A stretch of 64,000 bases of DNA, from the NCBI GenBank assembly GCA_016928415.1, contig JAFGKU010000124.1, forward strand, positions 1 through 64,000, given 5' to 3'. The stretch is from Spirochaetales bacterium. GTDB taxonomy: Bacteria; Spirochaetota; Spirochaetia; SZUA-6; JAFGRV01. Below the pieces are notes generated by a model. That model did no database searches. It was given only the letters and a program-made list of their open reading frames with translations, and had not been told where the DNA came from. Positions 1 to 64,000 of the stretch are shown piece after piece; position 1 is the stretch's first letter, and every line of letters starts with the position of its first letter. The position numbers were made by a program, and so were the translations under genes.

Positions 1-315
1 ACAGTTCTTTTCCCTCCCGCATTTTTTTGAATCATCTGTACAGGGTACGGGTGCCATCGTTTCCTGTACCGCCTCGAAAATATCCCTTATGGATATTTCA
101 GAAAGTTTTTTACTCAAAATGAATCCGCCGCCCGGGCCCCTGTAAGAATTGATAAGTCCGGCTTTTTTGAGCTTGAAAAAAATCTGTTCCAGGAATTCCG
201 GAGACAATTCCTCATTCTCGGCGATGGTTTTAATAGATACAGGCCGGTTACAGTAGGTCTGTGCCAGGCTCAACACGGCCCGTAATCCATACCTGCCTTT
301 TGTTGTTATTCTCAT
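1..315 (-). CDS. Rrf2/IscR-family transcriptional regulator (partial, runs off the left edge)
   Basis: Reverse strand reads MRITTKGRYGLRAVLSLAQTYCNRPVSIKTIAENEELSPEFLEQIFFKLKKAGLINSYRGPGGGFIL..., typical Rrf2 wHTH; its ATG overlaps the cysK stop (ATGA). Confidence 0.85.
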   Translation of the reverse strand, partial: MRITTKGRYGLRAVLSLAQTYCNRPVSIKTIAENEELSPEFLEQIFFKLKKAGLINSYRGPGGGFILSKKLSEISIRDIFEAVQETMAPVPCTDDSKKCGREKNC

Positions 316-1250
316 TTTAGCAACCTCATATTTAAATATTTTTCACCGCTGTCAGGAAATACAGCGACAATAAGCTTTCCCTTGTTTTCGGGCTTCATGG
401 CAAGTTCCAGACTTGCGCATAACACGGCGCCCGACGATATACCCACAAGCAGGCCCGCTTCCTTTGCCAGAAGCCTGGCTTCCTTGACCGCATCCTCCGC
501 CTTGACCGCAAGTACACCGTCCAGGACAGACATGTCCAATATGGCCGGGACAAAACCGGCGCCAATCCCCTGAATGCCGTGCCGCCCTGCATGCCCCCCG
601 GAAAGCACCGCGGATTCTTTTGGTTCCACGGCGTAAACTTTTACCGAAGGCTTCTTTTTTTTCAGGTAGGAACCGGCACCCGTTACCGTGCCGCCCGTTC
701 CTACCCCCGCAACGAGAATATCCACTTCCCCCCGGGTATCATCCCAGATTTCCACCCCGGTCGTTTTAAAATGGGCCAGTGTATTCGAGGGGTTGCTGAA
801 CTGCTGAACATGGAGGGAATCATGGATTTGTTCGGAAAGATCCATGGCTTTCTGGATGGCACCTTTCATCCCGCTTTCTGCAGGTGTTACCTGAAGTTCG
901 GCACCATAAGCCTTTAATAACCGTCTTCTGTCTTCGCTTACCGTATCCGGCAGAGTAATGATCAGCCTGTATTCCTTGATAGCGCATAATGCGGCAAGGG
1001 ATACACCCGTGTTCCCGCTTGTGGATTCAATTATTGTGCTTCCGGAAGAAATCAGGTTCCTTTTCTCAGCGTCCTCGAGCATGAATAAAGCCGTTCTGTC
1101 CTTTATGCTTCCCGTTGGATTATATCCTTCCATTTTTGCGGTGATCTGCGCATACAGGTTTTTCTTTACCTTATCAAGGCATAAAAGCGGGGTCTTTCCT
1201 ATACAGCTTAAAAAATCCTGACAAATTCTGCTTCGCATACTTTTAAGCAA
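312..1250 (-). CDS. cysK: Cysteine synthase A (O-acetylserine sulfhydrylase)
   Basis: PLP lysine motif NPTGSIKDR, ESTSGNTGVSLA, GVGTGGTVTG. Confidence 0.93.
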   Translation of the reverse strand: MLKSMRSRICQDFLSCIGKTPLLCLDKVKKNLYAQITAKMEGYNPTGSIKDRTALFMLEDAEKRNLISSGSTIIESTSGNTGVSLAALCAIKEYRLIITLPDTVSEDRRRLLKAYGAELQVTPAESGMKGAIQKAMDLSEQIHDSLHVQQFSNPSNTLAHFKTTGVEIWDDTRGEVDILVAGVGTGGTVTGAGSYLKKKKPSVKVYAVEPKESAVLSGGHAGRHGIQGIGAGFVPAILDMSVLDGVLAVKAEDAVKEARLLAKEAGLLVGISSGAVLCASLELAMKPENKGKLIVAVFPDSGEKYLNMRLLK

Positions 1251-1345
1251 ACACTTTCAAAGCTAATAATAAGGCAATGTGTAAGAAATCACAAGTGTTT
1301 CTAAGATTTTTTTTAACATTTTAGTCAGGAATATTCATGAATTTA

Positions 1346-2248
1346 TCAGATATATTTAAGCATCTCATCCAGTGAACCTGCCGCTCTTTGCATAACCTCC
1401 GGGTCCAGCTCAATGGCGTATTCCTCGTTTTCAAGCGCACTCATTACGTCCCCCAAAGTGGTTTTTTTCATGTTAAAGCACACAAGCGGGCTGACGGCGC
1501 TGTAAAAAGTCTTGGAAGGATTTTCCCTTTTGAGCCTTTCTATCAATCCTATCTCGGTGGCAATGAGGAATTTATCAATATCCGAATCCCTGGCAAGCCG
1601 GAGCATTCCCGACGTGCTTTCGACATAATCGGATAAATCAATAACTTCGGGGGGGCATTCCGGATGGGAGACCAGGACAAAATCAGGGTGCTCCGCCTTC
1701 ATCCTGGCCACCTCGTCGCTTTTAACCTTGTTATGCACATAACAATGCCCGTTGAAGAGAATTACCTTCTTCTTCGTGAAACGGCTGACATAATGCCCGA
1801 GGTTCCTGTCCGGAACAAACACGATTTCATCGGCATCAATATTTTCGACCACCTTTTTGGCGTTTGCCGAGGTACAGCAGACATCACACTCAGCCTTGAC
1901 ATCGGCGCTTGAGTTCACATAACAGACTACCTTGGCCGCCGGATGTTCCTTTCTCAGCTCAAGAACATCTTCCCGTGTCACCATATCTGCCATTGGGCAG
2001 CCGGCATTTTTTACCGGGAGCAGCACCTTTTTATCCGGTGAAAGGATCTTGGCCGTTTCCGCCATGAAACGGACGCCGCAAAAGACGATCAAATCCGCCT
2101 TAGTTTCCCTTGCCTTCCGGCTCAGTTCAAGGGAATCGCCCAGGATATCGGCAATCTCCTGAACCTCGGACCTCTGATAATTATGGACCAAAAGGACGGC
2201 GTTTTTTTCCTTCTTCAGCGTATTAATTCGATCGATTATCTCATTCAT
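1346..2248 (-). CDS. nadA: Quinolinate synthase NadA
   Basis: VHNYQRSEVQEIADILGDSLELSRKA, VFCGVRFMAETAKIL, and the conserved cysteines (CGVRF, CCTSANA, HPECPPEV). Confidence 0.93.
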   Translation of the reverse strand: MNEIIDRINTLKKEKNAVLLVHNYQRSEVQEIADILGDSLELSRKARETKADLIVFCGVRFMAETAKILSPDKKVLLPVKNAGCPMADMVTREDVLELRKEHPAAKVVCYVNSSADVKAECDVCCTSANAKKVVENIDADEIVFVPDRNLGHYVSRFTKKKVILFNGHCYVHNKVKSDEVARMKAEHPDFVLVSHPECPPEVIDLSDYVESTSGMLRLARDSDIDKFLIATEIGLIERLKRENPSKTFYSAVSPLVCFNMKKTTLGDVMSALENEEYAIELDPEVMQRAAGSLDEMLKYI

Positions 2249-2277
2249 CCTCTAAACCTCTTTAGTAATGCAGTTTC

Positions 2278-3690
2278 CTATAATTTTTCCAGAACAAATT
2301 TTTCAAGCATCATTTTTATATTTTCAGCACCGGATGCATTTTCAACCCCGGATCTGGCTACATGCTCTAGGGAACTTGAAATTTCATTCATCCCCGCATT
2401 CATCTCATTTATCGCATTCTGAATATCGGCGGATATATTATTTAAAATTTCCATTGCGGAAAGTATATTGTCAATTTTTTTATCCACCTCCGGTATCGAA
2501 TTTTTAATCGTATCCGTTTTATTGATAATGAATCCGAGAGAGCTGAGCACCTGGTTACTGGCAACGGATTGTTCATCCATTGCGCTCTCAATTTCCAGTA
2601 TTCCATTTTTCAGCTCTTTTATTTTTATAAATATCGATTGGAACAATTCACCGCTTACAGTGGAAGATGTTTCCGCTTCATGAATGAGTTTAATCATTTC
2701 CTTGAGAGAAGCGGAAATCTGCTTTGAATTGGCGGCCGTACTCTCCGCGAGTTTCCGGATTTCGTCCGCGACGACCGCGAATCCCCTGCCTGACTCACCG
2801 GCATGAGCCGCCTCAATCGCAGCATTCATGGCAAGGAGATTTGTCTGGCTGGATATCTGGTTGATGATTTTTACCGTCCCGGCCACATTATCCGTCGATT
2901 CCGTAATAGTCCGGATTATGGAAACGGTTTTTTTCATGGCCTCATCACCCGTTTTTGCCGATTGTTCAAGGTCTTCCGCCGTGAGCATTTTATTCTTCGT
3001 TGACATTGTAATATTCTGGATGGATGCGGCCGTTTCATTAATGGCGGATGATGATTCCTCGACCTCCGACGCCTGGTCGCTGATAAGCTCCGTTATGGTT
3101 CCGAGAAAATCCTTAAATTCAATGATGGCCTTTTCCGACCTGGATAATTCCGAATTCATATCTTCCGTTTTTTTAGCTATACCCCCCGTATTTGCCCGCA
3201 TCTCCTGCAGGGCGGTACTCGTTTCTTCCGTAGTACTGGCCAGATCCTGGCTTAAATCCGTATTTTTCAGGGCTCCACTTTTAATTTCCCCAATCATGGA
3301 TTTGAGGGTATCAAGAAAAGTGTTATATAAACCGGTCAATTGACCCAGCTCATTTTTCTGGTTTAAATGTATTTTCCTGGTCAGGTCTCCCCCGCCGCTG
3401 GCAAGTTCATTAAAACCATGCTGCAGAACCGCCAATGGTTTTGAAATTATATTGCGCAGAAATATAAGCGAAAAAGTTACTGCAGCGATTCCCACTGGAG
3501 TCGCCCATATTAAATGAGCCAGGCCTTTTACCCCGATAAAAAAAGCCAGAAATCCTACAATGACTATATCAGCCATTAAAACGAGAAGGACGGGATAGAT
3601 TATTGTCTTTTTGAAAAAAAACCTCAGGATGAAAGTCACTATCGGCGCAATGACCAATATGAATAAACCGAAAAATAAAACAGGATCCAT
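2278..3690 (-). CDS. Methyl-accepting chemotaxis protein
   Basis: N-terminal TM segments, HAMP-like region, and the MCP hairpin-tip signature [35 protein letters not shown]. Confidence 0.93.
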
Positions 3691-3854
3691 AAAGCATCTC
3701 CAGATTATATAATATACATTAATATACTAAAAGCAAATTGATCCGAAAAGGCATTTTTTTTCCAAAATCACGAAAAGGCTTGCCTTTATTTATATAATCT
3801 TCGATAATGAATCATTATAAAGGATTTATATAATTTAGCGGTTCAGGGCCTTAT

Positions 3855-5477
3855 ATGGATCGGATTAAAAAGTACAAGTCAATCAGACGGGAAATATTTA
3901 CTGACAGTATCATTGTTTCCATAATAATCGTGGTATTATTGTCTATTTTTCTTTTTAACTGGCTTTACACCATAGAACTCTCCAAAGGTTTGGAAATTCT
4001 GCAACAAAGAAATTATTCGTTGAATACATTCATCGATGGATATTTCACGGAAATCAGAAATACAATAAAAGCCCTTGCCGCCAATAAAGATATCCAGAAC
4101 GCCCCTTCCATTGATCACGATGGAATTAAACGCGTTCTCGCCCTGTATAAATCTTTTTCAGAGGCGAATAAAAATATCAGTTATATCTATTCCGGCTATG
4201 AAAACGGACAGCTGGTAATAAATGATTACACGCCGCCCGAAGGCTACCATCCCGTTGTGCGTCCCTGGTACCAGTCCGCCCTTGAGGCCAAACCGGCTAT
4301 TTACATCGGGCTGCCGTACCAGGAAATAAAAACCAGGGAATGGCTTGTTTCCACAGGAATGGTTCTGCCGGGTAATGAAAACGGTATTGAAGGTGTAGTG
4401 GTCATTGACAGCTCAATCAATGACATCGCGAATTTACTCCAAGAGCGGTCTGCAGAATATAAATCATCCTACAGCCTGGTAGCAAAGGCGGACGGCGAAA
4501 TAATTATCCATCACAACCAGAATTATATAAATAAACATATATCGGAGATAACGGAAAGCCCTGTATCTTTTGAAGAGGAAAACGGGAAGTTCGAGTATAT
4601 GCTCGGGGATGTGCCGAAGATTGCGTATTACAGCCATATTCATGATATGGACTGGGTGGTTATTACAGTTGTAGAGAAGAAGGAAATAACAGACCCGATA
4701 ATATGGAATTTATTGTTAACTCTTTCAATCACAGTATTGATTATATTGCTGGTATCCATTTTCAGAAGTATATTACTCGGCCGGCGGTTTTCATCCCCTC
4801 TCATCGAACTGAGGAAAAGGGTAACTGCCGTTATCAATGGAGAAGACAACATTGAATCAAAATATGTCTACCCTAATAATGAAATCGGGGCAATAGCCCA
4901 GGAAATAGAACACCTTACCGAAAACGAGTTGTACGACAGGTCGGTAAAATTACAGATAGCAAATATACTGCTTGAAAAAAAGAATGTTAAACTGGCTAAA
5001 ATTTCAATTACCGATACACTTACCGGGTTATATAACCGCCATAAAATTGAACATGAACTGGAAATTGAACACAAGAGGGCGACTCGCCATAACAGGCCTT
5101 TTTCAATAATAATAATGGATATAGACCATTTCAAGGAAATCAACGATACATTCGGGCACCAGGCAGGAGACGCCGTGCTCCGGAAAATATCCTCCCTGCT
5201 TGATGAAAACCTGCGGAAAACAGACCTTTGCGGAAGATGGGGAGGAGAGGAATTCCTGATATTGTGCCCGGAAACGAATTTGAACGGAAGCAAAGAACTG
5301 GCTGAAAAAATTCGTCAAATAATAAACAATTATAAATTTGATGTAGAAAAAACTCTTTCAATCAGCGCCGGGTGCAGTGAATTATCAAAAGGGGAAAATA
5401 CAAACGATCTTATCAGGCGCGCCGATCAAAACCTCTATAAGGCAAAAAAAACGGGGAGAAACAAAACTGTCGGGTGA
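3855..5477 (+). CDS. Diguanylate cyclase with extracellular Cache sensor domain
   Basis: N-terminal TM, dCache-like region (RPWYQSALEA), second TM/HAMP, GGDEF domain with GRWGGEEF and an intact I-site RKTD. Confidence 0.92.
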   Translation: MDRIKKYKSIRREIFTDSIIVSIIIVVLLSIFLFNWLYTIELSKGLEILQQRNYSLNTFIDGYFTEIRNTIKALAANKDIQNAPSIDHDGIKRVLALYKSFSEANKNISYIYSGYENGQLVINDYTPPEGYHPVVRPWYQSALEAKPAIYIGLPYQEIKTREWLVSTGMVLPGNENGIEGVVVIDSSINDIANLLQERSAEYKSSYSLVAKADGEIIIHHNQNYINKHISEITESPVSFEEENGKFEYMLGDVPKIAYYSHIHDMDWVVITVVEKKEITDPIIWNLLLTLSITVLIILLVSIFRSILLGRRFSSPLIELRKRVTAVINGEDNIESKYVYPNNEIGAIAQEIEHLTENELYDRSVKLQIANILLEKKNVKLAKISITDTLTGLYNRHKIEHELEIEHKRATRHNRPFSIIIMDIDHFKEINDTFGHQAGDAVLRKISSLLDENLRKTDLCGRWGGEEFLILCPETNLNGSKELAEKIRQIINNYKFDVEKTLSISAGCSELSKGENTNDLIRRADQNLYKAKKTGRNKTVG

Positions 5478-5534
5478 CTTGTAAAATAATCCGGCTCCAC
5501 ACTATAATTAACTATCTGTTAAAAGGAGACGATT

Positions 5535-6947
5535 ATGTATTTTAAAACGCGGTTGCTGGTTTCCATTTTTATCGTTATGGCTTTATTACCACTGTATTCA
5601 CAAAAACAATGGGACGAAAATTCATTCAGGAAGAATCAGTGGTTCTTCGGTAAAAAAGGCGATTCGTTCAGTATTTTCAGGATTACGGCGGACAGTAAAA
5701 CGCCGTTCAAAGAACTGAACGCTTTCCTCACGGGAAAAATCTCCGGGAAGGATTATTTCATCCTCTATGACCAGGGGCGAAAGGCCCTGATCAGCAGTCA
5801 GGAAAACGGGGACACATACGTGAATGACATTTTCTATATCGATAGTGTAAAGAAAAAAATACGGAACATCACAAACGACAAAAAAGCGGATTTTAAAATG
5901 CTGCAGGATTATGCCGTAAAGGGGGGGGCCATTCTATATAAAAGTTTTCCCGAGGGTCAGTGGGATAATGCCGTGCTCAGGACGGTCGGTTTAAACGGGA
6001 AAAACGCTAAAACACTGGAATCCCCGGAAATTGAGGGTATCGGCTCGGCGTGCTGGCTCGATGACCGGGGCACACGGGCTTTTCTCGTTTACCGGCAGGG
6101 AAAACAACACAACTTCGGTATCTGGAACTTGAAAAAGAATTCATTTGAGCCCAAGGATAAGTTAACCGATGTCGATTACTGGATATCCGATGTGGACATT
6201 ACCAGAAACAAGATCATCCTCGATACCTACGGCGGGGACAATACGGATTACATCTATTACGTGAAAGAAAACAGCCTGAAAAAAATACCCACAGGCGGGG
6301 CGGATAGCGCCAGGGGTTTCAGGTGGTCTCCCGACGGGGCTAAAATCGCCTTTATTTCATACGGTAATGACTCGCAGGGAGTATATATCCTGTCCGAAAA
6401 AACCGGGAAGTGCAGCCGCATCATTGAAGATGGTGCGGGGAGCATACGCTGGATTACAAACACCAAACTGGCGTATGACGCCGGGCAAGATGGTATCCAT
6501 ATACTTAATACCGCCACCTCAAGCAGCGTCCCGATCACAAAGGATTTTGAATACAGTTTCTTTGAAGGAAAAGCGTGCCCGCGCCTTTTTATAGCCGAAC
6601 GGGGGGCAGGATACAAATACCTTGGCGAAACGCTTGAAAACAGGCGGTTCGTCATGTCCCCGGAACCGGAGATGATTCTTTTACATGATTGTGTTTTCAA
6701 GGACGGGACCATGAAGGTAAAAATCCGTGAAATTCATGATGAAGTCACCTATATCGAGAGCGTGCAACTGGAATATGAAGGGGAAATTTTCGTACCCTAT
6801 TTTATTCCGGAAAAATACAGGAAGGATGCCAGGGGTTTACTGAAACTCAACAAAGGAGATTCCGTCGAGTTACTGTTCAAAGGCCTGGAAGGCGAGACAG
6901 CCGATGCGACACTCATTTTGAAGGGGTACTACAATCCTCTGCATTAG
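5535..6947 (+). CDS. Secreted TolB/WD40-like beta-propeller protein
   Basis: Signal peptide; repeated RWSPDGAKIAFISYG-type blades; SD aaaggaga upstream. Confidence 0.6.
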   Translation: MYFKTRLLVSIFIVMALLPLYSQKQWDENSFRKNQWFFGKKGDSFSIFRITADSKTPFKELNAFLTGKISGKDYFILYDQGRKALISSQENGDTYVNDIFYIDSVKKKIRNITNDKKADFKMLQDYAVKGGAILYKSFPEGQWDNAVLRTVGLNGKNAKTLESPEIEGIGSACWLDDRGTRAFLVYRQGKQHNFGIWNLKKNSFEPKDKLTDVDYWISDVDITRNKIILDTYGGDNTDYIYYVKENSLKKIPTGGADSARGFRWSPDGAKIAFISYGNDSQGVYILSEKTGKCSRIIEDGAGSIRWITNTKLAYDAGQDGIHILNTATSSSVPITKDFEYSFFEGKACPRLFIAERGAGYKYLGETLENRRFVMSPEPEMILLHDCVFKDGTMKVKIREIHDEVTYIESVQLEYEGEIFVPYFIPEKYRKDARGLLKLNKGDSVELLFKGLEGETADATLILKGYYNPLH

Positions 6948-7047
6948 AAACACCATAGCGGTTTATTCAATATATAAAAATATTTCCTACCGCAAAGAGG
7001 TGCCCGCCTATCAGCGAAAATCTGCGCAATCCGCAGTTTATAAATCC

Positions 7048-7548
7048 TTATAGGTCGTCTAAATCCACTTTGGGTTGACTTGCCTCTTCCGCTTCCTCAT
7101 CCGCTTTGCGCTTTTTTGCGTCCTGTTCCATATCAAGATACGTCAAGGTAATGCGTCCCTTATACCTGTGGAACACTATCTGTACTTCAGGATTTTTGTT
7201 CTTATCTTCCTGGATGAATGTATAATCCTGTGAATCGGCCGACAGTTTATAATTTTTATACTTTTTTAACAGGCCTTTCAGAACGGGATTGGAAGCGGCT
7301 TCATCGGTAAAAGAATAGGTGTAGGTATACACTTTTCCCTTGAAGACCCTGAGTTTGACCAACGTATTTTTATACCCGAGAATTTTTTGACTCTTCCATT
7401 CATAGTAACCCTCGTCCACACTTCCGGACGTAGGTGTTCCTAAAATCGCCTTTACCTCCGCAAGGGTCATCCCGAGTTTAACACTCTGGGCGTTGAGTCC
7501 AAAAGCGAAAACGAGGAATATAAGTAAAGATAGGGTAAGGGTTTTCAT
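7048..7548 (-). CDS. Secreted protein with SmpA/OmlA (BamE)-like motif
   Basis: Signal peptide, then VKLGMTLAEVKAILGTPTSGSVDEGYYEWKS. Confidence 0.5.
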   Translation of the reverse strand: MKTLTLSLLIFLVFAFGLNAQSVKLGMTLAEVKAILGTPTSGSVDEGYYEWKSQKILGYKNTLVKLRVFKGKVYTYTYSFTDEAASNPVLKGLLKKYKNYKLSADSQDYTFIQEDKNKNPEVQIVFHRYKGRITLTYLDMEQDAKKRKADEEAEEASQPKVDLDDL

Positions 7549-7716
7549 GATTTTTCTCCTTTATTAACTTATTCTATACCTTTACCGTGCAGAATTCCAA
7601 TGAAACTTGACTCCATTTTCGGCAGGGGATAGAAAGACAAACATAAATCCAAAAACTCCGTGCTGCCGATCCGCAGCTTGTATGGGATTAATTATCTGCA
7701 GTTAACTGCCGGTATT

Positions 7717-7745
7717 CCCGGCCCCCCGGAATTTCCAGGGCCGGG
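7717..7745. other. GC-rich stem-loop just downstream of the GH16 gene
   Basis: CCCGGCCC (7717-7724) pairs perfectly with GGGCCGGG (7738-7745), 13-nt loop; no T-run. Confidence 0.55.
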
Positions 7746-7758
7746 TCCCCACGGCGCC

Positions 7759-8676
7759 CTACCTGGTATAATGTCGCACCCAGTCTACATACATGTACTG
7801 CGGGAAGGGAGTGGTTTTATCCGGCTCTGCAGTAAAATTGCCCCCCACAGCGACGTTTAGTATAATATAAAATGGCTTATGAAACTCGTCCTTTCCCGGA
7901 GCGGTAATATCCGCTACCCCGAACTGCACACCGTCAAGTTTCCAGATAATCTGGCCGGGGTCCCATTCTATTTCAAACACATGAAATTTTTTACTAAAAA
8001 ATTCATTATTCGGCAGGATCACCTTTCCAGGAACGATATACTGGTTGTACCCTTGTGGTTCCTTTTCCGTACCGGGATCATGATGGATGGCCCCGGAAAT
8101 AGTCCCCTGGCCGTAATCCGGTTCGGACTGAGAGCCCATTTCCATGATATCGATCTCACCGCACCGGGGCCACGGTGTACTTCCGCCGGTTTGTCTGTTA
8201 TTATCGCCCACCATCCAGAAGGCAGGCCAGAGACCTTTACCGTACGGCAGTTGGATCCGTGCCGCTATTTTTCCGTATAAAAATGTTTTGCCCTTAACGG
8301 CCTTTGTGCCCTCCTCCCCTCCCGGATTGGAAAGAATCCGGCCGGACCGGTAATGATTGTCTCCATGTGCTTTACCGTCCCATTCGGCCTTGAAAATCAG
8401 GTAACCGCCCTCCACCCAGACCAGGTCCGGACTGTCATAATACTGCTCCCATTCATTATTGAACGGGTTAAGCATCTCCTGACGGTCCCAGATCTTTGTA
8501 TCAAATGTATCATCATTAAACTCATCCGACCATTCCAGGGTCCAGCCTTCACCCGGCGAATAAGTATCCGGATTGTCGGCGACTCTATCAATCGCTTTCC
8601 CCGTACTCACACACCCGTAGAACAATCCGGTCATCATTACCAAAAAAATAATTAAACCAAAACTTTTTCTTAACAC
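7759..8676 (-). CDS. Glycoside hydrolase family 16 lipoprotein (beta-glucanase/laminarinase-like)
   Basis: Lipobox LFYGC; catalytic motif GEIDIMEM; DEFNDDTFDTKIWDRQ. Open frame extends to 8739 but GTG at 8676 follows a good SD (AAGGGG). Confidence 0.88.
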   Translation of the reverse strand: MLRKSFGLIIFLVMMTGLFYGCVSTGKAIDRVADNPDTYSPGEGWTLEWSDEFNDDTFDTKIWDRQEMLNPFNNEWEQYYDSPDLVWVEGGYLIFKAEWDGKAHGDNHYRSGRILSNPGGEEGTKAVKGKTFLYGKIAARIQLPYGKGLWPAFWMVGDNNRQTGGSTPWPRCGEIDIMEMGSQSEPDYGQGTISGAIHHDPGTEKEPQGYNQYIVPGKVILPNNEFFSKKFHVFEIEWDPGQIIWKLDGVQFGVADITAPGKDEFHKPFYIILNVAVGGNFTAEPDKTTPFPQYMYVDWVRHYTR

Positions 8677-8822
8677 TCTTTTACCCCTTATTGAATTTTC
8701 ATTAGCCCTTAATATTACAGTCTTTGCTGAAAGTTTCAACTACTTGAAAGTGTAATCCGCGGTTAATTAAAATTCTACCAAATCCTTGCCCGTTTACCCC
8801 CTTCCATGTATGCTGAATACTT

Positions 8823-9587
8823 ATGACCGATAAGCTGTTAAAACTTTTCACGAACCTGAAAGACCGGGACCTGCGAAATGAAGGCCTGATGGTTGCGGAA
8901 GGGAACTGGCTTGTGGAACGTCTTCTCTCTTCCCGGATAAAGCCGGTTGCCGTTTTATGCCCACCGGAAAACGCTTTGAGATACAAGGCATTAATAGGTG
9001 AAAAATGTCCATTAATAGTAAAAGACGGCAAAGACATTTCACAAATTATCGGTTTCCGTTTTCACAGGGGAGTCCTGGCCGCGGCCGAACGGCCAACAAT
9101 TTATCCCCTGGAAAAACTCCTGCTATTGTGCGATGTTGAGAAAACCGTTGTTCTCTGTCCCGGGATATCGGAACTGGAAAACATGGGAGGCCTCATGCGG
9201 ACGGCGGCGGCATTCGGCGTGAAAACCCTGTTTTTTTCGAAAAATTCGCCCGATCCTTTTAACAGGAAAGTCCTTCGGGTATCAATGGGCGCCGCATTCA
9301 CACTTAAACACGGCTATATAGAGGACCCCGTTTCAACAGCTTCAAAGCTGAAAAAGGCAGGATACACCCTGGTCGGCACAACACCGCACCATTCGGAAAC
9401 CCCGCTAAAAAAACCGGGACCCAAGGAGAAGATTGCTTTAATCATGGGAAACGAGGAAAAGGGATTAAGCAATGAATGGCTCGATCAATGCGACACATTA
9501 TTCACCATACCCATGGCCAAAGGCACTGATTCCCTGAACGTAAACGTGGCGGCGGGAATTTGCCTTTATTCTTTGACGGCCATATAA
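8823..9587 (+). CDS. TrmH/SpoU-family RNA 2'-O-methyltransferase
   Basis: SpoU motifs GISELENMGGLMRTAAAFGV, IALIMGNEEKGLS, IPMAKGTDSLNVNVAAGICLY. Confidence 0.9.
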   Translation: MTDKLLKLFTNLKDRDLRNEGLMVAEGNWLVERLLSSRIKPVAVLCPPENALRYKALIGEKCPLIVKDGKDISQIIGFRFHRGVLAAAERPTIYPLEKLLLLCDVEKTVVLCPGISELENMGGLMRTAAAFGVKTLFFSKNSPDPFNRKVLRVSMGAAFTLKHGYIEDPVSTASKLKKAGYTLVGTTPHHSETPLKKPGPKEKIALIMGNEEKGLSNEWLDQCDTLFTIPMAKGTDSLNVNVAAGICLYSLTAI

Positions 9588-9687
9588 ATTTCATGAAAAA
9601 AAACAATACAGGTAAAATATATCCCTATTCTGAAAATCACACATTTAATTAGCATAATTGCTTACGAAACAACCACTAAAACGCAGT

Positions 9688-9902
9688 AGAGTTTTAAAGA
9701 TTTACCTTTATGCGTAGAGGGCGGAACAGGAAGCCCGGCGGCATCTAAAAAACGCTTTAGCGTTTTGGTGTCCCGTGTGTTGGCTAAGGTACGACGCGTA
9801 GCGACGTACCTGGGTCCTGAGCGGAGGCAAGCGAAGTGAAGTAGAGCCGGGATTCCTGTGCAGCCCTTTGAAGCCCTAAAAAAGTTTAATCATTAAAACT
9901 CT
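9688..9902. repeat. Intergenic element bounded by imperfect terminal inverted repeats, with internal palindromes
   Basis: AGAGTTTTAA (9688-9697) and TTAAAACTCT (9893-9902) are perfect inverted repeats; internal hairpins AAAACGCTTTAGCGTTTT (9749-9766) and GGTACG...CGTACC (9789-9810). Confidence 0.55.
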
Positions 9903-9915
9903 CCGAGTAAATAAT

Positions 9916-9944
9916 TTGACAATCTACAATAATTCATCTACAAT
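9916..9944 (+). promoter_or_regulatory. Sigma-70-type promoter for the acyl-CoA synthetase gene
   Basis: TTGACA (9916-9921), 17-nt spacer, TACAAT (9939-9944), upstream of SD/ATG at 9977. Confidence 0.7.
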
Positions 9945-9976
9945 ACCTAATCTATATTATAAAGGAGAGATTGAGT

Positions 9977-11875
9977 ATGGGAAGCATTATATCGTTATTC
10001 AGGGACAGGGTTGCCCAATTTGCGGAGAAGACGGCATTGTATTATAAGGATCCCCAGGACAAATACATCTCTCTTTCCTATAAAAGACTCTATGAACTCG
10101 CCTCCCAATTCGGCATAGGGTTGATGGAACTCGGGTTGAAAAAGGGAGAGCATATAGGGATCATCTCAGACAACAAAAAGGAATGGATGATCGCCAACAT
10201 AGGCATCCTCGGCATCGGCGCCATAGACGTTCCCCGGGGTTCCGATTCCACGGTCGATGAAATCAGGTACATCCTGAATCATGCGGACTGTGCCCTGGCC
10301 CTTGTCGAGAACGAAACCCAGCTGGAAAAAGTAATCAGTGGAAAAGACAGCCTTCCCTTGTTGAAAACGATAATCGTCATGGAAGAATCGGTGAATAAAA
10401 ATGAACAGGCCGGCGTTACCCTGTATTCCTTTCCCGCCATCCTTGAAAAGGGAAAGACCCGGCTGCTGGCGGACAAGGACCTGTTCAACAGGGAAGTGGA
10501 CGGGGTAACGGAAGAGGACCTGGCCACAATTATTTACACCTCGGGAACCACGGGCGAACCCAAGGGCGTCATGCTCACACACAGCAATTTCCTCCACCAG
10601 ATCCGCGCCCCTTTAAAGCATATCAATATCGGTCCGACGGATATCTTCCTTTCCGTTTTACCTGTCTGGCATGCGTTTGAACGGTCCGTGGAATACGTGG
10701 CCCTTTTTGCCGGATGCTCGCTTGCCTATTCCAAGCTGATAGGCAAGATATTACTGGCCGATATGGAGGCCATCAATCCCACCATCTTTCCCTCGGTGCC
10801 CCGCATCTGGGAATCGGTAAGGAGTTCGGTCTATAAAACGGTGAATGCCGGCAGCGGCATAAAAAAAGTAATGTTCAGATTTTTTGTTTCGGTGGGAGCG
10901 GTCCATTCATCCCTGAGGAACATGTTCAAGGGACTGATTCCCCAGTTTAAAAAGCGAAGCCGGGTACTCGACGTACTTGTCAGTTTTTTACCGCTGCTTT
11001 TTATAAAACCATTGAATGCCCTCGGCCAGCTGCTGGTGTTTAAAAAAATAAAGTCAAAGCTGGGAACCCAGTTCAGGTTCGGTGTTTCCGGCGCCGGCGC
11101 CCTTCCCCCGCATGTTGATAATTTTTTCTCCGCCTGCGGTGTTTTGATTCTGGAAGGATACGGGCTTACCGAGGCGGCCCCTATCTGTTCGGTACGGATG
11201 CAAAAGGCGCCGGTTCCCAACACGATCGGGCCGCCGCTTCCCGAACTGGAAATCAAAATCCTGGACCAGGAAGGCAATCCGGTAAAAACGGGGGAAAAAG
11301 GCGTTCTGTACGTTAAAGGGCCCAATGTCATGAAGGGATACTATAAAAAGCCCGAAGAAACGGGAAAGGTCCTTTCAGAAGACGGCTGGCTGAATACCGG
11401 CGACCTTGCCGTTTTAACCCACCAGGGCCGGCTGGCCATACGGGGCCGCGTCAAGGAAACGATCGTACTCCTGGGAGGGGAAAATGTTGAACCGGGTCCC
11501 ATCGAAGATATCATCCTCCAGTCCGAATACATAAACCAGGCAGTTGTCCTCGGCCAGGACAAGAAATACCTGTCGGCCTTGGTCATACCCAATTTCGAGG
11601 CTTTGGAAGAATACACGCGGAAGTATAATATCCCCTACGAAGATCATGATAACCTTATCGGATTGCCCGAAATCAATGAATTAATAAAGGAAGAAATAGC
11701 CGGCAGGATCAACACCAAGAAAGGATTCAAGGTTTTTGAACGGATCTTCAAGTTCAGGATCATTAACGCCACCTTTGAACCGGGCGAGGAACTCACCCAC
11801 ACGCTTAAAATAAAAAGAGACGTTGTTAATGCCAGGTATAAAAAGGAAATAGAGTCATTGTATAAACAGGTGTGA
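9977..11875 (+). CDS. Long-chain acyl-CoA synthetase (AMP-dependent synthetase/ligase)
   Basis: AMP-binding motif IIYTSGTTGEPKGVMLTH; GYGLTEAAP; GWLNTGDLA. ATG at 9977 follows AGGAGA; the track starts at TTG 9971. Confidence 0.92.
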   Translation: MGSIISLFRDRVAQFAEKTALYYKDPQDKYISLSYKRLYELASQFGIGLMELGLKKGEHIGIISDNKKEWMIANIGILGIGAIDVPRGSDSTVDEIRYILNHADCALALVENETQLEKVISGKDSLPLLKTIIVMEESVNKNEQAGVTLYSFPAILEKGKTRLLADKDLFNREVDGVTEEDLATIIYTSGTTGEPKGVMLTHSNFLHQIRAPLKHINIGPTDIFLSVLPVWHAFERSVEYVALFAGCSLAYSKLIGKILLADMEAINPTIFPSVPRIWESVRSSVYKTVNAGSGIKKVMFRFFVSVGAVHSSLRNMFKGLIPQFKKRSRVLDVLVSFLPLLFIKPLNALGQLLVFKKIKSKLGTQFRFGVSGAGALPPHVDNFFSACGVLILEGYGLTEAAPICSVRMQKAPVPNTIGPPLPELEIKILDQEGNPVKTGEKGVLYVKGPNVMKGYYKKPEETGKVLSEDGWLNTGDLAVLTHQGRLAIRGRVKETIVLLGGENVEPGPIEDIILQSEYINQAVVLGQDKKYLSALVIPNFEALEEYTRKYNIPYEDHDNLIGLPEINELIKEEIAGRINTKKGFKVFERIFKFRIINATFEPGEELTHTLKIKRDVVNARYKKEIESLYKQV

Positions 11876-11931
11876 TTTCGTGACCGCTGCAGGTTAATGA
11901 CGGGTTTATATTTAACCGTTTTCAAACTAAT

Positions 11932-11967
11932 AAAAAAAGGCGTTTGCTCGATAATAACAAACGCCTT
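11932..11967 (-). terminator. Rho-independent terminator of rpsU
   Basis: On the minus strand AAGGCGTTTG-(loop)-CAAACGCCTT is followed by TTTTT; it lies just downstream of rpsU. Confidence 0.75.
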
Positions 11968-12001
11968 GTTTAGACCAGTTAATGTAATGGTGATTCCTGG
12001 A

Positions 12002-12208
12002 TCATGAATTTCCGCCACCCATCTTCCGTATCCGTTTCTGATGTTTCCTCTGCATGGCCTTTTTCTTCCTGTTCTTTATGGTCGAGGGTTTTTCGTAAAA
12101 TTCACGTTTTTTCCATTCCCTGATGATACCCTCTTTTTCAACCTGTCTTTTAAAGCGTTTAATGGCCCTTTCCAGATCCTCTTCCTTGTCAATTACTACA
12201 TAAGCGAT
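12002..12208 (-). CDS. rpsU: 30S ribosomal protein S21, probably with an AUC start codon
   Basis: (M)[62 protein letters not shown] is S21. SD AAAGGAGGTGA is 8 nt upstream of ATC at 12208-12206. The track's frame begins at 12250. Confidence 0.88.
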
Positions 12209-12332
12209 AGAAATCACCTCCTTTCCCTGTTTAGTTAAAGGGAATATCAATATAATGTATTAATCTTCAAATTGTCAAGTATTCTTTGATAAACTTAAAA
12301 AAACTTGGGTATTTCCATTTGAACATTGTGTT

Positions 12333-13985
12333 TTATACGGAATCCCCTTCATCCGCCCGGTGAATCATTTCAATTTCCTCGTTTAAACGCATCGTTTTCA
12401 CTTTATTCATTGTACCTACCCTGTTCATTTCGGATGCCTCATCCACGATGACCTGGAAGTTTTCCCTTATCCGCGTCATTTCATTGTTGATCGTTTTAAT
12501 CATGTCCGTGATGGAGGATATGGCGCTGTTGCTCACGGACATCAGGGAATCCGTATCATGGACGGACTTGGCCACCTCATTGGACATGCTGACGATCGAT
12601 GAGACCCCAGTGTTGATTTCCTGCGTGCCTGACGACATTTCCGACATGGCCGTGCCGATTTCTTCCATGGAATTGTTGACAACCACGATTTCCGTATTGA
12701 TCTGAGAAAAGACGCTTCCCACATGCTTGTTCACTTCGAAAAAATGCTGAATATCGTTAAAATAATGTTTAAGCTTGGCATCGGCAAGTTTCAGGTTCTC
12801 ATCCGTCTGTTCGGCAAGTTTCCGGATTTCATCCGCAACAACGGAAAAACCTTTCCCGGCTTCCCCGGCTTGCGCCGCCTCGATGGCGGCGTTCATGGCA
12901 AGAAGGTCTGTCTGGTCCGCGACGGCGCCGATCACCTGGATGATCTCGAAGATATCGGAGGCCTTTCTGGAAACCTCATCCATCAGTCCGGATGCCGTCT
13001 CCACTTCCTCCTGGACATTTTTGGAAGTAACGGCGAGCCTGTCCATCTGTTCATGCCTTTTCCTGGTTATGCCGGCAACATTCTCTATGCTGGATGTCAT
13101 TTCTTCGATGGAAGCTGACACCTCCGCTATAACGACGCTGTATTCCGCCATATGTTTAAGAACCACCTTCATGGCATTGACAATCTTCCCGTTGGAATCA
13201 AGGGTATTACGGGATTTTATATCGAGTTCGGAAGTCTGCGCCATTATCTTTTCAAGCGCCGCCTGGATCTCCTCGAATTTTCTGAAGGTCGTATTGGTGG
13301 AGGCTTCAAGCTTCTCACCGATTATAAGGCTGTCTTTGGATGATTCAAAAAGGGCGTCCAGCTTTTTATACTGTTCCGCGTTTTTTTTTGCAGCCACCTG
13401 TGAAGCCCAAATCCTCTCGTTCATGATCGAAGTCAGAAATAACAGAATAAAGCAGCCGAGCAGATAAAAAACATTGGCTGTCAATAACTCGGTGACGGCT
13501 ATGGCATCGAACGGGAAACCCTTGTAGAGCGCAAGACATGCCCCGAAAACATTCAATGAAATCACGGATAGCACGAGAAAATATACAAGACGCCGCCTGT
13601 TTGTGCAGATAAGAGCCGCAATGCAGAGACCGGCATAAAGCCCCGCCGTGAACTTTAACTGGTCCTGAAACGAAACGGCGGGAAACAATATGATGGCGAA
13701 AACCACGACAATGATCGCATTTAAATAGAGGTATTCGGCAGCGTGGTTCTTTTTTATTTTCACAAGATAAATGATTACACAAAGGGTAATAATAGCTACT
13801 ATATCAACCAGTATGGTGATTAAAAATTCGAAAAATTGACCGCTGTTCATTAATATCAGGGGAATGGCCAGAAACATGAAAACCAGGTTTACCGACGCTC
13901 CCAGAAACAGCCCCTTTACTTTCTTTTGAATTTCTATTGGTTCCGCGGAATAGGCTTTGAGGAAATTATCGATCCACCGGTTCAT
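12333..13985 (-). CDS. Methyl-accepting chemotaxis protein with N-terminal multi-TM region
   Basis: Several N-terminal TM helices; [37 protein letters not shown]. Confidence 0.92.
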
Positions 13986-13994
13986 CTAAAACAA

Positions 13995-14022
13995 ATTATG
14001 GATATATAAGGTATTTTGTCAA
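13995..14022 (-). promoter_or_regulatory. Sigma-70-type promoter for the MCP at 12333-13985
   Basis: Minus strand TTGACA (14022-14017), 16-nt spacer, CATAAT (14000-13995). Confidence 0.5.
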
Positions 14023-14110
14023 GAAATAGGGTATTGCAGGCAAAGTAAAAGCCGGATTTTATTGAAATTGCGGAATGGATGCGTCATATTTAAACATGTC
14101 GGGAGGCAGG

Positions 14111-16465
14111 ATGAATACATTGAAAGCCGGGATACTTGGCGTATTCTTTTTTCTTGTTTCAATATATTTAATTAGCGAAGAAGAAAATCTCGTGGAGAAT
14201 CCTTCTTTTTCGGACGGCTTGAACTCCTGGTCGGGTATGTGGACCAGGGATAAAGATGCAGGGAGAGCGGACCATATAATACTGGAAGCCTATTCCAAAC
14301 CGGGCAGTCTGAAAATTGAATATTCGAGCTCAAGGGACTGGTCTTTCGGGCAGGTCAAAAAAATACCTGTCAAAGAAGGCGCCGTATACGAGATGTCCGG
14401 CATGGTTAAATGCGATGGTGTGGCGAATGATGTCGAACTATGCATCGTCACGGGCGATAAAGACGGCAATGTGATGGACTGGCTCTATTCAATCGCTAAA
14501 ACCCGGGGCACGCATGATTGGATGCGCCTTAAAAGAAAATTCATTATTCCGCCGGGATGCGGGTACATACAATTCAGGATGATAGGCAACGGGCAAGGAA
14601 CGTCGTATTGGGATGATTTGAGTCTTATAAAAAAAACGGAAGCAACGGGTGCCGATCAGGATGGCAAACCTTTGCTTTTATCGAATAAAAGGCTTTCCGT
14701 TTCCTATTCTCCCGCCGGAAATATTTTTGACATCACTGACAGAAAATCCGGGACGCTTTATACCGTTCGAGCGTATGGCAAGAACACAACGGTTATCCAC
14801 TATAAATTATTGGGAAAGGACAGGCTGTCATTGGCCCTTTTGAATCCTGATGGAGAAGACCTGGAGGCGGAGGTGAAACTTACCGCCGAAGGGGAGGTTC
14901 TGTTCACATTGAAAGGCGGCGGACCGTTCGACGGTGAACTGAGTTTCCCCGGGGCCATCCTTTCAGAAAAAGGCCAATCCTGGGTCGTTCCTGTCAACGA
15001 AGGATTGCTTATACCTGCGGACGATCCCCATTTTAACACGCATCCTCTTGTTCTCTTTTCCGGACACGGGCTCTGCATGCCCTTTATAGGGTTGACAAAC
15101 GGGAAGGAAGGCATGCTTGCCATCGCCGAAACTTACGAGGATGCGGGTGTGAACTTTATAAAGCCGGCCGGGGAAAAAACATCATCCTGGTCTTTTTTCT
15201 GGCTGCCCTCAAAACAGCATTTCGGCTATGAAAGAAAAATCAGGCTTGTTTTTTCGGCCGGCGTAGGCCACACCGGAATAGCCAGGGCCTACAGGCGGTA
15301 CGCTGCGGCAAAGGGACTTGTCGTTCCGTTAAGCGAAAAGGCAAAGACGGTACCGGCGGTAAAGAAGCTTCCCGGCGCAGTAAACCTCTGGTTTTGGGCC
15401 GACGCACCTTCCTGGCGCGGTAATCCCGCCAAAAGCCGGTTATACGCCGAAAAAATCAGGAACGCGGGAATTGAACGGGTTCTCTGGTCGAGCGGTGATA
15501 CGGCATCCAACGTGGAATATATCAACTCGCTGGGATTTATAAGCGGAAGGTACGATTGTTACCAGGACGTGTACGGGCCCGATATGCCAGCCCAATGGGT
15601 TAACAAAAAGGGCTGGCCCGACGACATTATACTCCTGCCTTCCGGCGACTGGATGAAGGGATGGGTAACACGGTATGCGGGGAAAGAATATCCCGGGGGA
15701 GTCATTTGCGCCAAACAGTCCCTACTCCACATGAAAGAGTCGATACCGGAGGACCTGAAAGAAAAACCGTATAAGGCCCGCTTCCTGGACACGACAACGG
15801 CAAGCCCGTTGAGGGAATGCTATCATCCGGGGCATCCCGGCACCCGTATTGATGACAGGAAATGGAAAAGCGCCATGCTATCCTATCTCTCCGAAGATCT
15901 CAAACTCATCACGGGAAGCGAAACGGGAATGGACTGGGCTGTTCCGTATGTCCATTACTTTGAAGGCATGATGAGCCTGGGACCGTACCGGCTGCCCGAT
16001 GCAGGCTACGATCTTACCACTTACATCAAGCCGGACAAAAATTTCCTAAGGTTTCAAACCGGCCCCGAATACAGAATACCTCTTTTTGAACTGGTATATC
16101 ACGACTGCATGGTTGCCTACTGGTACTGGGGAGACTCATCCAACCGGGTACCGGAGGTATGGGCGGACAGGGACCTCTATAACGCCCTCTATGGCAACCC
16201 GCCTTTATGGATTGTCGACTGCCGTTCCTGGGATAAAAACAGGGACAGGTTCCTCCGGAGTTACAGGAACGGTACACGCACCGCCTTGTTGACCGCCTTC
16301 AGTGAAATGACGTCTCACGCCTTTCTCACGGAAGATCACAATGTCCAGCAAACCGTCTTTGCAAACGGCACCCGGGTTTGGGTCAATTTCGATGGTAAAA
16401 CCCGCAGGCTGCCCTCCGGACAGGAAATACTCCCCAAAAGCTTCCTCGTTATTTCCGGAAATTAA
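14111..16465 (+). CDS. Secreted glycoside-hydrolase-like protein with N-terminal carbohydrate-binding-like domain (DUF5696-like)
   Basis: Signal peptide; NPSFSDGLNSWSGMW...YWDDLSLIKK resembles CBM4/9-type jelly rolls; large Trp-rich catalytic-like region. ATG at 14111 preceded by GGGAGG; open frame from 14075. Confidence 0.6.
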   Translation: MNTLKAGILGVFFFLVSIYLISEEENLVENPSFSDGLNSWSGMWTRDKDAGRADHIILEAYSKPGSLKIEYSSSRDWSFGQVKKIPVKEGAVYEMSGMVKCDGVANDVELCIVTGDKDGNVMDWLYSIAKTRGTHDWMRLKRKFIIPPGCGYIQFRMIGNGQGTSYWDDLSLIKKTEATGADQDGKPLLLSNKRLSVSYSPAGNIFDITDRKSGTLYTVRAYGKNTTVIHYKLLGKDRLSLALLNPDGEDLEAEVKLTAEGEVLFTLKGGGPFDGELSFPGAILSEKGQSWVVPVNEGLLIPADDPHFNTHPLVLFSGHGLCMPFIGLTNGKEGMLAIAETYEDAGVNFIKPAGEKTSSWSFFWLPSKQHFGYERKIRLVFSAGVGHTGIARAYRRYAAAKGLVVPLSEKAKTVPAVKKLPGAVNLWFWADAPSWRGNPAKSRLYAEKIRNAGIERVLWSSGDTASNVEYINSLGFISGRYDCYQDVYGPDMPAQWVNKKGWPDDIILLPSGDWMKGWVTRYAGKEYPGGVICAKQSLLHMKESIPEDLKEKPYKARFLDTTTASPLRECYHPGHPGTRIDDRKWKSAMLSYLSEDLKLITGSETGMDWAVPYVHYFEGMMSLGPYRLPDAGYDLTTYIKPDKNFLRFQTGPEYRIPLFELVYHDCMVAYWYWGDSSNRVPEVWADRDLYNALYGNPPLWIVDCRSWDKNRDRFLRSYRNGTRTALLTAFSEMTSHAFLTEDHNVQQTVFANGTRVWVNFDGKTRRLPSGQEILPKSFLVISGN

Positions 16466-16589
16466 AACCCGCCAATACCCTTGAAATCGTTGGCCGATTG
16501 CATATGCTTATATAATGAAGAAACCCTTGTTGATTCTGCTTCAATATGAAGGAAGGGAACATCAAGAGGCCTTTAAGGAGTAATAATAA

Positions 16590-16934
16590 ATGAAAAAAAT
16601 TTTTTACATTATAAGTCTCCCTCTTTTAACGGCTGCTTACGCCTTTTCCCAGAACCAGGAAAACCCTGAACCGGTAACCGGAGGCATGGCGAATTTTTCC
16701 TCATCTTCTCCGAACTTCCCGGACCTGTTGTTGAAATGGGCCGCCAATCTTGGGTGGATCCTGGTCGGCAGCATCGGATTTGCCGTCGGTATTGCCATTG
16801 CATTCAAAATTTTCGATCTCTTTTCCGGAAAAATTGATGAATGGGAAGAACTGAAGAAGGGGAACATCGGTATTGCTTTGATTTTCGTGGCAATGATCAT
16901 AATGATAGGATTGATCGTGCTGAAAGTCATTTAA
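16590..16934 (+). CDS. Small membrane protein, DUF350-like
   Basis: Signal/TM segments with ELKKGNIGIALIFVAMIIMIGLIV, characteristic of DUF350. Confidence 0.55.
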   Translation: MKKIFYIISLPLLTAAYAFSQNQENPEPVTGGMANFSSSSPNFPDLLLKWAANLGWILVGSIGFAVGIAIAFKIFDLFSGKIDEWEELKKGNIGIALIFVAMIIMIGLIVLKVI

Positions 16935-16944
16935 GGGGGGAGTC

Positions 16945-17358
16945 ATGCGGAAGCTTCCATTACTGTTCATTTTATTGATAACCATAACCGCCCCGCTTTT
17001 TGCATTCGATGTGGTCCAGGACTGGATCAGGCTCAAGCAAAGCTGCCATGGTTTATACCTTTACCTTGACAGAAACGACTCCTACACGTTCTACTTTTAT
17101 CCCCAGTCCCTTGAAAAACAGGTCATTATTGCGCAAACCCTGAACTTCAATACCGATGTTGACTTATACATTTATGACGCGGCCGGGAACCAGGTCTACA
17201 GTGCATCGAACCTGGGCAATGAAACGGTCTACATAGAACCGGCATCCATCGAAGATAAATTCTACGTAAAAGTGTTTATGCGCAGCGGTCAGGACAAGGT
17301 CAGGGTTCTGGCGGGCGAGTACTATGACGTGACATCCTACAGGATGCTGTTTGACTGA
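16945..17358 (+). CDS. Hypothetical secreted protein
   Basis: Signal peptide; SD and tight spacing after the DUF350-like gene. Confidence 0.5.
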   Translation: MRKLPLLFILLITITAPLFAFDVVQDWIRLKQSCHGLYLYLDRNDSYTFYFYPQSLEKQVIIAQTLNFNTDVDLYIYDAAGNQVYSASNLGNETVYIEPASIEDKFYVKVFMRSGQDKVRVLAGEYYDVTSYRMLFD

Positions 17359-17426
17359 TCCCCGGTGATATTGATATAATAAGCGTTCAATCAATTTCAA
17401 CATTGCCCGGCACCAGGTCCGGTTAA

Positions 17427-17666
17427 AAACCGGCAGGCGACACGGAAGACATCCCGGAGATGACGGCATTGAAAAACATCGACATGGCGTTCCTCCCCAT
17501 GAATCTGCCCTACACGATGACCCCGGAACAGGTGGCGGCAGCGGCCAGGTCTTTCATGCCGAAGATACTGTATCCCTACCATTTCAGCGAAACGGACACC
17601 AATAAAATCGTCTCCCTTTTAAAAGATGAAAAAGAAATAGAAGTAAGAATACGAAAAATGAACTGA
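17427..17666 (+). pseudogene. 5'-truncated remnant of a metallo-beta-lactamase-fold hydrolase
   Basis: Frame reads stop-KPAGDTEDIPEMTALKNIDMAFLPMNLPYTMTPEQVAAAARSFMPKILYPYHFSET..., the C-terminal third of UlaG-like MBL proteins, with no N-terminal HxHxDH part. Confidence 0.7.
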
Positions 17667-18791
17667 TCAGGGCATCAGGTTTGTATAGACACGGCTGGTT
17701 CCCGTATCCAGTATCTCGTAAACCACTTTTTCCACGAAATCATTCACGCCCTTGACGGATTTAAGAACAGAGGCATCCACCGTCACGGGGGTTGAAAGCC
17801 GCGATATGTTATAGGCGGCGTATCCGAAAGAAGAAGGCCTCCCCCGAAGTTTTAAAAGGTAATCAATGTGCTCGAGGAGAACAATGACCGTATCCTCCCT
17901 GTCAAGAATGTGCCGGAATAAACTCAGGGGAATACGGACCGGCATTTTATATTTTTGGGCCGTTTTATGGAATATTCCGTTTATTTTCGCATAATATTCA
18001 CCGGTGGCGCTTCCATAAGGATTGCCCCTGTAAATGGCATTATACCGGGCGCTTAATTTTGGATCATATCTGCGAAGGACTTCCATGAAATGGTTTTTCT
18101 GCCGTCCCTCCTTGAGCGTCATACCGCCGAAAATTACAAAATCCAGGCCGGCCGACTTCGCGTTGCCGATGATCTCATCCATGCAGGCCTCCGAATCGGT
18201 AACAAACGGAATGACTGGCATGAGATAAATTCCACACGGTATGCCCGCATCCTTGAACCGTTTGAGAGTATCGAGACGTTTTTCAGGAGAAGGGATGCCC
18301 GGTTCAAAGACCGAACCTATCTCCCTGTTGTACGATGAAAAACTGACGCTGACCATGGCCCCGTTTTCATCATTAATCTTTCCAATCACGTCCAGGTCAC
18401 GTTCCACGAGCGTTGATTTTGTCAGAATGCTGACGGGATATTTAAAACGCAGGGCGAGTTCCAGCGCTTTCCGCGTTAACCCGTACCCGGACTCCAATGG
18501 CTGGTAACTGTCGGACACCCCGCCGCCTAACAGGAGAAAGGACCGTTTCAGGTGTTTGCGTTTCCGGGCCGGGTCAAGTTCCTTTTCCAGCAATGCGGCG
18601 GCATTCGTCTTTACCTCGATATCGCTGCCGAATTCGCCCTCCACGTAATACCGTTCGGCCCGCCCGTCGCAGTACGAACAGTTATGGGCACATCCCCTGT
18701 AAAGGTTCATGCCGTAATGCGAGATAAACCACGAATCTATCCTGGAGTTTTTCCTTAAAATGGATTTGGCTTCAGTTTCCCTTACGCCCAA
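17667..18791 (-). CDS. Radical SAM protein (SPL/Rv2578c-like)
   Basis: CAHNCSYCDGRAERYYV cysteine motif near the N-terminus; TIM-barrel-like continuation. Confidence 0.8.
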   Translation of the reverse strand: MGVRETEAKSILRKNSRIDSWFISHYGMNLYRGCAHNCSYCDGRAERYYVEGEFGSDIEVKTNAAALLEKELDPARKRKHLKRSFLLLGGGVSDSYQPLESGYGLTRKALELALRFKYPVSILTKSTLVERDLDVIGKINDENGAMVSVSFSSYNREIGSVFEPGIPSPEKRLDTLKRFKDAGIPCGIYLMPVIPFVTDSEACMDEIIGNAKSAGLDFVIFGGMTLKEGRQKNHFMEVLRRYDPKLSARYNAIYRGNPYGSATGEYYAKINGIFHKTAQKYKMPVRIPLSLFRHILDREDTVIVLLEHIDYLLKLRGRPSSFGYAAYNISRLSTPVTVDASVLKSVKGVNDFVEKVVYEILDTGTSRVYTNLMP

Positions 18792-20973
18792 TGGCAGCCT
18801 GCCTTTTGAACCGGCGGCGGGCTATTTTGCGGTAAAAGCCGAAAGCCTGCTTGACGTCCACTTTGCTCACGGGGTCCATGCCGTACACGATTTTCATCAA
18901 CCGGTCGGTGAAATTATCGATCCTGTCGCCGAATTTCCCCAGCCGTGTCTGAAGCTCGGAAGACCATTCAAGCCATCCGATGGATTGCGGACGGGGGAGC
19001 CTGTTCCGTTTTGCCTGTGCCTTGACCGTTTTTTTGAGTAAAAAGAAATACGTTTTCCTGCTTTTTGAAAAAATGTAACGGAGTACGTAGAAATACCTGA
19101 TCAGGAACAGGCAGAGAAGCACGGGCGCCAGCCCGAAAGCGAGGTATACCGGGTTAAAATCGATCAAAAACTGCCTGGGCGGTTCACCCTCGCTCAACAC
19201 GACATCCGATCCGAAAATGCCTTTCAACTGTCTTTTTGTTTCATTATTCAGAACAATGCCGCTCTTGAATAAAAGACCGTTTTTAACCGCCGTATAGTAT
19301 TCGGGATTGCACGCGGCCGTAGGCTCTTCCGTCTGCCATCCCGCTCCCTCGTAATACACCTCGGCCCACGCATGTGTGTTGAGGCCCGTAAGGACCCTCT
19401 TGAAACCGCCAAACGTGGTGTTGGCGCCTACCTCCGGCTGGGGGATGAAGGCGAGGAAACCGGTCACGTACCTTGTGGGAACGCCGTTTAACCGCGCCAG
19501 CATGACAAAGACCGTGGCAAAATGCACCGAATACCCGCTTTTGGTTTTTGTCAGGAATATGTCTACGAAATTTTCATTCTTCTTAATTTCGGGCGTCTCC
19601 AGGTCATACGTGAATTCCCTTGCCAGGTCCAGTTTTATCTGCTCCACGACCTGTTTCCTCGAGGACAATCCCTTGTATTTTTCGGCCATTTCCTTGAGCG
19701 TCGGTGAAATGAACATGGGATACTGCAGGAATTTGGCCTGCTCATTCCTTTTAAGCCGGTAAAGCGTATCCGAACGCTCCAGGAACAATTCATCACCGGA
19801 ATAAAGCGGTGTATTCGTGTCGAGGAAGAATCCCGTCTGTAAATCACCGAAGTAGACATTCGGCGACGCCGTCCTGAAACGTATGACCTGCGTATCAATG
19901 GTAAAGGGTATCTGGGAATAATATTCCAGCAGCAGTTTTATCCCTATTTCACCGGCCTGTTTGCCCAATGGCTCGCTCCTGAAGCTCTCCGGGGTAAAAG
20001 ACTTTATTGTTTCTTCCTCAAGCACCGCCCCTTCCCCGGCCGGTTCCGTCGTTTTAATATCCCCTGTAATTTTCCAGGTGAAATTTTCAAACAGATCGTA
20101 TGCCCTGGTTTTCAGGTACGCAACGGGTTCGCCAAGGTTGCCCGTAACCTCAAAAATGGGAACGGAAGATAAAAGCGGCGCACCCCCCATTTTTTCCCTG
20201 TTACTCTCATCCTCGAACGAAAATCCGAACTCGGGCATCTCGTACGCAAGGGGGAGTTGTGGGAAAAGCGTTGTAACCATGTACCTTAAGTCCTTCGAGA
20301 GCTTGTCCACGAATTCGACTTTATAAATTTTCACGTTAGATATGATGGGGATGCTGACCAGCACGGAAAAAATTAGTAGTATTATATAGAACCTGAGAGA
20401 GGCGAACCTGAATCTCCTGTTCAGAAAATGAAAGGCGACATAGACCAGGCAGGCCAGCAGGGCCACTCCCGCCGCTATGTAAGCGATATAATTCTGTACC
20501 ATCATGGAAAAAAGCGCGGTGAGCACCAGCGCCATGGCGAGAATCGGCCAGAGAAACCCTCTTTCAAGGATCATGCCTGAAAACGACGAGGAGAAAAAAG
20601 CCATGAAAATGATGACTATGTTGACCAGACGGCCCGGACTCAACCCGTTCATCCTTATGGAACGGAACAACAGCCTGTAGGCATTGGCCGGCGTGATAAG
20701 GATGCCGACAACCAGGACGACAACAAAGACGAGCGAATAAACCACGGATATCAAGGTCAGCGCCCGCCTGAACGGCTTGGTCTGGGCAAAATGACGCAAC
20801 ACCAGAATCGTCGTCTTGGCGGCAACAACCAGGATCATCGTTACCAATGAGAGATTGGAATCGAACAGCAGAATGGCAACCACGGGAAAAATTATCGAAA
20901 AAACATAACTGCCTATAACTTTTAATGTCAATCGCAATCTATCATTCATGGAATTCTCTCTCAAGGTCTTCAA
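18772..20973 (-). CDS. Transglutaminase-like membrane protein (TgpA/DUF3488-like)
   Basis: N-terminal TMs; GYSVHFATVFVMLARLNGVPTRYVTGF...THAWAEVYYEGAGWQTEEPTA. Confidence 0.85.
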   Translation of the reverse strand: MKTLRENSMNDRLRLTLKVIGSYVFSIIFPVVAILLFDSNLSLVTMILVVAAKTTILVLRHFAQTKPFRRALTLISVVYSLVFVVVLVVGILITPANAYRLLFRSIRMNGLSPGRLVNIVIIFMAFFSSSFSGMILERGFLWPILAMALVLTALFSMMVQNYIAYIAAGVALLACLVYVAFHFLNRRFRFASLRFYIILLIFSVLVSIPIISNVKIYKVEFVDKLSKDLRYMVTTLFPQLPLAYEMPEFGFSFEDESNREKMGGAPLLSSVPIFEVTGNLGEPVAYLKTRAYDLFENFTWKITGDIKTTEPAGEGAVLEEETIKSFTPESFRSEPLGKQAGEIGIKLLLEYYSQIPFTIDTQVIRFRTASPNVYFGDLQTGFFLDTNTPLYSGDELFLERSDTLYRLKRNEQAKFLQYPMFISPTLKEMAEKYKGLSSRKQVVEQIKLDLAREFTYDLETPEIKKNENFVDIFLTKTKSGYSVHFATVFVMLARLNGVPTRYVTGFLAFIPQPEVGANTTFGGFKRVLTGLNTHAWAEVYYEGAGWQTEEPTAACNPEYYTAVKNGLLFKSGIVLNNETKRQLKGIFGSDVVLSEGEPPRQFLIDFNPVYLAFGLAPVLLCLFLIRYFYVLRYIFSKSRKTYFFLLKKTVKAQAKRNRLPRPQSIGWLEWSSELQTRLGKFGDRIDNFTDRLMKIVYGMDPVSKVDVKQAFGFYRKIARRRFKRQAAIGRKGN

Positions 20974-22171
20974 TGATTGTCTTGGAGCTGTTTACCGGGA
21001 TGATCGTGGCTCCCTGGTTTCTCAGGCTGTAGAAGAAATCCTCGTTCCTCTGGCGCTGCTCCGAAGTGAAACCGGACTGGTTGAATATTACGGTATAACT
21101 TAAATCCGTGTTAATAGAGGCCTGTATCAGGTTGAACAATTCCAGGTCCAGGATATGCGTCACGAAAAACACGGCATGGGCCTCCATCTGTTTTCTCTTT
21201 TCATCCGAGCTGTATACCTGCGTTATGGAAAAAGTGTCCTGGAACATGAGGGAACTCGTTGAATTGTAAAATGTATTGAAATCGGATGCTTCCTTGCCTT
21301 CAAAGGAGTACATCTCCCTTCCCCCTGTCCTGACAACCGTTTTTATATCATGGTCCAGGAAAAACTTGGTCATGGCCACGAGTATTTCAACGGATGTATC
21401 CTCGATTTCCAGTTCCTCAACGTTTTTCTCAACCGGTTTTCTCAGATCGAAATAAAGGCACACGGCAGGCTGGGGCGTCGTGTCAAATTCCTTTAAAACC
21501 GGCCTGCCCATGATGGCGAATTTTTTCCAGTAAATATGCTTGATAGTTTCTCCGGGCCTGTACTCCTTCAATTGATCGAACATGGAATAATCGGGATTAC
21601 CGCCGTACGGAAGGCCTTTTTCGCCTCCTTCGACATCTTCCAGTCCCGGGAAAAACCTCTGCAGGAGGAGAATCCTGGGATACACGTAAAAGGTCTTGTG
21701 CCATACCTTCAGCTTCAGTTGAAAAAAATGCAGCATGTCCCTCACTATTACCTGTTCCAGTCCCACATTGTATATTCCGCGGTAGGGGCATTGAATTTCA
21801 AACTCCTCGGTAAACTCGCCCTTTCGCTTTATGTAAACGGAATATTCGGGAAGGGTATAAGCCTGTTCCGGCGTGATGGCCATGAATTTTATATGAACAA
21901 ATGGAAACGGGAAACTCAGTTCATTGGCAAAGACGATTTTGTACTTGACGATTTCACCTTTCATCGGGTGCTCGGTTGAAAAATTCTGCGTGAATTTCAG
22001 GTTAAAATACGATGCCAGGAAGAGGGCTATCGAAAGAAGCGGGAAAAGGATGAGTACGATAAAAAGCGCTAAAATGATCGGATCAAAATATGCCCCCCCC
22101 AGAAAAGCTATGAAAGCACAGAACAGGTAAATTCCGATTGCCTGGACCCGAATGGGAAATTGATCCTTCAT
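20942..22171 (-). CDS. DUF58 domain protein
   Basis: Two N-terminal TMs, LKEYRPGETIKHIYWKKFAIMGRPVLKEFD. Confidence 0.85.
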   Translation of the reverse strand: MKDQFPIRVQAIGIYLFCAFIAFLGGAYFDPIILALFIVLILFPLLSIALFLASYFNLKFTQNFSTEHPMKGEIVKYKIVFANELSFPFPFVHIKFMAITPEQAYTLPEYSVYIKRKGEFTEEFEIQCPYRGIYNVGLEQVIVRDMLHFFQLKLKVWHKTFYVYPRILLLQRFFPGLEDVEGGEKGLPYGGNPDYSMFDQLKEYRPGETIKHIYWKKFAIMGRPVLKEFDTTPQPAVCLYFDLRKPVEKNVEELEIEDTSVEILVAMTKFFLDHDIKTVVRTGGREMYSFEGKEASDFNTFYNSTSSLMFQDTFSITQVYSSDEKRKQMEAHAVFFVTHILDLELFNLIQASINTDLSYTVIFNQSGFTSEQRQRNEDFFYSLRNQGATIIPVNSSKTIIEDLEREFHE

Positions 22172-23154
22172 TTTGCCTTGTCACCAACCCCGGAAGGAAT
22201 CGGAACACTCTGTTTGATCTTCGTAATGATCTGGTCCGGTGTCTTGTTCTCGATTTTCGCTTCTGCGGAGAGGACAAGCCTGTGTGCAAGGACGGGCTGG
22301 GCTACCTTCATGACATCCTCGGGTATGACGTAGTTCCGCTTTTTAAGCAGGGCTTCCGCCTGTGCGGCAAGAAGGAGGTGCTGGCAGGAACGGGGACTCA
22401 AGCCAAGCTTGATGCTCCGGTCCTGGCGCGAGGCGGAGGCAAGCTGCACGATGTAATGCTTGATGGAGTCTTCCACATGAATCTGCCTGACAATCTGCCT
22501 TATCTCGATGATGTCCTTGGGCTGGGCAACAGGTTCCAGTTCGAAAAGGGGATTTTTCGCTGCAAACCTGTCAAGCATCAGCACTTCATGCTCCTCATCC
22601 AGGTACCCGATTGAAAAAGAAACGCCGAAACGGTCAACCTGGGCCTCGGGGAGGAGGAAAGAACCGACAAAGGAAACGGGGTTCTGCGTGGCGATAACGA
22701 AGAACGGGTCCAGCAATGCATATGTTTTGCCGTCAACCGTCACATTGCCTTCCTGCATCGCTTCCAGCAAACTGGACTGGGTCCTGGGTGATGCCCTGTT
22801 CAATTCATCAGCAAGGATAAACTGGTGCATGATGGCCCCTTCCTTGAAGATGAATTCCCTTTTATCATTGCTCCAGACCGTCATGCCGACAATATCGCCG
22901 GGTAAAAGGTCGGGAGTAAACTGGATTCTGCCGAAATCCAGATTGACGCTCCGGGAGAGGCACCGGGCCAGGGTTGTTTTCCCGACACCGGGGATATCTT
23001 CGATAAGGACATGCAAACCCGAGATAAATCCTATCAAAAGGGTTCTTACCTGGAATTCCTTTCCCACAAATACCTTGGAAATGTTGGCGCTTATTCGTTC
23101 CACTACATAAGCTTTTTCCGTAACTAATTTTTCAGAAAGTTCTATATTATCCAT
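22168..23154 (-). CDS. MoxR-family AAA+ ATPase
   Basis: VLIEDIPGVGKTTLARCLSRS, ILADELNRASPRTQSSLLEAMQEGNVTVDG, FVIATQNPVSF. Confidence 0.93.
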   Translation of the reverse strand: MDNIELSEKLVTEKAYVVERISANISKVFVGKEFQVRTLLIGFISGLHVLIEDIPGVGKTTLARCLSRSVNLDFGRIQFTPDLLPGDIVGMTVWSNDKREFIFKEGAIMHQFILADELNRASPRTQSSLLEAMQEGNVTVDGKTYALLDPFFVIATQNPVSFVGSFLLPEAQVDRFGVSFSIGYLDEEHEVLMLDRFAAKNPLFELEPVAQPKDIIEIRQIVRQIHVEDSIKHYIVQLASASRQDRSIKLGLSPRSCQHLLLAAQAEALLKKRNYVIPEDVMKVAQPVLAHRLVLSAEAKIENKTPDQIITKIKQSVPIPSGVGDKAK

Positions 23155-23211
23155 GATTAAAAGACTAAGATAACCGGATCAAATTTTCAAGTATTTTTTA
23201 ATCCCGTTCTT

Positions 23212-23571
23212 TTATTGCTTGATAAGCCATTCCTTGGCGGATTCCTTATCCTTTGCAAAAAAAACATCCTTGGAAATGGCTGAAGCGATTATCCTTTTTA
23301 CACCCGTGATCCCCACCATGGCTGTTACAGCGACAATATCCGCCTTTGTAAGGATCTCGACGGTTTTCTTACCCCTGTCGCTCGTTTTCTGCGTCATGTG
23401 TGAATTCAGGACATCAATAAGAAGTTTCAGCTTGCTTCCCTCACCCTGCTTCAACAGCTCCTTTTCCATGAGGTCCACCCCTTCAAGGTACTGGTTCTCA
23501 TCATAATTTGAAAAATCACAGAAAAGGATTTTTTGCCCTTTATATTCGATCCATTCAATCCTGTTTGCCAT
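23212..23571 (-). CDS. STAS/SpoIIAA-like small protein
   Basis: Length and alpha/beta pattern of STAS-like domains; weak match by eye. Confidence 0.4.
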   Translation of the reverse strand: MANRIEWIEYKGQKILFCDFSNYDENQYLEGVDLMEKELLKQGEGSKLKLLIDVLNSHMTQKTSDRGKKTVEILTKADIVAVTAMVGITGVKRIIASAISKDVFFAKDKESAKEWLIKQ

Positions 23572-23767
23572 AAAATTGCCTCCACTCCCTTACTTACAAA
23601 GCAAACCTCCTGAACAAAGGCCCATTGCGTTTGCATTCCCACGTCAGTCTTCCAACATAAAGAATAATACAATACCGGTTGAATTACCATAAAATTTTAA
23701 AGGCTGAAATAAAAAAACCCGCACCGCCATGCCGGTAAAATCATTATCCGGTTTCACGCGATACAGG

Positions 23768-23790
23768 TTTTTCGTTTTTGGAAAAACCGG
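23768..23790. terminator. Putative stem-loop terminator downstream of the degraded lipoprotein-like gene
   Basis: GGTTTTTC-loop-GAAAAACC inverted repeat next to the stop at 23792. Confidence 0.35.
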
Positions 23791-23791
23791 T

Positions 23792-24285
23792 CTATTCCAT
23801 CAGTACCGGTAAATAATCTACAAGAAACACACCCACGTAGCTTTTCAAATCAACCGGCACATTGAATACAGGATAAGGCACAAGGTCCAAAAGGGTAAAG
23901 CTGTATCCTGCCAAGAAGATCCTGTTGGCACCCGGCAATGTTGACAGTTTGTATCGCCCGTAATTGATCCCGCCTATGGAAATACCCACAATACACGCCG
24001 CTTCCCCCTGCCAAAAGCAGTCTGCACCGGCCGGGCATCGGGAACAAGCTGTGCCGTGAAAATTGCATATAAGCCGTTTACACAGAATTCCTTTGGCAGG
24101 TTTAAAGGCTCGTAATTGGCCTTTGAACCGACAATACCCCAGAATCCTCCCTCCATATTGATGTACTGTACTTTTCCAATGTCCTGGATTAATTCCAGGC
24201 CAGGCATCAAGTCAGCATCCAGGGCTGCTAAATCATCGCCTTCCATCTCCGAACCTGCCGTTATCAGCCCGTTTTGACAGGACAT
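23792..24285 (-). pseudogene. Frameshifted, 5'-truncated lipoprotein-like gene
   Basis: ORF 23974-24285 (…VQYINMEGGFWGIVGSKANYEPLNLPKEFCVNGLYAIFTAQLVPDARPVQTAF) continues in another frame as WQGEAACIVGISIGGINYGRYKL…; the shift falls at TTTT (24013-24016). No signal peptide remains upstream. Confidence 0.6.
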
Positions 24286-24325
24286 AATACCGCATATTGA
24301 CTTATAAGAGTCTTCCCGTTACACT

Positions 24326-27223
24326 TTGCCGATGGAACCAAATGAACTGAATCATAACGAATCGGACCAAAACGAGCAGCCCACAAAACCGATGCGAAAA
24401 GGGACTAAATGGCTTCTCCGCGCCGGACTTGCCATTGGCATACCTGTCCTATTTTTATTGTTGCTTGAAATCATTCTAAACGCGGCCGGCATCGGGTATC
24501 CCACGGACTTTTTCATGAAATCGCAAATCAATGGTAAAGAGTATTTTATTGAAAACCAGAAGTATACATACCGGTTTTTTCCCAAAATACTGGCCAGGCC
24601 GTGCATAATCCAGGCCCTGCCCGTTAAAAAAGAAGTGAATGCCTTCAGGATTTTCGTAATGGGGGAATCCGCCGCAAGAGGCGAGCCCAATCCTTCCTTC
24701 AGTTTCACCCGGATCCTGATGGCGCTGTTAGAACCACGATATCCTGAAATCAAATTCGAGATAAGCAACACGGCCATAGCCGCCGTGAACTCGCATGCTT
24801 TATTCCCCATAGCGGAAAACTGCACCTCCCTGTCGCCGGACCTCTATATAATCTACGCCGGCAACAATGAAGTGATCGGCCCTTACGGGCCCAGTACCGT
24901 CTTTACCGCCTTCAGCCAGAACCTTTCCCTTATCCGGTTCGGTCTCAGCCTGAAGTCACTGAGGACCGGTCAGATAATCCAGGACATCATTGCCGGTTTT
25001 TCGGGCCAGGGCGCCGTTCCTGAAGGCTGGGCAGGCCTCAAGATGTTCATGGAACACAAAATTAGAAAAACCGATCCGCGTATGCAGGGCGTGTACGACA
25101 TGTTTTATGAAAACATCAGGGGTATGACGGAAGCGGGTATCCGGGCGCAGGCTCCGGTCATCCTCTGCACGGTCACAAGCAACTTGAAAGACTGCGCCCC
25201 TTTTGCCTCGCTTCACAGGGAGGACCTGGCCGATTCGGATAAAACGAAATGGGAAGAATATTATGACGCGGGTATATCCTGCCAGCAAAACTCGGAATGG
25301 GAAAAGGCTCTGGCCGATTACCGTAAGGCCGAGGCCGTAGACCAGACCTATGCCGAACTTCTTTACCGTATGGGTGAATGCCTTTACAACCTCGAAAATT
25401 ACACGGAAGCCCTTGCGTATTATAAAAAATCGATGGAAATGGACACCCTGCGTTTCCGTGCCGATGAAGCGATTAATACGGCCGTAAGAAAAATAGCCGG
25501 ACAATACAAGTCAGAGGGAGTCTATTTAAGCGATATTGAAAACCTGTTCTTCGAATCGAGTCCCCACAACATTCCGGGGCAGTCCCTGTTTTTCGAACAT
25601 GTGCATATGAATTTTTCAGGCAACTACCTGATTGCCCGTTCACTCCTTGATTCGGTGGACGCCGTTCTTGCCCAAAAGGGTATTGCCCGCGCATCCGGCG
25701 CTGTTTTGACCGAAGAGGAATGCAGACAGCGGCTTGTACTGACAGGCTGGGAATTATACGGCATGTACAATAACATGCTCTCAATGATCAGGACGGCGCC
25801 GTTCACCAATCAACTCAACAATGCCGGGGTTGTCCGGTATTACGAAGATAAAATTAAGGAACTGGAAGAAGCCATACAATACGATAAATTACAGGAAGCC
25901 TCCGAATTGTATAAAAAAGAAATCAGTGAACACGGGGACGATTGCATGCTCAGGAAGAATTACGGGCTTCTCTTTTCCGACGCACTGGGCGATTCACAAA
26001 ACGCGCAAATCCAGTTCAACGAGGTTTTATACAGGCACCCCCATGACTATATTGCAAGGATCAATCTCGGGACCGCCTATTCGCGGATGGCCAAGAACAC
26101 GGAAGCCGTATCGGAATACAGGGAAGCACTGAAATACGACAGTGAAAACCCCGTCATTTACACGAATATAGGCGTGGCATACCATCAATTGGGGAAACAG
26201 GAGGAAGCGCTGGCCGCTTATGATAAAGCCCTGAGTCTTTCTCCCGATTCACCCGAGACCCAGCTCCGGGCGGCGGAAGTGCTTTTATCCATAAATAAAA
26301 TGAAAGAAGCCGTATTGCGTGCGGACGAGGCGATAAAACTGAGGCCCAATTCGGTTGATATGATCATCCAGGCCGGTTCGGTCATGAGCAAGCAGAAATA
26401 TTACGACAAGGCGTTTGAGTATTATAACAAGGCGCTTCAAATGGACAAGAATTCCGTAGAAGCTCACAGGCAGATAGGGGTTACCTACTTTAATACGCAG
26501 GATTACGACCGGGCCCTTTTTCATTTTTCGGAAATCCTGACCATAGCGCCGGAAATGACTCAGGTACGGAAATACATCGCCCAGATTTACGAAAACCAGG
26601 GGAACCTGGAGAAAGCGGCGGAATTCCTGTCCTCCGCAATCGCCATAGACCCGGAGGATATGCAGGCCCTGAGCAAGCTGGCAAAATTCAACCTGACCTT
26701 GAAAAAACCGGAAGATACAATCAAGGTCATCCATGACTGCCTGAAAAAGGGAGCTCATGAAAATTCAATACTTTACCTTTCACTGGGCGAAGCATACCTG
26801 GCAGTATCAAAATTAAAGGCTGCCACGGAATCGTTCGATAAGGCTATTTCTTTTCAGGATAACAATCTGAACCTCTATAACCAAATTGGACTTATCCTTG
26901 CCAGGGGAGGCCGGGTCGAGGCATCACTCAATTACTTTGAGCGGGCCCTGGCACTCGATCCGGATTTTTTCGAGGCTCGAAATAATGTTGCTTTCGCCTA
27001 TTACAAATTAGACCGTCCCAGGGAGGCCATCAAACATTACCTTTTTGTCATAAAAGCCAGGCCGAATATGACGGAAGTGCATCTCGTCCTGGGCAACCTG
27101 TTCTTAAAGATTAAAGACGGTGAAAATGCGGCGGTCCATTTCAGGGAATACCTCAAGGTGCGGCCTAACGACGGGAAGGGAATCCAGGGACTGAAAGATG
27201 CCTTGACCCTGATGAACAAATAG
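24326..27223 (+). CDS. Membrane-anchored SGNH-hydrolase-like domain fused to a long TPR array
   Basis: TM near the N-terminus; SGNH-like blocks (FVMGESAARG, IIYAGNNEV, FEHVHMNFSGNY); many 34-residue TPR repeats. Confidence 0.8.
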   Translation: MPMEPNELNHNESDQNEQPTKPMRKGTKWLLRAGLAIGIPVLFLLLLEIILNAAGIGYPTDFFMKSQINGKEYFIENQKYTYRFFPKILARPCIIQALPVKKEVNAFRIFVMGESAARGEPNPSFSFTRILMALLEPRYPEIKFEISNTAIAAVNSHALFPIAENCTSLSPDLYIIYAGNNEVIGPYGPSTVFTAFSQNLSLIRFGLSLKSLRTGQIIQDIIAGFSGQGAVPEGWAGLKMFMEHKIRKTDPRMQGVYDMFYENIRGMTEAGIRAQAPVILCTVTSNLKDCAPFASLHREDLADSDKTKWEEYYDAGISCQQNSEWEKALADYRKAEAVDQTYAELLYRMGECLYNLENYTEALAYYKKSMEMDTLRFRADEAINTAVRKIAGQYKSEGVYLSDIENLFFESSPHNIPGQSLFFEHVHMNFSGNYLIARSLLDSVDAVLAQKGIARASGAVLTEEECRQRLVLTGWELYGMYNNMLSMIRTAPFTNQLNNAGVVRYYEDKIKELEEAIQYDKLQEASELYKKEISEHGDDCMLRKNYGLLFSDALGDSQNAQIQFNEVLYRHPHDYIARINLGTAYSRMAKNTEAVSEYREALKYDSENPVIYTNIGVAYHQLGKQEEALAAYDKALSLSPDSPETQLRAAEVLLSINKMKEAVLRADEAIKLRPNSVDMIIQAGSVMSKQKYYDKAFEYYNKALQMDKNSVEAHRQIGVTYFNTQDYDRALFHFSEILTIAPEMTQVRKYIAQIYENQGNLEKAAEFLSSAIAIDPEDMQALSKLAKFNLTLKKPEDTIKVIHDCLKKGAHENSILYLSLGEAYLAVSKLKAATESFDKAISFQDNNLNLYNQIGLILARGGRVEASLNYFERALALDPDFFEARNNVAFAYYKLDRPREAIKHYLFVIKARPNMTEVHLVLGNLFLKIKDGENAAVHFREYLKVRPNDGKGIQGLKDALTLMNK

Positions 27224-27240
27224 GGAGAACCGGGCCCTTT

Positions 27241-27522
27241 TTACCCTGCGTGGATAACGAGATGTTTGAAACCAATGGAAAGAAGCTTCTCAGCAGCTCT
27301 TTCTATCAAACCCTTGTTTGCTTTTTTTGAATGGAGAACGATAAGATCCTGTTTATCAAGTTTTCGGGGAATAATGTTCTCAATTGAATCAAGCCGTACA
27401 AGCATGGCCTTCGGAGTATAAGTAAAATTCTCCTCCTTCTCCGGGATTATGTTGAGGAGTCTGAAATTCTTTCTTGATTGTATCAATTTTTCGAATTCCC
27501 TGCAGGTAATTTCATTATACAT
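27241..27522 (-). CDS. Rhodanese-like protein lacking the catalytic cysteine
   Basis: ITCREFEKLI…LIVLHSKKANKGLIERAAEKLLSIGFKHLVIHAG follows the rhodanese pattern, with His where the active-site Cys is expected. ATG at 27522 preceded by AGGAGG. Confidence 0.6.
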   Translation of the reverse strand: MYNEITCREFEKLIQSRKNFRLLNIIPEKEENFTYTPKAMLVRLDSIENIIPRKLDKQDLIVLHSKKANKGLIERAAEKLLSIGFKHLVIHAG

Positions 27523-27601
27523 TTCAAAAACCTCCTGAATTATATCGACTCGCAATACAAATATAAAACGACTTTGGGCAGGGAATGGTTACACAACAAA
27601 T

Positions 27602-28984
27602 TCAGCCGCGGCATGCCATTATGAAAACCGTTTTGTCATAATTTCTGACGGACGAAACGAGAAACAGGACCGCTGCAATGCTTCCGGTGAATCCACCGGC
27701 CAGGTATCCAAGTCCGCAAAGTTCATTAATGCCCGACAGGGCTGTCAGGACACTTCCAACCGAGTTTACAAGGAAAAAAACAAGTGCAGCCGCAAACGTT
27801 TTTTTATATTGCTGCAGGTAAAAAAGAAATACCATCAGGGTCAGAAACATGAGATGAAAAAAGACGGCACCCGTCAGGATCCTGAATACCGTAAGGTTTA
27901 CCGCGGTATTGAAAACATACCTGGTCAATTCGCGGGCAAGCAGAATGAAAGCGGCGGTGAAAATACCCTGAAAAAGCGACTGGTCCCTGATGCCGATTCC
28001 AGCCTGCCTGGCTAACTTTTTTTTATTATCCTGTATCCGTTTCAATATACCGGTGTGTATGGTATTGAGGAACTCTCTCAAGCGGACAAAAAAATTCGTT
28101 TCGTTGACAACCATGAAAAAAATCAGGCCCGGAATCATCGTAAGGTTGGCGATATATACCGGGATGTCGTACACTTCAAATACCCTGAAAAAAGTATTAT
28201 TGACCTGGTCCCCCCTGATAATCCAGAATACGATTTTATCTATCCACATGCCCCAGTAATAAAAGATGCCTGAAAACAGCAGGAATTTAAACCGGACCAT
28301 ATAATGCAGGAATTTTTTAACGGAGGGCCGGCACGGTTTGTATTCTTTCAGCGAAACGGCGCCAAGCAGTATAACAATGAGCAGTTGGCCGGCCGCGAAT
28401 CCGAGTACCGCACCTGCGCTCAAAAAAATTTTACCAAGCAAAAAAACAAGGCCGAATGAAACGGCCATGCCCGACAGGTATATGAAAAAGATGAGAAGAA
28501 ACCGCTTCAGCAACGAAATAAAAATCATCAGCAGCCACATGAGATTGATGGAAACGAACAGGATTATTCCTGAAAGCCGGAAAATCAGCGGCCAGGCAAT
28601 ACCTGACAGGTCTATTAAAAACAATGCCGTCCCGCTTATCAGGGCTGCTGATACCGCCACGAATGCGGAAAATACCACCAGGACCGCACCTGCCTCGTTT
28701 TTCCTGTTTTCATAAATGGCATCCGCCACCTGCCGTGTAAAGACATAATGGAATCCGCCGAAAACGGCCAATGAAAAAGCGTAGGAGTAAATGATGAGAG
28801 CCATGAAAAGGCCGCGGGATTCGGCAACGGCATTCCCCGCGAATTTCCCTATCAGGAAAATACCGAATATGGACAAAAGCCATGGGCCTGCTACAATAAT
28901 CGTTCCGATCAAGGCCACCTTTAAAATACTGAAAAGGCCCTGTTTTCTCAAGACCGTCCGGAGTACGAATCCAATTCCCGCCAT
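27602..28984 (-). CDS. pelG: PelG-like polysaccharide transporter
   Basis: N-terminus MAGIGFVLRTVLRKQGLFSILKVALIGTIIVAGPWLLSIFGIFLIG matches PelG; polytopic; adjacent to the PelF-like gene. Confidence 0.85.
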   Translation of the reverse strand: MAGIGFVLRTVLRKQGLFSILKVALIGTIIVAGPWLLSIFGIFLIGKFAGNAVAESRGLFMALIIYSYAFSLAVFGGFHYVFTRQVADAIYENRKNEAGAVLVVFSAFVAVSAALISGTALFLIDLSGIAWPLIFRLSGIILFVSINLMWLLMIFISLLKRFLLIFFIYLSGMAVSFGLVFLLGKIFLSAGAVLGFAAGQLLIVILLGAVSLKEYKPCRPSVKKFLHYMVRFKFLLFSGIFYYWGMWIDKIVFWIIRGDQVNNTFFRVFEVYDIPVYIANLTMIPGLIFFMVVNETNFFVRLREFLNTIHTGILKRIQDNKKKLARQAGIGIRDQSLFQGIFTAAFILLARELTRYVFNTAVNLTVFRILTGAVFFHLMFLTLMVFLFYLQQYKKTFAAALVFFLVNSVGSVLTALSGINELCGLGYLAGGFTGSIAAVLFLVSSVRNYDKTVFIMACRG

Positions 28985-30399
28985 TACTGCCCGTTCCCCC
29001 GTATTTTGTATTCAGGTGAATTCCCGGCATACAGTTCACCGTACCTGCCGAACACATTGTGCCTGTTATAGAATTTTATCACCTTGTTCCTGTTCTGCGC
29101 AATCCGCGCGCTTAATCCGTCGTAATTGTCATAAATATATTTCACTTTCCTTGCAAGCTGGTCGGGGTCTTTTGGGGGCGAAAGGAACCGCTCATCATAA
29201 TTGAGTAATTCCGGGACATTTCCCACGTTCGTGGAAACAACGAGGACCCCTGAACAGAACGCCTCCAGAATAACCAGCGGCTGCGCTTCCCGGATGCTTG
29301 TAAGCATGAGGATATCAAGAAACGAATAATAATCGGCTACCCTCTGCTTGCCGGTAAACACGAATTTCTCCGCCAGCCTGAGATTATCGACAAGTATTTT
29401 ACATTCCTCAAAATAGGCTTCATCCTCGTCCGTCGGCCCTATGCAGTAAAAATTCACTTCCGGTATGAGGTCCAGAATGATCTTGGAGGCTATTATATAT
29501 GTCTTGATGTCCTTGATGGGTACAACCCGGCCTATGAGCCCGATGTGGAATCCCGGTTTCTTCTGTTTCCTGATGGAAGAAAAACTCTCGATATCAATGC
29601 CATTGGGAATAACCATCGTTTTACCCTGCGGCGCCCCCAATTCTACCTGCTTCCGCCTGTTCGCTTCAAAAAGGGATATAATCTTGTCCGCATAACGATA
29701 GCTTATACGGCTTAACGTGTTATAAATGCCTATCCACATGTCGCGCTGGTACCCTTTCACATAACGGGTGCGCTTGATTTCCATTTCCCTCTCCTTATGA
29801 TAAAGCCCGTGCTCGGTGAGCAAAAAAGGCCTGTTTTTTTTGATCCTGGCCATGCTGGCGGCAAGACCGGCATAACCGGTCGAAATGGCATGATAGACAT
29901 CCGCATCCGGCATTTCAGTTCCCAGTATATTGAAAATCATCAAGTGGCTTGAATTCCAGGCCCAGAAATAATCGGAAAACGGGTAGGCCGGATTGCGGGA
30001 TTGGTTTCCGGATGTCAGCATTTCCCACCCCGTTTGATTCCGGACCGCGTCATCATGGAGAAAATATCCGCCGGGCAGCATGTGCGCCACCGTATCGATG
30101 GACGGCAGGTCTCCGGATTCAAACCGCTCATGCATTATTCTGATTTCATCAAAAAGCTTTTTCCTCCGGAAAAGCCGTCCGGACTTACGTGTTTCCATGA
30201 TCACGACATCCTTGTGACCGAGGACATTTTCCGGGAATTTGTAATGCAGGCTTTGATTCGCCTTCGGTGAAATGGAAAAAACCAGGAAATCGAAACCCGG
30301 AAGGTTTTGAATGAGCTGGTGCACCCACGCGCCCACTCCTCCCGTCACATACGGATACGAACCTTCGACTATCAGGCAAACCCTTAATCGTGATTTCAT
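28984..30399 (-). CDS. pelF: PelF-like GT4 glycosyltransferase
   Basis: MKSRLRVCLIVEGSYPYVTGGVGAWVHQLI, IPNGIDIESF, IREAQPLVILEAFCSGVLVVSTNVGNVPELL. Confidence 0.9.
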   Translation of the reverse strand: MKSRLRVCLIVEGSYPYVTGGVGAWVHQLIQNLPGFDFLVFSISPKANQSLHYKFPENVLGHKDVVIMETRKSGRLFRRKKLFDEIRIMHERFESGDLPSIDTVAHMLPGGYFLHDDAVRNQTGWEMLTSGNQSRNPAYPFSDYFWAWNSSHLMIFNILGTEMPDADVYHAISTGYAGLAASMARIKKNRPFLLTEHGLYHKEREMEIKRTRYVKGYQRDMWIGIYNTLSRISYRYADKIISLFEANRRKQVELGAPQGKTMVIPNGIDIESFSSIRKQKKPGFHIGLIGRVVPIKDIKTYIIASKIILDLIPEVNFYCIGPTDEDEAYFEECKILVDNLRLAEKFVFTGKQRVADYYSFLDILMLTSIREAQPLVILEAFCSGVLVVSTNVGNVPELLNYDERFLSPPKDPDQLARKVKYIYDNYDGLSARIAQNRNKVIKFYNRHNVFGRYGELYAGNSPEYKIRGNGQ

Positions 30400-30400
30400 G

Positions 30401-31171
30401 TCAAAATGGTTCCTTTGGTTTGAGGGGATACAGGGCCTCAAGCCAATAGCTGACCAGGTCCTTTTGTTTCCTGGTCAGCTTTTCTTCCATGGATTTAAGC
30501 GTACGGCAGATCTCATGCACCTTGTTGAAATTGTGGCGGTGGAATTCTATCTCAGCCTGTAAAAGAAGATAAAAGGGATCATTATCCGCCGTGTCAAAAG
30601 ACTTGACTATTTCCATGCTGTTGGAAAAAAGGTCAAAGCCGTTCAGGATCTTCACGAGCATCTCAATTTCATCTTTTTTCAATCCCTTTAAACGGGTGAC
30701 CCCCTTCATGTACCGCAAAGATTCTTTCAGGTAAAATTTCTTGATGGGAATTCTCCGCTCGTTTAAAACGGCCAGTTCAAAATATAACCGGGCCAATTTG
30801 CGGCTTCCTTCCGACCCGGCGTTTTGGGCGAATTCCTTTTTCATATTTTCTATTTTGGAAATATACCGAAGCTCGATCAGGTTAATGCATTCGGCGGCAA
30901 ACAGGGCTATCTCAGGGTCCCTGTTCTTTAATAGCTGTTCCAATATCCTGTAAAGGGGCCGGTTCATACTTAAGTCCATATCCTCGCGCGCAATAATGCG
31001 TTCCAGTTCCTCGAAGGAAAAGGAATGTTCATCCAGGGGATTCGTGGACGTGCTTTTATAAATAAAGTGTTCAATGGGAAGGAGCCCGGCTTCATAGGCC
31101 TTAATGGCGGATGAAGGCGTTCTGGGAACGTATCCGCGTATTTCTTTTGTAAAAAAATCTATATTCTTCAT
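30401..31171 (-). CDS. PelE-like cytoplasmic helical-repeat protein
   Basis: Position between PelD-like and PelF-like genes; NRDPEIALFAAECINLIELRYISKIE resembles the PelE soluble region; no TM segment visible. Confidence 0.5.
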   Translation of the reverse strand: MKNIDFFTKEIRGYVPRTPSSAIKAYEAGLLPIEHFIYKSTSTNPLDEHSFSFEELERIIAREDMDLSMNRPLYRILEQLLKNRDPEIALFAAECINLIELRYISKIENMKKEFAQNAGSEGSRKLARLYFELAVLNERRIPIKKFYLKESLRYMKGVTRLKGLKKDEIEMLVKILNGFDLFSNSMEIVKSFDTADNDPFYLLLQAEIEFHRHNFNKVHEICRTLKSMEEKLTRKQKDLVSYWLEALYPLKPKEPF

Positions 31172-31173
31172 TC

Positions 31174-32601
31174 CTACAGCTTCTGCATCTCCAGGAGATT
31201 TTCGGCCACGTTGATAAGTTCGTCAGCCGAGTGCTGGGATTCCCCCAGAGAAGCGTAACCCAATATTATCTCGGGAATGATTATTTGGGCCCTGACATGC
31301 CATTCGGCAGTATTGATCATTTCCAGAAGGTTCAGGCAGAACAGGGATGCGCCGTCATAATCGAGATTGGGGTAAAGGAGGCATATCTGCGAATCCGATT
31401 TATAATGAAAAACCCTGGCATGACCCTCGGACAGCTTTTTAATGGATTCAGAGAGGCCTGTATAAAACCTGAAAACAAGCTCCTTGCCAAGTTCGCCGGC
31501 CAGTTCCGGGTAATTGGTCAATTCGAGGATGAATATGGAAAGGGTCTGCTTTTCAATATTCACCCTGTTTAATTCCGTTTCCAGTATGACGAAAAACTGG
31601 GAAAACGCCGGCAAACCCGAAACGGGATGCACGGCCTCGTGGACGGCAAAAGTATCATACTCTATGGCCCTGTCCAGTGCAGGCCCCGCCAGGGCCATGA
31701 TGAGAAGAAGCAGCTTTTCCGTATAGAGATTATATTTTTCAAAGGGCAGTTCCTCTATATTCAACACACCCCATATGTTATGACCGGCCAGGATGGGAAC
31801 GGTAAAAAGATTCCGGCCTGTATCCATTTTTTTTATGCCTTCATTCTTTATAAGCATTTTAGCGGAGAACAGGATGTTATTCCTGACCACCCACCCCTCA
31901 ATACAGTCATCAGCCATTAAAGTCATTCCCCGGAATACGTAATCCTCTGACCGGGTATGGGCCTTGAGGATCAGGTATTTGTATTCCTTTTTATATTCCC
32001 ATATGGAACAGCTGGTGGCACCGGCAAACCGCTCGACCGCCTCCACGAGGGCATCCAGGGCCTTTTCAAGACTGAGGGAATAAAGGCCGTGGATACGCGT
32101 GTACAGGGCGATGATGGAATCCTCCTGTGTCAGGACCCGGCCATCCAGTTCGGCATTCACCAGTTTCAGGGCATTCGTTTCCCTCTTTAAAATACCCTTT
32201 TCCCTGCTGATGGTTTTCAGGCGGGCCTTAAGCTTTTGTATCCTGGAGAAGGAAGAATCCCTGACGGCACCGAAAATGATAATACCCAGCAGAGTCATGA
32301 TTCCCGGTATCATGGCCTTGTCCGCCAAATCCCGCCAGTAATCCGTTACCGCCAGTTCAGGCCAATAGGCAACCCGTATAAACGGGAAAGGAAGCGCAAC
32401 CAGAAAAACCATGAGAACGGCGCTGTAAAGACCTTTATATAATCCGTAATAAACCGATGCAAACAGGGCAAAAAACAGGTAGGGATTGATTACGGAATTT
32501 AGAAAACCGGGGTTATCCGGAAAAAAAAAATTAATCGCCGTGATGACAAGCGCCATCAGGGTGATTTCCCCAAAATGCCTGAACGTTTTTGACAATTTCA
32601 T
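31174..32601 (-). CDS. pelD: PelD-like protein: TMs, GAF domain, degenerate GGDEF domain
   Basis: About four N-terminal TMs, GAF-like region (FAGATSCSIWEYKKEYKYLILKAHTRSEDYVFRGMTLMADDCIEGWVVRNN), C-terminal GGDEF fold with HYKSDSQICLLYP in place of RYGGDEF. Confidence 0.75.
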   Translation of the reverse strand: MKLSKTFRHFGEITLMALVITAINFFFPDNPGFLNSVINPYLFFALFASVYYGLYKGLYSAVLMVFLVALPFPFIRVAYWPELAVTDYWRDLADKAMIPGIMTLLGIIIFGAVRDSSFSRIQKLKARLKTISREKGILKRETNALKLVNAELDGRVLTQEDSIIALYTRIHGLYSLSLEKALDALVEAVERFAGATSCSIWEYKKEYKYLILKAHTRSEDYVFRGMTLMADDCIEGWVVRNNILFSAKMLIKNEGIKKMDTGRNLFTVPILAGHNIWGVLNIEELPFEKYNLYTEKLLLLIMALAGPALDRAIEYDTFAVHEAVHPVSGLPAFSQFFVILETELNRVNIEKQTLSIFILELTNYPELAGELGKELVFRFYTGLSESIKKLSEGHARVFHYKSDSQICLLYPNLDYDGASLFCLNLLEMINTAEWHVRAQIIIPEIILGYASLGESQHSADELINVAENLLEMQKL

Positions 32602-32639
32602 TTTAACTCAAGTAAAACTATATAAAAAGAGGGGAGCCC

Positions 32640-33572
32640 GTGCAAGATCAGTTTACAAAAAGGAAAAAATATTATAATTTTAATCCAAGACACAAGGATA
32701 TGTTGCACAATAAAATCAACCAGAAATTATTGAACCACATCGATAAATTACCCATCAATCCGGAGGTAGCCACAAAGGTCATGAACCTGGCGGAAGACGG
32801 ACTCGACATATCGTTCAAGGAACTGGAAAATATCATCAAGCTGGACCCCGGCCTTACCACTAAAATCCTGAAAGTGGCAAACTCGGCCCTGTACGCGAGG
32901 CCGCACGAAATCAAATCACTTCAGCTTGCCATCACGTTACTCGGTTTCAGAAACATAAAAAGCCTTGTTTTACTCGTCACGGCGTCCAGTTTTCTCAAGG
33001 GTGAAAAAAATACCTCCTTTTACAAATCATTCTGGACGCATTCCATTATAACGGCCTTCCTGGCCAAAAGCTTCATGAACAGATGCAATATGCGGTCCTC
33101 GTCGGAAAACGCGTTCCTCTGCGGCCTGCTTCACAACATGGGCAAGGCCGTTCTCTTTACTTCAGACAGGGACAAATACGGGGAGGTACTCAAGCTGCAG
33201 GAAACGGGTGAAGAAACCTGCGAGGAATACGAGGAAAAAATGTTTGAGGCCAATCACAAATTAAGCGGCGCCGCCCTTTTTGAAAAATGGAATTTTCCCG
33301 ACCTTTTTGTAGACGTGGCACTGGAGCACAACAGCCCGAATATAACAAGCAAGCACAAGACAATCATCATTTACGTGTCCATCGCCAACCTGCTGACTAG
33401 CAAGCTGGGGTACGGTAAACTCACCTCATACGGGGAAAAGCTGCTCCATCAAATCATTCCCCATACATGTCTTTCCGAAAAGGACATTGAAAGCTATGAG
33501 AAAGAATTCATAAACCTTCTTCAAAAAGACCCTCTCTTCATTGAATGCCAGAATTTATACAGTATAAAATGA
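32640..33572 (+). CDS. HDOD-domain protein
   Basis: LPINPEVATKVMNLAEDG…LDPGLTTKILKVANSALYARPHEIKSLQLAITLLGFRNIKSLVL, a typical HDOD. ATG at 32700 is an alternative start. Confidence 0.88.
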   Translation: MQDQFTKRKKYYNFNPRHKDMLHNKINQKLLNHIDKLPINPEVATKVMNLAEDGLDISFKELENIIKLDPGLTTKILKVANSALYARPHEIKSLQLAITLLGFRNIKSLVLLVTASSFLKGEKNTSFYKSFWTHSIITAFLAKSFMNRCNMRSSSENAFLCGLLHNMGKAVLFTSDRDKYGEVLKLQETGEETCEEYEEKMFEANHKLSGAALFEKWNFPDLFVDVALEHNSPNITSKHKTIIIYVSIANLLTSKLGYGKLTSYGEKLLHQIIPHTCLSEKDIESYEKEFINLLQKDPLFIECQNLYSIK

Positions 33573-33578
33573 CGGAAA

Positions 33579-34541
33579 TCAATCCTGTTTCCCTTCGTAA
33601 TAATCAAACGCGTCAATAATATCCAGGTAAACGCCGTCAAAGCCGGCATCGATTATTTTTTTGATGTACGAATCCTCATTTCCGTATATTACCGCCTGCC
33701 ATTCACCGATCCAGTACTTTACCTTGAAATTCCCCTTCCAATACGGGTTTTCCTCATCCAGCCAGGAAGGGGGGTGCTGCTTCCATCCGTTTTTCCAGTA
33801 ATACCTGTACGATTCCGCTTCACCGATGCTCATGTAAGAGATAACCAGCCTTTTTTTCCCACGGGCCTTTTTTTTCAGCACGGCAATATCTTTCTTCGAA
33901 AGCGGGTCTTCATTGAAAAAAAGATCCGTTATTATCAGGTCATAATTCTTTGATGTTAATGCTTCGATAAACAAATGTTTTTCGTCAAATTTTCCCGGAT
34001 TGATCATGTATAAAAAATTTTCAGCATCAGGAAGAGAGCCTACATTGCCGTCGTTCACATGAAAAGGCTTGAAAGGATAACCGGGTACCTTATCAAGCAT
34101 ACGGCTGTCAGCCGCAAAGGAGATAAAACCTTCTCCTGCATTTCTGGCATAGGAATCATCCATGTATTTCCTTTTGGAACAATAGTCGATTGCAAGAATC
34201 CCGATTTCAGCCTTTTTGGCCAATTCAAGATATCTTAACAGGTATTCGGAATCCGACTCCCTTGTCGGCACATTATCATCATCATAGCCGTAAAACAGGT
34301 CTTCCTGCGCCACCCCGTCAATAGCATTCAAATACGATGTGTCTTCTGTATCCAGCAGTTCATTGCCGTTCTGCGTAATGACGATGAATCCCGGTTTCAG
34401 TTTTTTGGCATAACGGCTTAAATCTTTGACGAAACCGCGCATTTCATCCCTGTAATCAAGTTTCTCGCAAGCAAGACTGGAAGTGATGAGCAGGATGAAA
34501 AGGAGGTATATTATTGGTTTATTATACATGATTTTCCTCAC
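33579..34541 (-). CDS. GH114/TM1410-like lipoprotein related to the glycoside-hydrolase domain of PelA
   Basis: Lipobox LITSSLAC; VISYMSIGEAESYRYYW, YWIGEWQAVIYGNEDSYIKKIIDAGFDGVYLDIIDAFDYYE. ATG at 34529 is a likely alternative start. Confidence 0.85.
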   Translation of the reverse strand: MRKIMYNKPIIYLLFILLITSSLACEKLDYRDEMRGFVKDLSRYAKKLKPGFIVITQNGNELLDTEDTSYLNAIDGVAQEDLFYGYDDDNVPTRESDSEYLLRYLELAKKAEIGILAIDYCSKRKYMDDSYARNAGEGFISFAADSRMLDKVPGYPFKPFHVNDGNVGSLPDAENFLYMINPGKFDEKHLFIEALTSKNYDLIITDLFFNEDPLSKKDIAVLKKKARGKKRLVISYMSIGEAESYRYYWKNGWKQHPPSWLDEENPYWKGNFKVKYWIGEWQAVIYGNEDSYIKKIIDAGFDGVYLDIIDAFDYYEGKQD

Positions 34542-34924
34542 TCTCCCAAAGGAAAGATCAGCTTTTCCCTGATCAAACCGAAAAATTGATTGACCTCACC
34601 CACATCCCCGGAAAACCTCCAGCCAAGATGCTCATGGCATTCCCTGCAGGCAAGGATGGACCACAGGTACCCGGGAAACCAGGAATATTCGCCGACCGGT
34701 TCGGACACCTCCATCACGTTTTCACAATACCCGAAGGTTATGATGTTGAATGAAAAACCGTGCGGATTGGTGAATGTATGGAACGGAGAATCACCCGTGA
34801 CGGTAATCATATATTTCTTGTCGGATATGGAGGTCTTGCACCTGACACACACAACTTTCCCGTCATTTTCATCAGCGTCGGTAATGATTTTGGGGTCAGT
34901 CAGGCTGAGGTCCAGCAAGACCAT
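34538..34924 (-). CDS. Stand-alone CULT (cereblon-like) domain protein
   Basis: CVRC…HTFTNPHGFSFNIITF…EYSWFPGYLWSILACRECHEHLGWRFSGDVGEVNQFFGLIREKL; two CxxC pairs and Trp82/88/102 at CULT-type spacing; SD AGAGGAG before ATG 34924. Confidence 0.9.
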   Translation of the reverse strand: MVLLDLSLTDPKIITDADENDGKVVCVRCKTSISDKKYMITVTGDSPFHTFTNPHGFSFNIITFGYCENVMEVSEPVGEYSWFPGYLWSILACRECHEHLGWRFSGDVGEVNQFFGLIREKLIFPLGE

Positions 34925-34941
34925 ATCGGCTCCTCTGTCCC

Positions 34942-36612
34942 TTATTTACTCTTGAGAACGTATATTCCATCCCAGTCCGGAGGCGGAGGATTTTGGACAT
35001 ACCCATTGCACCGCGCCATGAGGATTTTTGAAGGCATGTCATCCGGATTTTCCCTTAAAATACCGGCAAAACTCTGTGCCGCTCCCTTCCATTGCTTGGC
35101 GAAGTATAGTTCTATGGCCGAGTTAAAGGACTGGATGAGTTTGAGTGTCCCGGGCTGAACCTTTGCCTTTGAGGCCAGTAATTCATAGATGCGCAGTCCT
35201 TCCGTTTTGCCTTTTACGATTACCTTGTCAATAAGCCTGGTCGCCATGGTATCCTTCACTTCCTTATACGTGTTTTCCGTAATAAGAATCCCCGTACCGT
35301 AATGTTTGTTCAGGCCTTCCATCCTGCTGGCCACATTAGCCGGGTCACCCATCACCGTATAGTTGAACCTGCGCTCGTATCCAATATTCCCCACGATTAC
35401 TTCGCCCGTATTGATTCCGATCCGTGTGGACAATTCCATGATGCCCCGCTCCTTTAACTCCCTGTTGAAATTCCTTAAAAATTCCTTGGTGGCCAGGGCG
35501 CCTTCACAGGCGTAATACGCATGTTTTTCCACATCCAGGGGGGCATTCCAGAAAGCCATGATGCAATCACCTATGTATTTATCAATGGTGGCCTTGTTAT
35601 TAATCAGGGTCTCCGTCATGCCTGAAAAATATTTGGCCAGAATTTTTATCAATTCCTCGGGTTTCATCGACTCCGCGAAGGTGGTGGAATCCTTTATATC
35701 CGAAAAATAAATTGTCAAAACACGTTTCTCCCCGCCCAAAACCGCTTCTTTTTTGAGTGCAATCAGCTGCTTCACGAGGTCCGAAGGTACATACTTCTGA
35801 AACGACCGCAGACTGGCCTTGACATTGTCAACCGTGTTGTCAATGCTCTTGATTTCCCTGAATACCGTTTTCAGATTGAGTGTGTCCTCAAACCGGTATT
35901 CCCGGATCCGGCTTATGTCCTTTTCGAGAAGGCTCAAGGGACTGGTAATCCTGCTGGAAAGGAACATGGAGATCAGAATTCCGAAAACAATGACCCCTGC
36001 CGTAATAAGCATAATTATCAGGAGTACCTGGTTCTCATAATCCAGAACCGTTTTCGCGGAAATATCGATTCCCAGTATGCCGGCAAACGCACCGCCGGCT
36101 GTTTTAACCGGCGCGTATCCCGATATCCACACACCCCATTCATCCTCGGCGAATTTCGACTCTATATAGATCCCGTCCCTGTTCCGGAACACATCCTCCA
36201 TCTCCCGGGTGGCATCCGAGTAAACTTCCCCTATGTCCGCACGGGAAGAAGGATCCGGGTCGCCGTCAACGGCAAAGGCGTATTCCCCCTTATCGTTCAG
36301 TTTCATGGTGTATGCATACCTTACGTCGGTAGCATTCTCCCTCAGGTAGGAAAGGGAGTTGAATATTCTCTTGTATGCCTCCGTTCCCTCCCGCGCAGGT
36401 GAATCGATCGTAATCAGGTCATCTCCGCCGATTGCAGGAATTCCCATTGCAAGGATGTCATGCATCCGTTTTACCAGGTCTGTTCGCATGGCCTGCTTAA
36501 CGGTGAAAAAAGACAGGATGCTCAAGGCGACGCTGGTAATCACTATGATGAGAATGAAAGCAGTGGAAATACCTATATTGATACTGACAAAAAAACGCTT
36601 GCCTTTACCCAT
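34942..36612 (-). CDS. Class III adenylate/guanylate cyclase with extracellular sensor and HAMP
   Basis: Cache-like extracellular domain, HAMP, cyclase catalytic domain (YFSDIKDSTTF…DKYIGDCIMAFWNAP…RIGINTGEVIVGNIG…YTVMGDPANVASRME). ATG 36612 follows GGGGGAGG. Confidence 0.9.
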   Translation of the reverse strand: MGKGKRFFVSINIGISTAFILIIVITSVALSILSFFTVKQAMRTDLVKRMHDILAMGIPAIGGDDLITIDSPAREGTEAYKRIFNSLSYLRENATDVRYAYTMKLNDKGEYAFAVDGDPDPSSRADIGEVYSDATREMEDVFRNRDGIYIESKFAEDEWGVWISGYAPVKTAGGAFAGILGIDISAKTVLDYENQVLLIIMLITAGVIVFGILISMFLSSRITSPLSLLEKDISRIREYRFEDTLNLKTVFREIKSIDNTVDNVKASLRSFQKYVPSDLVKQLIALKKEAVLGGEKRVLTIYFSDIKDSTTFAESMKPEELIKILAKYFSGMTETLINNKATIDKYIGDCIMAFWNAPLDVEKHAYYACEGALATKEFLRNFNRELKERGIMELSTRIGINTGEVIVGNIGYERRFNYTVMGDPANVASRMEGLNKHYGTGILITENTYKEVKDTMATRLIDKVIVKGKTEGLRIYELLASKAKVQPGTLKLIQSFNSAIELYFAKQWKGAAQSFAGILRENPDDMPSKILMARCNGYVQNPPPPDWDGIYVLKSK

Positions 36613-36613
36613 A

Positions 36614-37633
36614 TTATCCTCCCCCGTACCATCCGGTTTTGTCAACAGAGGGTGTCCGCCCTCCCCGCATAATACTCTGATATAAAAAAATTTTTAAAAG
36701 CGCTTTATGAATTTCCGCCCTTTCCGAACGCAGTTTTTTTTCGGTTTCCAGGGCCAGTATAAGGACGCCGTTCACATCCGCGTAAGAATAATTTTTATCC
36801 GCCTCCAGAAAAAGCTTCTGGCTCTTTTTAAAGCGAATATTCAAACGGGCAAAAAGTTCCGATCTGGAAAAATTCTCCAGGCTCAACTGTTTAAACGCCA
36901 TCAGGTTTCTGATCTGGTATAATAACCCGCTTAAAAGCGCCGCATAGGTTACCTCGCCGGCCAGTAAAATTTTATCCAATGTTTCCAGGGCGGCCACAAA
37001 ATCGCGTGATGCGAACCTTTCGAAAAGCGTGAAAGGGTTTTCCTCCCTGCTGTGAAAAACAAGCGATTCAATGTCATCCAGGGTTATCATTGAACCCGGC
37101 TTATAGTAGGTGACGAGTTTTTGACATTCCGTTCTCAGGTCTTTCGTATTGTTTTCCACCGCCTCAAGAAGATAATTCAGGACGTCGGGTTCAATTTTAA
37201 ACTGCCGTTGTTTGAAGAAAGTGAAAAGCCAGTTCCTCTTCTGGCTCTCATTGAGCTCCCAGAAAATGACACGGTTCGACGCCGGTATGGCATCGGAAAT
37301 TTTCCTGCTGACTTCCCCTATGCTTTCCGATACCAGTATAAGGGTGGTTTTCCTGTTCGGATTCTTGAGATAATCCACAAGTATATTCAGATCCTGCTGT
37401 TTTTTAACCTGCTCCACGCCGGAAAGGATCATGATGATATATTGTGAAAAAAGGGAACCGGTCAACAGCTTCGATATCAGGTCCGGCAGTTTGGCTTCAA
37501 AAAAATAATACCTTTGAATCTCCGGTTTCTCACCGGCCGCCTTGCCGATTTTTTTTACGAGTTTCTGGATGTAAAGGCCTTTCTCCCCCTCTTCCGGCCC
37601 AAGAAGGAGAAACAGGGACATATCGTTAAGCAT
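36614..37633 (-). CDS. holA: DNA polymerase III subunit delta
   Basis: HolA-type layout: LFLLLGPEEGEKGLYIQKLV; NTKDLRTECQKLVTYYKPGSMITLDDIESLV. Confidence 0.8.
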   Translation of the reverse strand: MLNDMSLFLLLGPEEGEKGLYIQKLVKKIGKAAGEKPEIQRYYFFEAKLPDLISKLLTGSLFSQYIIMILSGVEQVKKQQDLNILVDYLKNPNRKTTLILVSESIGEVSRKISDAIPASNRVIFWELNESQKRNWLFTFFKQRQFKIEPDVLNYLLEAVENNTKDLRTECQKLVTYYKPGSMITLDDIESLVFHSREENPFTLFERFASRDFVAALETLDKILLAGEVTYAALLSGLLYQIRNLMAFKQLSLENFSRSELFARLNIRFKKSQKLFLEADKNYSYADVNGVLILALETEKKLRSERAEIHKALLKIFLYQSIMRGGRTPSVDKTGWYGGG

Positions 37634-38237
37634 AGGACCTTATGACACAGGCAAGCCTGCCTACAATTCTTACATCTGTTGTATAGATGGGTGAAAAACG
37701 CGGGTTCGCGGATTGAAGCCTGACCCTGTTCGTTTCTTTATACAGTTTCTTGAGAGTCACCGAGTCATCTAACATGGCAACTACGATCTGGCCGTTTTCG
37801 GCATCATTCTGCTGGCGGATGACGGCAATGTCCCCTTCCAGTATTCCGGCGTCCTTCATGCTGTCACCCTTGACGTTCAGGGCAAAATGAATGCCGCTCC
37901 CCAGGAACTGCGAAGGGACATCAATTGTACCATCAAGGTTTTCCGCGGCTAAAAGCGGTTTCCCGGCGGCCACGTTCCCGAGAAGCGGGACTTTTTTCAC
38001 AGGCTCGTCATCGGATGATGATTCATCATCCATGACCTCCAGGGCCCTGAATTTGGACAGAATGCATTTTATCCAGCCTTTTTTCTCGATTGCCTTGATG
38101 TGGTCATAACTTCCCTTGACGGAAATATCGAAATTATCCGCCACCTCCCGGAACGTCGGCGGATATTTATGGTCACCGATAAATGATTTAATAAAAGTGA
38201 AAATTTCATTCTGACGCGGTGTAAGATTTTTTTTCAT
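37626..38237 (-). CDS. lexA: LexA repressor
   Basis: wHTH LTPRQNEIFTFIKSFI…GYPPTFREVADNF-like; cleavage site VAAGKPLL; catalytic GDSMKDAGI and Lys in VTLKKLY. Confidence 0.92.
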   Translation of the reverse strand: MKKNLTPRQNEIFTFIKSFIGDHKYPPTFREVADNFDISVKGSYDHIKAIEKKGWIKCILSKFRALEVMDDESSSDDEPVKKVPLLGNVAAGKPLLAAENLDGTIDVPSQFLGSGIHFALNVKGDSMKDAGILEGDIAVIRQQNDAENGQIVVAMLDDSVTLKKLYKETNRVRLQSANPRFSPIYTTDVRIVGRLACVIRSYA

Positions 38238-38248
38238 AAGGCCACCTT

Positions 38249-39616
38249 TCACCGTTTGACTTTAATGCCAAACTTTTTGACTTTCCCATGCAAATTGCTG
38301 GGATATATCCCCAAAACCTGTGCCGTTTTAGAGATATTGTAATCATTCTCCTTCAGCTTCCTCAATATGAATTCCTTTTCAAAATAATCCTTTGCGTCAT
38401 TCAGCTTCATGGAGTCGTACTCACCAGCAACAGTGTCCTTCTCAAGCACCTCCTTGTTGAAAAGGTACTTTTCAACCGTACCCAGGGAAATTATTTCCTC
38501 ATCTGACATAATGTTAATACGTTCAATAAAATTTTTCAATTCTCTTATGTTCCCCGGCCAGTCATATTTCTTTAAAAATTCCATGGCTCCCGGGTCAAAA
38601 GAACGCGGTTCCGGCAACGAGGCCTTTTTGAATTTCTTCATAAAATAATCGACCAGTTCTTCCATGTCATCGATTCTTTCCCTCAGGGGAGGAAGAAAAA
38701 TCGGAATAACATTCAACCGGAAATAGAGATCTTCGCGGAAACGCCCCGCCTTTATCTCTTCTTCAATATTTTTATTCGTTGCGGTGATGAACCTGATATC
38801 CACGGACAAGGTATTTTCACCCCCGATGCGTTCAAATTTCTGTTCCTGAACGGCCCGCAATACCTTGGCCTGCGTGCTTAACGACATATCGGCGATCTCA
38901 TCAAGGAAGAGCGTGCCCTTGTGGGCCAGCTCAAATTTACCTTTTCTCGTGGCCACGGCGTTGGTAAAAGCGCCTTTCTCGTGCCCGAAGAGCTCGCTTT
39001 CAATGAGGGTTTCAGGTATGGCGGCGCAATTCACCTCTACAAACGGCCCTTTTGCCCGGTCACTTTTCCTGTGAATTTCCTTGGCGACAAGCTCCTTGCC
39101 GGAGCCGTTCTCCCCCAAAATCATGATCCGGGAACTGGATTTCGCACTTTGATCTATCAATTCCCTGATCTTGATAATGCCCGGGCTGTTCCCTATCATC
39201 CGTTCTTCCATCACCAGTGAATTTTTCAAATTCCTGTTTTCCTGTTTCAGATCCTCTATTTTAAGGGCATTTCTCACTACGGTGATCGTTTTATCAAGTG
39301 ATAACGGTTTTTCAAGAAAATCAAACGCCCCCATCTTTACCGCCTTGACGGCGAGATTGATGTTGGCATGCCCGGAAATGATGATGACCTCGAGGTCCTG
39401 GTATTCCTCCTTGATTTTCTTTAAAACATCCATACCGCCCATGTTGGGTAGCCAGACATCCAGAATGACGAGGTCTACCATTTCCCTTTCAAGAACGCCT
39501 AATCCCTTTATACCGTCCTCGGCAAGAAAAATCCTGTAGCCCTCATCGGCCAGTACATCCTTTAAAACGTTTCTGATTCCGGGTTCATCATCTATAATTA
39601 ATATTGCAGTCATCAA
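38249..39616 (-). CDS. Sigma-54-dependent response regulator (NtrC/NtrX family)
   Basis: Receiver (VDLVILDVWLP), AAA+ (GENGSGKELVAKEIH, GAFTNA, GTLFLDEIADM), Fis-type HTH. Confidence 0.93.
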   Translation of the reverse strand: MMTAILIIDDEPGIRNVLKDVLADEGYRIFLAEDGIKGLGVLEREMVDLVILDVWLPNMGGMDVLKKIKEEYQDLEVIIISGHANINLAVKAVKMGAFDFLEKPLSLDKTITVVRNALKIEDLKQENRNLKNSLVMEERMIGNSPGIIKIRELIDQSAKSSSRIMILGENGSGKELVAKEIHRKSDRAKGPFVEVNCAAIPETLIESELFGHEKGAFTNAVATRKGKFELAHKGTLFLDEIADMSLSTQAKVLRAVQEQKFERIGGENTLSVDIRFITATNKNIEEEIKAGRFREDLYFRLNVIPIFLPPLRERIDDMEELVDYFMKKFKKASLPEPRSFDPGAMEFLKKYDWPGNIRELKNFIERINIMSDEEIISLGTVEKYLFNKEVLEKDTVAGEYDSMKLNDAKDYFEKEFILRKLKENDYNISKTAQVLGIYPSNLHGKVKKFGIKVKR

Positions 39617-39651
39617 GGCCTCTTTAAAAAAAACTCCCCTGTGCCGTTATT

Positions 39652-41418
39652 CTATTCTCCGAACGGGAGATCGATAAAGAAAGTTGTTCCCACTCCCTTT
39701 TTACTTTCGAACCATATATTTCCATTATGATCAAAAACTATCCTTTCTACAATAGATAATCCCAAACCGGTACCATCTTTTTTAGTGGTAAAGTAAGGAT
39801 TAAATATCATATCACGGTACTCTTCATCAATACCGGTTCCCGTGTCCATAATTTGCAGCCTGAAATACCTTAAAAGGCCCTTTCGCACCTCATCGCCGTT
39901 TACCACTATTTTACCGCCCTCCGGCATGGCGTGGATGGAATTCTTGAACAGGTTGCCTATGACATGTTTTATCTGATTCGGATCTATGTTAAGTACGACC
40001 GATTCATTGAGTAAATCCAGATCAATGGTAACATTCTGTGAAACGCTCCTGTATATTTCGGCTACTTCCGCGAAAAGATCCTTCAAATTCACCTTTTCCT
40101 TTTTCAAATCCGGCAGGCGGGTGAATTCCTTGAATTCGATTAAAAGCCGGTCCAGGTTATTCACCTCGTTTATAATGGCGGAGATGGCAGAATCGAGCAT
40201 TAATTCAAAGCCCTCACGGTCGCCATGATACTTTTTCAGAATCCTTTCTGCCGAGAGCCTGATCGGCGTCAGGGGATTCTTGATTTCGTGGGCCAGCCTT
40301 TTGGCGATTTCCTGCCATGCGGCGTGCCGTTCCGCATGCACCAGTTTCTTTTTTGACGCTTCCAGTTCCGCCACCATCGTATTAAAGGAATTGACGAGAA
40401 TGGAAAGCTCATCACTCGCCTTTATAAGCACGCGGTAGGAAAAATCTCCCTCGGCCACGCGCTGTATGGCATCCTCCAGGTGAACGATCGGCCGGATAAT
40501 TTCGTCGGTCAACAGGAAACTCACCAGGATCGACAGCAGGAAAATGGGGAACGAAAAAATAATATAAAATATAACGACCACCAGTCCGAAAACGTCCTTG
40601 TAATTATCAAGCTGCTTGAATGCAATGCGAGCGGCGGTGATGCTCTTGGCGTAATTATTGAATTCCTGTTTTAAAATCGTTCCTACGATGACATAATAAT
40701 TCCGGCCGCCGGATGCAGCTGGAATGATTGCCCTTAATATACTCAAATCTTCCTTTTCTTCCCTGGGTAAAAACCCGGATTTCCCCCTTACCTGGTTAAA
40801 ATCGGTTATTCGCGCCTTTGGGGAATCTCCCCTGTAAAAAAGTTCTTTGCCGCCTTCGGTGAAAACCTGTATCATGTTCAGGGACGGGTTAACACTTGAT
40901 ATGCGTTTAAACGCGGCGCCGGGGTCATGCCCGAGGTCCGAAAAGAAATAAGGCAAAACCGGGCTGTCCATGAACGATTTTAAATTTTCCACCCGGTCCG
41001 AATAATAATCCAGGCAAACCTGCAGCCCGCCTTCCAGCGCATCCACAACACGAATGGCAAACCAGAATTTAATACTGGAATTAATGAAGGTGATGGACAG
41101 AATGGCCTGCGGGATCAGCGAAAAAAGGGCGACAAACGCGAAAAACAGGATCAAACGCGTCTTGAGCCGCGCCCCCGGCCGTCTTACAGACCGCTCCCTG
41201 ATCAGCTTGACAATATTGACCACGATAGCGCCCAGCAGAATCAGGGGAAGAATGATTGAAGCGGCTATAATAACAAAATTAATCAGGGGATTGGCCAGAA
41301 TGATGTTCGATAATATCTGTTGAGAGAAAAAAAGGATCAGGCCTATAAGTAAAATATAAAAAAGGGTAAGGACAATGAGACCTGTGGGCGTGGAACTGCG
41401 GGACAGGCGTATTTTCAT
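39652..41418 (-). CDS. NtrY-like sensor histidine kinase
   Basis: Multiple TMs, HAMP, HisKA RLAHEIKNPLTPIRLSAERIL, HATPase (GTGIDEEYRDMIFNPYFTTKKDGTGLGLSIVERIV). Confidence 0.92.
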   Translation of the reverse strand: MKIRLSRSSTPTGLIVLTLFYILLIGLILFFSQQILSNIILANPLINFVIIAASIILPLILLGAIVVNIVKLIRERSVRRPGARLKTRLILFFAFVALFSLIPQAILSITFINSSIKFWFAIRVVDALEGGLQVCLDYYSDRVENLKSFMDSPVLPYFFSDLGHDPGAAFKRISSVNPSLNMIQVFTEGGKELFYRGDSPKARITDFNQVRGKSGFLPREEKEDLSILRAIIPAASGGRNYYVIVGTILKQEFNNYAKSITAARIAFKQLDNYKDVFGLVVVIFYIIFSFPIFLLSILVSFLLTDEIIRPIVHLEDAIQRVAEGDFSYRVLIKASDELSILVNSFNTMVAELEASKKKLVHAERHAAWQEIAKRLAHEIKNPLTPIRLSAERILKKYHGDREGFELMLDSAISAIINEVNNLDRLLIEFKEFTRLPDLKKEKVNLKDLFAEVAEIYRSVSQNVTIDLDLLNESVVLNIDPNQIKHVIGNLFKNSIHAMPEGGKIVVNGDEVRKGLLRYFRLQIMDTGTGIDEEYRDMIFNPYFTTKKDGTGLGLSIVERIVFDHNGNIWFESKKGVGTTFFIDLPFGE

Positions 41419-41424
41419 TATTTT

Positions 41425-42027
41425 CTACAATCCCTCGCTTGCATTGATATCGGACCTTATCCAGCCCGATGTCAGGTTCATTGAACCGAACAGTGTAATG
41501 ATATGCAGCGGGGGTTCAAATTTAACCGGTGAGAGTCCTATCCTGGCCTGGACATAGTACTCGCTGAAATTATCGCGGTTGATCTCCGCCAGACGGTAAT
41601 TCGATATCACGAAATAATTTTTCAGGAAATCAAAGATCGATCCGTATTCCGAATAACCGGAATTTTTCTTTTGAATAACATATGTCTGCGAAAAGAAATC
41701 CCGGTATCCCGTATACGACTCCTCTTTCTCAAGAATAAGCTGGTCCCCAAGGAAGGCAAACAGGCCTTTTGCTTTCTTGTAAAGCCTGAACTGGAAGGAG
41801 ATTTCACTTTTAAATCCATCGTTCAGACTCGGGATGAATTCCTGGGATTCATCCCACTCAAGTGCCGCCGTCACCTTTAATTCAAAATTGTCCATTCTTG
41901 CCGACAACACCGTATTGAACAGCGGATAAACTTTAGGGATTGAAAAGCAGCCGAAAAAAAATACAAGCATCAGGACCGGGGTTAAAGAGGATTTTCGGGT
42001 TTCCTTTACCACACACGCAAAATTCAA
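41425..42027 (-). CDS. DUF4390-like secreted protein
   Basis: Signal peptide; RMDNFELKVTAALEWDESQEFIPSLNDGFKSEISFQFRLYK; next to ntrY. TTG 42027 follows the ptsH stop and an SD; the track frame to 42099 would overlap ptsH. Confidence 0.55.
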   Translation of the reverse strand: MNFACVVKETRKSSLTPVLMLVFFFGCFSIPKVYPLFNTVLSARMDNFELKVTAALEWDESQEFIPSLNDGFKSEISFQFRLYKKAKGLFAFLGDQLILEKEESYTGYRDFFSQTYVIQKKNSGYSEYGSIFDFLKNYFVISNYRLAEINRDNFSEYYVQARIGLSPVKFEPPLHIITLFGSMNLTSGWIRSDINASEGL

Positions 42028-42028
42028 C

Positions 42029-42295
42029 TTACTCTTCCTCGAATTTATTGTCGAAAAGACGGGATAAAACCTCCACAGCCTCCTTTTCATCCAAACCATC
42101 GGCTATAATTTTCAATACCGTCTGGTAAGTGGCGCCCAGACTGATTACTCCCATAATCGATTTGGCATTTATCTGTTCGGATCCCTTCTCCAGCAGAATC
42201 TTAGAGGCAAACTTGCTGGCTGTTTGAACCAGAAGAGCTGCCGGCCTGGCATGAATACCGGCCCGGTTCTTGATAGTCACTTTTTTTTCTGTCAT
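42029..42295 (-). CDS. ptsH: HPr phosphocarrier protein
   Basis: NRAGIHARPAALLV with active His; KSIMGVISLGA regulatory Ser site. Confidence 0.93.
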   Translation of the reverse strand: MTEKKVTIKNRAGIHARPAALLVQTASKFASKILLEKGSEQINAKSIMGVISLGATYQTVLKIIADGLDEKEAVEVLSRLFDNKFEEE

Positions 42296-42400
42296 CCTAA
42301 CTGGGAACCCCTGATACCTTTATATTATCGCAAGCAATATAGTTATATAGTTTTTAACTAACTACATTCTATTTATATAACGCTTCTCTCTATCAACATA

Positions 42401-43384
42401 TTATTTATATAAATGCTTTTCTTCGAGAAAGAAAGTCCTGGCGCTTTTGGTTTCAAGCCAATTCATCACATTCCGGCTGAATTCCTTCGTGGAGTGATAT
42501 CCCATCCGCTTGAGTCTTTCATTCATTGCCGCGGTTTCTATGATGATCGGGATATTACGGCCCGGCTTGACCGGTATAACGAGAAAAGGCACCTTCACAT
42601 CAAGTATGTCCGTTGTTTCCTCGCTGCCGATCCTGTCGTAGATTTTATTGGCATCCCATTCTTCAAGCTGAACAACGAGCTGGATTCTTTTCTCGTCACG
42701 GATGGCGCCGACACCGAATAAGTGGGTAATATTGATGATACCGAGTCCCCTTATTTCCATGTGATGGCTTATCACCACGCTTGCTCCCTTGCCGAATAAA
42801 ATATTGCCGCTGACACACCGTATGTTTATGGCGTCGTCGGCGACAAGCCGGTGCCCCCTTTCAATGAGCTCCAGGGCAATTTCACTTTTTCCCACGCCGC
42901 TGTCACCCCTGATAAGTATACCGACGCCGAATACCTCTACAAGCACGCCATGAACGGTCTGGTGCGGTGCGAACACGTCGGAGAGGACCCTTATGATACG
43001 CGCTGAAAATTCCGAAGAAGCGAGATCCGTCTGTAATACGGGACATTTCAATTTCTCGGCCAGGTCCAGTATGGTTTTACTTGGCTTGTATCCGTACGTA
43101 AATATACAGCAGGGCACTTCATACTGGAATATTTTGACAACCGTTTCCATATTCCCGTCTTTCTCCAGTTTGGCCAGGTAAGAATTCTCGCCCCTCCCGA
43201 ATACCTGGATCCTTTTATAGGCAAAATTTTCAAAAAAGCCGCACAAGGCCAGGCCGGGCCGGTCAATTTCAGGCACCGTGATTTCGCGGATGAGCCCGGG
43301 GCGTCCCGCGATGCATTTCAAATTCAGGGCATCATGTTCCTTCAGGTCAAGCTGGAGTAAATCGAGTACTGTAAATTTTTCCAT
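42401..43384 (-). CDS. hprK: HPr kinase/phosphorylase
   Basis: GILIRGDSGVGKSEIALELIERGHRLVADD; EIRGLGIINITHLFGVGAIR. Confidence 0.94.
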   Translation of the reverse strand: MEKFTVLDLLQLDLKEHDALNLKCIAGRPGLIREITVPEIDRPGLALCGFFENFAYKRIQVFGRGENSYLAKLEKDGNMETVVKIFQYEVPCCIFTYGYKPSKTILDLAEKLKCPVLQTDLASSEFSARIIRVLSDVFAPHQTVHGVLVEVFGVGILIRGDSGVGKSEIALELIERGHRLVADDAINIRCVSGNILFGKGASVVISHHMEIRGLGIINITHLFGVGAIRDEKRIQLVVQLEEWDANKIYDRIGSEETTDILDVKVPFLVIPVKPGRNIPIIIETAAMNERLKRMGYHSTKEFSRNVMNWLETKSARTFFLEEKHLYK

Positions 43385-43385
43385 A

Positions 43386-43402
43386 GGACACCTCTAAAAA
43401 CC
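43386..43402 (-). repeat. Recurrent GGTTTTTAGAGG motif, copy 1
   Basis: Plus strand ggacaCCTCTAAAAACC, directly upstream of hprK. Confidence 0.5.
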
Positions 43403-43427
43403 TGTAACTTCAGCAGGTAGCCTCATA

Positions 43428-43721
43428 TTACTGATGTTTCTGAATTTTTGTTTTTTCCTTGTTTATTTTCTGCTCTATTTTCGTGATAAGTTTATCTATG
43501 CCTTCGTACATGTCAAAACTGTTAATTTCAACGTGAGCGGAATTTCCCCACCTGAAGTTGACGTTTGCTTCCACTTTATAATCAGATTTCTCCTTGATAA
43601 ACTTGAAAATAAGGTCAATAATATATTCTTTCGCAAATTCTATTTTATGCAATTTTTTTTCAACGTACTGCTTTATCTCATCGGTTACATCAAAATGTAT
43701 GGCACTGATTTCTAAATTCAT
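43428..43721 (-). CDS. hpf: Ribosome hibernation-promoting factor (short HPF/YfiA)
   Basis: MNLEISAIHFDVTDEIKQYVEKKLHKIE…DMYEGIDKLITKIEQKINKEK. Confidence 0.88.
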   Translation of the reverse strand: MNLEISAIHFDVTDEIKQYVEKKLHKIEFAKEYIIDLIFKFIKEKSDYKVEANVNFRWGNSAHVEINSFDMYEGIDKLITKIEQKINKEKTKIQKHQ

Positions 43722-43791
43722 GATTCCTCCTTACGATTATAAACAGCGCAATCAAATATAAGTGGATTTATAGATATAACTATCCATAAAT

Positions 43792-45165
43792 CTACCTGTT
43801 ATAAGATGACATAATATCCAATTCTTTTCTATACTTTGCCACGGTTCTTCGCGCTATTTTTATGCCTTTTTGGGAAAGTATTTCAGCTATCCTGTTATCC
43901 GACAAATGCTTTTCTGTTCCGTCATTTTCTATGATTTCCTTTATTATGTGTTTTACCCCCTGTTTTGAAAAATTGGTATTTTGATCACCGGAAACGGCAT
44001 TGGAAAAGAAAAATTTCAGTTCGTATATGCCCCATTCCGTTTGTATGTATTTTTCCGTCGTTATGCGGGATATGGTCGCTTCATGAACACCTATTTCCTT
44101 GGCTATGTCCTTGAGCGTCAACGGCACGAGATACTTGGGACCTTTCCTGAAAAAATCACGCTGGCATTCTATTATGGCCCGGCACACGTTCAGTAATGTT
44201 TCATTTCTTTTATTGATGGCCTGGATAAACCAGCGCGCGCTTTTTATATTCGTATTGACAAACTGGTTCACATCCTTCTTGTTCTGAAGCTTCTCTCGCC
44301 CCATAAGATCGGTAAAAAAAGGATTGATCCCCAGAACCGGTATTTCTTCATCATTGAGAATAAGAACGAATTCTCCGTCCTTCAGCTTGATCATCACATC
44401 CGGGACAACATACTTCGGCTGCTCGGAAGTAAAATTCCTGCCGGGAAGCGGTTCGAAATTTTTAAGAAAATCGACCGCCTTCAATACATCATCCGCTTCG
44501 ATTTCAAGTTTTTGCGCAATTTCCCTGTATTTTTTCTTTTCAACCAGGTCCAGGTACAATTCCACCAGTTCGTAGCTGTATTTTAAGGGGTGCGGGTGAT
44601 TCTCAATCTGGACAAGCAATGCCTCACGGTAATCATGGGTACAGCAGCCCACGGGATCGAATGTCTGGATGATTTTAATGACTTTTTTCAAGATATCCAG
44701 TTCATGGAGCTTTACTATTTTCTCCAGGGGTTGCAGGAAAAATCCGTTTTCGTCCAGGTTGGATATGACAATTTCACCGATTCTCAACCACTCCTTGGGT
44801 ATGGGTTGAACCCGCAACTGCCAGAGAAGGTGTTCCTGCAGGGATTCAAGCCTGGAAATGGTCCCCTCGATAAATTTTCTTTTCAGGTCCTCCCCATTGT
44901 TTCCGGAATATTTATTTGTAAAACCGGGATCGCTTGTTCCCTCGAAATAATCATATTCCTCGGTATTTTTTTCAGCCGCTTCCTCTTCATAAGAAAGAGT
45001 CGGGCCGTCTTTCAATATTTCAAGTGCCGGATTCTGTTCAATTTCATCCTGAATTCTATGCAGAAGATCAAGCAGGGGCAATGACATTATCTGTATGGCC
45101 TGGTAAAGCTGCGGAGTCATTTTTAATTTTTGTTCCTGCCGCATAATCGGCTTTTGAACCTGCAT
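43792..45165 (-). CDS. rpoN: RNA polymerase sigma-54 factor
   Basis: N-terminal Gln-rich LKMTPQLYQAIQIMSLPLLDLL; C-terminal RpoN box ARRTVAKYRKEL. Confidence 0.95.
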   Translation of the reverse strand: MQVQKPIMRQEQKLKMTPQLYQAIQIMSLPLLDLLHRIQDEIEQNPALEILKDGPTLSYEEEAAEKNTEEYDYFEGTSDPGFTNKYSGNNGEDLKRKFIEGTISRLESLQEHLLWQLRVQPIPKEWLRIGEIVISNLDENGFFLQPLEKIVKLHELDILKKVIKIIQTFDPVGCCTHDYREALLVQIENHPHPLKYSYELVELYLDLVEKKKYREIAQKLEIEADDVLKAVDFLKNFEPLPGRNFTSEQPKYVVPDVMIKLKDGEFVLILNDEEIPVLGINPFFTDLMGREKLQNKKDVNQFVNTNIKSARWFIQAINKRNETLLNVCRAIIECQRDFFRKGPKYLVPLTLKDIAKEIGVHEATISRITTEKYIQTEWGIYELKFFFSNAVSGDQNTNFSKQGVKHIIKEIIENDGTEKHLSDNRIAEILSQKGIKIARRTVAKYRKELDIMSSYNR

Positions 45166-45555
45166 TCACACCTCTTTTAAGAGCATCTCGAAAAACGATT
45201 TTACCGATTTGTTTTCCGGGTTGGAAATACTGAAATTATCGGGGCTTATTGCTGTAACGCACGATAAATTCAACATTTTTATGCCCTAAATATATTTTGA
45301 CCTATGAACCCCAAATTGTCAATCGTTTTTTGGAACTCACTATTAGTAACCATTTTCAAGGCATAAAATTACAAATTTAGCGTTAAAAAAACCTTAAAAA
45401 AAGCTTTTTTTCCCCCACCGGCTCCATATCCGGTCATTATGCGGCACACAATCACCATTCCGAAATACGGCGGTTTATTCTTTGACGAATTTTACTATAT
45501 GATAATTAACAATAATATGGATGTTCCCAATGCGAAAATCCCGGTCCGGGGAACA

Positions 45556-46299
45556 TTACATCTCGAAATCATGACCCAAATAAATGGCCCTGGCTTCAGG
45601 ACTGTTCAGTAGTTCTTCCTTCGACCCATGCACGATAATTTCACCCAGGTTGATAATATAGGCGCGGTCCGTTATTTTCAGGGTGTCCCTCACATTGTGG
45701 TCCGTAATCAGCACGCCTATTTTTTTTGAGGAAAGGCTTTCCACTATTGTCTGGATTTCCTTGACGGCAATGGGGTCTATCCCGGCAAAAGGTTCGTCAA
45801 GAAGCAGGAATTTCGGCTGTATGGCGAGTGCCCTGGCGATTTCCGTCCGCCTTCTTTCTCCGCCCGACAACGTCGTGGCTTTCTGCTTCCTGATATCCCG
45901 TATCCCCAGTTCATCGAGCAGCTGGTCCAGCCGCATTTTTTTTTCGCCCGGAGTCAGGTCATTCCGCGTTTCAAGAATGGCCCATATATTCTTTTCAACG
46001 GTCAATCGTCTGAAAATGGAAGGTTCCTGCGGCAGATAGGATATCCCCTCGTGCGCCCTTTTATACATTGGCAAAATAGAAATATTTTTATCATTTAAAA
46101 ATATATACCCTTCTGAAGGCTTGATAAAACCGACAATCATGTAAAAAATCGTCGTTTTACCCGCACCGTTCGGGCCGAGGAGTCCCACTACCTCCCCGAC
46201 ATGCATGGAAAAATTGACCCCTTTAACGGCCGTTTTTTTCCCGAACCTCTTGGACAGGTTTTCCACCGTGAGCACGCTTTTCATCAATTCATCCGACAT
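45556..46299 (-). CDS. lptB: LPS export ABC transporter ATP-binding protein LptB
   Basis: Walker A GPNGAGKTTIFYMIVGF, LSGGERRRTEIARALA, LLDEPFAGIDPIAV. Confidence 0.93.
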   Translation of the reverse strand: MSDELMKSVLTVENLSKRFGKKTAVKGVNFSMHVGEVVGLLGPNGAGKTTIFYMIVGFIKPSEGYIFLNDKNISILPMYKRAHEGISYLPQEPSIFRRLTVEKNIWAILETRNDLTPGEKKMRLDQLLDELGIRDIRKQKATTLSGGERRRTEIARALAIQPKFLLLDEPFAGIDPIAVKEIQTIVESLSSKKIGVLITDHNVRDTLKITDRAYIINLGEIIVHGSKEELLNSPEARAIYLGHDFEM

Positions 46300-46322
46300 G
46301 TATGCCGCCTGTTATATCCGAT

Positions 46323-46979
46323 TTACTGCTCATCCTTTTTTTTCTGTTCATCTTCTTCATCTTCCCACAGGACCTCGCCCTTGACATTCCCTTCCAGCAG
46401 TATCTCGTCGGTTTTCAAGTTCACATAAATTTTGATGGCCTTGTATTCATCCCCTTTCCAGATTACCACGGGTAAACCGGAAAGCTCAAGCCTTTCATCA
46501 TCACGCAGGTACCTGGCGAATTCAGCCCTGCAGACCATGTCTTTTTTCAGAATCCTGACGCCCGTCTGTATTATAGCCAGTTTTTTCTCTTCCCAGTTCT
46601 CTATGATCCCGCCCTTAACGATGACCTCGTTTTTTTTATCCTCCATAACGGCGTTTCCCTGGACCCTCAGGAATTTCTCCTTCCTGTTGTAAAAAACCTT
46701 TTCACTGGAAACTTCAATTTCTTCCTTGTTGTTGACAAGCCGGATGCCGCCCTCGCATCGCAAATATTTGAAATCCTTTCCGTATAATTCGATTTTATCG
46801 GCTTTTATAAAACTGTCCTCGGACTGAAACTGCGCATTTCCCGTTAACACGGTCCTCTCTTTTCCTTTTGACAACAGGGTTTTCATGCTGTCGCCGGAAA
46901 AGGAAATTTCCTCGGCGAAAAGCCCCGTGGTAAGGATTAAAAAAAGGATAAAGCCCGAAGCAAGCCAGTTATTTCTCAT
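46323..46979 (-). CDS. lptA: LptA/OstA-like protein
   Basis: Signal peptide; VLTGNAQFQSEDSFIKADKIELYGKD OstA repeats; between lptC and lptB. Confidence 0.8.
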   Translation of the reverse strand: MRNNWLASGFILFLILTTGLFAEEISFSGDSMKTLLSKGKERTVLTGNAQFQSEDSFIKADKIELYGKDFKYLRCEGGIRLVNNKEEIEVSSEKVFYNRKEKFLRVQGNAVMEDKKNEVIVKGGIIENWEEKKLAIIQTGVRILKKDMVCRAEFARYLRDDERLELSGLPVVIWKGDEYKAIKIYVNLKTDEILLEGNVKGEVLWEDEEDEQKKKDEQ

Positions 46980-47544
46980 CAGATTCTTCCTCGATTACAT
47001 ATTTGCCGGTTACACCTTTTTGAAAGGTAATGATCCTTTTATTGAGAAACGCTTCAAAACCCTTCCCCGAAATGAAAGACCCGTCATTTGTCTCAAGATG
47101 CACTTCATTTTCAGGATTCGAATACAGCCTTTTTGTATCGTTCTCCCAGAATAAATTTTCAGTGCTTATGGATATTTCATCGCTGGCGGAATAAAACCGG
47201 ATGGACCCCGTCATTTCGGCATTGTCCGTATCGGCATGCAGGACAACCTGGTCTGCCCAGCCTTCCGTTAAAACAGTCCCCTTTTTATCAAGCTGAATAA
47301 AATGAAGATTATAAAAAACGGTTTTTTTAAGCCTTCCGAACATCTCCGCCCTCGCAGCTTCCAGCTTGTTCACGATCACATTATCTTTTACCTTGATATC
47401 CTTGAAATCATTGAAACTCGTGTCAGGAATTTTCTCGGATAAATCCTCGTCCAGAATGGCCTGGCTGTAATCCAGACTGCATCCCATGAGAAAAAGGGAG
47501 AGAAGTCCCGCAAGGATACCGCTTTTAAAAAATAAATTAATCAT
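46969..47544 (-). CDS. lptC: LptC-like lipoprotein
   Basis: Lipobox LFLMGC; VLTEGWADQVVLHADTDNAEMTGSIRF; position next to lptA. Confidence 0.75.
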   Translation of the reverse strand: MINLFFKSGILAGLLSLFLMGCSLDYSQAILDEDLSEKIPDTSFNDFKDIKVKDNVIVNKLEAARAEMFGRLKKTVFYNLHFIQLDKKGTVLTEGWADQVVLHADTDNAEMTGSIRFYSASDEISISTENLFWENDTKRLYSNPENEVHLETNDGSFISGKGFEAFLNKRIITFQKGVTGKYVIEEESDEK

Positions 47545-47554
47545 TTCTCTTCCA

Positions 47555-49171
47555 TTATTTCTTTATTTTATCCGAAAATGCAAGAGAATAGGCTACAAAA
47601 CTGCTAAAAAGCGGATGCGGCTCCGTGGGTTTTGATACGAATTCAGGATGAAATTGAACACCGATGCCCCATGGATGCGAAGGCCATTCTACGGATTCGA
47701 CCAGCTCTTCGTCCGGGGTTAATCCGCTGATGATCAATCCCCCCTCCTGGAGCTGCTTTCTGTATTGATTGGATACTTCATACCGGTGCCTGTGCCGCTC
47801 CCCGACGGACTCCTGTCCATAGATTTGCCTTATCAGGCTGTTTTCCTTAAATTTGGAATTGCTTCTTCCGAGGCGCATCGTTCCGCCGTAAAGCTTGATG
47901 TCAATTTGCTCTTCCAGCAGACTGATGACGGGATACTTTGCCTGCGGCACGAATTCCGTGCTGTTGGCATTCTTGAAGTCCAGTACATTCCGGGCATATT
48001 CAATCACCATTATCTGCATTCCCAGGCAAATACCGAAGTAAGGGAGCTGGTGGTTCCTGGCATAACAGGCTGCCGTGATCATCCCCTCTATACCTCTTTC
48101 CCCAAAGCCACCCGGGATAAGCATGCCATGAATACCCTCAAAGCATGAATCCGCTCCGGCCTTTTTTTCCACATTTTCCGAATCGATCTTGACGAGTTCT
48201 ATTTTAGCCTTGTTGGCGATTCCGGCATGGATCAATGCCTCAAAAATCGATTTATACGAATCATGGAGATTCAGGTACTTGCCCACAATTCCGATTCTTA
48301 CCGTTTTATTGGATTCAATGTACGTTTTTATGGTATTGTCCCATTTTTTCAGGTTAGTGTCGCCGCATTTGAGATTCAGCTTCCGCACGACAATTTCATC
48401 CAGATTCTGTTTGGAAAAATGCACGGGGATCTCATAAATGGTGGTTTTCACATCATAGGCGGAAATAACCGAATCCAATTCAACATTGGTAAATAGGGAT
48501 ATTTTCCGGCGCATTTCCTCGGAAAGGGGCTTGGCGGCCCGGCAGAGCAGGATATCCGGCTGAATACCGATTTCACGCAATGCCTTGGCCGAGTGCTGCG
48601 TCGGTTTTGTCTTGAATTCCCCGCCGCCTACAGCCGGCACAAGGGTCAAATGGATAAAAAGAACCCGGTTTTTTCCAACATCATGAATGAACTGCCTCGC
48701 AGCCTCCAAAAAAGGTATGGATTCTATATCCCCCACCGTTCCGCCTATTTCCACGATGGCCACATCCACACCCTGTTCTTCACCAACCATCGTGATCCGC
48801 CGTTTTATTTCATCCGTTACATGCGGAATCACCTGCACGGTTTTACCAAGATACTGGCCTTCCCTTTCCTTCCTGATCACTTCCCTGTAGATCTGGCCGG
48901 TGGTAATGGAATTGTTCTTGGACAGCCGGGAAGCGGTAAAGCGGGAGTAATTCCCGAGATCCAGGTCTGTTTCCGCCCCGTCGTCCGTGACGTATACCTC
49001 CCCGTGCTGGTACGGACTCATTGTTCCGGCATCCACATTTATATACGGGTCGATTTTGATCATCTGGATGTTCAGTCCCCTGCTTTCAAGAATGTTACCG
49101 ATTGAGGCGGCGGCCACCCCCTTACCCAAACTGGAGCAAACACCGCCTGTTACAAATATATACTTACTCAT
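47555..49171 (-). CDS. pyrG: CTP synthase
   Basis: MSKYIFVTGGVCSSLGKGVAAASIG; glutaminase motif GICLGMQ. Confidence 0.97.
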   Translation of the reverse strand: MSKYIFVTGGVCSSLGKGVAAASIGNILESRGLNIQMIKIDPYINVDAGTMSPYQHGEVYVTDDGAETDLDLGNYSRFTASRLSKNNSITTGQIYREVIRKEREGQYLGKTVQVIPHVTDEIKRRITMVGEEQGVDVAIVEIGGTVGDIESIPFLEAARQFIHDVGKNRVLFIHLTLVPAVGGGEFKTKPTQHSAKALREIGIQPDILLCRAAKPLSEEMRRKISLFTNVELDSVISAYDVKTTIYEIPVHFSKQNLDEIVVRKLNLKCGDTNLKKWDNTIKTYIESNKTVRIGIVGKYLNLHDSYKSIFEALIHAGIANKAKIELVKIDSENVEKKAGADSCFEGIHGMLIPGGFGERGIEGMITAACYARNHQLPYFGICLGMQIMVIEYARNVLDFKNANSTEFVPQAKYPVISLLEEQIDIKLYGGTMRLGRSNSKFKENSLIRQIYGQESVGERHRHRYEVSNQYRKQLQEGGLIISGLTPDEELVESVEWPSHPWGIGVQFHPEFVSKPTEPHPLFSSFVAYSLAFSDKIKK

Positions 49172-49300
49172 AGCCCCTCTTTACCACACATGCCGTTTCC
49201 AGTCAAGATTGCCGGAATCAGGCGCAAATTGAATCCAATATTGACATTCACCACACCATCGCTTATATTTTTTAAGGAAGCCCGAAAAGAAAGACACCGG

Positions 49301-50134
49301 ATGGAAAATTATTTAACGGATCAGGAATTTAAACTATACAGTTCACTCATCTACGAACAAAGCGGCATACATTTTTCAAGCATGAATCGCTCCGTTCTGG
49401 AAAGCCGGCTTAAGGAGAGACTGCGGAATACCAACCTTGCCAATGTTTCTGAATACTACCAGCTCATCATGCAAAACCCGGAAGAAATGAAAATTCTCCT
49501 TGACACGGTGACAACAAACCTGACCCGGTTTTTCAGGAATACGGCCCATTTCAATGCATTTGAAAATTACGTGATACCGGCCCTGGTGGAACAGAAAAAT
49601 AAAAAAAAGGACACTCTCCTGAAAGTATGGAGTGCCGGGTGCTCCACCGGGGAAGAGCCCTATACGGTTGCCATGATTTTGAAAGAAAAATTCCCCGCTT
49701 ACATGAATATCGAGATTATCGGTTCGGATATCAGTTTAAAGTCCCTGATGACGGCAAAGGAGAGCTTTTATTCGGCCCAGAAAGTGGACAAAATACCGGA
49801 AAAGTATCTGCAAAAGTACTTTGAAAAAAAACGGGACGGCTACCAGGTAAAAAAGGAAATTCAAAGCATGGTCCACTTCGACTATCATAATTTGAAATAC
49901 GAAAGCGGTTTGAAAAATATCGATGTCGTCTTCTGCAGAAATGTTCTTATATATTTCGATTCCGAGGCGCAGGAGTCGACGGTCAACCGGTTTTATAAGG
50001 CCATGACCAATTTTTCATTTCTGTTCATCGGTCATTCCGAATCGTTGTTCGGCATGAAAACCCCGTTCAAATTCCTGAAAACGGAATGGGCTACATTATA
50101 CCAGAAGAACATCGGGAACCACCAGGAGACTTAA
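49301..50134 (+). CDS. cheR: Chemotaxis protein methyltransferase
   Basis: VTTNLTRFFRN, VWSAGCSTGEEPYTVAMIL, VFCRNVLIYFD. ATG 49301 (MENYLTDQEF) is the likely start. Confidence 0.9.
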   Translation: MENYLTDQEFKLYSSLIYEQSGIHFSSMNRSVLESRLKERLRNTNLANVSEYYQLIMQNPEEMKILLDTVTTNLTRFFRNTAHFNAFENYVIPALVEQKNKKKDTLLKVWSAGCSTGEEPYTVAMILKEKFPAYMNIEIIGSDISLKSLMTAKESFYSAQKVDKIPEKYLQKYFEKKRDGYQVKKEIQSMVHFDYHNLKYESGLKNIDVVFCRNVLIYFDSEAQESTVNRFYKAMTNFSFLFIGHSESLFGMKTPFKFLKTEWATLYQKNIGNHQET

Positions 50135-50136
50135 AA

Positions 50137-51246
50137 TTGGTAAAACCTATTTCCGTACTCATAGTTGATGATTCAGCTCTTATGCGGAAATTAATAAGCA
50201 GAATATTTGAAAATGACGAAGGATTTGAAATTGCCGCAACGGCCATGAACGGGGAATTCGCCCTCAGGAAACTGGAAAGACTGGAAGTTCATTGCATCAT
50301 CCTGGACCTGGAAATGCCTGAAATGAACGGGATCGAGTTCCTGAAAGCACGCAACAAGCTGGGAATAGACATACCGGTCATTATCCTGTCATCCGTTGCC
50401 GAAAAAGGCGCTAAAATTACCATGGATGCCCTGGCGCTGGGAGCCGCCGATTTTATCCTGAAACCCTCCGGCTCCATTTCCCAGGACATCCAAAAAGTAG
50501 AGAAGGAATTGACCCAACTCGTTAAAATTTACGGCGGGAAATACCTGCAGCAAAAAGAATACAAAACCTCCACCCGGGAAGAACCTGTCGAAAACCGGAT
50601 GGACATTCCCGTTCACCAGGAAATCATGCAAACCATTGAATCGATGAAACGCCCGCACTCCATTGACCTGATCGCCATCGGCATTTCAACAGGAGGGCCG
50701 AGGGCGTTGCGTGAGGTGCTCCCCTATCTGGATTCAAACATGAATATACCCATCATCGTGGTCCAGCATATGCCTGCCGGGTTCACCTATGAATTCGCCA
50801 AAAGCCTGAACAGGATAACAACTCTCGATGTCAAGGAAGCCGAAGACGGTGATCTTCTCAAGAACGGCAGGATCCTTATTTCACCGGGAGACAAACACCT
50901 TGAAGTTGCCGCAAAACCCCTGGCCAATGTCGTGAAACTGACCGACCAACCCCCCGTCAATGGGCACAGGCCGTCGGTGGATGTCATGTTCCGCTCTGTT
51001 TCGGAAGTTTATAAAAATAATTGTATAGCCGTGATCATGACCGGTATGGGTAAAGACGGGGCCCGCGAAATAGGCTCTATCCGGAAGGAAGGCGGGATTA
51101 CCCTCGCTCAGGACTCTGAATCCTGCGTTGTGGCCGGCATGCCACGGGTCGCCGTCCAGTACGGTTTCATAGAAAAAGTTGTCGAACTGAAAAACATGGC
51201 CGAAACGATAAACCATATTGTCGCCCAATACAACCGGCAGCGGTAG
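50137..51246 (+). CDS. cheB: Chemotaxis response regulator protein-glutamate methylesterase
   Basis: Receiver VLIVDDSALMRKLI plus methylesterase GISTGGPRALREVLP, VQHMPAGFT, MTGMGKDGA. TTG 50137 follows an SD. Confidence 0.93.
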   Translation: MVKPISVLIVDDSALMRKLISRIFENDEGFEIAATAMNGEFALRKLERLEVHCIILDLEMPEMNGIEFLKARNKLGIDIPVIILSSVAEKGAKITMDALALGAADFILKPSGSISQDIQKVEKELTQLVKIYGGKYLQQKEYKTSTREEPVENRMDIPVHQEIMQTIESMKRPHSIDLIAIGISTGGPRALREVLPYLDSNMNIPIIVVQHMPAGFTYEFAKSLNRITTLDVKEAEDGDLLKNGRILISPGDKHLEVAAKPLANVVKLTDQPPVNGHRPSVDVMFRSVSEVYKNNCIAVIMTGMGKDGAREIGSIRKEGGITLAQDSESCVVAGMPRVAVQYGFIEKVVELKNMAETINHIVAQYNRQR

Positions 51247-51260
51247 ACACGAACACCCTG

Positions 51261-52175
51261 ATGAAAAGCGAAAACAGATCCATAAAAACGGTACTCCTGG
51301 CACTCCTTGCCTGCTTTCTCTGGTCCACCGCCTTCACGTTCATTAAAATCGGGCTCAAGTATTCACAACCGTTCAGCTTTGCCGCCTTCCGTTTCATGTT
51401 AGCCGGAATTCTTCTCGTTCCATTTTACGGAAAATACAGAATCCTCCCCGCTTTTATTAAAAGGCACGGAAAAACCATTCTTCTTCTCGGTATCTTCCAG
51501 ACTTTCATCCTGTACGCTTTCTTCTACTTCGGCATGACACTGGTATCGGGAGCCACGGGAGCCATTACCACCGGTATTTCCCCCGTTATGGCGGGAATTA
51601 CCGCCCACTTTCTCTTAAAAAATGATAAACTGACTTTTCCCAAAATAATAAGCCTTTTTTTCGGCGTGGCCGGCGTCGTATTACTGAGCCTGGGAACAGA
51701 GCCGTTTTCCTCAAGGGGCTGGGGCGAATTACCGGGCATTCTCATCCTTCTTATAAGCTGCCTTTCATCGGCAATAGGGAACATCATGGTGGCCAGATCG
51801 GATAAAACGGCGAATCCCGTCATCCTCAATTCCCTGCAGATTTTTACGGGCGGTTTTTTTCTTTTAATCCTCTCGCTGTTCGTCGAAGGAATTCCCGTTG
51901 TCATTACCGAACCCGAATTTTACATGGCTTTCATTTATCTTTCCTTCGTGTCGGCGGCGGCTTTCTCCATATGGTTCCATTTATTGAAAAAACCGGGAGT
52001 GACGGTATCGTATTTGAATATCTGGAAATTCATCATGCCCGTCTCGGGGGCCATCCTGAGCTGGCTTATCTTACCAGGAGAAAAACCTTCACTTTACCCG
52101 GTTATCGGGATGGGCTTGATAGCCATCTCCGTCATTGCCGTCAACGTGACTAACTTAAAAAGGCCTAAACCATGA
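51261..52175 (+). CDS. EamA/DMT-family transporter
   Basis: Ten-TM layout; ACFLWSTAFTFIKIGLKYSQPFSFAAFRFMLAG. Confidence 0.88.
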   Translation: MKSENRSIKTVLLALLACFLWSTAFTFIKIGLKYSQPFSFAAFRFMLAGILLVPFYGKYRILPAFIKRHGKTILLLGIFQTFILYAFFYFGMTLVSGATGAITTGISPVMAGITAHFLLKNDKLTFPKIISLFFGVAGVVLLSLGTEPFSSRGWGELPGILILLISCLSSAIGNIMVARSDKTANPVILNSLQIFTGGFFLLILSLFVEGIPVVITEPEFYMAFIYLSFVSAAAFSIWFHLLKKPGVTVSYLNIWKFIMPVSGAILSWLILPGEKPSLYPVIGMGLIAISVIAVNVTNLKRPKP

Positions 52176-54381
52176 TACTTGAGGAATTGGCCGTTATCGT
52201 AAGGGCCTGGAAAGCGCATTTCCCGCAATAGCCCTGGTTTTTCATCAGGTACTTCACCGTTTCGTTCAGCTGCTCCTGCTCGGATGAATTGACATTGGCC
52301 GAGCTGCTTCCGCTTTTAATCCATCCCAGAAGCTTCATGTTTTCCCTGGACTTGAACTCGTTCTCGAACACGTACCGCTTGATGGCATTCTGGTACGAAG
52401 GTTCATCGCTTAAAAGAACGGAATAACTGACGCTTGCAATGGCGTCGCTTAACTCCTTGCGGAAAATATCCTTGTCGGGAATTCCCAGGTACTGTTCGAT
52501 GGTCTGCATGAATTTTTCGTCCGGCTGAACGTCCGCCTGCGTCACCTCGTGCTTCACCGTCGTGTTATGCGCATACGCACGCACATGGTCCGTGTATTTT
52601 TTCCATGTCGTTTCTATGACCGTATCGTCGCGTAAAATCGCGGAATAGACATCACTGGCAATCTGCCCGAATATCCATTTCTTGGCCTGGGGAAGAATTT
52701 TTTCCACGTAATGGTTCAGGGACGTCTTCTGCGTGGCAAACGATTCCTTGAGCGCGTTTTCAATCCTTACATACAGGTCCAGGGGCGTTACACAGGGATT
52801 TTCCAGCGCGATGGAAGTGAGCAGGGCCTGCTCCCCCTTCTCCTCCCTGAGACGTTTGATGTTGGCCGCATATTCGTCAATCTGGAAATGCTCCGTGTAC
52901 TCGAAAACGTTCTGTATAAAACGGGGGTCAAGACCGAACGTCCCTTCCGAGGGTTTTACGAATTCGAATTCTTCAATGATCGTCCGCGCCATGTTATTGT
53001 CAACGCCGCTGTCGGCGCGCCCCGCGTATATAAGCGCCTTCTGCAGGAGCGACAGGTTGGGATTCTGCTTCGATTCGTACAACCGCGTCATGACGGCGGC
53101 CAGGCTCAGGAATTGAAGGCTGTGCGGCGCCACATGAACGGTATGCTTTTTGCTTTTATCCCATTTCCTCTGATCATTGGAATAGGTGAAGGAATATATT
53201 TTTTCCTCGTCCTTGAAATGAACGGATAAGGGCATCTCAATGAAAGTCGTTCTCGATTTCAATGCCTCGAAAGTCTGGTTTGCCATGAACATGTTGTATT
53301 CATGAAAATTCGTATGCCCTATGATCACGCCGTTAAAGGGTATGGGCGGCTGCCCTTCCGGCTTGAAAAACCGGTCCTGCGTGGCAAAGAGCATCTCGTA
53401 AAGAAACTTGTCGGAAAGCTTCAGAATTTCATGAATTTCCACGAACCCGTTCGCCCCGCAGCAGAGTTCACCCTTGTAGTCATGAACAAGGGGATGGGAT
53501 TCGCTGCCGAACCTGGGCAGAAGGCTGTAATCAATATTCCCCACCAATGATCCCGCTTCCTGGCTTTTTTCATCCCTCGGTGTATAGGAACCGATGCCGC
53601 TTTTTGTCCGCGCATCATAGATCATCCTCTTGACCTTCAGGAAAGGAATGAGTTCGGCAAAGGAAAGGTTTCTTGTCTGCATGAAGTCATTGATCACGAA
53701 ATCGGAAAACGGGGAAATGAGTCCGTCGATTTGAATTCTGAATTCATCGTCATAGTGCGGATGTTTCTGCAGAAAGGCCTTTTTTGCCCTGGGATCGAGT
53801 TTTTTATTCATTTCCGCCAAAAACTCGGCTCTAAGGTTAACGGGCACCACCTGCAATGGCCGTTCATAAATGGGACTTTGGAGGTAATAAATGCCGTTTT
53901 CCTTGAAAAGCGCCTTTTCCTTCAATCTCTCATCCACCGTCGGGAGAAGAAGGGTATAGGTTTTGCCTTCTTCCCTCTTGGAATAGACGTTCATCGCCTG
54001 CTTTATGCCGTCCATGGACCGGGACTTGGCGGCACCCGGCGGACCAAGCAGAATCCAGAGGCGCTTGGAAGCCTCCAGTCCGCGGCTGGCATTGTCTATT
54101 TTTTCCACCAGGTTCTCCTTGGCCTTTTGCTGGCCAAAGACAACATAAAGACCGACCAGACTGTCATCTTCGAAGAATTTATAAGTATGCTTGATCGGCT
54201 TGCCCGGGGTTATATAATACTCCACCCCCGAGGAAATGATCATGTCATGGAGCAGCTGGAACATATTCCGCGTGATCCAGGGCTCTTTTTTGGTCAGTTC
54301 CAGGTAATCGGGGAATGAAAGGATATCATCCGTGTGTTGCTCCGAGGCCTTTTCAAATATCTCTTTAATTGTGAGGTCCAT
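52165..54381 (-). CDS. prkA: PrkA-family serine protein kinase
   Basis: LLGPPGAAKSRSMDGIKQAM; GLVEIHEILK-like region (GFVEIHEILKLSDKFLYEMLFATQDRFF); NGVIIGHTNFHEYNMF; C-terminal GYCGKCA. Confidence 0.88.
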   Translation of the reverse strand: MDLTIKEIFEKASEQHTDDILSFPDYLELTKKEPWITRNMFQLLHDMIISSGVEYYITPGKPIKHTYKFFEDDSLVGLYVVFGQQKAKENLVEKIDNASRGLEASKRLWILLGPPGAAKSRSMDGIKQAMNVYSKREEGKTYTLLLPTVDERLKEKALFKENGIYYLQSPIYERPLQVVPVNLRAEFLAEMNKKLDPRAKKAFLQKHPHYDDEFRIQIDGLISPFSDFVINDFMQTRNLSFAELIPFLKVKRMIYDARTKSGIGSYTPRDEKSQEAGSLVGNIDYSLLPRFGSESHPLVHDYKGELCCGANGFVEIHEILKLSDKFLYEMLFATQDRFFKPEGQPPIPFNGVIIGHTNFHEYNMFMANQTFEALKSRTTFIEMPLSVHFKDEEKIYSFTYSNDQRKWDKSKKHTVHVAPHSLQFLSLAAVMTRLYESKQNPNLSLLQKALIYAGRADSGVDNNMARTIIEEFEFVKPSEGTFGLDPRFIQNVFEYTEHFQIDEYAANIKRLREEKGEQALLTSIALENPCVTPLDLYVRIENALKESFATQKTSLNHYVEKILPQAKKWIFGQIASDVYSAILRDDTVIETTWKKYTDHVRAYAHNTTVKHEVTQADVQPDEKFMQTIEQYLGIPDKDIFRKELSDAIASVSYSVLLSDEPSYQNAIKRYVFENEFKSRENMKLLGWIKSGSSSANVNSSEQEQLNETVKYLMKNQGYCGKCAFQALTITANSSSIMV

Positions 54382-54442
54382 ACAAGCTCCTTGATGCCGT
54401 TCTAAATTCAGTATAATACCAGTTTCACTATAAATCCAATGG

Positions 54443-54458
54443 GGCGCCTCTAAAAACC
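54443..54458 (-). repeat. Recurrent GGTTTTTAGAGG motif, copy 2
   Basis: Plus strand ggcgCCTCTAAAAACC, upstream of prkA. Confidence 0.5.
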
Positions 54459-54697
54459 ATCTTTTTAATCGGCTTTCCGAAAAAAACCTTTTAAAACCGG
54501 AATTTTAAAAGGCCGCCCGGGATAAATCACTGGTATTAAAAAGTGCGCGTAATTAAAAAATAATCTTTTCAATAGGCTTAAGTCAACATCCCTTATAAAA
54601 ATGACTCTTACCAACATTTACATTTGACTTTTTTTGTCCAAGTGATAAATTTATAGTCATAATTGATACTATTTCAAAACGAAAGGGTATAACCATA

Positions 54698-57211
54698 ATG
54701 ATAAAAATCAAAATTTTACTGTTCTCATTTTTAATCCTGTTTATACTGTCAACCAACCTGGAGGCCCAAAGCACAATCCCCTCCTTTCACTCCCATTCAC
54801 CGTTTATACTTCTTCCATCCGAAGGAAACGATTCGGGGCTCTATGGATTTCTGAACCCCGCGGCTCTCACGCATGTCCTCAACCCGGATTTTTATGCCCT
54901 GACGTATCTGAACAACCAGACCCTTCTCACACCGGACACGTGGGGCTTGTTTTTCGCGGTTCCCCACCTGAGCTTCGGAACATTCAACACATTGACAGGC
55001 GACGGGGTATGGTACGGCCGGTACAGGCTTTCAATGGGTTTCGGTTCCAAAACCTTCAGCTTTGGAACGGGATATGAGTGGAACAGCGGCAGCACGGAAT
55101 TTACAGACCCGTCTAACCTGATGACGGCCGGTTTTCTCTTCCAGCCCGCGGCATACCTTTCGATCGGTTTGACGGAAACAACGAACATGGCGTTCACGGA
55201 AAACGAAACCGCCCTGACACTCGGGATACGCCCGCTGGCCTCTGACAGAATCACGCTATTCGCCGATTACGCCTTTCAAACACCAGGCAGGTGGGAGGAT
55301 TTATGGGACAAGGGGCATGCGAGCGTAGGCGCATTGGTTCAGCCCTGGGACGGTGTGTATCTTTCAGGTAAATATTTCCCCAGGAATGCCGGTTTCGAAG
55401 TCGGTTTTAAAATATCATCCGGTAATTTCGGCGTTACCTCGCAGGTTCATTACGACGGTAAAATTTTTCCCTCCATCATGATCGGTTCACGGGCCGGGTC
55501 ATACGAGGAATCCGCAGCGCAGAAAACAATCCTGAAAAACAGTGAATACCTTTTTCTTGACCTGAAGGGTATGTGCCAGTACAGGTCCGGCTTTTTCAGT
55601 AATGAGCCGACCCTTCTCAGCCTGCTGAAAACGATTGATACGGCGCAAAACGATCCCCTCATAGCCGGAATCGCGATCGATATTTCCGGATTTTACGCCG
55701 ACAGGGAAATGCTTTGGGAGATTCGCCACAAACTGGCCGAATTTAAGCAAGCGGGCAAACATGTCATCATTTATGTAGACCGGGCCGGGTTATGGATGTA
55801 TTACCTGGCAAGCATAGCGGACAAGGTGGTCATGGACCCGTTGGGTAGTTTTGTCTTCACAGGCTTTTTAAAAGGGTCAACTTACCTGAAAGAGGCAATG
55901 GAAAAACTCGGCATAGGATTCGAGGAATGGCGCCTTTTTACATATAAATCCGCTTACGAAATGATTTCCCGCGACTCCATGTCCGAAGCGGAAAAAGAGC
56001 AGTGGCAGGCAATTCTTGAGAGTGAACGCCTGCTCGTTCTCAATGGGATCAGGGAAGCGAGGAATATACCGGACGAAAAAATGGAGGAGCTTATTAATTC
56101 CGTCGTTCTCCTCGATCCGGAAAAAGCCCTTAAAAGCGGACTTATAGACTCGATCGGCAGGTCCGAAAAACTAACAGACAGCGTCAGGGAAATTGAAGGC
56201 CGGGACCTCCCTTTCAGAACACCTGAAAACCTTAACAGCAACCTCTTGTCCTATGAAACGGAATGGTCGGAGGCGCCCTCTATAGCCGTTATTTACGCCT
56301 TAGGAACCGTAGCCATGGATTTCGGGATGAACGCGAGAAACCTTTCGCAGACAATACAGAAGGCGGCCGACAACCCGTGGATAGAGGCGCTCGTGATCAG
56401 GGTGGATTCTCCCGGCGGCGACGCGCTTGCCAGCGATTATGTGGCCGAAGCCATCCGCCAGTGTAATCTGCGGAAACCGGTCATTATTTCACAGGGTATG
56501 ATGGCCGCCTCGGGCGGTTACTGGGTTTCCATGTACGGCAATACGATTGTTACTTCCCCAGTTACCCTCACCGGTTCCATCGGCGTGGCCGGCGGCTGGT
56601 TTTACGACAAGGGATTCAAGAAAACGTTCGGCCTGTCCACCGATTTCATTGGAATAGGCGACCACGCGGACCTGGGCTATGGACTCGTCATCCCCTTCAT
56701 TAATTTCTCCATCCCGGACAGGAATTTGGATGTTAAGGAAAAGGCGATGTTCACGGAAAGCATGCAATCCCTGTACGGCATGTTCGTCAACAAGGTGGCG
56801 AAGGGCAGAAACAAAAGCCCGGCGCGTATAGAAAAAGCGGCCCAGGGCAGAATCTGGACAGGGGAGGAGGCAAAAAAAATGTACCTCACGGATGAAATTG
56901 GAGGGCTGCTGGACGCCATAAATATCGCACGGGAAAGGGCGGACATTCCCGCGGGCCGCAGGGTTTCCATCATAGAAATGCCTGAGCTGCCGTTTTTCAG
57001 CTGGGACAGGAACATAACCGACCTGTTGACGTCCAAAGTGAAATCCCAGAAGGATTCTTCCAGCATGATAACCGATTATTTTTCACTGCTCATACAATCG
57101 AAGGGGTATCCAATGCCATTGGTAAACCTGGACCTGTTTGAATATTATTACACAGGTGCTGAAAGGAATTTTCCTGCAGGGAACATGCTTTTACAAAATA
57201 CGGGATATTAA
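54698..57211 (+). CDS. SppA-type signal peptide peptidase with an N-terminal beta-barrel-like region
   Basis: SppA motifs EALVIRVDSPGGDALASDYVAEAI, MMAASGGYWVSMYGNTIVTSPVTLTGSIGV, Lys in FTYKSAYE; ~260 N-terminal residues with alternating aromatic/glycine strands. Confidence 0.85.
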   Translation: MIKIKILLFSFLILFILSTNLEAQSTIPSFHSHSPFILLPSEGNDSGLYGFLNPAALTHVLNPDFYALTYLNNQTLLTPDTWGLFFAVPHLSFGTFNTLTGDGVWYGRYRLSMGFGSKTFSFGTGYEWNSGSTEFTDPSNLMTAGFLFQPAAYLSIGLTETTNMAFTENETALTLGIRPLASDRITLFADYAFQTPGRWEDLWDKGHASVGALVQPWDGVYLSGKYFPRNAGFEVGFKISSGNFGVTSQVHYDGKIFPSIMIGSRAGSYEESAAQKTILKNSEYLFLDLKGMCQYRSGFFSNEPTLLSLLKTIDTAQNDPLIAGIAIDISGFYADREMLWEIRHKLAEFKQAGKHVIIYVDRAGLWMYYLASIADKVVMDPLGSFVFTGFLKGSTYLKEAMEKLGIGFEEWRLFTYKSAYEMISRDSMSEAEKEQWQAILESERLLVLNGIREARNIPDEKMEELINSVVLLDPEKALKSGLIDSIGRSEKLTDSVREIEGRDLPFRTPENLNSNLLSYETEWSEAPSIAVIYALGTVAMDFGMNARNLSQTIQKAADNPWIEALVIRVDSPGGDALASDYVAEAIRQCNLRKPVIISQGMMAASGGYWVSMYGNTIVTSPVTLTGSIGVAGGWFYDKGFKKTFGLSTDFIGIGDHADLGYGLVIPFINFSIPDRNLDVKEKAMFTESMQSLYGMFVNKVAKGRNKSPARIEKAAQGRIWTGEEAKKMYLTDEIGGLLDAINIARERADIPAGRRVSIIEMPELPFFSWDRNITDLLTSKVKSQKDSSSMITDYFSLLIQSKGYPMPLVNLDLFEYYYTGAERNFPAGNMLLQNTGY

Positions 57212-58650
57212 CGGACGAATATGGCAATTCTCAGGCACCGGAAAAATATGTTCAGGTCCAAACCGATTGACCATTTTTTTCTGTAGAGAATGTCCATGTT
57301 GACCCATTTACGAAAGCTTAAAGTATCCCTTCCGTAAATCTGGGGATAACAGGCAATGCCGGGTATGCAGTCCAGGCGGATCACGTCCTTATGCGAATAG
57401 GCCGCTACTTCGCTGACCAGGTGGGGCCGGGGACCTATAAGGCTCATGTCTCCCTTTAAAACATTTAATAACTGGGGCAGTTCATCCAGGCTGTGCCGTC
57501 TCAACAGTTTACCGATACGGGTAATGCGCGGATCATTTTTCATTTTAAAAAGCGGGCCTTTGCGCATGTTGTATTTCAAAAGGGTATTCTTCAATACATC
57601 CGCATTGGGGACCATGGAGCGGAATTTATAAAATTTAATGATTTTCCCGTTCTTACCCACCCGGTTGCGGACAAAAAACACGGGACCGCCGTCTTCCAGT
57701 TTAATGGCCAGCGCAATTAGAAACGCTACCGGGAAAACGAGGAGGAGGGAAAGACTGGCGACAACCAGGTCAAACAGGCGTTTAAAAGTGATAAATGTGA
57801 CGGAATCCCTGTTGGTGGCATACCTCTCAATCAGGGGAATGTAATAAAAATCGCTCTTCCAGAAGGACCGTTTGGGAAGATTGGAAATATCCGGCACGAG
57901 ATAATAACCGATGCTGTAAAGCCTGCAAAAATTGACAATCTTGAAAATCGTTTCGGAATCCATGTTCCTGTTCATGAACAGCATGACTTCCCCGATTTTA
58001 AGGCTGAAAATCAATTTTTTAAACGCATCGGGGGTAACGGGTACCTCCTTGTTTTCAGGATTCCTGAAGTAAAATTGTCCTTCTTTCATATACAGGGTTC
58101 CCGTATAGATATTGGTGCTTATGATATTCACAAAGAAATCCATGATCGGGAAACGTTCATCCGGTTCCCCGACGATGAGAACATTTTTCTGGAGAAAGCC
58201 AAGCCGTACCAGATGATGTATCCATAAAAACTGAAGAACATGGGCCAGAATAATAAACAGGGTATCCAGGACAAGTGTCACTAATATTTCAAGCAGATAT
58301 TCCTGAATGAGGTAATTCCATCCGAATATAAAGTCAAAAAACAACATAAAAAAAACCATGTTGAATATGACGATGAAGGTAACGGATATATTCTTGAAAA
58401 TCACCCATTTACTTTCATACTTGAGAAAATAATGGTAATTCAATGAATACAGGTCTTTCCACATGAGGATGCAGAATAAAAAATAATAGCAGATATGAAT
58501 ATTATAGGTGACGAAATGACTGAATTCCTTTGCATAAAAAAAATTATAGATCAGCCAGGACTCAAACAGGTAGGTAAATCCACTGAAAACCATGTAAAAA
58601 AACAGATACGCAAAGAGTTTATTAATGCTGTTGCCAAAAATTAATTTCAT
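57208..58650 (-). CDS. Polyprenyl-phosphate sugar phosphotransferase (WbaP/exopolysaccharide initiating transferase)
   Basis: KRLFDLVVASLSLLLVFPVAFLIALAIKLEDGGPVFFVRNRVGKNGKIIKFYKFRSM…RHSLDELPQLLNVLKGDMSLIGPRPHL. Confidence 0.93.
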   Translation of the reverse strand: MKLIFGNSINKLFAYLFFYMVFSGFTYLFESWLIYNFFYAKEFSHFVTYNIHICYYFLFCILMWKDLYSLNYHYFLKYESKWVIFKNISVTFIVIFNMVFFMLFFDFIFGWNYLIQEYLLEILVTLVLDTLFIILAHVLQFLWIHHLVRLGFLQKNVLIVGEPDERFPIMDFFVNIISTNIYTGTLYMKEGQFYFRNPENKEVPVTPDAFKKLIFSLKIGEVMLFMNRNMDSETIFKIVNFCRLYSIGYYLVPDISNLPKRSFWKSDFYYIPLIERYATNRDSVTFITFKRLFDLVVASLSLLLVFPVAFLIALAIKLEDGGPVFFVRNRVGKNGKIIKFYKFRSMVPNADVLKNTLLKYNMRKGPLFKMKNDPRITRIGKLLRRHSLDELPQLLNVLKGDMSLIGPRPHLVSEVAAYSHKDVIRLDCIPGIACYPQIYGRDTLSFRKWVNMDILYRKKWSIGLDLNIFFRCLRIAIFVR

Positions 58651-58797
58651 ACCTTATGTATAAAAATATATTGCCACCCAATGCAGAATTCAAGAAAACT
58701 TTTCAAAAAAGGACAAATTTGTAAAGAAATATAAGAAAAATGAATATAAATTCATACCTTTTTTGTAAATAAAGTGATTATTTCGTTTTTTTTCAAA

Positions 58798-59005
58798 TTA
58801 TGGTGAAAATTTAAAAGGTTCCAAGCGGGGGACCAATTCCTCTATAATCATTTTTTCTTCCACAATTGTATCCGCCTCATATGTTACTGAGAATCTGAGG
58901 AAAGAACCGGCATCATCCCAAGGTACAGTCGACACAAGGCATTCCCGAAAGGCCGAATTTTTCACCGCCTATTCTCTGAGCATACTTATCTCTTATAAAT
59001 GACAT
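58798..59005 (-). pseudogene. Remnant of a PLP-dependent aminotransferase (LL-diaminopimelate aminotransferase-like) with the middle deleted
   Basis: SD + ATG 59005 starts MSFIRDKYAQRIGGEKFG; after a frame change the strand reads ECLVSTVPWDDAGSFLRFSVTYEADTIVEEKMIIEELVPRLEPFKFSP-stop (TAA 58800-58798). Confidence 0.65.
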
Positions 59006-59077
59006 TGCTGTCTCCTTTTCAGTTATGCTTGACAAAAGACTATACGGTAAGGTAATTTTGCACAAGAGATTATCGAC

Positions 59078-60541
59078 ATGCAGAAAAGGTATATGCCGCA
59101 AATTAAAGTCTTATTAATAATGATCTCCTTTTTTCTTTCCTCTTTTATCTCGTGTCAATATTCCTTTAAAGTATCCGTTACTCCTGACGACGGCTTCGTC
59201 TATTATAACGGCGATATAATTGCGAACAACACCACCATCACGGCTTCACAGCCCTCGCTTACCGTTCACGCCTACAGGGACGGATACAATCCTATGACCG
59301 TGTTTTTTTCCTCAGGCAGTCCGTTCTCGGTCGCGAATGCGGTAATAACCCTGTCAAAAAAAACATACAGGATAACGGTGGATGTGATCGAAGGCGTTTC
59401 TGAAGCAATAATCGACGGCAGGGTGCATGGGACAACCCCCCTCACTCTCCGCCTCACGCAGGGACGGCATTCACTTGTTTTAAAACGCAATGATTATCCG
59501 GATGCGGAAACGTACCTGGATGTATCATCGGACAAACGGTATACTTTCAGGCAGAAGGAAAATCCCTCCCTGGGAAGGCAGATAGGAATATTTCCCTGCG
59601 GCAGCCAGCCCAAGCAGGTCATCTTTTCTCCTGACAACAATTACCTCTTCATCGTTCTTCTTGACGGGAAGGGATTTCAGATCTTCGACGTGAAACATCT
59701 TGAAATGACGGCGTATGTGGATGTCGGGCAGCATACCCGGTACAAGAGTTTTGTGGAGGGTCTCTTCATCAAGGAGACGCATTCCTTTATTGTCTCCCAA
59801 ATGACGACGGGCAAGCTGATCGAATATAATTTACAGGATGTATTCCACACCGAATTAAAAAGAATAATCGACAGCCATGGCCGGTGGCCCAAATTTTTCG
59901 CCTACTCCCCCGTGCTGCGAAAACTGGCCGTGTCCAACTGGACCAGCAATGACGTTTCCATCATCGATTATGCTTCGGGGAACCTGGAAAGGAAGCTCGG
60001 ACCCATAGTGGTACCGCGCGGCATTGCCTGGTCAAGCGACGGGAAATTCCTGTACATATGCTCGTTTGACGGGGGTCGGTTCTACAAGTACGATACGGAA
60101 TCATGGAAAGAACTGGCGCAGGTGTACAGGCCCTCCGCCGCCATGCGCCATGTCGTATTGTCGAGCGATAACAGGATGTGTTACGTGAGCGACATGTTTC
60201 ATTCCCTGATTTATGCCGTCGATGCGGAAACATTCAAGGTTGTCCATGTCTACAGGGTCTTTAACAATCCCAATTCAATGGAAATATCCCCCGATGACCG
60301 GTATCTTTATGTTTCCTGCCGGGGCCCCAATAATCCCAAATCGTACCTCCTGCGAAGCCCGGTGAACGGTAAAATTTACATAATAGATCTGAAAGAACGG
60401 AAGGTGCTATCGAAAATCGATGCCGGGAACCAGCCTACCGGTCTGGACCTGTCAAGCGACGGCCGGATCCTCGCATTTTCCAATTTCAGGGATGACCGCA
60501 ATTTCGAACTGTACGATATGTCGGAATTGACCGGATATTAA
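59078..60541 (+). CDS. PEGA-domain plus YncE-like beta-propeller lipoprotein/secreted protein
   Basis: PEGA (VIDGRVHGTTPLTLRLTQGRHSLVLKR), then propeller blades (VSIIDYASGNLERKLGPIVVPRGIAWSSDGKFLYI). Confidence 0.8.
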   Translation: MQKRYMPQIKVLLIMISFFLSSFISCQYSFKVSVTPDDGFVYYNGDIIANNTTITASQPSLTVHAYRDGYNPMTVFFSSGSPFSVANAVITLSKKTYRITVDVIEGVSEAIIDGRVHGTTPLTLRLTQGRHSLVLKRNDYPDAETYLDVSSDKRYTFRQKENPSLGRQIGIFPCGSQPKQVIFSPDNNYLFIVLLDGKGFQIFDVKHLEMTAYVDVGQHTRYKSFVEGLFIKETHSFIVSQMTTGKLIEYNLQDVFHTELKRIIDSHGRWPKFFAYSPVLRKLAVSNWTSNDVSIIDYASGNLERKLGPIVVPRGIAWSSDGKFLYICSFDGGRFYKYDTESWKELAQVYRPSAAMRHVVLSSDNRMCYVSDMFHSLIYAVDAETFKVVHVYRVFNNPNSMEISPDDRYLYVSCRGPNNPKSYLLRSPVNGKIYIIDLKERKVLSKIDAGNQPTGLDLSSDGRILAFSNFRDDRNFELYDMSELTGY

Positions 60542-60553
60542 CCTTAACCCGTT

Positions 60554-61519
60554 CTATTTGCGCACTATACCGATATGGTTGGCCACAATCCTGTCCGTAT
60601 TTCCATTAGAATCGGAAGGATGGTTCAGTATTACGGGCTTCCCGTTTTTACCGGCAATGATCATCACCGATGAACCGCCGCCGTCCATGTTCAGGCCGTT
60701 GTAGGCGCCGTGAAATTTGAGCCATTCGGCCGCTTCCAGTTCGGTAGCGCCAACGCTCTCTTTCGACCTCCCGTCCACAACCATCAGGTAAAGATACTTC
60801 GTGTCCCCGGACAGCCCCACTGCCGTACGGGGATGCCTGTCGGTCTCTTCATCCGATCCCCACGCATCTCCCTTTAAAAGGAAATTAGGCAATCCGCCCA
60901 CGGCGTACTTGATAACCTTGTAGTAATGGGGCGCCGATTCGATGGAGAATTTATTTTTCTTTGTCACCACCAGAGCGGCGGCGGACAACTTGCCGTCTAC
61001 ATCGGAATAGACGTATCCATTGGAAACGAACACGCCCGTCACGTTCACCCCTTGCCCTTCCTTCGTAATTCTGTACGGCTCAAACATACTTCCATTAATG
61101 GCCACAAGACATTTCTTTTCCCTGAAAAAAGTGCTTGTCCTCCTGGCATGGGCCTCCCATTTCGAATTCTTTATCCCTTCCGAGACTATCAATTCAATGC
61201 CCTTTTCCGTTAAATCCATCCGGATACAATAAACCCGCAATGGCGGGTTTTTCATTGTTACTTTGGAAAGCTCAATACCGTCGTACAGTTTTTCCCAATC
61301 GGGAGTCATACCCGTCCGGGGCAGGGCCCTGGCCCCCACCACGGGCAGCCTTCGGAGGTTATCCGAACCGCCTGATGTTTTCAGTTCATTTGACTGGCAT
61401 CCGCATAAAACAAGAACGGTGACCACGGTAAGAAGCACCCCTGCTCCATGAAATGTCCGGTTATGCGGTACGGTCACGCCTGTCACGGCTCCCTTCTTTT
61501 TATCACGGTAACCGCTCAT
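60554..61519 (-). CDS. Phosphodiester glycosidase (NAGPA/DUF2233) family lipoprotein
   Basis: VAINGSMFEPY, RTAVGLSGDTKYLYLMVVDGR, AYNGLNMDGGGSSVMII. Confidence 0.85.
   Translation of the reverse strand: MSGYRDKKKGAVTGVTVPHNRTFHGAGVLLTVVTVLVLCGCQSNELKTSGGSDNLRRLPVVGARALPRTGMTPDWEKLYDGIELSKVTMKNPPLRVYCIRMDLTEKGIELIVSEGIKNSKWEAHARRTSTFFREKKCLVAINGSMFEPYRITKEGQGVNVTGVFVSNGYVYSDVDGKLSAAALVVTKKNKFSIESAPHYYKVIKYAVGGLPNFLLKGDAWGSDEETDRHPRTAVGLSGDTKYLYLMVVDGRSKESVGATELEAAEWLKFHGAYNGLNMDGGGSSVMIIAGKNGKPVILNHPSDSNGNTDRIVANHIGIVRK
61231..61252 (+). terminator. Terminator-like hairpin inside the phosphodiester glycosidase CDS, antisense orientation
   Basis: AAACCCGC-AATG-GCGGGTTT followed by TT. Confidence 0.35.
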
Positions 61520-61914
61520 TTGGCTACAACCCTGAGTTTTTTGGCGAGAGCGCAGATTATGGAACCTATCCTGTATCTGAGCTTTACTATGCTGGTATCG
61601 CTCTTTGACTTTTCAATATCCGCATAAGCCTTTTTCAATTTTTTCCCCGCCGCTTCCATATCCTCGTCTTCGGAATCAATGAGCATGGGTACGAGGTCCC
61701 TGGAATATTCGGCGGCGATATACATCTGGTGAAGGAATTCATCCTCCTTTAAAACCGTTTTAAACGGCGTAGCTTTATAATACGTGATGAGACGGTCCCA
61801 TTCATAATACATATCTCTCAGCTTGATTAGGGTTTCCCTGATATCCTGCGCCTGGATGCCGGCAGCAGTTAAAATCAGTAACAGGATGAGTAAAAGTTTA
61901 AATCCGGTTTTCAT
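61516..61914 (-). CDS. Hypothetical secreted helical protein
   Basis: Signal peptide from ATG 61914 with SD TGGAGG; coupled by ATGA to the downstream gene. Confidence 0.55.
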   Translation of the reverse strand: MKTGFKLLLILLLILTAAGIQAQDIRETLIKLRDMYYEWDRLITYYKATPFKTVLKEDEFLHQMYIAAEYSRDLVPMLIDSEDEDMEAAGKKLKKAYADIEKSKSDTSIVKLRYRIGSIICALAKKLRVVAK

Positions 61915-61974
61915 GATACCTCCAGTAAGTTTAATATAATTAAAGACATTCCCAAAAACCACTTTTTTTTACCA

Positions 61975-61990
61975 GGGACCTCTAAAAACC
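61975..61990 (-). repeat. Recurrent GGTTTTTAGAGG motif, copy 3
   Basis: Plus strand gggaCCTCTAAAAACC, upstream of the 61516-61914 gene. Confidence 0.5.
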
Positions 61991-62078
61991 CCGATTTTTT
62001 AAAAGTTTTTAAATGTGCCTGGTTGAAAGTCATAAAGCCCGGACTTTTTCACCCTATTTATTCCAGCACAAACCGCCA

Positions 62079-62098
62079 ATTGTAAATGATTGTAAATC
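62079..62098 (+). promoter_or_regulatory. Direct repeat, possible activator site
   Basis: ATTGTAAATG ATTGTAAATC, two 10-nt units in tandem upstream of a sigma-54 promoter. Confidence 0.4.
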
Positions 62099-62121
62099 AC
62101 GGGCCCGATCACGCCGGTTTT

Positions 62122-62138
62122 CTGGCATGCCGTTTGCA
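62122..62138 (+). promoter_or_regulatory. Sigma-54 (-24/-12) promoter
   Basis: CTGGCATGCCGTTTGCA fits YTGGCACGNNNNTTGCW with one mismatch at a tolerated position; 30 nt before ATG 62168. Confidence 0.75.
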
Positions 62139-62167
62139 ATACCAGTGGGAAAAAAGAAAGGATTCCC

Positions 62168-63001
62168 ATGCAAACAGCAACCAAGTCAACAACAGAAAAG
62201 ATCAATATCAATGACCTGTCCCTTGAAATTTACAGGTATCCCAAAAGAAAATTCGGCCTTAATGAGGATGACTGCGGAGACTTTTTTCTTCATTTCTATC
62301 CAAAACTGAAAAAGGCATTGAACCGTTTTGAATACCAGGGCAAACCGTTTCAGCATTACCTCAACAAGTCAATCTACTGGGAGTTTTATCATTACCTGAG
62401 AAAAAAAAAGAAAAAAAATTTCTTACAGGTGCTGGCCAGGTCAAAAGACCTCTGGGTAAACGCGGAATATCCGGTTCCCGGTTATGAAAAACCAATTCCC
62501 GCGGAAAATAAATTACACCGGTTTTTCAAACTGGACGCAAACGGCCGCATCAGGTCTGCAGCCGGTAAAAAACAATTCCTGTTTCACTCCCTCAGGCATG
62601 CCTGGTTCCTGAACGAAAGGCATTATCCCGTAATTTCGGCCAGAACGGGTATGGATACGGAATGGATAGCCAACGCCGTGACAGCCCTGAGGCCCTGCCT
62701 GCACAATCACGCGGTCAGGCACAATTACCTTGTGGAAAGAAAAAACAGGCTGTTTTTCAAGATCAGGTTCTGGGAGCATCAACTTGCCTGCATGACCCCC
62801 AACAGGGACCGGCAGGGTATCGTTGAAAAAATTATCGCGTACAGGAAAAGTTTCACGAGAACTATCCGGGCTTTATCAAGGGTCAAGTTAACGGTATCCA
62901 ACAGGAATATAGCCCAGGTTACAGGTTACCCCAAGGGGACGGTAGCCAGTTCCCTTGTCAGCATAAATAAAAAATTGAACCAATTTACGAAAAACCGGTA
63001 A
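62168..63001 (+). CDS. Divergent sigma-factor-like protein
   Basis: Sigma region-2-like DDCGDFFLHFYPKLKKALNRFEYQGKPFQHYLNKSIYWEFYHYLRKKKKK and C-terminal region-4-like HTH VSNRNIAQVTGYPKGTVASSLVSINKKL. Confidence 0.55.
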   Translation: MQTATKSTTEKININDLSLEIYRYPKRKFGLNEDDCGDFFLHFYPKLKKALNRFEYQGKPFQHYLNKSIYWEFYHYLRKKKKKNFLQVLARSKDLWVNAEYPVPGYEKPIPAENKLHRFFKLDANGRIRSAAGKKQFLFHSLRHAWFLNERHYPVISARTGMDTEWIANAVTALRPCLHNHAVRHNYLVERKNRLFFKIRFWEHQLACMTPNRDRQGIVEKIIAYRKSFTRTIRALSRVKLTVSNRNIAQVTGYPKGTVASSLVSINKKLNQFTKNR

Positions 63002-63096
63002 TTTTCACGCATTGACTTTTTTGTCCGAAATTCGCAGTTTTGACGATAATCGGGACTTGAATAAAAAAACCCGGTCTTAGAATGGGAGATATTCGA

Positions 63097-64000
63097 ATGG
63101 AACCGTTACTAAAAGTGAGGAACCTGGTCAAGCATTACGGAAAAGTCAAGGCCGTGGATGACATCAGTTTCATCGTTCGTGAAGGAATGTGTTTCGGGCT
63201 TTTGGGGCCCAATGGAGCGGGCAAGACCACGACAATCGAGGTTATGGAATCTATCCACAAGGCGGACTCCGGTGAAATTCTCTATAAAGGCAAAAAAATA
63301 GACAGGAAATTCAAGGAACAAGTCGGTATCCAATTCCAGAACACAGCCCTTCAGGAATTCCTGACGGTCAGGGAAACCCTGGTGTTGTTTTCCCGTTTAT
63401 ACACCCGGCACAGGCCATTGGATGAAATCATCAAAATTTGTTCACTCGATGAAATCATTAACCGTGACAATCAAAAGTTATCCGGCGGCCAACGGCAAAG
63501 AATGCTTTTGGGTATAGCCATGATAAGCGATCCCCAAATTCTGTTTCTCGATGAACCGACCACGGGCCTGGATCCGCAGGCGCGGAGGTATTTCTGGAAA
63601 GTCATCGAGGACATTAAAAAAGAAAATAAAACGATCATCCTGACGACACATTACATGGACGAGGCTGAGTATCTCTGTGAAGAAATTGTAATCATGGACA
63701 GGGGCAAAATACTGGAATCAGGAGAACCTAAAGCCCTTCTACAAAAACATTTCGGCGGGGCCGTTATCTCCCTTCCCGAAAAAGACGTGAACGGCGGCCT
63801 GGACCTGGATTGCACCCCCGTCCATAAGGACGGGTATTTAAAAATCCAATGTCATGACACCGACCGCACAATTCAGGAGCTGATCCGCAAGGGAATTCCA
63901 TTGAACGGAATAAGCGTGGAAAAACCCAACCTGGATGATCTTTTCATCAAACTCACAGGTTCCTCACTCGATGCGGTGAGGAACGGAACGGGAGGAGATG
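63097..64000 (+). CDS. ABC transporter ATP-binding protein (partial, runs off the right edge)
   Basis: ATG 63097: MEPLLKVRNLVKHYGKVKAVDDISFIV…LLGPNGAGKTTTIEVME…LSGGQRQRMLLGIAMISDPQILFLDEPTTGLDP. Confidence 0.93.
   Translation, partial: MEPLLKVRNLVKHYGKVKAVDDISFIVREGMCFGLLGPNGAGKTTTIEVMESIHKADSGEILYKGKKIDRKFKEQVGIQFQNTALQEFLTVRETLVLFSRLYTRHRPLDEIIKICSLDEIINRDNQKLSGGQRQRMLLGIAMISDPQILFLDEPTTGLDPQARRYFWKVIEDIKKENKTIILTTHYMDEAEYLCEEIVIMDRGKILESGEPKALLQKHFGGAVISLPEKDVNGGLDLDCTPVHKDGYLKIQCHDTDRTIQELIRKGIPLNGISVEKPNLDDLFIKLTGSSLDAVRNGTGGD

What the first reader, a model, noticed from the sequence alone, without database searches (positions are those of the whole stretch)
34538..34924. Stand-alone bacterial cereblon-type CULT protein with a complete thalidomide-binding Trp cage
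Seen: 128-aa protein with Zn-type pairs C26-x-x-C29 and C93-x-x-C96, and W82, W88, W102 in SWFPGYLW…HLGW, plus the FTNPHGF…F and QFFGLIRE motifs. Established: CULT domains occur in eukaryotic cereblon and as single-domain bacterial proteins such as MsCI4 of Magnetospirillum gryphiswaldense, where a three-Trp cage binds uracil/thalidomide-like cyclic imides; as I recall it, the cage spacing there (6 and 14 residues) is the same as here. Inference: this is a functional ligand-binding CULT protein. Its cellular role is unknown, so the operon context is valuable.
Basis: partly seen in the sequence, partly recalled or inferred. Interest (0 to 1): 0.85.

Follow-up and report, generated by a model that had tools for sequence, protein, structure and literature searches.

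The report
Bacterial single-domain relative of cereblon
A spirochaete gene encodes a small zinc protein with the same tryptophan pocket that binds thalidomide in human cereblon; such bacterial proteins have been known since 2015, but this one belongs to a separate branch that looks closer to cereblon than the bacterial model protein does, so it bears on what the pocket originally evolved to bind.

Summary
Window 34538-34924, minus strand, encodes a 128-residue single-domain CULT protein with both CxxC pairs, the NPxG hairpin and cage residues W82, W88, W102 and F104. Sequence search finds MsCI4 (E 5.6e-20) and human cereblon (1.3e-18). An AlphaFold2 model (pLDDT 87) superposes on ligand-bound MsCI4 at 0.8-1.0 Å. 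The kind of protein is not new: bacterial CULT proteins, including one spirochaete, were described in 2015. Three points go beyond the finding. (1) The protein is not of the MsCI4 type. It lies in a well-supported clade of one Spirochaetota family plus SAR324, and the profile of its close relatives scores cereblon above MsCI4. Placement next to cereblon is suggestive only, since the AU test does not reject alternatives. (2) In all four genomes of the family that hold the locus, CULT follows lexA-holA, directly in three and after one inserted gene in the window. Elsewhere its neighbours vary, so context gives no shared function. (3) CULT carriers nearly always encode protein isoaspartyl methyltransferase (PIMT): 32 of 33 in Spirochaetota, against 95 of 265 non-carriers. 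This fits a reader of C-terminal cyclic imides but is confounded by phylogeny. Ligand binding is likely; the cellular role remains inferred.

The parts
34538..34924 (-). CULT-domain protein, 128 aa (P0001), single domain, no signal peptide evident
   Evidence: ORF; phmmer to MsCI4 and cereblon; Pfam PF03226; AlphaFold2; Foldseek; single copy in genome
36614..37633 (-). HolA, DNA polymerase III delta subunit; directly upstream of CULT in three relatives, one gene upstream here
   Evidence: Pfam PF21694; synteny
37626..38252 (-). LexA repressor (LexA_DNA_bind + Peptidase_S24)
   Evidence: Pfam; synteny
38249..41418 (-). Two-component pair: sigma-54 response regulator (38249-39616) and HAMP histidine kinase (39652-41418), NtrX/NtrY-like; same locus in relatives
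   Evidence: Pfam; synteny
41425..43384 (-). DUF4390 protein (41425-42099) and HPr kinase (42401-43384), upstream end of the conserved locus; relatives carry an 88-aa ORF between them, probably HPr
   Evidence: Pfam; synteny; HPr is inference from length and position
34942..36645 (-). Adenylate/guanylate cyclase inserted between holA and CULT in this genome only
   Evidence: Pfam PF00211; absent between holA and CULT in L015-L017
33579..34541 (-). GH114 (TM1410/MJ1477-type) putative lipoprotein, start overlaps CULT stop by 4 nt; not conserved beside CULT in relatives
   Evidence: Pfam PF03537, TIGR01370 just below cut-off; no counterpart in loci

Best explanation
This is a probably cytoplasmic single-domain CULT (beta-tent) protein. 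One zinc ion, held by C26/C29/C93/C96, pins the two sheets together. W82, W88 and W102 with F104 form an aromatic cage that takes up a six- or five-membered cyclic imide ring; N53 and the NPHG hairpin hold the first Trp in place. These steps follow from homology and the model. Inferred beyond that: the natural ligand is a C-terminal cyclic imide (aspartimide or glutarimide) on damaged or PIMT-processed proteins, as for eukaryotic cereblon, and the protein acts as a stand-alone reader that marks, sequesters or hands on such proteins. Uracil or uridine would then bind only through chemical mimicry. My rough estimates: CULT family membership 0.98; functional imide-binding cage 0.85; C-terminal cyclic imide as natural ligand 0.45. 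The confidence given is for the whole statement.
For: Sequence match to MsCI4 and cereblon with all cage and zinc residues. Model pLDDT 87.3, with blocks of residues 21-120 at 93-98. Foldseek rmsd about 0.8-1.1 Å over about 101 columns to most MsCI4-ligand complexes; a CRBN-DDB1 complex with GLUL-cN is also among the matches (9nr3, 1.3 Å). C26, C29, N53, W82, F83, G85, W88, C93, C96, G101, W102 and F114 invariant in 44 bacterial homologues. MsCI4 binds thalidomide and uridine with low-micromolar affinity (PMC4449219). Human cereblon recognises C-terminal cyclic imides (PMC12117711), and PCMT1 can make them (PMC11974815; PMC13001092). Genuine PIMT (PF01135, E<1e-20) occurs in 32 of 33 CULT-positive Spirochaetota against 95 of 265 CULT-negative; by genus 21 of 22 against 62 of 118, p 6e-5. 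It also occurs in 16 of 16 CULT genomes reached through loci outside the Spirochaetota. In one Spirochaetota genus CULT follows ClpB directly.
Against: The PIMT link is not corrected for phylogeny or genome size. PIMT is near universal in the class of Desulfospira (214 of 216), so the 143 CULT carriers there say nothing, and one CULT-positive Spirochaetota genome (G234) has no genuine PIMT. PIMT also has its usual isoaspartate repair role. Neighbouring genes do not converge on proteolysis or repair: they include CysZ, Der, HemD, Rrf2, HerA and others. No fused or conserved partner that would act on a captured protein was found. Cage geometry was not measured on coordinates.
Confidence: 0.5

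Rival explanations
1. It is a uracil/uridine (pyrimidine) sensor or buffer: the cage recognises free uracil, uridine or uracil in damaged DNA, and the lexA-holA neighbourhood reflects a DNA-damage or replication role.
For: MsCI4 binds uridine and deoxyuridine in the same cage, with structures 4v31. The 2015 authors proposed a DNA-damage link. In the window's family CULT lies in the lexA-holA gene string.
Against: The lexA-holA linkage exists only in this family; in other families of the order holA is on another contig from CULT (G008, G012). lexA and holA here belong to a long string with two-component and HPr kinase genes. No shared palindrome was seen upstream of the string. Authors of the MsCI4 work say no biological context for uridine could be consolidated.
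Confidence: 0.2
2. It is a metabolic or xenobiotic sensor for a free small cyclic imide, lactam or hydantoin-like compound (for example dihydrouracil, succinimide, creatinine-like molecules), with signalling through a partner protein.
For: MsCI4 structures hold small lactams and imides, such as valerolactam 5ohb. Part of the MsCI4 domain unfolds when ligand leaves and folds on ligand binding, which suits a switch (PMC4449219). In the window a cyclase lies directly upstream.
Against: No conserved partner gene across phyla; the cyclase is absent beside CULT in the relatives. Promiscuous small-molecule binding is also expected of an imide reader.
Confidence: 0.2
3. It is another member of the beta-tent fold (yippee, Mis18 or MsrB type) with a decayed or different pocket, and the cereblon resemblance is superficial.
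For: Pfam's best model is Yippee-Mis18 PF03226.
Against: PDB search gives cereblon and MsCI4 at E down to 1e-20 and no yippee or MsrB hit better than 0.04 even with profiles. All three cage Trp are present and conserved in 44 homologues. No separate CULT model turned up in the Pfam results, and the 2015 paper places yippee and CULT as related families.
Confidence: 0.02

Closest known systems
MsCI4 (MGR_0879), Magnetospirillum gryphiswaldense CULT protein
   Same: Single-domain bacterial protein, same fold (rmsd about 0.8-1.0 Å), zinc pairs, NPxG hairpin and three-Trp cage with identical spacing
   Different: Only about 34% identical. Falls in a different clade (99/93; 100/99 without human). 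F104 replaces Y101, as in human cereblon, which has Phe there. One more residue between the first zinc pair and NPxG
Eukaryotic cereblon (CRBN) thalidomide-binding domain
   Same: Same cage and zinc site. Clade profile A4 scores CRBN at 77-86 bits, above MsCI4 at 73-76; the mainstream bacterial profile A5 scores MsCI4 at 109-116 and CRBN at 69-79. Human CRBN attaches beside this clade in the trees (99/93; 95/84 without L061)
   Different: No LON domain and no DDB1-binding region; bacteria of this kind have no known ubiquitin-ligase system (general knowledge). AU test does not reject placing human CRBN on the MsCI4 side (p 0.26 and 0.41)
Leptospira sp. B5-022 CULT protein (WP_020769190.1)
   Same: Spirochaete single-domain CULT listed in the 2015 description (PMC4287342)
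   Different: Not compared directly here. The other Spirochaetota CULT proteins in the tree fall on the MsCI4 side
SAR324 CULT proteins (L029-L032, L112-L116)
   Same: Nearest relatives outside the family; L029-L032 are 39-44% identical; same clade; EHLGWRF and KxPxxFF-like motifs in L029-L032
   Different: Different genomic neighbours: two-component and TPR lipoprotein genes, zinc ribbon, aminopeptidase; some SAR324 genomes carry the MsCI4-side type instead

Membership tests
CULT domain family (Lupas 2015) | Significant sequence match to cereblon/MsCI4 CULT, better than to yippee, Mis18, MsrB, RIG-I | tested here: met
   MsCI4 5.6e-20, CRBN 1.3e-18; yippee and MsrB only at 0.046 or worse with profiles
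CULT domain family (Lupas 2015) | Two CxxC zinc motifs | tested here: met
   C26/C29 and C93/C96, invariant in 44 homologues
CULT domain family (Lupas 2015) | Three invariant cage tryptophans plus aromatic at the fourth position, and NPxG hairpin | tested here: met
   W82, W88, W102, F104, N53-P54-x-G56, aligned to MsCI4
CULT domain family (Lupas 2015) | Beta-tent fold with cage geometry | tested here: met
   AlphaFold2 pLDDT 87.3, the 50 Foldseek matches shown are all MsCI4/CRBN, best 0.8-1.0 Å; cage distances themselves not measured
CULT domain family (Lupas 2015) | Binds thalidomide, uridine or cyclic imides | not testable with these tools
   Needs purified protein
MsCI4-type bacterial CULT subgroup | Groups with MsCI4 in a tree | tested here: not met
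   Separate clade with Spirochaetota family f1 and SAR324, 99/93 and 100/99
Eukaryotic cereblon orthologue | LON domain plus DDB1-binding region fused to CULT | tested here: not met
   128-aa single domain with no other domain
Eukaryotic cereblon orthologue | CULT domain phylogenetically sister to cereblon | tested here: inconclusive
   Trees place human CRBN with L061 beside the clade, AU test p 0.26 and 0.41

The most novel reading that the evidence does not exclude
The window protein represents a cereblon-side bacterial CULT lineage (Spirochaetota family f1, SAR324 and the deltaproteobacterial L061). In this reading the thalidomide pocket arose in bacteria as a stand-alone reader of C-terminal cyclic imides made by PIMT, and eukaryotes took it from this lineage and fused it to a LON domain and the ubiquitin system.
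Probability: 0.2. Interest if true: 0.85.

Novelty: new member of a known kind. Interest (0 to 1): 0.42.

Why it matters
The physiological job of bacterial CULT proteins is an open question, although MsCI4 is used as a stand-in for cereblon in drug work. A small relative from the branch that scores nearest cereblon, with human-like F104, would be a useful test protein. It also allows a clean experiment on whether reading PIMT-made C-terminal cyclic imides is older than the ubiquitin system.

Tried and rejected
1. Shared operon context as a clue to function: clustering neighbours of 93 CULT loci gave lineage-specific sets only (CysZ in Desulfobacteraceae relatives, Der in Rhodospirillales, HemD in Desulfobulbales-type loci, ClpB in one Spirochaetota genus, lexA-holA in the window's family); no same-strand adjacent family recurs across phyla.
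2. LexA box upstream of the lexA string: no palindrome shared by the four genomes in up to 420 nt; the test is crude.
3. CULT-PIMT link in the class of Desulfospira: uninformative because PIMT is nearly universal there.
4. Apparent loss of CULT in G004 of the same family: that assembly also lacks holA, so the locus is probably missing from an incomplete genome.
5. CULT in viral contigs: three pattern matches, none a relative.
6. A single indel as a marker of the cereblon-side clade: the clade has one residue more than MsCI4 between the first zinc pair and NPxG, but L061 does not share it; counted by eye, as the scripted count failed.
7. Pel polysaccharide link: a GH114 gene overlaps CULT and a Pel cluster lies beyond it, but in two relatives CULT neighbours the Pel cluster without GH114 and in one no Pel cluster was seen in the fetched stretch, so it is treated as neighbourhood, not function.

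Full report
Observation. The ORF at 34538-34924 is real but lies on the minus strand. It encodes 128 residues with C26-x-x-C29, N53-P-H-G56, W82, W88, C93-x-x-C96, W102 and F104. It is the only copy in a genome of about 5.1 Mb in 243 contigs, 85% complete. The organism is very probably a member of Spirochaetota: the locus of same-family genome G002 (L015) has the same CULT gene and neighbours as L028, a record titled Spirochaetales bacterium.

Identity. phmmer against all PDB sequences finds only cereblon and MsCI4 significantly: 5.6e-20 for a humanised MsCI4, about 4e-19 for the commonest MsCI4 sequence and 1.3e-18 for cereblon. Pfam gives PF03226 Yippee-Mis18; the 2015 description of CULT explains that relation (PMC4287342). 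NCBIfam has no match. An AlphaFold2 model from 44 homologues has mean pLDDT 87.3, below 50 only at residues 9-17. All 50 Foldseek matches shown are MsCI4 or cereblon; the best is 6r0q at 0.8 Å over 101 columns. The cage was not measured on coordinates; the conclusion rests on superposition plus aligned Trp residues.

Known background. The 2015 paper already lists single-domain bacterial CULT proteins, mainly from deltaproteobacteria, and one from a Leptospira strain. MsCI4 binds thalidomide and uridine in the low micromolar range, but its authors could not find a biological context (PMC4449219). In human cells the domain recognises C-terminal cyclic imides of Asn and Gln (PMC12117711), which PCMT1 can generate (PMC11974815; PMC13001092). 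I found no paper in the held library that gives a function for a bacterial CULT protein; subscription journals are mostly not held.

Distribution. CULT is common: 14 of 61 relatives, the own genome included, 33 of 298 sampled genomes of the phylum, 143 of 216 genomes in the class of Desulfospira joergensenii and 19 of 52 in the phylum of a SAR324 locus (one of these a weak fragment at E 2e-4). A scan of the species collection gave 217 confirmed stretches. None was confirmed in viral contigs.

Which branch. A profile made of the window protein's nearest relatives (A4: three Spirochaetota family members and four SAR324) scores cereblon constructs at 77-86 bits and MsCI4 at 73-76. A profile of mainstream bacterial CULT proteins (A5) scores MsCI4 at 109-116 and cereblon at 69-79. 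Single-sequence scores agree in part: L028/L015 and L016 prefer human cereblon, the window protein itself is neutral (72 against 73 bits), and L061, a deltaproteobacterium, prefers human strongly (96 against 62). In a tree of 103 CULT domains the window protein sits in a 13-member clade with its family and SAR324 (99/93), and human cereblon plus L061 join it (99/93). Without the longest branches the clade remains (95/92), human joins it at 95/84, and without human the clade has 100/99. The AU test does not reject human cereblon on the MsCI4 side (p 0.26; with L061 0.41). I therefore take the separate clade as well supported and the closeness to cereblon as a lead. Only about 104 alignment columns and one eukaryotic sequence were available.

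Context. In the three other family genomes that hold it, the order is HPr kinase, an 88-aa ORF (probably HPr), DUF4390, histidine kinase, sigma-54 response regulator, LexA, HolA, CULT, with 10-50 nt between HolA and CULT. In the window a cyclase gene is inserted between HolA and CULT and a GH114 gene follows with a 4-nt overlap. The fourth relative, G004, lacks both HolA and CULT, so it is probably a gap in an incomplete assembly. In other families of the order holA and CULT are unlinked in the two genomes compared, G008 and G012. Among 93 loci no same-strand adjacent family recurs across phyla. The lexA-holA link is therefore family-specific synteny, and I do not read a DNA-damage role from it.

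Partner enzyme. Because human PCMT1 makes the cereblon mark, I asked whether CULT carriers have PIMT. In Spirochaetota 32 of 33 carriers have a strong PF01135 hit against 95 of 265 non-carriers (Fisher p 2e-12 by genome; 6e-5 by genus; raw tables). The 16 carriers tested outside the Spirochaetota all have it. In the class of Desulfospira PIMT is nearly universal and the comparison is empty. The Fisher tests ignore phylogeny and genome size, and I chose the 1e-20 threshold after seeing the table, so this is supportive, not proof.

Mechanism. Shown by homology: fold, zinc site, cage residues. Inferred with good confidence: cyclic imide binding. Inferred with moderate confidence: the natural target is a protein C-terminal aspartimide or glutarimide. 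Unknown: what happens to a captured protein, since no conserved effector was found; adjacency to ClpB in one genus is a single-lineage hint.

Verdict. A confirmed, well-conserved new member of a known family. The value lies in its branch, whose profile scores cereblon above MsCI4, and in testable predictions about PIMT.

Noticed in passing
window 27602-32601, minus strand: Pel-type exopolysaccharide genes: PelG (PF16933, E 8.6e-89), PelF (NF038011), an unassigned 256-aa protein and a 475-aa GAF/degenerate-GGDEF protein resembling PelD; same set beside CULT in two relatives (L016, L017). The neighbouring GH114 putative lipoprotein may be the matching hydrolase.
   Followed up: partly
L025:5083-8255 and L027:3199-6218: CULT lies directly (17-50 nt) downstream of a ClpB-type disaggregase gene in one Spirochaetota genus; a possible tie to protein quality control, but in a single lineage.
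   Followed up: partly
L061:7439-7924: Deltaproteobacterial CULT (CG_4_9_14_3_um_filter_63_12) scores 96 bits to human cereblon and 62 to MsCI4, the most cereblon-like bacterial CULT in the set; it lies next to NfnAB/GltD-like genes. Transfer from a eukaryote is not excluded.
   Followed up: partly
G471 and G451 (class of Desulfospira joergensenii): Two genomes carry two CULT genes each, while the other carriers in that sample have one.
   Followed up: no
L017:8915-9301: The CULT copy of family member G003 is on a long branch: the NPxG hairpin reads NTFG and the cage loop is WFLPYSW, though all three cage Trp and the zinc pairs remain; possibly relaxed or altered ligand choice.
   Followed up: no
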